This document shows positions 1-21,568 of a stretch of 21,568 bases of DNA, piece after piece. Under the pieces are notes generated by a model. That model was not told the origin of the DNA and made no database searches. It was given only the letters and a program-made list of their open reading frames with translations. The stretch lies in the IMG/VR virus record IMGVR_UViG_3300008450_000540, positions 1 through 21,568 of that record; one strand, given 5' to 3'. The position numbers and the translations under genes are program-made. Origin of the DNA: a virus. Position 1 is the stretch's first letter; every line of letters starts with the position of its first letter.

Positions 1-1
1 A

Positions 2-2974
2 GTTGATATTAATCCTTCAAACGATTTAGAATCGCGTGGATATGTTGAAGGTTCATATATTACTTTATATAATTTTTTAAAAAGAAAATTATCATCTAAT
101 GTTAGTAATACATTCTATATTCAAAATATAAGTTCAGATCGAACTGAGTTAAGATTAAATACAACTCAAATAAATAATATTGATGTTTTTGACTTAACAA
201 ATCAATTTATATTTGAAATAAACAGTAGTCCAAATACATATTTAGATTTTTATTTAAATTTTGGGGATAATCAATTAGTTATAGCTAATAATATAGCTCT
301 AGATAATACTAATCCCTCAGATCCTACAGTTTTAATTAAATTATATGAACCTTTACCTCAAGAATTTAATATTAATTCTCAATGTTGGGTTGTAGAAAAA
401 ATAGCAGATTCATTAGCATATCAAATTGATTTAACAACTGTACTTGATTTAAATCTATCCAGAAATTATTTATTAGGTCCTAATTTTAATCTAGATGTTC
501 AAGATCAAGTTAATAATTCTACCCCTTATTATAACGAAACATATTTAACTCAAAATTATTCTTTATTAGGATCAGGAAGTTTATTATATCAATTAAATAG
601 TTTATTAATAGAAAAAGGAATTGAAATTAACATAGACTACTCAAATTACTCTCAATTTGTTCATTTTTCATCTGCACAAACTCGTTTAGAAAATTTTTAT
701 TATAAATTATCATTAATTGAACAATATACTTATAATGCTGGTTTATCAAATACTAATTCTCCACCTAATAATTATACTTCTGGAAGTCAATTAATTTGGT
801 TAAATAAAATAAATGAAATTATAACCAATTTTGATGGTTATGAATATTTTCTTTATTATGAATCTAGTAGTGCATCTTGGCCAAAAACCACCTCAGAATA
901 CCCATACTTAAATGCTTTAACAACTGATGTAACAGCTATAAATTGGCTTACTTCCCAATCATTTGTTGCTTCTTATTACGACTCAGAAAATAAAGATGCT
1001 TTAACATATGCTATCCCAGACTATTTAGTAGATGATCCCAATAATAATCAATACACTTTATTTATCGAAATGATTGGACAACATTTTGATAATGTTTGGA
1101 TTTACTTAAAAGATATTACTAATAAATTTGATAACGATAATAGGTTAAATTATGGTATTTCTAAAGATATAGTAGCACAAGCTATTCGAGATTTAGGAGT
1201 TAAAATTTACCAAAACAATTTTTCAACAAATGACTTATACTCAGCATTATTAGGTATTACTACAACTGGTAATTTATATAATTTACCTTACACTACAGGT
1301 TCTTTACCATCTCCTGCAGGATATGAATATGTTAATACTTATGTAACAGCATCTTCAACTGCTTCAATAGAACCAGTAGATGATATTAATAAAGAAATTT
1401 ATAAACGTATCTATCACAATCTTCCAATGTTACTTAAGAAAAAAGGAACAGCGGAAGGTTTAAGAATGTTAGTAAACGTTTATGGTATCCCTGATACTAT
1501 TTTACGTATAAATGAATTTGGTGGTAAATCATATGAAAATCAATCATGGGATAATTTTGTTGATCAATTTAATTATGCATTTACAAATACAACAAATGGA
1601 TATGTAAATGTATCTTTACCAACATCTTATTTCACTGGTATCCCTAGATTAGAAGGAATAGAATTTAGATTTAAAACATTTGGATTACCAACATCAACAT
1701 ACTATAGTCAATCTATAGCAAGAATTATAGGTGAATTTGATTTAGTACTAGAATATACAGGAAGTGGATTATCATCAGGATCATATAGTGGATCTATTCC
1801 AAATAATTATAATCAATATGCTACTTTAAAATATATAGATGCTTCTACATCTGATTCTGCTAGTATATATTTACCATTTTTTAATGGAGAGTGGTGGTCA
1901 GTTTTAATAAATCAATTTAGTGATTTAGCTAATACTCCAATAACTTTATATGCTAAAAATAATATATATGATGGTTATGATGGTAGTCAATTAGGATTTC
2001 AAGCTTCTAGTAGTACAAATACTAATGGATTATGGGTTGGAGGATCTAATAAAAATCTTCGTCTAAGTAATAATGCATCTGTAACTACAGCCGGAAAAAC
2101 ATATACTCCATTCTCAGGCTCATTTCAAGAATTAAGATTTTATCATAATGCTTTAGATGATAATAAATTTAATGATTATGTAATGAATCCTTATTCTATT
2201 GAAGGAAATATTTTAGAAGGAATAAATGATGCTTTTAATCAATTATTTTTTAGAGCACCATTAGGTACTATGTTAGATAATAGTGGATCAGGTACTCAAA
2301 CAAGAACATCAATCCACCCAGCAATCTCCCAATATCCGGTAACAGAATCTTTTGGATCAGCTGGAAGTAACTATACATTAGTAGGAACATACACATTCAA
2401 TCCTAATATAGAAATATTATATCAAAACCAATTTGTAGCAGGTATTAAAAACTCAGTATCTGAAAAAATTAGAATAGTAAATATGGATTTACCATCTGGT
2501 AATACTTTATCTCCATATATTTCAATTCAACAAAATTCTCCTGCAACTGAAACATTTACAAAAGATGTAAATTATCTTGAAGCAGCATTTTCACCTCAAG
2601 ATGAAGTTAACGATGATATTATAGCTCAACTTGGATATTTCAATATAGGTTCGTATATTGGAGATCCAAATCAATTAATATCAGGTTCAACAAATTATTA
2701 TCCTGATTTTAATAAATTAAGAGATTATTATTTCTCTAAATATACTCATAATTATGATTTAAATGATTATATAAGACTTATAAAATTCTTTGATAACTCG
2801 TTATTCAAAATGATTAAAGATTTTACCCCAGCAAGAGCAGGTTTAGCTTCAGGTATAGTAATAAAACCAACCTTACTAGAAAGATATAGATATCCTCAAC
2901 CTAAAGTTAATACTCATACTTCTACTGTGTTCTTAGGAAGTCCAACATTACAAATATTAAATATACCAAACTAA
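2..2974 (+). CDS. Large virion (tail/baseplate) protein with LamG-like domain, 5' end cut by window
   Basis: The frame is open from base 2, so the gene starts before the window; the first internal ATG at 1070 lies in the middle of the protein and is not a credible start. At least 990 residues are present. Around residues 470-511 is a segment with LLKKKGTAEGLRML followed by YGIPDTILRINEFGGKS, which I recognise as conserved in large structural proteins of uncultured phages. It is followed at about 533-735 by a beta-rich stretch rich in Gly, Ser, Thr and Tyr that ends in FQELRFYHNALDD and YVMNPYSIEG, typical of a LamG/concanavalin-like jelly roll. The C-terminus contains RAGLASGIVIKPTLLERYR. The stop overlaps the next start (TAATG), which suggests translational coupling. 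A tail or baseplate component that may bind glycans is inferred from fold and neighbours; the exact position in the virion is unknown. Confidence 0.75.
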   Translation, partial: VDINPSNDLESRGYVEGSYITLYNFLKRKLSSNVSNTFYIQNISSDRTELRLNTTQINNIDVFDLTNQFIFEINSSPNTYLDFYLNFGDNQLVIANNIALDNTNPSDPTVLIKLYEPLPQEFNINSQCWVVEKIADSLAYQIDLTTVLDLNLSRNYLLGPNFNLDVQDQVNNSTPYYNETYLTQNYSLLGSGSLLYQLNSLLIEKGIEINIDYSNYSQFVHFSSAQTRLENFYYKLSLIEQYTYNAGLSNTNSPPNNYTSGSQLIWLNKINEIITNFDGYEYFLYYESSSASWPKTTSEYPYLNALTTDVTAINWLTSQSFVASYYDSENKDALTYAIPDYLVDDPNNNQYTLFIEMIGQHFDNVWIYLKDITNKFDNDNRLNYGISKDIVAQAIRDLGVKIYQNNFSTNDLYSALLGITTTGNLYNLPYTTGSLPSPAGYEYVNTYVTASSTASIEPVDDINKEIYKRIYHNLPMLLKKKGTAEGLRMLVNVYGIPDTILRINEFGGKSYENQSWDNFVDQFNYAFTNTTNGYVNVSLPTSYFTGIPRLEGIEFRFKTFGLPTSTYYSQSIARIIGEFDLVLEYTGSGLSSGSYSGSIPNNYNQYATLKYIDASTSDSASIYLPFFNGEWWSVLINQFSDLANTPITLYAKNNIYDGYDGSQLGFQASSSTNTNGLWVGGSNKNLRLSNNASVTTAGKTYTPFSGSFQELRFYHNALDDNKFNDYVMNPYSIEGNILEGINDAFNQLFFRAPLGTMLDNSGSGTQTRTSIHPAISQYPVTESFGSAGSNYTLVGTYTFNPNIEILYQNQFVAGIKNSVSEKIRIVNMDLPSGNTLSPYISIQQNSPATETFTKDVNYLEAAFSPQDEVNDDIIAQLGYFNIGSYIGDPNQLISGSTNYYPDFNKLRDYYFSKYTHNYDLNDYIRLIKFFDNSLFKMIKDFTPARAGLASGIVIKPTLLERYRYPQPKVNTHTSTVFLGSPTLQILNIPN

Positions 2975-5900
2975 TGTCGTTACAAGATATAACAATAACC
3001 GCCTCGATTAATAGTATTGTTACTCAGTCATATGGACAAAGAACATATATTGCTTCTACTGATGAACAATCATTTCCTATAGAAGAAATTACAGGTAGTC
3101 ATGCTGGAACATGGCCTAATTTTATATCTAATACTGATTATACTACAAATTTAGTAGTAAATATTACTCAATCTTGGTCTGAATCTATTGTTACTCCTTT
3201 AGGGATAGTTAATACTATTCATAATACAATGGAAGAATTTATTGATGGAGAATTTAGTGGTTCAAATTGTACAGTAAGTAATGGTGATTTAACCGACTCA
3301 GATTGTCAACAATTTTTAGTAGCTAATAATAAATCTTTTAAATATAGTATATTTCCTTATGCTTCTCAATCTTATTATCCATTTTTTCATCCTAATACTA
3401 TACCTAGAGATGGAGAAATATTAATATATTATATTGATTCTCCATATCCAACAGAAAGTGTTCAATATGCTAAAATATCTACAATAGATAAAGATGGAAT
3501 TGATCTTACAAATACTTTATCTCAATTAACAGTAGGTAATTATATAGAATGGATAGATTCAGGTAGTGGATTAGTTAAATTAGAAGTAGAATATAGAACA
3601 AGTTTTGCTAATTATTTTTTATTTAAATTTAAACCAAATCTAATTATTACCCCAGGATATTTTGATGATAATTATTTAGATTATAAATTTATAGCAACTT
3701 CAAGTTTTTCTAATTTTACAGCTAGTGTTACTGGAAGTACATACTATTTAACATATGGAGTAGGAGCTTGGAATATAACAACAGATAATGCTAATGGGTG
3801 GAATCCAATATCAGAACAATATTTTTTTCCATTAAGTCCAAATACAACTATTTATACAACTGCTTCTATTAGTATGAGTATAAATGCTCCTGTTACATTT
3901 TCATGGGGTCTTCAAGCATGGCAAATTAATAGTAATCCTAATCAAATTATTGATGGTATTCCTTCAACCGTACCTATATATAATAATGCAAATAAATTAT
4001 ATTTAAATGCTGGTCAACATAATTTAATCATATCTAGTAGTATTTATCAACCCATTCAAAATTATGCTCACGAAATTGATTTTTATACTGAAACACAACA
4101 TTATATAGATAATCCTTATTTAATAGGAACTGGATCATATTTTAATAGTAATATACCTGAATGGTTTAAAGCATGGAGTGGAAGTGGAAATACAAATACA
4201 TTTACTAATACTCCAACATTATCAAATAATTGGAGATCATATGAATTACAAAATAGTCCAATAAATCAAGGTGGGTATATATATCCTGGAGGAGTTTATT
4301 TACAAGATCCAAATATTGATAATACTTTATTAACATATTGGGGTCCAACAGCTACAGTTAATTTATGGAATGCTGGAGATGATGGTAAATTATTTGATAT
4401 ATTAGTTGAAATTCCTAATATTAAAGTTAATGATGATTTTTATGGTCCTTCATCTAAAAATTTACAAGTAGTAACATGTGTTCAAGGTGCAAGTACAATT
4501 ACTACTTCATCTCTTATAGGAATTATTCCTTCTGGAGCTAGTGGAGTTTTTAATTTTCAATATGTTGTAACATCTAGTGTAGATAAAAAAATAGGGATAT
4601 ACGCACCATCAGGATCAACTAAAGATAATGGAAGTTATTTAGAATATGCTCTTATTTCTCGCATAGAAGTATCCCCAAGAACAACAGCATCAGTTCATAC
4701 TGTAAGATGGAGTATGTCTCAATCAAATGTTCCTCAAAATTCAACAAGCTCATTTTTATTTGAACCATATTATCCTGGAAATTTTAATAATACGGATTGT
4801 GATGTATTAATGAATAATTACAGCCAAAATGATATTAATGGTTTATATAGAGATGTTTTATATGATGATGGTGGAACTATTCCTTCAAATTTACAACAAA
4901 TTATAAGTGGTACAGCTCAATATGCTGAGGTAAGTGATTATTTATATAAAGCTAGTGCTAATAGATTACCTAGATATGATGGTACAAGAGTAATCCAACA
5001 ACAAGAAAATAAATGGACACCAGGTGATGTTGGATTTAGTCAAACACCTTCTGTTACAGTTGAACAAACATATTTTGCTTATTTTGATTATTTACAAGAT
5101 ACATCATATGAATTAACAGGTAAATCAGCAGCTCATATTATATATTTAATTGATAAAGATGGAAATATTCAAACTCCTACTTTGACAGGATCATATTATT
5201 ATAATTTAATTGATAATTTCGAAACTGATAAAAATGTTAGTTTAACAATTACAACATTAAATGGAGATAAAATATTTTTAGGAAATAAAAAAATAATTAG
5301 ACCTGGAGTTTTTCCTAGAGCAGTATTATATTCTCAATTAAAAGATGATCCAACAGTAATATCTCCATTAGTATTTGGAAATCAACAATTTGGATATGTT
5401 CCTACATATAATTCAATATATAAATGTAGTCAATTTAATGTTGATGCTACTTCAACTCCTGGAGGAATAACAGTTCCAATGAATTTAGCTACAACATATG
5501 ATCCTTCTAATGAAATATATTTGGATGCTACAAATGATAGAATTAAGATATTATCTGATTCTAATGTAACTAAATTAACCTTTACAGTAAATATATACAA
5601 TTATGTAACAACTCAATATCCTAACTCAATATCTGTACGTGATACATATGTAACACTATATTTACAAAAATCAACAGATGGTATAAATTGGAACATAGTA
5701 GATCAAGCTAATGGTTTTTATATGGGGAATAGAAATACTGGTCCTTTTAATCAATTTGGAACACAACCAATAAGTGCTCTTAATTATAATTCTTATACGT
5801 TTGATTTCCAAGATAATCCTATAGAAGATATATGGTATAGAGTTATGATATATAGTGGAAATGGGTATGAATATTTTACAATTACTAATAACTCAAATCT

Positions 5901-6828
5901 AGAAATAGCTCAAACAGTAGCAGGTACTGATACAAGTACTATGACATATGATCCCGGAAATGATTTATATTATTGGACAACCGGATCTTCATCACCAAAT
6001 GTGCTAACAAGTTCCCAATTTTTCTCAGTATATAATCCTGGTTTTCCACTTACACAAGCACCTACTCCATTTTCAGGATATGCAGATTGTATTCCTTTTT
6101 TAATAAATCCAAATATTACTCAAATAAGATTTGAAGGTGATGAAAATCAAGTATATACTATAACAAATGTAGAATATAATGTTAATTCTGCTTCATTTAA
6201 TGATTTAAATAATTATGTACCTAATGGTGGTTCAAATTGGTTAATAGGAGGAGGATCAGCATCCGTATCTCCATTACCAGGTACTGTCACAGCAAATAAT
6301 TATATAGAAAGATCAATAAATGGAACTTTAGTTCCTGGTAAAGCTTATACTATATTATTTAGTATTAAAGAAAGTGTATCTGGTTCTTTATATTTTGATT
6401 TTAATAATGGATATTCTTCTAATACGTCTTCATTATATACTATTCAAAATATACCATTTGGTAGTGGGGTTGGAACATCTATTAATGTTATAGCTCCAAG
6501 TAATATACCTGGAGGTAATTATCTTAGAATTCGTGGTAATGACTCAGCATCCATAACTTTAGATTATGCTAGTATATTTTTTGATAATGATTTATATCTA
6601 ACTTTAGATAGACCTACAATTCCAGGAACTGATATTAATTCATTTTTAATAAGAGAATTTCAACCTAATCCTAATTATGTGATAATAGATAATCCTCCTA
6701 TTAGTAGTAGTTATGATGCTTTAGGTATAAATTATGATGGATATTTAATGGCTGAGTATACAACAAATGATTTAAGACAAAACTTTGATAATATTATTGT
6801 TTCTTTAAAAGAAAGAAGTTTAATCTAA
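2974..6828 (+). CDS. 1284-residue virion protein, probably tail fibre/baseplate-associated
   Basis: The product is very rich in Asn, Tyr, Ser, Thr and Gly and poor in charge, as in phage fibres and other beta-structured virion proteins. No signal peptide or membrane segment is seen. Around residues 596-672 is a segment with FNNTDCDVLMNN, DVLYDDGG, ISGTAQYAEVSDY and LPRYDGTR, which I associate with a conserved family in uncultured phage tail modules. About residues 1100-1215 (ERSINGTLVPGKAYTILFSI onward) resemble a carbohydrate-binding jelly-roll, at low confidence. The start codon shares its A with the preceding stop, so the two large proteins are probably made in a coupled fashion and may be partners. 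Host recognition is plausible but is not shown by any residue. A 46-base gap follows, so this gene probably ends a transcription unit. Confidence 0.72.
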   Translation: MSLQDITITASINSIVTQSYGQRTYIASTDEQSFPIEEITGSHAGTWPNFISNTDYTTNLVVNITQSWSESIVTPLGIVNTIHNTMEEFIDGEFSGSNCTVSNGDLTDSDCQQFLVANNKSFKYSIFPYASQSYYPFFHPNTIPRDGEILIYYIDSPYPTESVQYAKISTIDKDGIDLTNTLSQLTVGNYIEWIDSGSGLVKLEVEYRTSFANYFLFKFKPNLIITPGYFDDNYLDYKFIATSSFSNFTASVTGSTYYLTYGVGAWNITTDNANGWNPISEQYFFPLSPNTTIYTTASISMSINAPVTFSWGLQAWQINSNPNQIIDGIPSTVPIYNNANKLYLNAGQHNLIISSSIYQPIQNYAHEIDFYTETQHYIDNPYLIGTGSYFNSNIPEWFKAWSGSGNTNTFTNTPTLSNNWRSYELQNSPINQGGYIYPGGVYLQDPNIDNTLLTYWGPTATVNLWNAGDDGKLFDILVEIPNIKVNDDFYGPSSKNLQVVTCVQGASTITTSSLIGIIPSGASGVFNFQYVVTSSVDKKIGIYAPSGSTKDNGSYLEYALISRIEVSPRTTASVHTVRWSMSQSNVPQNSTSSFLFEPYYPGNFNNTDCDVLMNNYSQNDINGLYRDVLYDDGGTIPSNLQQIISGTAQYAEVSDYLYKASANRLPRYDGTRVIQQQENKWTPGDVGFSQTPSVTVEQTYFAYFDYLQDTSYELTGKSAAHIIYLIDKDGNIQTPTLTGSYYYNLIDNFETDKNVSLTITTLNGDKIFLGNKKIIRPGVFPRAVLYSQLKDDPTVISPLVFGNQQFGYVPTYNSIYKCSQFNVDATSTPGGITVPMNLATTYDPSNEIYLDATNDRIKILSDSNVTKLTFTVNIYNYVTTQYPNSISVRDTYVTLYLQKSTDGINWNIVDQANGFYMGNRNTGPFNQFGTQPISALNYNSYTFDFQDNPIEDIWYRVMIYSGNGYEYFTITNNSNLEIAQTVAGTDTSTMTYDPGNDLYYWTTGSSSPNVLTSSQFFSVYNPGFPLTQAPTPFSGYADCIPFLINPNITQIRFEGDENQVYTITNVEYNVNSASFNDLNNYVPNGGSNWLIGGGSASVSPLPGTVTANNYIERSINGTLVPGKAYTILFSIKESVSGSLYFDFNNGYSSNTSSLYTIQNIPFGSGVGTSINVIAPSNIPGGNYLRIRGNDSASITLDYASIFFDNDLYLTLDRPTIPGTDINSFLIREFQPNPNYVIIDNPPISSSYDALGINYDGYLMAEYTTNDLRQNFDNIIVSLKERSLI

Positions 6829-6846
6829 ACAAAAATATAATTTAAC

Positions 6847-6864
6847 AATATTTATAACAAAATA
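6847..6864 (+). promoter_or_regulatory. Leader element with TATTTATA (6849-6856), candidate promoter
   Basis: The 46-base gap before the gene at 6875 contains AATATTTATAACAAAATA. An identical 18-base copy lies at 17237-17254, also just upstream of a start codon. The octamer ends 18 bases before the ATG. Recurrence in front of genes makes a phage promoter or leader element likely; the direction and exact role are inferred. Confidence 0.45.
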
Positions 6865-6874
6865 CTTAATAAAA

Positions 6875-7525
6875 ATGGGATATTTAAATAACGCCGTTAT
6901 AACAGTAGACGCGATTTTAACAACAAAAGGAAGACAATTATTAGCAAAAAATGATGGTTCATTTAGAATTACTCAATTTGCTTTAGCAGATGATGAAGTA
7001 GACTATACAATGTATAACCCTAATCATCCTTCTGGATCAGCATATTATGGTGAAGCAATTCTTAATATGCCTTTATTAGAAGCATTTCCTGAGGAAACTC
7101 AAATTATGAAATATAAATTAGTTACACTTCCTCGTGGTACAGCTAAAATGCCTGTTCTTAATTTAAATTATTCATCACTTATTATGAATCAAGGTGCTTC
7201 ATTAGCAATAACGCCTGAAACATTAAATTATTTTGGTGGTAATACTTATGAAACAGCTGGTTATACATTTACTATTTCTGATGTTCGTTTAATGAATACA
7301 TTTGATGGAGTAGGTATTAATACACCATCTGCACAAGCTTTAAATAGTACAACTACATTGGGGACTAGTGTTTCTAAAACTGTTGTTGGTACAACTCTTA
7401 ATTTAAGAGCAACTACTGTAAATACATTATTTGGTTCTAACACAGAAATTTATGCCACATTAACTGTTCAAGGTAGAGATAGTGGAGCTCGTTTAACTAT
7501 TCCTATAACTGTAAAGAAAGTATAA
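6875..7525 (+). CDS. Conserved 216-residue virion protein with possible C-terminal Ig-like domain
   Basis: The N-terminal half (about residues 1-105) contains DAILTTKGRQLLAKNDGSF, ITQFALADDEVDY, NPNHPSGSAYYGEAI and KYKLVTLPRGTAKMPVL. I recognise this pattern as a conserved phage family found next to tail genes, with no established function known to me. The C-terminal half (about 110-216) is a Thr/Val-rich series of short beta strands ending in RLTIPITVKKV, compatible with an Ig-like domain. The start is the ATG after an A-rich leader (TAATAAAA), with no Shine-Dalgarno motif. It begins a new unit after the large fibre-like gene, preceded by the TATTTATA element, and the next two virion genes follow closely. 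Structural role: probable. Specific location in the tail: unknown. Confidence 0.7.
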   Translation: MGYLNNAVITVDAILTTKGRQLLAKNDGSFRITQFALADDEVDYTMYNPNHPSGSAYYGEAILNMPLLEAFPEETQIMKYKLVTLPRGTAKMPVLNLNYSSLIMNQGASLAITPETLNYFGGNTYETAGYTFTISDVRLMNTFDGVGINTPSAQALNSTTTLGTSVSKTVVGTTLNLRATTVNTLFGSNTEIYATLTVQGRDSGARLTIPITVKKV

Positions 7526-7550
7526 TATAAAAATAATTAATATAAAAATA
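7524..7550 (+). repeat. 12-base direct repeat in the short gap before 7550
   Basis: The sequence AATATAAAAATA occurs at 7524-7535 and again at 7539-7550, a period of 15 bases, and ends on the first base of the next start codon. It may act as an A-rich translation-enhancing leader or as a weak promoter-like element, or it may be chance in very A+T-rich DNA. Confidence 0.3.
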
Positions 7551-8551
7551 TGTCATTTAACCGTTTAGCAGCAGAAGATTTCGTAGTCAGCTCAGACTCA
7601 ATAACTGGTCCATTATGGTCAGCAGGAGCTCCAACTTTAACCCAGTTTTATACCTCCTCAGTTCAAGCATTAGGATCTTCTGGATTATTTTATTTAAATA
7701 TTTATCAAACAGCCTCTACAGATACATCAGCAGATGTTCAATTTGCTATTGCGTATGGTAATAAAAATGGGTATGGAAGTGCTTATTATAATGATGCCGT
7801 TCCGGGTGCAACACCTACAAGAACAACGTATGGTCAATATAGAAATTTAGTATTAGGAGACGAATATTCAGATTTTTCATTTGGTGGAATAATATCATCT
7901 GATTTTTGGGTGATATCAGTTGATAGAAACCATTATAAAGAATCTTTACTTCCAGGTACAATGACATTAGTTTTATCAGGAAGTGGTGGTAAATTAAGTT
8001 TAACAGATAATAGTAATGCTACTTCTACTATAACATTTGTTGACGCGGGTAGAGTATTTCAATTAGTAAGTGGCTCAGCTGGAGTAATTAATACTACTAA
8101 TCCTAATGGATACAGTGTTGCTAGTGGTTCATATGGTTGGTTTTTACCTGATATTGGAACAATTTTACTACATCCTGCAGCTATTAGTTCTTCAATTCAA
8201 GTAGGTGCTAACCAAACTGTTGACTCAGATGGTCAAAATTATCAACGTTTATTTAATGCTTTAAATTTAGGAGTTCAATTTACAGCGAATAGTCAAGAAA
8301 CAATAACAGCAGATTATATATTTGTAAGAGCAAGAAACGCGGAATTTAACTACTCAGAAAATCCAAGTTTTATTTCAGGTAGTACAGGTGAAGTTATATT
8401 TAATAATTTTATTAATAATCCTCAAACATTTCCTACCACAATTGGATTGTATAATGATAATAATGAATTATTAGCAGTAGCTAAATTATCACGACCTTTA
8501 TTAAAAGATTTTACAAAAGAAGCATTAGTAAGAGTTAAATTAGATTTTTAA
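7550..8551 (+). CDS. Virion protein, 333 residues, C-terminal domain shared with next gene
   Basis: The N-terminus (MSFNRLAAEDFVVSSDSITG) and the segments GNKNGYGSAYYND and TTYGQYRNLVLGDEYSDF mark a conserved phage structural family that I recall next to tail genes. The last 75 or so residues (EFNYSENPSF, then FPTTIGLYNDNNELLAVAKL, then a short hydrophobic strand to the end) match the C-terminus of the next protein in spacing and motif, so the pair probably shares a docking or trimerisation domain. The composition is beta-rich, with no membrane segment or Cys motif. The next start lies 6 bases beyond the stop. A baseplate or fibre-attachment subunit is the likely role, by position and pairing only. 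Confidence 0.7.
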   Translation: MSFNRLAAEDFVVSSDSITGPLWSAGAPTLTQFYTSSVQALGSSGLFYLNIYQTASTDTSADVQFAIAYGNKNGYGSAYYNDAVPGATPTRTTYGQYRNLVLGDEYSDFSFGGIISSDFWVISVDRNHYKESLLPGTMTLVLSGSGGKLSLTDNSNATSTITFVDAGRVFQLVSGSAGVINTTNPNGYSVASGSYGWFLPDIGTILLHPAAISSSIQVGANQTVDSDGQNYQRLFNALNLGVQFTANSQETITADYIFVRARNAEFNYSENPSFISGSTGEVIFNNFINNPQTFPTTIGLYNDNNELLAVAKLSRPLLKDFTKEALVRVKLDF

Positions 8552-8556
8552 AATGA

Positions 8557-9969
8557 ATGGGTGCTTACAAGCAATTTCTTACTTCCGATGTAATTACTAC
8601 TCCTCTTAAAGTAAATAAAGAATTTACTTTTCAAGGTAGTTCATCTCTTAACAGTGCATCTATAAGTAGATTTTTAGGTCAAAATGTATATCAATTTGAT
8701 TTTAATCCTAAAATAGATCCATATACTGGAAATTATACTATTGTAACTACTGGAACCACATCCTCAGCCCAATTTAATTTTTTAAACCTTCATTCTCAGG
8801 CTTCAACAGTAGGTTCTAGTTCATTTACTATAAATGATACATTATTTATTATTACTGGAAGTAATAATTTATTACCTAATGGATATAATTTTATATTTGT
8901 TCCATCTGGATCCACAGGAAATGGTACCGGAATTAATATAGTAAATTACATTAATAGTAGTGCTTCTTTTTATTCAGGATTATTTAATATAACATCATCT
9001 AGAACTTCACCATTAATAAATTTATATACTACTACCACAGGTTATATGAATAATTATAATTATGTAGCTTCAGGTAGTACTATTAGTTATTTTTCTAGTG
9101 GATCAAATGATATAATCTCGGGGCCATATCAATATCAAAGATTAGTTTATGATTCTATAAAACAATTATATTATTCAAATTATTTAACTTCATCATATGG
9201 TGACCCAATTAATAAACCTATTCTAGTACCTGGAAGAGATACTGAAGGAGATAGATATATTGGAGCAACTAGTAATCCATCTTATGATAATTTTTTACAA
9301 ACTACATTATCATATGCAAGATATTTTCCTACTTCAACAGGTAGTATAATTGGAGTATTGTCTATTCCTATAACATCATTTGGAGAATATATTGATCCTT
9401 ACTCATTTAAAATGAGTTTTGATGGATTTAATTTTTATGATGATGGTGAAGGAAATATTATATCTGGATCTCAAATAATGGGTAATATTATATATACTCA
9501 CGGTATAGTAGTATTAACTGGAAATCAATATTTAACTAATTGGGCTGTTTCTCAATCTGTGTCAACTAATCTTGGTTCAATTTATGGTAATGCTATTTAT
9601 GGTACTTCATATGTTTATGGTGTTGCTCCTAATGTTCAAACAACTACATTAGGTTTTGCTGTTACAAATAATTTTACTTGTTCATTTTCAAGTTCATATA
9701 CTATATTTGAAAAACAATATAAATGTACTATTAGAGAAAACGAATATAATTTCACTCTAAATCCAAGTACTATCTCAGGTAGTTATAATGTAGGAGTTAA
9801 TTCTGGAGTAGTTTATAGTTTTGTAACAGGATCAGATTTTTCACCTTATATTACAACAGTAGGTTTATATGATGAAGAACAAAACTTATTAGCAATAGGT
9901 AAACTAGCACAACCAGTTCCTGGTTCACCAACAACAGATACAACAATATTAATAAATTTAGATATGTAA
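8557..9969 (+). CDS. Virion protein, 470 residues, partner/paralogue of preceding gene
   Basis: The protein opens with MGAYKQFLTSDVITTPLKVN and is Ser/Thr/Asn/Tyr/Gly-rich, beta-structured throughout. Its C-terminus (about residues 395-470: NEYNFTLNPS, then YITTVGLYDEEQNLLAIGKL and a final ILINLDM) parallels the end of the upstream protein, which has FNYSENPS, TTIGLYNDNNELLAVAKL and VRVKLDF. Shared ends on otherwise different bodies suggest two subunits that plug into the same structure. An ATG four bases earlier (8553) is in another frame, so 8557 is used. The stop overlaps the next ATG (TAATG). Tail or baseplate function is inferred from position. Confidence 0.7.
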   Translation: MGAYKQFLTSDVITTPLKVNKEFTFQGSSSLNSASISRFLGQNVYQFDFNPKIDPYTGNYTIVTTGTTSSAQFNFLNLHSQASTVGSSSFTINDTLFIITGSNNLLPNGYNFIFVPSGSTGNGTGINIVNYINSSASFYSGLFNITSSRTSPLINLYTTTTGYMNNYNYVASGSTISYFSSGSNDIISGPYQYQRLVYDSIKQLYYSNYLTSSYGDPINKPILVPGRDTEGDRYIGATSNPSYDNFLQTTLSYARYFPTSTGSIIGVLSIPITSFGEYIDPYSFKMSFDGFNFYDDGEGNIISGSQIMGNIIYTHGIVVLTGNQYLTNWAVSQSVSTNLGSIYGNAIYGTSYVYGVAPNVQTTTLGFAVTNNFTCSFSSSYTIFEKQYKCTIRENEYNFTLNPSTISGSYNVGVNSGVVYSFVTGSDFSPYITTVGLYDEEQNLLAIGKLAQPVPGSPTTDTTILINLDM

Positions 9970-10397
9970 TGGTTAAATTAATTAACATATTAAAAGAAAT
10001 TATTGATTCTACCCCAGATGTATTATATCATTTTACTCTTCCTAAATTTTTTATTAATGTAATTAATTCAAATACATTAAAATCAGATTCACGCTTTAAT
10101 CAAATATCTTTTACATCAGATCCTGATTTGTGGACATTTAGAGAATTTCCTGAAGAAGATCAAGAGATAGGAATAAGACTTACTTTTAATTCTAAAGATT
10201 TACCTCCATTGAAACCTTTTATTTATAAGGGTCATCCTGATGATGATTATGAATATGAAAAAGAATATATATCAACATCTGGAAATATTAATAATATTAA
10301 TAGTAAAATAAAAGAAATAACAGCTGTTAATTATTATAAAGATTATCTTGAACAAAATTTACCTAAAGAAATATTTAATAAAATTAAATTTATATAG
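9969..10397 (+). CDS. ADP-ribosyltransferase-like protein with capsid-targeting-like N-terminus
   Basis: The 142-residue protein begins MVKLINILKE, a short amphipathic segment ending in L8-K9-E10. This closely resembles the T4 Alt and internal-protein capsid-targeting sequences that are cleaved after (L/I)xE. It is followed by LYHFT (His21), NSNTLKSD and ISFTSDPDLW. That layout fits ADP-ribosyltransferase or RNA 2'-phosphotransferase-like folds (H in the first strand, S/T in the next). An acidic segment with YEYEKEYISTSG, near residues 95-107, could supply the catalytic Glu. The start overlaps the stop of the last tail gene (TAATG), so it is translationally coupled to virion genes. By analogy to T4 Alt, a head-packaged enzyme that modifies host proteins on infection is attractive. 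That role is inference, and the fold assignment is moderate. Confidence 0.5.
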   Translation: MVKLINILKEIIDSTPDVLYHFTLPKFFINVINSNTLKSDSRFNQISFTSDPDLWTFREFPEEDQEIGIRLTFNSKDLPPLKPFIYKGHPDDDYEYEKEYISTSGNINNINSKIKEITAVNYYKDYLEQNLPKEIFNKIKFI

Positions 10398-10399
10398 TA

Positions 10400-10840
10400 A
10401 TGTGGTTATACGAAAATAAAGTTATAGAAAAAATAGAAGATTTTCCTGAAAATACGTTTGGTTTTGTTTATATTACAACTCACATCCCAAGTGGAATATC
10501 TTATATAGGTAAAAAATCACTTTACCATAACATTAAGAAAAAACTTACTAAAAAAGAATTAGCAGAACAATCGGGTCCTGGGCGTAAATCAGCCACTAAA
10601 ATCGTTTCAAAAGAATCGGATTGGAAAACGTATTATGGTTCTGCTAAACCAATATTAGGTTTGTTGAAGGAAAATAAACACGAAGAATTTAAACGTGAAA
10701 TAATAAAAACAGTCACTAGTAAAAAATTATTAACTTACTATGAATGTAAATACTTATTTCATTATAATGTGTTAGAACATCCAGTTGAATATTTCAACGA
10801 TAATATTTTAGGTAAATTTTACTCTAAAGACTTTTTATAG
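10400..10840 (+). CDS. GIY-YIG-like endonuclease, 146 residues
   Basis: The two signature strands appear as GFVY (21-24) and YIGKKS (35-40), spaced as in the GIY-YIG fold. The later candidates for catalytic residues are Arg99 in FKREII, Glu115 in YYECKY, and Asn133 or Asn135 in YFNDNI. The middle has SGPGR and ESDWKTYYGS, which I recall from small phage nucleases of the Seg/homing type. There is no separate DNA-binding domain, so it is a minimal nuclease. It may cut DNA in recombination, repair or host DNA breakdown, or be a small homing endonuclease. It lies 2 bases after the ADP-ribosyltransferase-like gene and before the primase/nuclease pair. The first motif is GFVY rather than GIY, so activity should be tested rather than assumed. 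Confidence 0.6.
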   Translation: MWLYENKVIEKIEDFPENTFGFVYITTHIPSGISYIGKKSLYHNIKKKLTKKELAEQSGPGRKSATKIVSKESDWKTYYGSAKPILGLLKENKHEEFKREIIKTVTSKKLLTYYECKYLFHYNVLEHPVEYFNDNILGKFYSKDFL

Positions 10841-10844
10841 TAGG

Positions 10845-10857
10845 CTAGGCCTTCAAA
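10845..10857 (+). repeat. CTAGGCYTTCAAA element, copy 1 (upstream of primase)
   Basis: CTAGGCCTTCAAA lies in the 40-base gap between the GIY-YIG-like gene and the primase. A 12/13 match lies at 12630-12642 after the nuclease gene. It stands out as locally G+C-rich in A+T-rich DNA. Overlapping it, AGGC-TAG-GCCT (10842-10852) could form a 4-bp hairpin, too short to call a terminator. Confidence 0.4.
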
Positions 10858-10880
10858 AAAATAATTTGTATATTGAAGTT

Positions 10881-11813
10881 ATGTCTAATAATGCTCTAGT
10901 ATTCTTAATCGATTCTGTCTTAGGTAAAGGTAAATCAACATCACGTGGTAACAGAGCTTACCATTGTCCTGAATGTAAACACCATAAACTAAAATTAGAA
11001 ATTAATCTAGAGGAAACATCACCTCATTTTCAATCATACCAGTGTTGGGTATGTGGATTTAAAGGTAAAAAATTATCCACTTTATTTAAAAAATTAGAAA
11101 TAGATTCTAGTAAAATCAGCCAGCTAAAATTATTAGTAAAAACAGACGGTAAACAAATTGAAATTATTAATGATAAAAGAGCAGAGTTACCTAAAGAATT
11201 TATACCATTAACTAACGCCCAATTAAACAGTTTAACTGCAAAAAAAGCAGTATCGTACCTTAAAAATAGAGGTATTACTAAAGAAGATATTATTAAATAT
11301 AATATAGGTTATTGTGAATTTGGTTTATTTTCTAATATGATTGTTATTCCTTCGTACGATGCGAATGGAAATCTCAATTATTTTACCGCAAGAAACTTCG
11401 ATAAAAACTCGTCTATTAAATATAAAAATCCTGACGTAACTAGAGATATCATTGGTTTAGAGCATTTTATTAATTGGAATGTACCTATCATTTTATGTGA
11501 AGGTATGTTTGATGCTATTGCTATTAAACGTAATGCTATACCATTGTTAGGTAAAACAATACAAAAGAGTTTAATGAAACGTATTATCAACTCATCAGTT
11601 GAAAAAATATATATTGCCCTTGACAAAGATGCTATTAAACAAGCATTAAATTTTTGTGAAACGCTAATGAACGAAGGTAAAGAGGTTTATTTAGTGAGTC
11701 TTGAAGATAAAGATCCTAGTGAAATGGGGTTTGAAAAATTTACTAATTTAATTCAAAACACTTTACCATTAACATTCTCGAATTTACTCGAGAAAAAACT
11801 ACAAATATTATGA
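10881..11813 (+). CDS. DNA primase, DnaG/T4 gp61 type
   Basis: The protein makes RNA primers on single-stranded template for lagging-strand synthesis. The N-terminus carries a zinc-binding domain with Cys29, Cys32, Cys55 and Cys58 (CPEC and CWVC), as in phage DnaG-type primases. The TOPRIM core has the acidic residue Glu207 in ILCEGMFDAIAI and the metal-binding Asp248-x-Asp250 in ALDKD. A segment with YLKNRGITKEDI and YNIGYC sits between them, as in DnaG. I chose the ATG at 10881 (310 residues); an in-frame TTG at 10866 would add five residues but has no support. The size is near T4 gp61. No helicase is fused. The end overlaps the next start (ATGA), so the following nuclease is co-translated and may act with it. 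Confidence 0.85.
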   Translation: MSNNALVFLIDSVLGKGKSTSRGNRAYHCPECKHHKLKLEINLEETSPHFQSYQCWVCGFKGKKLSTLFKKLEIDSSKISQLKLLVKTDGKQIEIINDKRAELPKEFIPLTNAQLNSLTAKKAVSYLKNRGITKEDIIKYNIGYCEFGLFSNMIVIPSYDANGNLNYFTARNFDKNSSIKYKNPDVTRDIIGLEHFINWNVPIILCEGMFDAIAIKRNAIPLLGKTIQKSLMKRIINSSVEKIYIALDKDAIKQALNFCETLMNEGKEVYLVSLEDKDPSEMGFEKFTNLIQNTLPLTFSNLLEKKLQIL

Positions 11814-12598
11814 TCGAAAAAGGACAGTCAATACACAAAAAGAGTATTAAAAGAATATTAGAATTTGATGGTGAAGGACAACAAGTAAATTTTTTAGATA
11901 ATCGATTTTATAAACGAAATGATCAATATTATCCATCTGTAACAAGTATTTTACAATATTTTCCTAAAGGTAAATTTTTTGAAACCTGGCTTAAAGATGT
12001 AGGCCATAATTCAGATATTATAGTTAAAAAAGCAGCTGATGAAGGTACTCAAACCCACAGTTTAATTGAACGTTATTTAACGGGTGAAAAAATTGATTGG
12101 TTAGATGATAAAGGACATGCTGTTTGTTCATTATCTGTTTGGCAAATGTTACTTAAATTTGTTGAATTTTGGGAAACTGAAAAACCTGAATTAATTGAAA
12201 GTGAAATTCATTTATACTCAGACACACATAAAATTGCTGGTACTTGTGACTTGGTAGTTAAAATGAGAGATGAGTTATGGGTTTTAGATATTAAAACATC
12301 AAATAGTGTTCATACAAGTTATGATTTACAGTTAGCAGCATATACTACTTGTTGGAATGAAACATTTGAAGAAAAAGTAACCAAAAACGGTATTATTTGG
12401 TTAAAATCATCTAAACATAAAGCCGATAAAAAAGGCGAAAAAATGCAAGGTAAAGGATGGGAAATTATCACATCATCTAGAACCATAGAAGAAAATTGGG
12501 ATTTATTTAATAAAGTATATGACTTATATAAATTGGAAAATCCAAATTCAGAACCATCATTTAATAAATTTCCTGTATCAGTTCAGTTAAATCCATGA
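11810..12598 (+). CDS. PD-(D/E)XK nuclease, RecB/Cas4-like
   Basis: The catalytic core is visible as GTCDLV with Asp147, then VLDIKTS with Asp160-Ile161-Lys162, then a QLAAYTTC motif at about 173-180. This is the RecB-family arrangement (D...DxK...Q-x3-Y). Upstream, SVTSILQYFP and EGTQTHSLIERYL supply the helical part with a conserved His, also typical of this family. No Cys cluster of the Cas4 iron-sulfur type is seen. The probable role is exonucleolytic processing of DNA ends in phage recombination or replication. The start overlaps the primase stop by ATGA, so the two are a coupled pair. A 69-base intergenic region follows. The core assignment is strong, the exact substrate is unknown. Confidence 0.75.
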   Translation: MIEKGQSIHKKSIKRILEFDGEGQQVNFLDNRFYKRNDQYYPSVTSILQYFPKGKFFETWLKDVGHNSDIIVKKAADEGTQTHSLIERYLTGEKIDWLDDKGHAVCSLSVWQMLLKFVEFWETEKPELIESEIHLYSDTHKIAGTCDLVVKMRDELWVLDIKTSNSVHTSYDLQLAAYTTCWNETFEEKVTKNGIIWLKSSKHKADKKGEKMQGKGWEIITSSRTIEENWDLFNKVYDLYKLENPNSEPSFNKFPVSVQLNP

Positions 12599-12616
12599 TT
12601 TCCCGTAACTTTTAAA

Positions 12617-12657
12617 TATTTATAGGAGACTAGGCTTTCAAAGTCTTCTTATTTATA
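12617..12657 (+). promoter_or_regulatory. Intergenic region with two TATTTATA octamers, candidate promoter
   Basis: The 69-base gap before 12668 is the longest in the window. TATTTATA occurs at 12617-12624 and at 12650-12657, the second ending 10 bases before the ATG. Between them is the CTAGGCTTTCAAA element and a 5-bp inverted repeat AGACT/AGTCT (10-base loop). This is the likely start of the transcription unit for the kinase, nucleotidyltransferase and nucleotidase genes. Confidence 0.45.
12630..12642 (+). repeat. CTAGGCYTTCAAA element, copy 2 (downstream of nuclease)
   Basis: CTAGGCTTTCAAA differs at one base from the copy at 10845-10857. The two copies bracket exactly the primase and nuclease genes. 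Possible roles are a regulatory site, an origin-related site, or the scar of module exchange; none is demonstrated. Confidence 0.4.
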
Positions 12658-12667
12658 TTTAGAATAT

Positions 12668-13423
12668 ATGATTAAACTTACTGAGTTATTGCGTGAAGTT
12701 ATGGGTTCGCCTAAAGCTATATTTTTAGCAGGTCCTGCTGGTAGTGGTAAATCATATATCACTAAACAACTATTACCTAGTAATTTTACTACAATAAATG
12801 TTGATGATACTTATGAGGAATTACTTAAAGCTAGTGGTTTAGGTATGAAACAAAAAGATTTTTCACCTGACGAATTATCACAAGCTGCTAAGTTAATGGG
12901 TCAAGCTCAAAAAGCTACCAAAGAAAAATTCGCTCAATCCTCAGTTGAAAGACAAAATCTAATTATAGATGGTATAGGTGGTGCCTCAAAACCACTATTA
13001 AAGAAAAAACAAGAACTAGAAGCATTAGGTTATGAATGTATGATGTTGATGCTTTATGTATCACCTATTACTTCATTACAACGTAATGCTGATCGTGATC
13101 GTAGTTTAATGCCTAGTATAGTATTACGTACTTGGAGAGATGTGAATCAAAATATTGGGACTTATAAACAAGCGTTTGGAGATAAATTTGTTTTAATAAA
13201 TAATGACCCTAAAGATGCTATTAAAGGATTTTCATTAGAATTAATTAAACCATATCTTCAAGCTTCTAAAGCAGTAGGTAAACCTAAAACACCTGAAGAA
13301 CAAGCAAAATCCGAAGCTGAAAAAAATAAACTAAATGCTGATATTGAAACATTAGTTAAGGAGTTACCTGAATTTGATACTTTAGAAAGCGCTAAATCCA
13401 AAATAAATGAATTTATTAGTTAA
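12668..13423 (+). CDS. P-loop kinase (zeta-toxin/AAA_33-like) with capsid-targeting-like N-terminus
   Basis: A Walker A loop, GPAGSGKS, lies at residues 22-29. A Walker B-like strand ending in Asp101 (NLIIDGIGG) follows, then an Arg-rich lid with RNADRDRSLMPS and RTWRDV near 137-155. This is the layout of small-molecule or polynucleotide kinases related to zeta toxin. The first ten residues, MIKLTELLRE, form an amphipathic segment ending in L8-R9-E10, at the same spacing as in the protein starting at 9969. It precedes the kinase fold and is not part of it. The C-terminus (about 205-251) is charged and helical. The end overlaps the next gene by 17 bases. The substrate is unknown: nucleotide, sugar nucleotide or nucleic-acid end are all possible. 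Confidence 0.65.
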   Translation: MIKLTELLREVMGSPKAIFLAGPAGSGKSYITKQLLPSNFTTINVDDTYEELLKASGLGMKQKDFSPDELSQAAKLMGQAQKATKEKFAQSSVERQNLIIDGIGGASKPLLKKKQELEALGYECMMLMLYVSPITSLQRNADRDRSLMPSIVLRTWRDVNQNIGTYKQAFGDKFVLINNDPKDAIKGFSLELIKPYLQASKAVGKPKTPEEQAKSEAEKNKLNADIETLVKELPEFDTLESAKSKINEFIS

Positions 13424-14849
13424 AGAACTTATACAACCCCTACTTGAAGAAACTACTAAAACAGTAGCAATATTCCCAGGCAAATTTAAACCACCTCACA
13501 AAGGTCACTTTGAGGTAGCTAAAAATTTACTTGATAAAGCAGATGAAATAATCATCGCTATTTCACCAGTTGTTGTAGACGGTATTACACCTCAACAAAG
13601 TAAAGCAGTTTGGGAAATGTATAATACATTATTAGACAATAAGTTAAAAATAGAAATAGTAGATAAATCTCCTGTAAAATATACATTAGATACAATTAAA
13701 GAAAATCCAAATATTAATTTTATTCCTGTATTTGGTAAAGGTGAAGAAGATAGATATAAATCACTTACTGGTAAACCAAATGTTAAAATATATGATGGTG
13801 GAACAGTTGAAGAATTAAATGCTAGAGATTTTAGAAAAATGCTAGCAACGGGCCAAGATTTTGACAAATTTTTACCTGTAGGAATAAATAAAGATGATTT
13901 TTTAAATGTATTTTCAAGTGATATCCAAGAAGATATGTCTCAATCAGATCTTGCTTCGATTGAAAAATATGCAGATAAGGAATTAGCACCTATAGATGTT
14001 GATTTTACTAAACATTTCTTTGATAGATTAAACGATCCTAGAAATATTAAACCAATTTCACCAGCTGAACTTATTGGATTTTTTAAACGTTTAGCTCGTA
14101 AGAAAAATGAATTAAATAATTTCATTACCAAATATAGAGAAGTAGTAGCATCGGATAATAGAACTAATATTAATATCCCATTAGTCAGTATGTCTGATAA
14201 AATTATAGCTAAAACTATAATGCGTAAAAAGGATTTTCAATCTCCTGATCCTAAAATTGAATTAAATGAATTAGAAGATTACGAAATAAAATATTGGGCT
14301 ATACATGCTGATGTGTATGATGCATTAAAAAAAGATCCTAATAAAATATATAATTTTTTAAAAACCAAATTAACTGGTGAGCGACTTAAAGCATTAGAAT
14401 ACTTTTATAATGAGTATTACCTAAAACCAGAAAAATTAATGGAAAATTGTGGTTGTATGCATACTCAACAACCTATAGACTTCAGAAGTGCTTTAGCGTC
14501 ATTAACTAAATATATGATGGATCAAGGTTTAAATATTGCACCTTTACCTAAAGTAAAAATCATAAGCAACGATATAGAAAACGCTGAAAACATTTTAGGT
14601 AAGACAGCGTATTATGATCCGAACAATTGTTCAATCACTTTATATACATTAAATCGTCATCCAAAAGATGTGTTACGTTCATATTCACACGAAATGATCC
14701 ATCGTATTCAAGATAACGATGGTAGATTAAATAATGTTAACACTACTAATACTAATGAGGATTCTAACTTACAAGAGTTGGAAAAAGAAGCGTACCTCAA
14801 CGGAAACATAATTTTTAGAAATTGGGAGGATTCAATTAAAAATGTATAA
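13407..14849 (+). CDS. Nucleotidyltransferase fused to HExxH metallopeptidase-like domain
   Basis: Residues 1-15 (MNLLVKELIQPLLEE) are a tag-like amphipathic segment with (L)xE. Residues 19-190 form a cytidylyltransferase-like nucleotidyltransferase with FPGKFKPPHKGH, where His31 and His34 are the HxGH motif. The distal ISSTxxR-type motif is replaced by NARDFRKML (138-146). A middle region has HFFDRLNDPRN (203-213) and KTIMRKKDF (about 272-280), which I associate with a recurrent phage domain of unknown role. The C-terminus has SHEMIH, with His428, Glu429 and His432, and a candidate third ligand Glu461 in ELEKEAY: a zinc metallopeptidase signature. The fold of the front half matches NMN adenylyltransferase and relatives, but the substrate is not determined. 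The multi-domain build is unusual. It overlaps both neighbours, so it is co-expressed with the kinase and the HAD enzyme. Confidence 0.65.
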   Translation: MNLLVKELIQPLLEETTKTVAIFPGKFKPPHKGHFEVAKNLLDKADEIIIAISPVVVDGITPQQSKAVWEMYNTLLDNKLKIEIVDKSPVKYTLDTIKENPNINFIPVFGKGEEDRYKSLTGKPNVKIYDGGTVEELNARDFRKMLATGQDFDKFLPVGINKDDFLNVFSSDIQEDMSQSDLASIEKYADKELAPIDVDFTKHFFDRLNDPRNIKPISPAELIGFFKRLARKKNELNNFITKYREVVASDNRTNINIPLVSMSDKIIAKTIMRKKDFQSPDPKIELNELEDYEIKYWAIHADVYDALKKDPNKIYNFLKTKLTGERLKALEYFYNEYYLKPEKLMENCGCMHTQQPIDFRSALASLTKYMMDQGLNIAPLPKVKIISNDIENAENILGKTAYYDPNNCSITLYTLNRHPKDVLRSYSHEMIHRIQDNDGRLNNVNTTNTNEDSNLQELEKEAYLNGNIIFRNWEDSIKNV

Positions 14850-15372
14850 ACTAACAGATTTATATAAACAATTAAAAGAGGAAGAACAAGCAGCTCAAGT
14901 TTCACAATATAAAATTTATTGTGATATGGATGGTGTGTTATGTGATTTTGACAGACGATTTGAACAATTTGGAGATATGTCTCCTAAAGCATATGGAGCT
15001 AAATATGGTACTAAAAAGTTTTGGGAATTAATAGACAACACAGGTGAACAATTTTGGTCTAAAATGCCTTGGATGCCTGATGGTAAGCAATTATGGACTT
15101 ATATATCAAAATATAAACCTGCTTTACTATCAGCACCATCTATGAATTATTCATCTCGCTATGGAAAAAAATTATGGGTACAAGAAAACATACCTGGTAC
15201 TAAATTAATTTTAGCAAAACGTGAAAATAAAAAAGACTATGCTGATAGAAAATCAATACTTATCGACGATAGAGCCGATAATATTAATGATTGGAATGCG
15301 GCTGGTGGTATTGGAATATTATTTACATCAACATCTCAAACAATAAACGAATTAAAAGAAATAGGATTATGA
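14842..15372 (+). CDS. HAD-family 5'(3')-deoxyribonucleotidase-like phosphatase
   Basis: Motif I is CDMDGVLCDFD with nucleophile Asp28 and Asp30. Motif II is Ser97 in ALLSAPS. Motif III/IV has a Lys-rich LILAKRENKKDY followed by ILIDDRADN with Asp142 and Asp143. This matches the NT5C-type HAD nucleotidases, which remove phosphate from deoxynucleoside monophosphates; a nucleic-acid end phosphatase is the main alternative. The protein is preceded by a 15-residue tag, MYKLTDLYKQLKEEE, which the HAD core does not need. The gene overlaps the upstream gene by 8 bases. A GGGAGG at 14824-14829 lies 12 bases before the ATG and is the only Shine-Dalgarno-like stretch I noticed, perhaps by chance. The end overlaps the next start. 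Confidence 0.72.
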   Translation: MYKLTDLYKQLKEEEQAAQVSQYKIYCDMDGVLCDFDRRFEQFGDMSPKAYGAKYGTKKFWELIDNTGEQFWSKMPWMPDGKQLWTYISKYKPALLSAPSMNYSSRYGKKLWVQENIPGTKLILAKRENKKDYADRKSILIDDRADNINDWNAAGGIGILFTSTSQTINELKEIGL

Positions 15373-16010
15373 GCTTTAAATACAAATTAAAGGAACAAGA
15401 AGAAGGTGGCGGAGAAGAAAGTGGCTTAAAACAATTAAAAGCCAAAACTGAATTAATATTGACTGCTTTAGGAGACTATACCGCTGATAAATTAGTGGAT
15501 ATTATTAATGACCCAAGTAACTTAAAAGGTACATTTGTTTTAAGATCTGAAGGATTAAAGGAACTTGAAAGAAAAGTATTTGGTGATACTAAAGCTAGCA
15601 ATGACGTTAATAAAAATATCTACCAAGAAAATGGTGGTGAATTATACAGTAAAATATTTAAAGAAGTTGGTGGATTTAAAAAGGGTACTCCATTCTTTAA
15701 GAAAAGCAAAACAGGTGATATTGAATTTTACTTCCCAGAAAAAAATAAATACAATTTAGAGTTAATTAAAAAATATTTTGATAAAACTCAATCTAGTGAT
15801 GAAAAATCAGTTAGATCAAGTTTAAATCCTGTTAAAGCAGATGATATGACTTTAAAATTCCAACCTAAAGATGAAACAATCCTTAGTAAAATATTAAAAA
15901 GTGCTAAATTGACATCTGGAAAAGATTATGATTTATCTAAACAAAAATCATTAAATGAAGAATTTAATAATACAGTTAAAGAGCAATTACTGAAGTTACT
16001 TAAAAAATAA
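15369..16010 (+). CDS. Unknown 213-residue phage protein with tag-like N-terminus
   Basis: The open frame extends upstream to 15291, but that part lies inside the HAD gene. The credible start is the ATG at 15369, which overlaps the HAD stop in ATGA-type fashion. The protein begins MSFKYKLKEQEEGGGEES, a basic/hydrophobic segment with L7-K8-E9 followed by a flexible Gly/Glu linker. The rest is Lys-rich and mixed helix/strand, with KVFGDTKASNDVNK, EVGGFKKGTPFFKKSK and IEFYFPEKNK. It ends in a Leu/Lys-rich helix. There is no recognised domain, membrane segment or Cys motif. By context it belongs with the kinase, nucleotidyltransferase and HAD genes and may be another cargo protein. Confidence 0.6.
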   Translation: MSFKYKLKEQEEGGGEESGLKQLKAKTELILTALGDYTADKLVDIINDPSNLKGTFVLRSEGLKELERKVFGDTKASNDVNKNIYQENGGELYSKIFKEVGGFKKGTPFFKKSKTGDIEFYFPEKNKYNLELIKKYFDKTQSSDEKSVRSSLNPVKADDMTLKFQPKDETILSKILKSAKLTSGKDYDLSKQKSLNEEFNNTVKEQLLKLLKK

Positions 16011-16013
16011 ATT

Positions 16014-16583
16014 ATGTCTGAAAACGTTTTAAAAAAGGATTTTAAATCAGCTGATGTTCAACGCCTTCGTAACCTGATGACAGGTAAACAAGGTGAAAGA
16101 ACTAATGGTGGTGTTGGTTATAGCAAGAAAAAAGAATTCCATGAGGAAGGTGATGTGTGGGAAGAAGATGGAAGGCAGTGGACTATCAAAAATGGTATAA
16201 AGCAAAACCTTACTAAATTAGATAAAGCAAAGAAGGAAGTAACTTTGCCGTTATTTTGTCCTTGTTGTTCTAATCTAATGAAAAACAGGTACGATAAATT
16301 ATTTTATATTCAATATAAAAGATGTTTTAATTGTCAAGTAGATTTTGAAACAGATCTTCGCAAACTAGGACTTTGGGAAGAATACGAAAAAAACATTATT
16401 AATTCTGATTTAGACCATATAATTACAGATTACGATATTTGGGTTGATGAAATAATCAACACAACCAATGACTCATTTATTACAGAAGCGGGTGATGTAG
16501 AAAAATGGGTTGGTTCTTCAAAGAAAAAATTATTAGAAAACAAAGAAGAAACAATTAAATATTTACAAAGCCTTAAAAAATAA
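16014..16583 (+). CDS. Zinc-ribbon phage protein of unknown function
   Basis: The central region has two Cys pairs, Cys82-Pro-Cys84-Cys85 and Cys104-x-x-Cys107, separated by about 20 residues with aromatic strands. This is a plausible zinc ribbon. The N-terminal third contains RLRNLMTGKQGERTN and GDVWEEDGRQWTIKNGIKQ, which I recall as a conserved phage family without known function. The C-terminus is a long charged helix ending in TIKYLQSLKK. No tag of the MxKLxxLLKE type is present. Start at the ATG 3 bases after the upstream stop. It may bind DNA or act as an assembly accessory; nothing in the sequence decides this. Confidence 0.6.
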   Translation: MSENVLKKDFKSADVQRLRNLMTGKQGERTNGGVGYSKKKEFHEEGDVWEEDGRQWTIKNGIKQNLTKLDKAKKEVTLPLFCPCCSNLMKNRYDKLFYIQYKRCFNCQVDFETDLRKLGLWEEYEKNIINSDLDHIITDYDIWVDEIINTTNDSFITEAGDVEKWVGSSKKKLLENKEETIKYLQSLKK

Positions 16584-16587
16584 ATGT

Positions 16588-17229
16588 ATGAGTAACATTC
16601 CGGTACCCATAGTAGTAGCTATTATAACAGCTTTAATAACGTCTATAATAGGACCAACTATTTTAGAATGGATAAAACTAAAATTTCTTAACAAAAATAA
16701 TAAAGATATTTTAGGTGAGTCTATTATAAAAGATGAAAAAATAGATTTACAAATTGAACAACTTATGGAAGAATTAGGTTGTAATAGAATATGTATTTCT
16801 CAATTTCATAATGGAGGTAATTTTTATCCAACAGGAAAATCTATTAAGAAATTTAGTATATTTTATGAACGTACTACTAGTGATACTTCATCAATTAAAG
16901 AAACATTTCAAAATATTCCAGTATCCTTATTCCCTAAAGTATTCTCAGTTTTATACAAAGAGGGTGAAGTATCAGTACCTGACACAAGTAGTAATAATAT
17001 AGATTGTGGTTTATTTCCTGTTATTGGTAAGGAATACAATACTAAATCATTTTATTTATTAGCCATTCATGATTTAAATGATAATTTTATTGGTGTATTA
17101 GCTATATCTTATTATGATAACAAATATCAATTAACTTTAGAAGATTGGATATTAGTTAGACAAAAAATAGGAGCTATAGGTAGTATACTAACTGATTACC
17201 TTCATGATAAAAAAATAAAATCTAACTAA
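16588..17229 (+). CDS. Membrane-anchored GAF-like protein
   Basis: Residues 6-26 (VPIVVAIITALITSIIGPTIL) are an N-terminal transmembrane anchor, followed by a basic stretch (KLKFLNKNNK) that should lie in the cytoplasm. The soluble part has a helix and then RICISQFHNGG (72-77 QFHNGG), FYPTGKSIKKFS, and a C-terminal FIGVLAISYYD strand with a closing helix. That layout resembles a GAF-type sensory or ligand-binding domain. No catalytic residues or effector domain are visible. It could sense a small ligand at the inner membrane or serve in lysis timing or superinfection exclusion; these are guesses. The start is the ATG at 16588, since the ATG at 16584 reads into a stop after three codons. It is the last gene before the second TATTTATAACAAAATA leader. 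Confidence 0.6.
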   Translation: MSNIPVPIVVAIITALITSIIGPTILEWIKLKFLNKNNKDILGESIIKDEKIDLQIEQLMEELGCNRICISQFHNGGNFYPTGKSIKKFSIFYERTTSDTSSIKETFQNIPVSLFPKVFSVLYKEGEVSVPDTSSNNIDCGLFPVIGKEYNTKSFYLLAIHDLNDNFIGVLAISYYDNKYQLTLEDWILVRQKIGAIGSILTDYLHDKKIKSN

Positions 17230-17236
17230 AACCGTT

Positions 17237-17254
17237 AATATTTATAACAAAATA
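17237..17254 (+). promoter_or_regulatory. Leader element with TATTTATA (17239-17246), second copy
   Basis: This is an exact 18-base copy of the element at 6847-6864 in a 32-base gap. The octamer ends 15 bases before the ATG at 17262. Repetition at equivalent positions 10 kb apart supports function as a promoter or leader rather than chance. Confidence 0.5.
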
Positions 17255-17261
17255 TACTTAA

Positions 17262-17834
17262 ATGAGCAATCAATTCGAAAAAATGCAAAAGTTGGCTTTT
17301 GGTAAAGTAGTTCAATCTACACCAAAAACATTAACTGAAGGTACACTTAAAGATAAAATTAAAGAACTTGTACATTCATCATTGGGTGAAGCTAAGAAAA
17401 AGAAATCTAAAGACGTAGCTCCACAAGAAGATGTTGATATCAATGTTGATGCTGAAGAAGCACCAATGCCTGATGAAACAACAACGGATGATACATTAGC
17501 ACCATCTGCTCCAAGTGATATCGATATCGATCCTAAAGTTAAATCAATCCAGGATTATTTACAAAAAGCATTTGCTAATGCTAAAGAATTAGGCGACGAA
17601 AAATTAATGACCCAAATCGGTAATACAATCACTATGGTTGTTAGAAACCAAGTATTAGGTGGTCAAGCAGTTGCTGAATCATTAGAGGAAATGGTAGATG
17701 ACAATAATTCTTCAGATAAAGTCAAGTATTTAGCAAGTGCATTAGACACTGTTTGGAAGAGAGGTAGAGGTAATAACAGTATTGATTTTACAAGTATGGC
17801 TAAATCAATTATTGATGATTTAGAAACTTATTAA
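17262..17834 (+). CDS. Acidic phage protein, possible head-core/cargo protein
   Basis: The product is 190 residues. Positions 22-45 contain LTEG (24-27), a helix LKDKIKELV and LGEA (41-44): two sites of the (L/I)xE-small-residue type cut by T4-like prohead proteases. A basic KKKKSK stretch follows, then a long acidic, Ala/Pro/Thr-rich linker at about 50-88. The C-terminal part (about 90-190) is helical, with VKSIQDYLQKAFANAKELG and IDFTSMAKSIIDDLETY. Composition and processing-like sites would suit a prohead core or internal protein, but this is inference. It starts a new unit behind the TATTTATA leader, and the next gene starts 3 bases after its stop. Confidence 0.6.
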   Translation: MSNQFEKMQKLAFGKVVQSTPKTLTEGTLKDKIKELVHSSLGEAKKKKSKDVAPQEDVDINVDAEEAPMPDETTTDDTLAPSAPSDIDIDPKVKSIQDYLQKAFANAKELGDEKLMTQIGNTITMVVRNQVLGGQAVAESLEEMVDDNNSSDKVKYLASALDTVWKRGRGNNSIDFTSMAKSIIDDLETY

Positions 17835-17836
17835 TA

Positions 17837-18286
17837 ATGAAACCTACTCCACGCATACTAGCATTACAAAAACAATTTTTCAACCAATACAAAGCAAATA
17901 AAAAATTTTGGGTTGATAAATATGGTGCCGATGCTGAAAAAGTAATGACTGGAGCCGCGTTTACAAGAGCAAAATCAGCATCCATGAAAGACGATAAACA
18001 ACGAATTAAAGAGATGATTAAAAAGGCCTTAATGGGTCCTGTTAAAGAGGAAGCAATTGACTCAAAAGCATTCATTCAATCTCGCCAATCAGAAGAAAAT
18101 CCTAAAGACGTAGTTAAAATGGATGTTCCATTATTAATTCGTATGTTAGAGTATGCTAGAGAAGATGCTAAAACAGATATGGATTTACATAAAGTAGCTG
18201 AAAACTTAATTCTACTATCTCAAAAAGGTAGAATTTTAGATATGACAGACTACGATAGTATAGTGTCACCTGACGAATCTTTATAA
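17837..18286 (+). CDS. Conserved 149-residue phage protein of unknown function
   Basis: Two segments are recognisable as a recurrent phage family: KYGADAEKVMTGAAFTRAKS (residues 28-47), and VPLLIRMLEYAREDAKTDMD with a following helix and MTDYDSIV at the C-terminus. Between them is a basic amphipathic helix, RIKEMIKKALMGPVKEEA (56-73), much like the N-terminal tags of other proteins here but internal. All-helical and charged, with no Cys or catalytic motif. It sits between two other conserved small proteins with 1-2 base spacing. The function is not known to me; co-occurrence with its neighbours suggests a common structure or complex. Confidence 0.62.
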   Translation: MKPTPRILALQKQFFNQYKANKKFWVDKYGADAEKVMTGAAFTRAKSASMKDDKQRIKEMIKKALMGPVKEEAIDSKAFIQSRQSEENPKDVVKMDVPLLIRMLEYAREDAKTDMDLHKVAENLILLSQKGRILDMTDYDSIVSPDESL

Positions 18287-18287
18287 G

Positions 18288-18797
18288 ATGACTAGAAGCG
18301 AATTAAAAAACAAAATAAAAGAGCTAGTAAAACAAGTTTACTCTAAAACATCTAGTGCTCAATCAGAAATAGACTTAGATAGTCCTTCTGTTGTTTCATT
18401 AGATGATGAAAGATTTCCTGTTTTAGCTAAATTCCCAACACTTAAAAAAACTATTACTGATTTATTAACAGATCAATATGAGTTATTTTTAAAAGACATT
18501 GAATGGGTAGCTCCACGACCAACTACATTTCGTATTATATTAGCAAATGATCAAGTATTTTATCTTACTTACACAGATAGATCTTGGCTTGCTAAAGTAG
18601 AAGGTAAAAAATATTACTTATTAAATTTAAACGAAGAGCAAAATTGTATAGAAGCAATAGCTAGGATTTTATCATACGGTGCTAAGCCAACCCCTGAAAA
18701 AGGAGCAGCACCTGCAGAAACTGCAGCACCTGAATCTCCTGCTCCGGAATCCCCAGCTCCTGAAACACCTGCTCCAGAAGAAACACCAGCTGCATAA
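18288..18797 (+). CDS. Conserved phage protein with Pro/Glu/Ala-rich C-terminal tail
   Basis: The N-terminus, MTRSELKNKIKELVKQVY, is an amphipathic tag-like helix with I10-K11-E12. The core (about 40-130) contains RFPVLAKFPTLKKT, FLKDIEWVAPRPTTFRIIL and GKKYYLLNLNEEQ, a family I recall from uncultured phages with no assigned role. After ARILSYG the protein ends in a low-complexity tail of PESPA-type repeats (about 135-169). Such tails are flexible linkers or surface extensions; here it may connect to, or be displayed on, a larger assembly. The stop overlaps the next ATG (TAATG). Confidence 0.62.
   Translation: MTRSELKNKIKELVKQVYSKTSSAQSEIDLDSPSVVSLDDERFPVLAKFPTLKKTITDLLTDQYELFLKDIEWVAPRPTTFRIILANDQVFYLTYTDRSWLAKVEGKKYYLLNLNEEQNCIEAIARILSYGAKPTPEKGAAPAETAAPESPAPESPAPETPAPEETPAA
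18729..18791 (+). repeat. 15-base tandem repeat coding PESPA/PETPA
   Basis: About four imperfect 15-base units encode PESPA, PESPA, PETPA and PEETPA at the C-terminus of the gene at 18288. The region is markedly richer in C and G than its surroundings, so it should be prone to copy-number change by slippage. Confidence 0.65.
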
Positions 18798-19933
18798 TGG
18801 ATTCATTAGATTTATTTTTTAAAAAATACGCATATAAATTTCCAAAAGGATATCCTGACATGAATAATGAGCAGGATATCAATCTTTTAGCTGATTTATT
18901 AGAAAACTTAGGTATAGATTTGAATGAAAGTAAAGCTTCGGATAGACAAGAGGCTAAAGAAATATTAAAAAAAGAATTAAATTTAACTGATCAAGATTTT
19001 AGAGATAGTGGATTAAACTTCTTTGTATTAGTTCCTAATAACAAACGTTTAGAATTTGTTGATAAAATTGAAAATATAAATACAGGAACAGATAAAAAAT
19101 TTGAATTTAATCCTCAATCAACTGATTTTTCATCAATAGGATATTTTATGTATGGTGAAGCTAAATTTGGTATTAAACCAATTGAAAAACAAGGAGGAAA
19201 ATCAGCTGGATTAGAAAATGAAAATGCTTTTTATAATATTATTACTTCATTATTAAAAGATGGCCCCAAAGATATAAAAATTACAGATGGTAATAAAGAA
19301 GTAGTATTTAAAAACATTACTGAAGTTGAAGAAACAGGTAGAAAAACATCAGGATATTCTAAATCAGATATTGATTTTTTTAGTAATGGAATAAATGAAG
19401 GTGGATTATCACTAAAACAAGATGATGCAGTATATTGGGAATCAGCAGATGTTAGATTTAAAAACGAAGTAAAAAGTTTAATTAATGCTATCATTAGTGG
19501 TAAATTAGGTGACGAAATTTCTTATGTGCCTTTAAAAGACATTAAAGGCAATCCAGATCCTAATATTATACGAATGTATAATAAAAAAGAAAATAAACCT
19601 ATATCAGGTATTATAGTTAAAGATCTCCCACCTCAAAATATACAACAAGTTATTTTTGGCGAAGATAATGTACCTGTAGCTATAAAAAACTGGAGACCAA
19701 GTGATTTTAAAGTAGAAGGAGATACTATTATAGCAAAAGCTAGTAAACTATATACTAATTTAGAAGATGTCGAAAAAGATAATGCACTTCCTATATTAAA
19801 CATCAGACACGATAAAACAAGAAGAGCAACAAAAGGATTAAGAGCTTTTTTACAAACTGAAAAATCATTATACAAAGATTCGTCTTTAACTGGTAGTAAT
19901 ATTGAATTGTCATATAATAAAATAATGTCATAA
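18797..19933 (+). CDS. Possible PD-(D/E)XK-fold phage protein, 378 residues
   Basis: The N-terminus (DLFFKKYAYKFPKGYPDMNN, then LLADLLENLGIDLNE) is helical and recurrent in phage proteins; it also holds an LNE-S site of the prohead-protease type. The middle carries AGLENENAFYNI (around residues 138-149), SDIDFF with Asp191 and Asp193, and LSLKQDDAVYWESAD with Lys207. Glu/Asp followed by a hydrophobic-x-Lys strand fits a restriction-endonuclease-like core, with SLK standing for the usual ExK, so activity is uncertain. The C-terminal third is a basic region ending in TRRATKGLRAFLQTEKS. Start codon overlaps the upstream stop. A nuclease or an inactive nuclease-fold structural protein are both possible. 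Confidence 0.55.
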   Translation: MDSLDLFFKKYAYKFPKGYPDMNNEQDINLLADLLENLGIDLNESKASDRQEAKEILKKELNLTDQDFRDSGLNFFVLVPNNKRLEFVDKIENINTGTDKKFEFNPQSTDFSSIGYFMYGEAKFGIKPIEKQGGKSAGLENENAFYNIITSLLKDGPKDIKITDGNKEVVFKNITEVEETGRKTSGYSKSDIDFFSNGINEGGLSLKQDDAVYWESADVRFKNEVKSLINAIISGKLGDEISYVPLKDIKGNPDPNIIRMYNKKENKPISGIIVKDLPPQNIQQVIFGEDNVPVAIKNWRPSDFKVEGDTIIAKASKLYTNLEDVEKDNALPILNIRHDKTRRATKGLRAFLQTEKSLYKDSSLTGSNIELSYNKIMS

Positions 19934-19941
19934 TATTTATA
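19934..19941 (+). promoter_or_regulatory. TATTTATA octamer directly before start at 19945
   Basis: TATTTATA occupies most of the 11-base gap and ends 3 bases before the ATG. If it is a promoter, the transcript would be leaderless or start inside the gene, so here it may be a leader or processing signal instead, or chance. Confidence 0.3.
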
Positions 19942-19944
19942 ATC

Positions 19945-20853
19945 ATGAATAAAAATACTGCTCAACGTATATCTCATCTTATTAAAGAAGTGTTATCAAA
20001 ACCACTTAAAGAAGACAAATGTAATTGTGGGTGTCACTCATGTGATAACGTAGGTAATAAAGGACCTGTACTTAACGAAAGTTTAGGTACTAAAATTATT
20101 ATGACCGAAAACATGCAATACCATGTTACAAATAAATTACCAATTACAGAAAATACATTCAGATACGGATCAGAAGCATTTTTAAATTTATGGGCTGAAG
20201 CACGTTATTTACATGAACGTAATGCTATACATTTAAATGATGACGATAAAGAATTAGTTGTTGAAACCGATTTAGGCGAATATGGTATGTTTGAAGGTAC
20301 AAAAGTACCTTTAGATTTATTAATGGAAGAAGATTTTGATAGTACATTAGGTAGTGAAGAAGAAGCTAGAGATACAACTAGTATTTTATATATTCCTTAT
20401 ATTGATTTATTAGTTCAAATTGCTAAAGACTATGGTGAAGAAACTGAACTTTATAATGAGGTAGAAAATGCTATTGTCTTTAATAGAACAGAAAAAATAC
20501 CTAACATCTTAAGAAATTACGAAGTAGATAAACAATATGCTGGATTCACTAGAATGAATGAAACAGATAAAAAGAAAACACCAGCATTAGGTAAACCAAA
20601 ACGTGGTGGATCTAAGAAATTTTATGTATATGTAAAAGATCCTAGAACTAAACGTATTAAAAAAGTATCATTTGGAATGGCGGGTGGTGGATTACGTGCT
20701 AAATTAAATAATCCAAAAGCACGTCAAGCATTTGCTAAACGTCATAATTGTGCTCAAAAGACAGATAGAACAAAAGCATCATATTGGAGTTGTAGACTTC
20801 CAAGATATGCTAAATTATTAGGATTTAAAACAACATTCTCAGGATACTGGTAA
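19945..20853 (+). CDS. Cysteine-rich basic phage protein with tag-like N-terminus
   Basis: The first 24 residues form two amphipathic stretches with I13-K14-E15 and L21-K22-E23. They are followed at once by a tight cluster Cys26, Cys28, Cys30, His31, Cys33 (CNCGCHSC), a likely metal site. The middle (about 45-200) is acidic and helical, with GSEAFLNLWAEARYLHERNAIHL. The C-terminus (about 215-302) is very basic: KKFYVYVKDPRTKRIKKVSFG, then RHNC (266-269) and SYWSCR (279-284), a motif I recognise from many uncultured phage proteins. The basic Cys/His C-terminus suggests nucleic-acid binding with metal support. An LNES site occurs near residue 47. Cargo or head-internal function is inferred from the tag only. 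Confidence 0.62.
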   Translation: MNKNTAQRISHLIKEVLSKPLKEDKCNCGCHSCDNVGNKGPVLNESLGTKIIMTENMQYHVTNKLPITENTFRYGSEAFLNLWAEARYLHERNAIHLNDDDKELVVETDLGEYGMFEGTKVPLDLLMEEDFDSTLGSEEEARDTTSILYIPYIDLLVQIAKDYGEETELYNEVENAIVFNRTEKIPNILRNYEVDKQYAGFTRMNETDKKKTPALGKPKRGGSKKFYVYVKDPRTKRIKKVSFGMAGGGLRAKLNNPKARQAFAKRHNCAQKTDRTKASYWSCRLPRYAKLLGFKTTFSGYW

Positions 20854-20854
20854 T

Positions 20855-21235
20855 ATGAACAAAAGTCAATTTAAAAATATTCTTAAAGAAGAAATTCGTA
20901 ATATTTTACGTGAGGATTATGCTACTAAGCTTTATAAAGTAGAGGGTTTATTAGTTACAAACACTAATATAAAAACCCAAACCCAAATACTATCAGATAT
21001 TAGATCAATAACTGGGATAACTACTATTGACTCTAAAGATTATAATGCTAGATTACCTAAACCAGGCTATCAATATGATATTTTAACTGTTAAAATTGAT
21101 CCTTATCCTTATACTAAACAAGGTGGTAAATTTGATATTAATACTATTAATCAAATTATTGATAATATTAAAAAAATTAGAGGTGTAATTAGATTTAAAG
21201 TTGATAATCCTCAATTAATAAATATCGGAATATAA
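20855..21235 (+). CDS. Small phage protein with ferredoxin-like domain and tag-like N-terminus
   Basis: The N-terminus MNKSQFKNILKEEIRNILRE has (L)xE at L10-K11-E12 and at L18-R19-E20, the second directly before the domain. Residues 25-126 (LYKVEGLLVTN, then QILSDIRSITGITTID, then YDILTVKIDPYPY, then a helix INQIIDNIKKIRGV and IRFKV) follow the strand-helix-strand-strand-helix-strand order of a ferredoxin-like fold. No catalytic residues are evident. Spacing is one base from the upstream gene, and the stop overlaps the next start (TAATG). Function unknown; oligomerisation or RNA/DNA binding would suit the fold. Confidence 0.6.
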   Translation: MNKSQFKNILKEEIRNILREDYATKLYKVEGLLVTNTNIKTQTQILSDIRSITGITTIDSKDYNARLPKPGYQYDILTVKIDPYPYTKQGGKFDINTINQIIDNIKKIRGVIRFKVDNPQLINIGI

Positions 21236-21568
21236 TGAAACTAATCGACATATTAAAACAAATGCTTCTTGAAGATCGCTGTAAACGTATTGCTGATCGC
21301 AAGTACAATAAACCATCTGCTTACAAATCAGGTGCTATTGTTAGATGTCGTAAAGGAAATATTTGGAAAGATTTAAAAGAAGAAGATTTAACCGAAAAAC
21401 AAAAAGAAACACTTCGTACTTGGTTCAAACGTAAAGGCCCTAAAGGTAAAGAAGGGGGATGGGTTGATTGTAACACATGTAAAGACGGTTCATGTAAAGC
21501 ATGTGGTAGAAAAAAAGGCGAAAAACGCGCTAAATATCCATCATGTCGTCCTACACCAGCTCAATGTA
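21235..21568 (+). CDS. Cysteine-rich phage protein with tag-like N-terminus, 3' end cut by window
   Basis: At least 111 residues are present; no stop is reached before the window ends. The start ATG overlaps the previous TAA. Residues 1-13, MKLIDILKQMLLE, are the cleanest tag of the set, with L11-L12-E13 followed by Asp. Next come PSAYKSGAIVRCRKG (27-41, Cys38), a charged linker and GWVDCNTCKDGSCKACGRK (75-93, Cys79, 82, 87, 90), then YPSCRPTPAQC (101-111, Cys104, 111). These are recurrent modules of phage proteins that I recall without known function; the YPSCRPTP pattern is distinctive. The many Cys suggest zinc binding, and the high Lys/Arg content suggests nucleic-acid contact. Confidence 0.6.
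   Translation, partial: MKLIDILKQMLLEDRCKRIADRKYNKPSAYKSGAIVRCRKGNIWKDLKEEDLTEKQKETLRTWFKRKGPKGKEGGWVDCNTCKDGSCKACGRKKGEKRAKYPSCRPTPAQC

What the first reader, a model, noticed from the sequence alone, without database searches (positions are those of the whole stretch)
13407..14849. Nucleotidyltransferase-metallopeptidase fusion with a tag
One 480-residue protein appears to hold an HxGH nucleotidyltransferase (H31-H34), a middle phage domain, and a C-terminal HEMIH (428-432) with a candidate third ligand at Glu461. The ISSTxxR-type second motif of the transferase is altered to NARDFRK. I know of no characterised enzyme with this architecture. It could modify and cleave host targets, or the peptidase could release the transferase domain after entry.
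Basis: partly seen in the sequence, partly recalled or inferred. Interest (0 to 1): 0.65.

Follow-up and report, generated by a model that had tools for sequence, protein, structure and literature searches.

The report
Modular phage effector with peptidase domain
This gene from a T4-like phage encodes a chain of enzyme modules (a nucleotide-transferring enzyme, two unknown segments and a zinc-peptidase-like domain) joined by short sequences that look like the cut sites of the phage's own head protease, which suggests a toolkit packed into the virus head, cut apart there and injected into the host.

Summary
In detail: one 480-aa ORF carries HxGH (H31/H34) and HEMIH (428-432). The C-terminal domain is a genuine zincin-type metallopeptidase fold: H428, E429, H432 and E459 are invariant in 120 distinct homologues, and the AlphaFold model (pLDDT 89) has the minimal zincin core, with IrrE/PprI and selecase as best PDB matches. 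The third ligand is more likely E459 than E461. The NARDFRK change is local; most relatives keep the canonical S/N-G/A-T-x-x-R.

The architecture is one of 22 shuffled combinations in phages with T4-type prohead protease (gp21). The peptidase also occurs alone. Modules the window encodes as separate neighbouring genes are fused elsewhere.

The most interesting result is not in the finding: module junctions carry L/I-x-E, the cut motif of T4 gp21, in 102 of 119 deduplicated junctions (shuffles 58±5), four times denser than inside modules. In this protein all four junctions carry it. The N-terminal tag resembles T4 capsid-targeting sequences.

Best reading: a polyvalent effector, packaged in the head and cut apart by the prohead protease, with the zincin as one injected cargo enzyme. 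Packaging, cleavage and both enzyme activities are inferred, not shown. New variant of a known kind (polyvalent proteins).

The parts
13407..13451 (+). N-terminal tag MNLLVKELIQPLLEE (aa 1-15) ending in an L-x-E site (E14/E15); capsid-targeting-like
   Evidence: Present on NT-, PEP-, LINK- and NT5C-headed relatives with different modules behind it; T4 CTS precedent
13452..13931 (+). HxGH nucleotidyltransferase domain (NT, aa 16-175)
   Evidence: Pfam PF01467 and NCBIfam TIGR00125 above cut-off; AlphaFold pLDDT about 90-97 over most of it; Foldseek hits NadM, NMNAT, PPAT
13497..13508 (+). HKGH motif (H31-H34)
   Evidence: H34 invariant in 46 homologues; H31 is H or T, an accepted variant of the motif
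13818..13835 (+). NARDFR, second transferase motif with T140 changed to R; R143 kept
   Evidence: Column 140: T in 39, S in 4, R in 3 of 46; R143 invariant
13923..13931 (+). IQE175, predicted cut site between NT and MID
   Evidence: Junction statistics; low-pLDDT block
13932..14261 (+). Middle domain (MID, aa 176-285)
   Evidence: PHROG 23027/14518, unknown function; separate tagged gene in phage immuto; weak RegB similarity in relatives
14262..14270 (+). LNE288, predicted cut site between MID and LINK
14271..14444 (+). LINK segment (aa 289-346), a separable helical module, ending in predicted cut site LME346
   Evidence: Occurs as tag-LINK-PEP without NT or MID in L007 and L015
14445..14846 (+). 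Zincin-like metallopeptidase domain (PEP, aa 347-480), also found as a stand-alone 128-149 aa protein
   Evidence: AlphaFold pLDDT 89, pTM 0.83, helix-3 strands-HEMIH helix-helix; top 14 PDB fold hits are zincins
14688..14702 (+). HEMIH (428-432): two Zn ligands and catalytic Glu
   Evidence: Invariant histidines and E429 in 120 of 120
14781..14783 (+). Glu459, best candidate third Zn ligand
   Evidence: 120 of 120 conserved, against 117 of 120 for E461
12668..13423 (+). Upstream tagged P-loop kinase-like gene (zeta-toxin/PNK-like), overlapping the start of the finding by 17 bp
   Evidence: Pfam Zeta_toxin 33.1 bits above cut-off; tag MIKLTELLREV
14842..15372 (+). Downstream tagged NT5C-like nucleotidase gene; the same domain is fused to the PEP protein in L087, L056, L132 and others
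   Evidence: Pfam NT5C above cut-off, PHROG 2643 E 3e-29; fusions

Best explanation
The protein is a polyvalent effector precursor of a T4-like phage, probably of Bacteroidota hosts. An N-terminal targeting tag brings it into the prohead core; the gp21-type prohead protease then cuts after L/I-x-E in the tag and between the modules, giving separate NMNAT/PPAT-like nucleotidyltransferase, MID, LINK and zincin proteins that stay in the head and are injected with the DNA. The zincin is then a cargo enzyme that acts on host (or phage) proteins in the new cell, and the transferase acts on nucleotide cofactors or a host target. Shown here: module content, zincin fold and invariant active site, shuffling and fusion/fission of modules, L/I-x-E enrichment at junctions, gp21 homologues in the same phages. 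Inferred: packaging, cleavage, injection, catalytic activity and substrates.
For: Zincin fold and conservation. Twenty-two architectures around the same peptidase, including stand-alone copies, and Rosetta-stone fusion of the window's neighbouring NT5C gene. L.E is the top of about 2000 two-residue motifs enriched at PEP junctions (p 8e-10); 102 of 119 deduplicated junctions carry [LI]xE against 58 +/- 5 in shuffles, 3.26 against 0.77 sites per 100 aa inside modules. All four junctions of this protein carry it, with two further sites inside folded parts. T4 gp21 cuts after L/I-x-E, the first 10 residues of IPIII suffice for packaging, and Alt is cut at both ends (PMC9026906, PMC5694885). Peptidase_S77 (gp21) is found in 10 of 14 partial contigs bearing the peptidase and in phage immuto; these gp21 homologues have L-x-E near their termini. 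In immuto the genes between tail and terminase genes have [LI]xE in the first 24 aa in 16 of 21 cases, against 31 of 134 elsewhere (p 4e-6).
Against: No virion proteomics or cleavage data. L/I-x-E is a short motif and these proteins are rich in L, K, N and E; homologous junctions are not independent even after deduplication. Proteins headed by the Pol-beta-type module (MSGxxGxNRI start) have no such site in the first 15 aa, and a few stand-alone peptidases (L047, S-SRM01) lack a tag. Some sites fall inside folded parts (IKE99, LQE457).
Confidence: 0.62

Rival explanations
1. The HExxH domain itself processes the chain, in cis or trans, before packaging, in the head or after entry (the mechanism proposed for polyvalent-protein metallopeptidases by Iyer et al. 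2017, and the reader's idea).
For: The zincin is the most constant module and proposed autoproteolysis has precedents such as P1 DdrB (PMC5512222); it sits next to cut-site-like junctions.
Against: The junction motif equals the known specificity of T4 gp21; it is also on tags of proteins without the zincin and at the MID junction of phiM12 and the NT5C tag of Melnitz, phages in which the zincin was not found; 22 ORFs have the zincin alone with no partner to release.
Confidence: 0.2
2. The protein stays uncut in the infected cell as an ordinary multidomain enzyme; the L/I-x-E sites are just flexible linkers of a helical, Lys/Glu-rich kind and the tag is a generic amphipathic helix.
For: The motif is short and linkers in these phages are rich in L, K, N and E.
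Against: Shuffling junctions with their own composition gives 58 +/- 5, not 102; L.E is the most enriched pair motif without prior choice; tags cluster in one gene region next to head genes.
Confidence: 0.15
3. NAD salvage enzyme: the transferase makes NAD from NMN to counter NAD-depleting defences, with the other domains as accessories. This concerns the role of one module and can be true together with the best explanation.
For: Best fold matches are NadM and NMNAT; immuto annotators called it NadR; phages do carry NadM/NadR for this purpose (PMC9503650).
Against: All NCBIfam NMNAT and PPAT equivalog scores are far below their cut-offs (for example 30.7 against 181 bits); PPAT models score about as well as NMNAT ones; no NAMPT-type partner gene is named in the immuto annotation.
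Confidence: 0.3

Closest known systems
Polyvalent proteins of phages and conjugative elements (Iyer et al. 2017, PMC5512222)
   Same: Multidomain proteins combining unrelated enzymatic domains, with zincin-like peptidase as the hub domain; Pol-beta NTase and ART modules also occur here
   Different: Found in gp21-bearing T4-like phages; HxGH transferase and this zincin family with its C-terminal RNWEDSIKN motif; junctions carry prohead-protease-type sites; only weak, below-threshold match to Pfam MPTase-PolyVal
T4 internal proteins and Alt with capsid-targeting sequence
   Same: Short N-terminal tag ending in L/I-x-E, presumed gp21 processing, Alt also cut near its C terminus
   Different: T4 examples are single effectors with only terminal propeptides removed; here several modules are strung together with a site at each junction
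Minimal zincins (selecase, IrrE/PprI, MPTase-PolyVal, M91, DUF6782)
   Same: Helix, three strands, HExxH helix, second helix with Glu
   Different: No Pfam model passes its cut-off for this domain; family-specific RHPKDxxRS before the HExxH motif and RNWEDSIKN at the end
NMNAT/PPAT/cytidylyltransferase superfamily (HxGH)
   Same: G25, KPP, H34 and R143 motifs, Rossmann-type fold
   Different: H31 often T; GGFKPPTKGH signature; scores far below equivalog cut-offs

Membership tests
Zincin metallopeptidase superfamily | HExxH with two invariant His and Glu | tested here: met
   120 of 120
Zincin metallopeptidase superfamily | Third ligand Glu on the following helix | tested here: met
   E459 120/120 on helix 453-478; ligand geometry not measured
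Zincin metallopeptidase superfamily | Core fold: helix, three-stranded sheet, HExxH helix, second helix | tested here: met
   top 14 PDB fold hits are all zincins although E-values are only 0.02-0.4; viral library hits include IrrE-like and M48-named proteins
Zincin metallopeptidase superfamily | Zinc-dependent proteolysis | not testable with these tools
   Needs protein
HxGH nucleotidyltransferase superfamily | (H/T)xGH and S/T-x-x-R motifs in the Rossmann-like fold | tested here: met
   the T of the second motif is R in this copy
NMN adenylyltransferase (NadM/NadR/NMNAT) | Equivalog model score above cut-off | tested here: not met
   30.7 against 181.2 bits for TIGR01527, others likewise
Polyvalent proteins | Several unrelated enzymatic domains in one chain with variable combinations | tested here: met
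   22 architectures; ART-like, Pol-beta NTase, PNK-like, NT5C modules
Polyvalent proteins | Delivered into the host with the invading DNA | not testable with these tools
   Only indirect: tag, gene position next to head genes
gp21-processed head proteins | L/I-x-E at the processing positions | tested here: met
   102 of 119 junctions, all four in this protein
gp21-processed head proteins | gp21-type protease in the same phages | tested here: met
   10 of 14 contigs, all fragments, and immuto; the window itself is a 21.6 kb fragment
gp21-processed head proteins | Cleavage and presence in virions | not testable with these tools
   No proteomics found for these phages
MPTase-PolyVal (Pfam PF18818) | Gathering score reached | tested here: not met
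   8 of 39 members match weakly, best E 0.014

The most novel reading that the evidence does not exclude
A widespread group of T4-like phages builds effector polyproteins: shuffled enzyme modules strung on one capsid-targeting tag, separated by prohead-protease sites, so that one packaging event delivers several independent effectors in fixed ratio after cleavage inside the prohead.
Probability: 0.55. Interest if true: 0.78.

Novelty: new variant of a known kind. Interest (0 to 1): 0.6.

Why it matters
It would join two separate ideas, polyvalent injected proteins and T4 head-protein processing, into one testable mechanism, and would give a sequence rule (tag plus L/I-x-E junctions) for recognising head-packaged effectors in hundreds of uncultured aquatic phages. 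It also shifts the role of the zincin from the presumed in-chain processor to a likely injected effector. An isolate (Flavobacterium phage immuto) is available for direct proof.

Tried and rejected
PDB sequence profile search with the peptidase gave nothing, so the fold search was used. My first label 'kinase' for the ~285-aa N-terminal module of L001-type fusions was wrong; it is a Pol-beta-type NTase module. No paper describing immuto virion proteins was found. A BECR/RegB-type RNase fold for MID was considered: only two sub-threshold RegB matches and a mostly helical, partly low-confidence model, so left open. Paper searches for a prior description of prohead-protease-processed polyvalent proteins in T4-like phages found none in the held library, which is not proof of absence.

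Full report
What is there. The ORF at 13407-14849 (+) is open for 480 residues in a 21,568-base virus fragment with T4-like neighbours. Its parts are a 15-residue N-terminal tag, an HxGH nucleotidyltransferase domain (NT), a middle domain of unknown function (MID), a short helical segment (LINK) and a C-terminal HExxH domain (PEP). Pfam and NCBIfam support NT above their cut-offs. PHROGs names MID only as a family of unknown function. No Pfam model passes its cut-off for PEP.

Is the peptidase real? Yes, as a fold with an intact active site. Eighty IMG/VR loci from the first scan all carry PEP, and the second scan reported at least 489 relatives. In 120 distinct sequences, including cyanophages B23 and S-SRM01 and a pelagiphage-like contig, H428, E429, H432 and E459 are invariant; E461 is Q in three. 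The AlphaFold model of PEP alone (pLDDT 89, pTM 0.83) has helix, three strands, the HEMIH helix and a second helix carrying E459 and E461, the order given for polyvalent-protein zincins in PMC5512222. The 14 best PDB matches are zincins, namely IrrE/PprI, selecase and a mycobacterial regulator that I take to contain an IrrE-type domain, at modest E-values of 0.02-0.4. Pfam's most frequent weak matches are also mostly zincins: DUF6782, M91, MPTase-PolyVal, M76. pN/pS is 0.13-0.25. Catalysis itself is not shown.

The transferase. G25, K28-P29-P30, H34 and R143 are invariant in 46 relatives; H31 is H or T. The second motif is S/N-G/A-T-x-x-R in most; the window's R140 is shared with its closest relative only, with one further R in a diverged copy. 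Fold matches are NadM, NMNAT and PPAT, but all equivalog scores are far below cut-off, so the substrate is open and the public name NMNAT is not established.

Architecture. With module queries from the window and from phage immuto, 166 PEP-bearing ORFs fall into 22 architectures: PEP alone (22 ORFs, many of them 128-149 aa with a tag), NT-PEP (41), POLB-NT-PEP, NT-MID-ZIN2-PEP (where ZIN2 is a second HExxH domain, HEIEH), NT-PEP-NT5C and so on. Some of these loci overlap between the two scans, so counts are of ORFs, not of independent phages. The NT5C nucleotidase, a separate tagged gene directly downstream in the window, is the C-terminal module of a 1117-aa protein in L087. MID is fused here but a separate tagged gene (190) in immuto. 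PEP of L001 is 91% identical to the window's while its NT is 54%, as expected from module exchange.

The junctions. Around PEP, the pair motif L.E is the most enriched of about 2000 tested (22 of 35 against 75 of 511 windows, p 8e-10). Over all junctions and N-terminal tags of PEP-bearing proteins, 102 of 119 deduplicated ones carry [LI]xE; shuffling each junction gives 58 +/- 5 with a maximum of 74 in 1000 trials; density is 3.26 per 100 aa against 0.77 inside modules. In the window protein there are seven such sites: E14/E15 after the tag, E175 between NT and MID, E288 between MID and LINK, E346 between LINK and PEP, and only E99 and E457 inside modules. Caveat: homologous junctions share ancestry, so these numbers overstate independence.

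Why this points to the prohead protease. T4 gp21 cuts after L/I-x-E; the first ten residues of IPIII suffice for packaging; Alt is cut at ITE-6 and LTE-619 (PMC9026906, PMC5694885). A gp21 homologue (Peptidase_S77) is present in 10 of 14 long PEP-bearing contigs and in immuto (E 9e-35), and the gp21 homologues read carry L-x-E near the N terminus and most also near the C terminus. In immuto, [LI]xE lies in the first 24 residues of 16 of 21 proteins encoded between the tail and terminase genes, against 31 of 134 elsewhere (p 4e-6); a few of the 16 (for example the exonuclease) are probably chance. S-SRM01's cytidyltransferase, next to its stand-alone PEP gene, begins MKNFHQFITEA, which resembles the T4 internal-protein tag as I remember it. 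Sites of this kind also precede MID in phiM12 and head the NT5C-like gene of Melnitz, where PEP was not found.

Mechanism. Best reading: tag-directed entry into the prohead, cutting by gp21 at the tag and junctions, retention of the separate enzymes in the head, injection, and action in the host, with PEP as one cargo enzyme. The main rival is processing by PEP, as proposed for polyvalent proteins. The stand-alone PEP genes and the match of the motif to gp21 favour the first, without excluding the second. Against both: no proteomics, and POLB-headed proteins lack the site at their N terminus.

Verdict. The finding is real and its peptidase call is correct; the fusion is one instance of a large shuffled family that fits the polyvalent-protein concept. 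The novel element is the apparent polyprotein layout with prohead-protease-type junctions in T4-like phages.

Noticed in passing
window 9969, 12668, 14842, 15369, 18288, 19945, 20855, 21235 (gene starts): At least eight other window genes begin with a similar amphipathic tag ending in L/I-x-E, whereas the tail, GIY-YIG-like, primase and exonuclease genes do not; a candidate list of co-packaged proteins.
   Followed up: partly
window 14442-14459 (aa 346-351, ENCGCM) and the start of the gene at 19945: A CGC-type cysteine motif follows the predicted cut site directly (LxE-N/D/G/S-CGC-x-H) in many relatives, and a similar LKEDKCNCGCHSC occurs in the gene at 19945. Unexplained; possibly metal binding.
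   Followed up: no
L081 11164-13887 (aa about 715-905), L087 4258-7611: A second zincin-like domain (HEIEH, often starting LxEGRYD) recurs before or after PEP in dozens of relatives, twice in L087.
   Followed up: partly
L041, L044, L072, L075 linkers before PEP: A zinc-ribbon-like sequence (IICDNCGWHW..DLYICHKCGHDN) is inserted between modules in several proteins.
   Followed up: no
L060 aa 555-596, L068 aa 548-594: HYD1-type ADP-ribosyltransferase-like modules (sub-threshold Pfam matches) sit in the same multidomain proteins.
   Followed up: no
MW353176 100792-101229 and window 10400-10840: The immuto gene annotated NAD synthetase looks homologous (same position, similar start) to the window ORF with a GIY-YIG-like beginning (FGFVYITTHIPSGISYIGKK); the annotation looks wrong.
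   Followed up: no
window 13932-14261 (MID): Relatives of MID give weak, below-cut-off matches to T4 RegB endoribonuclease in two different proteins (L009, immuto 190).
   Followed up: partly
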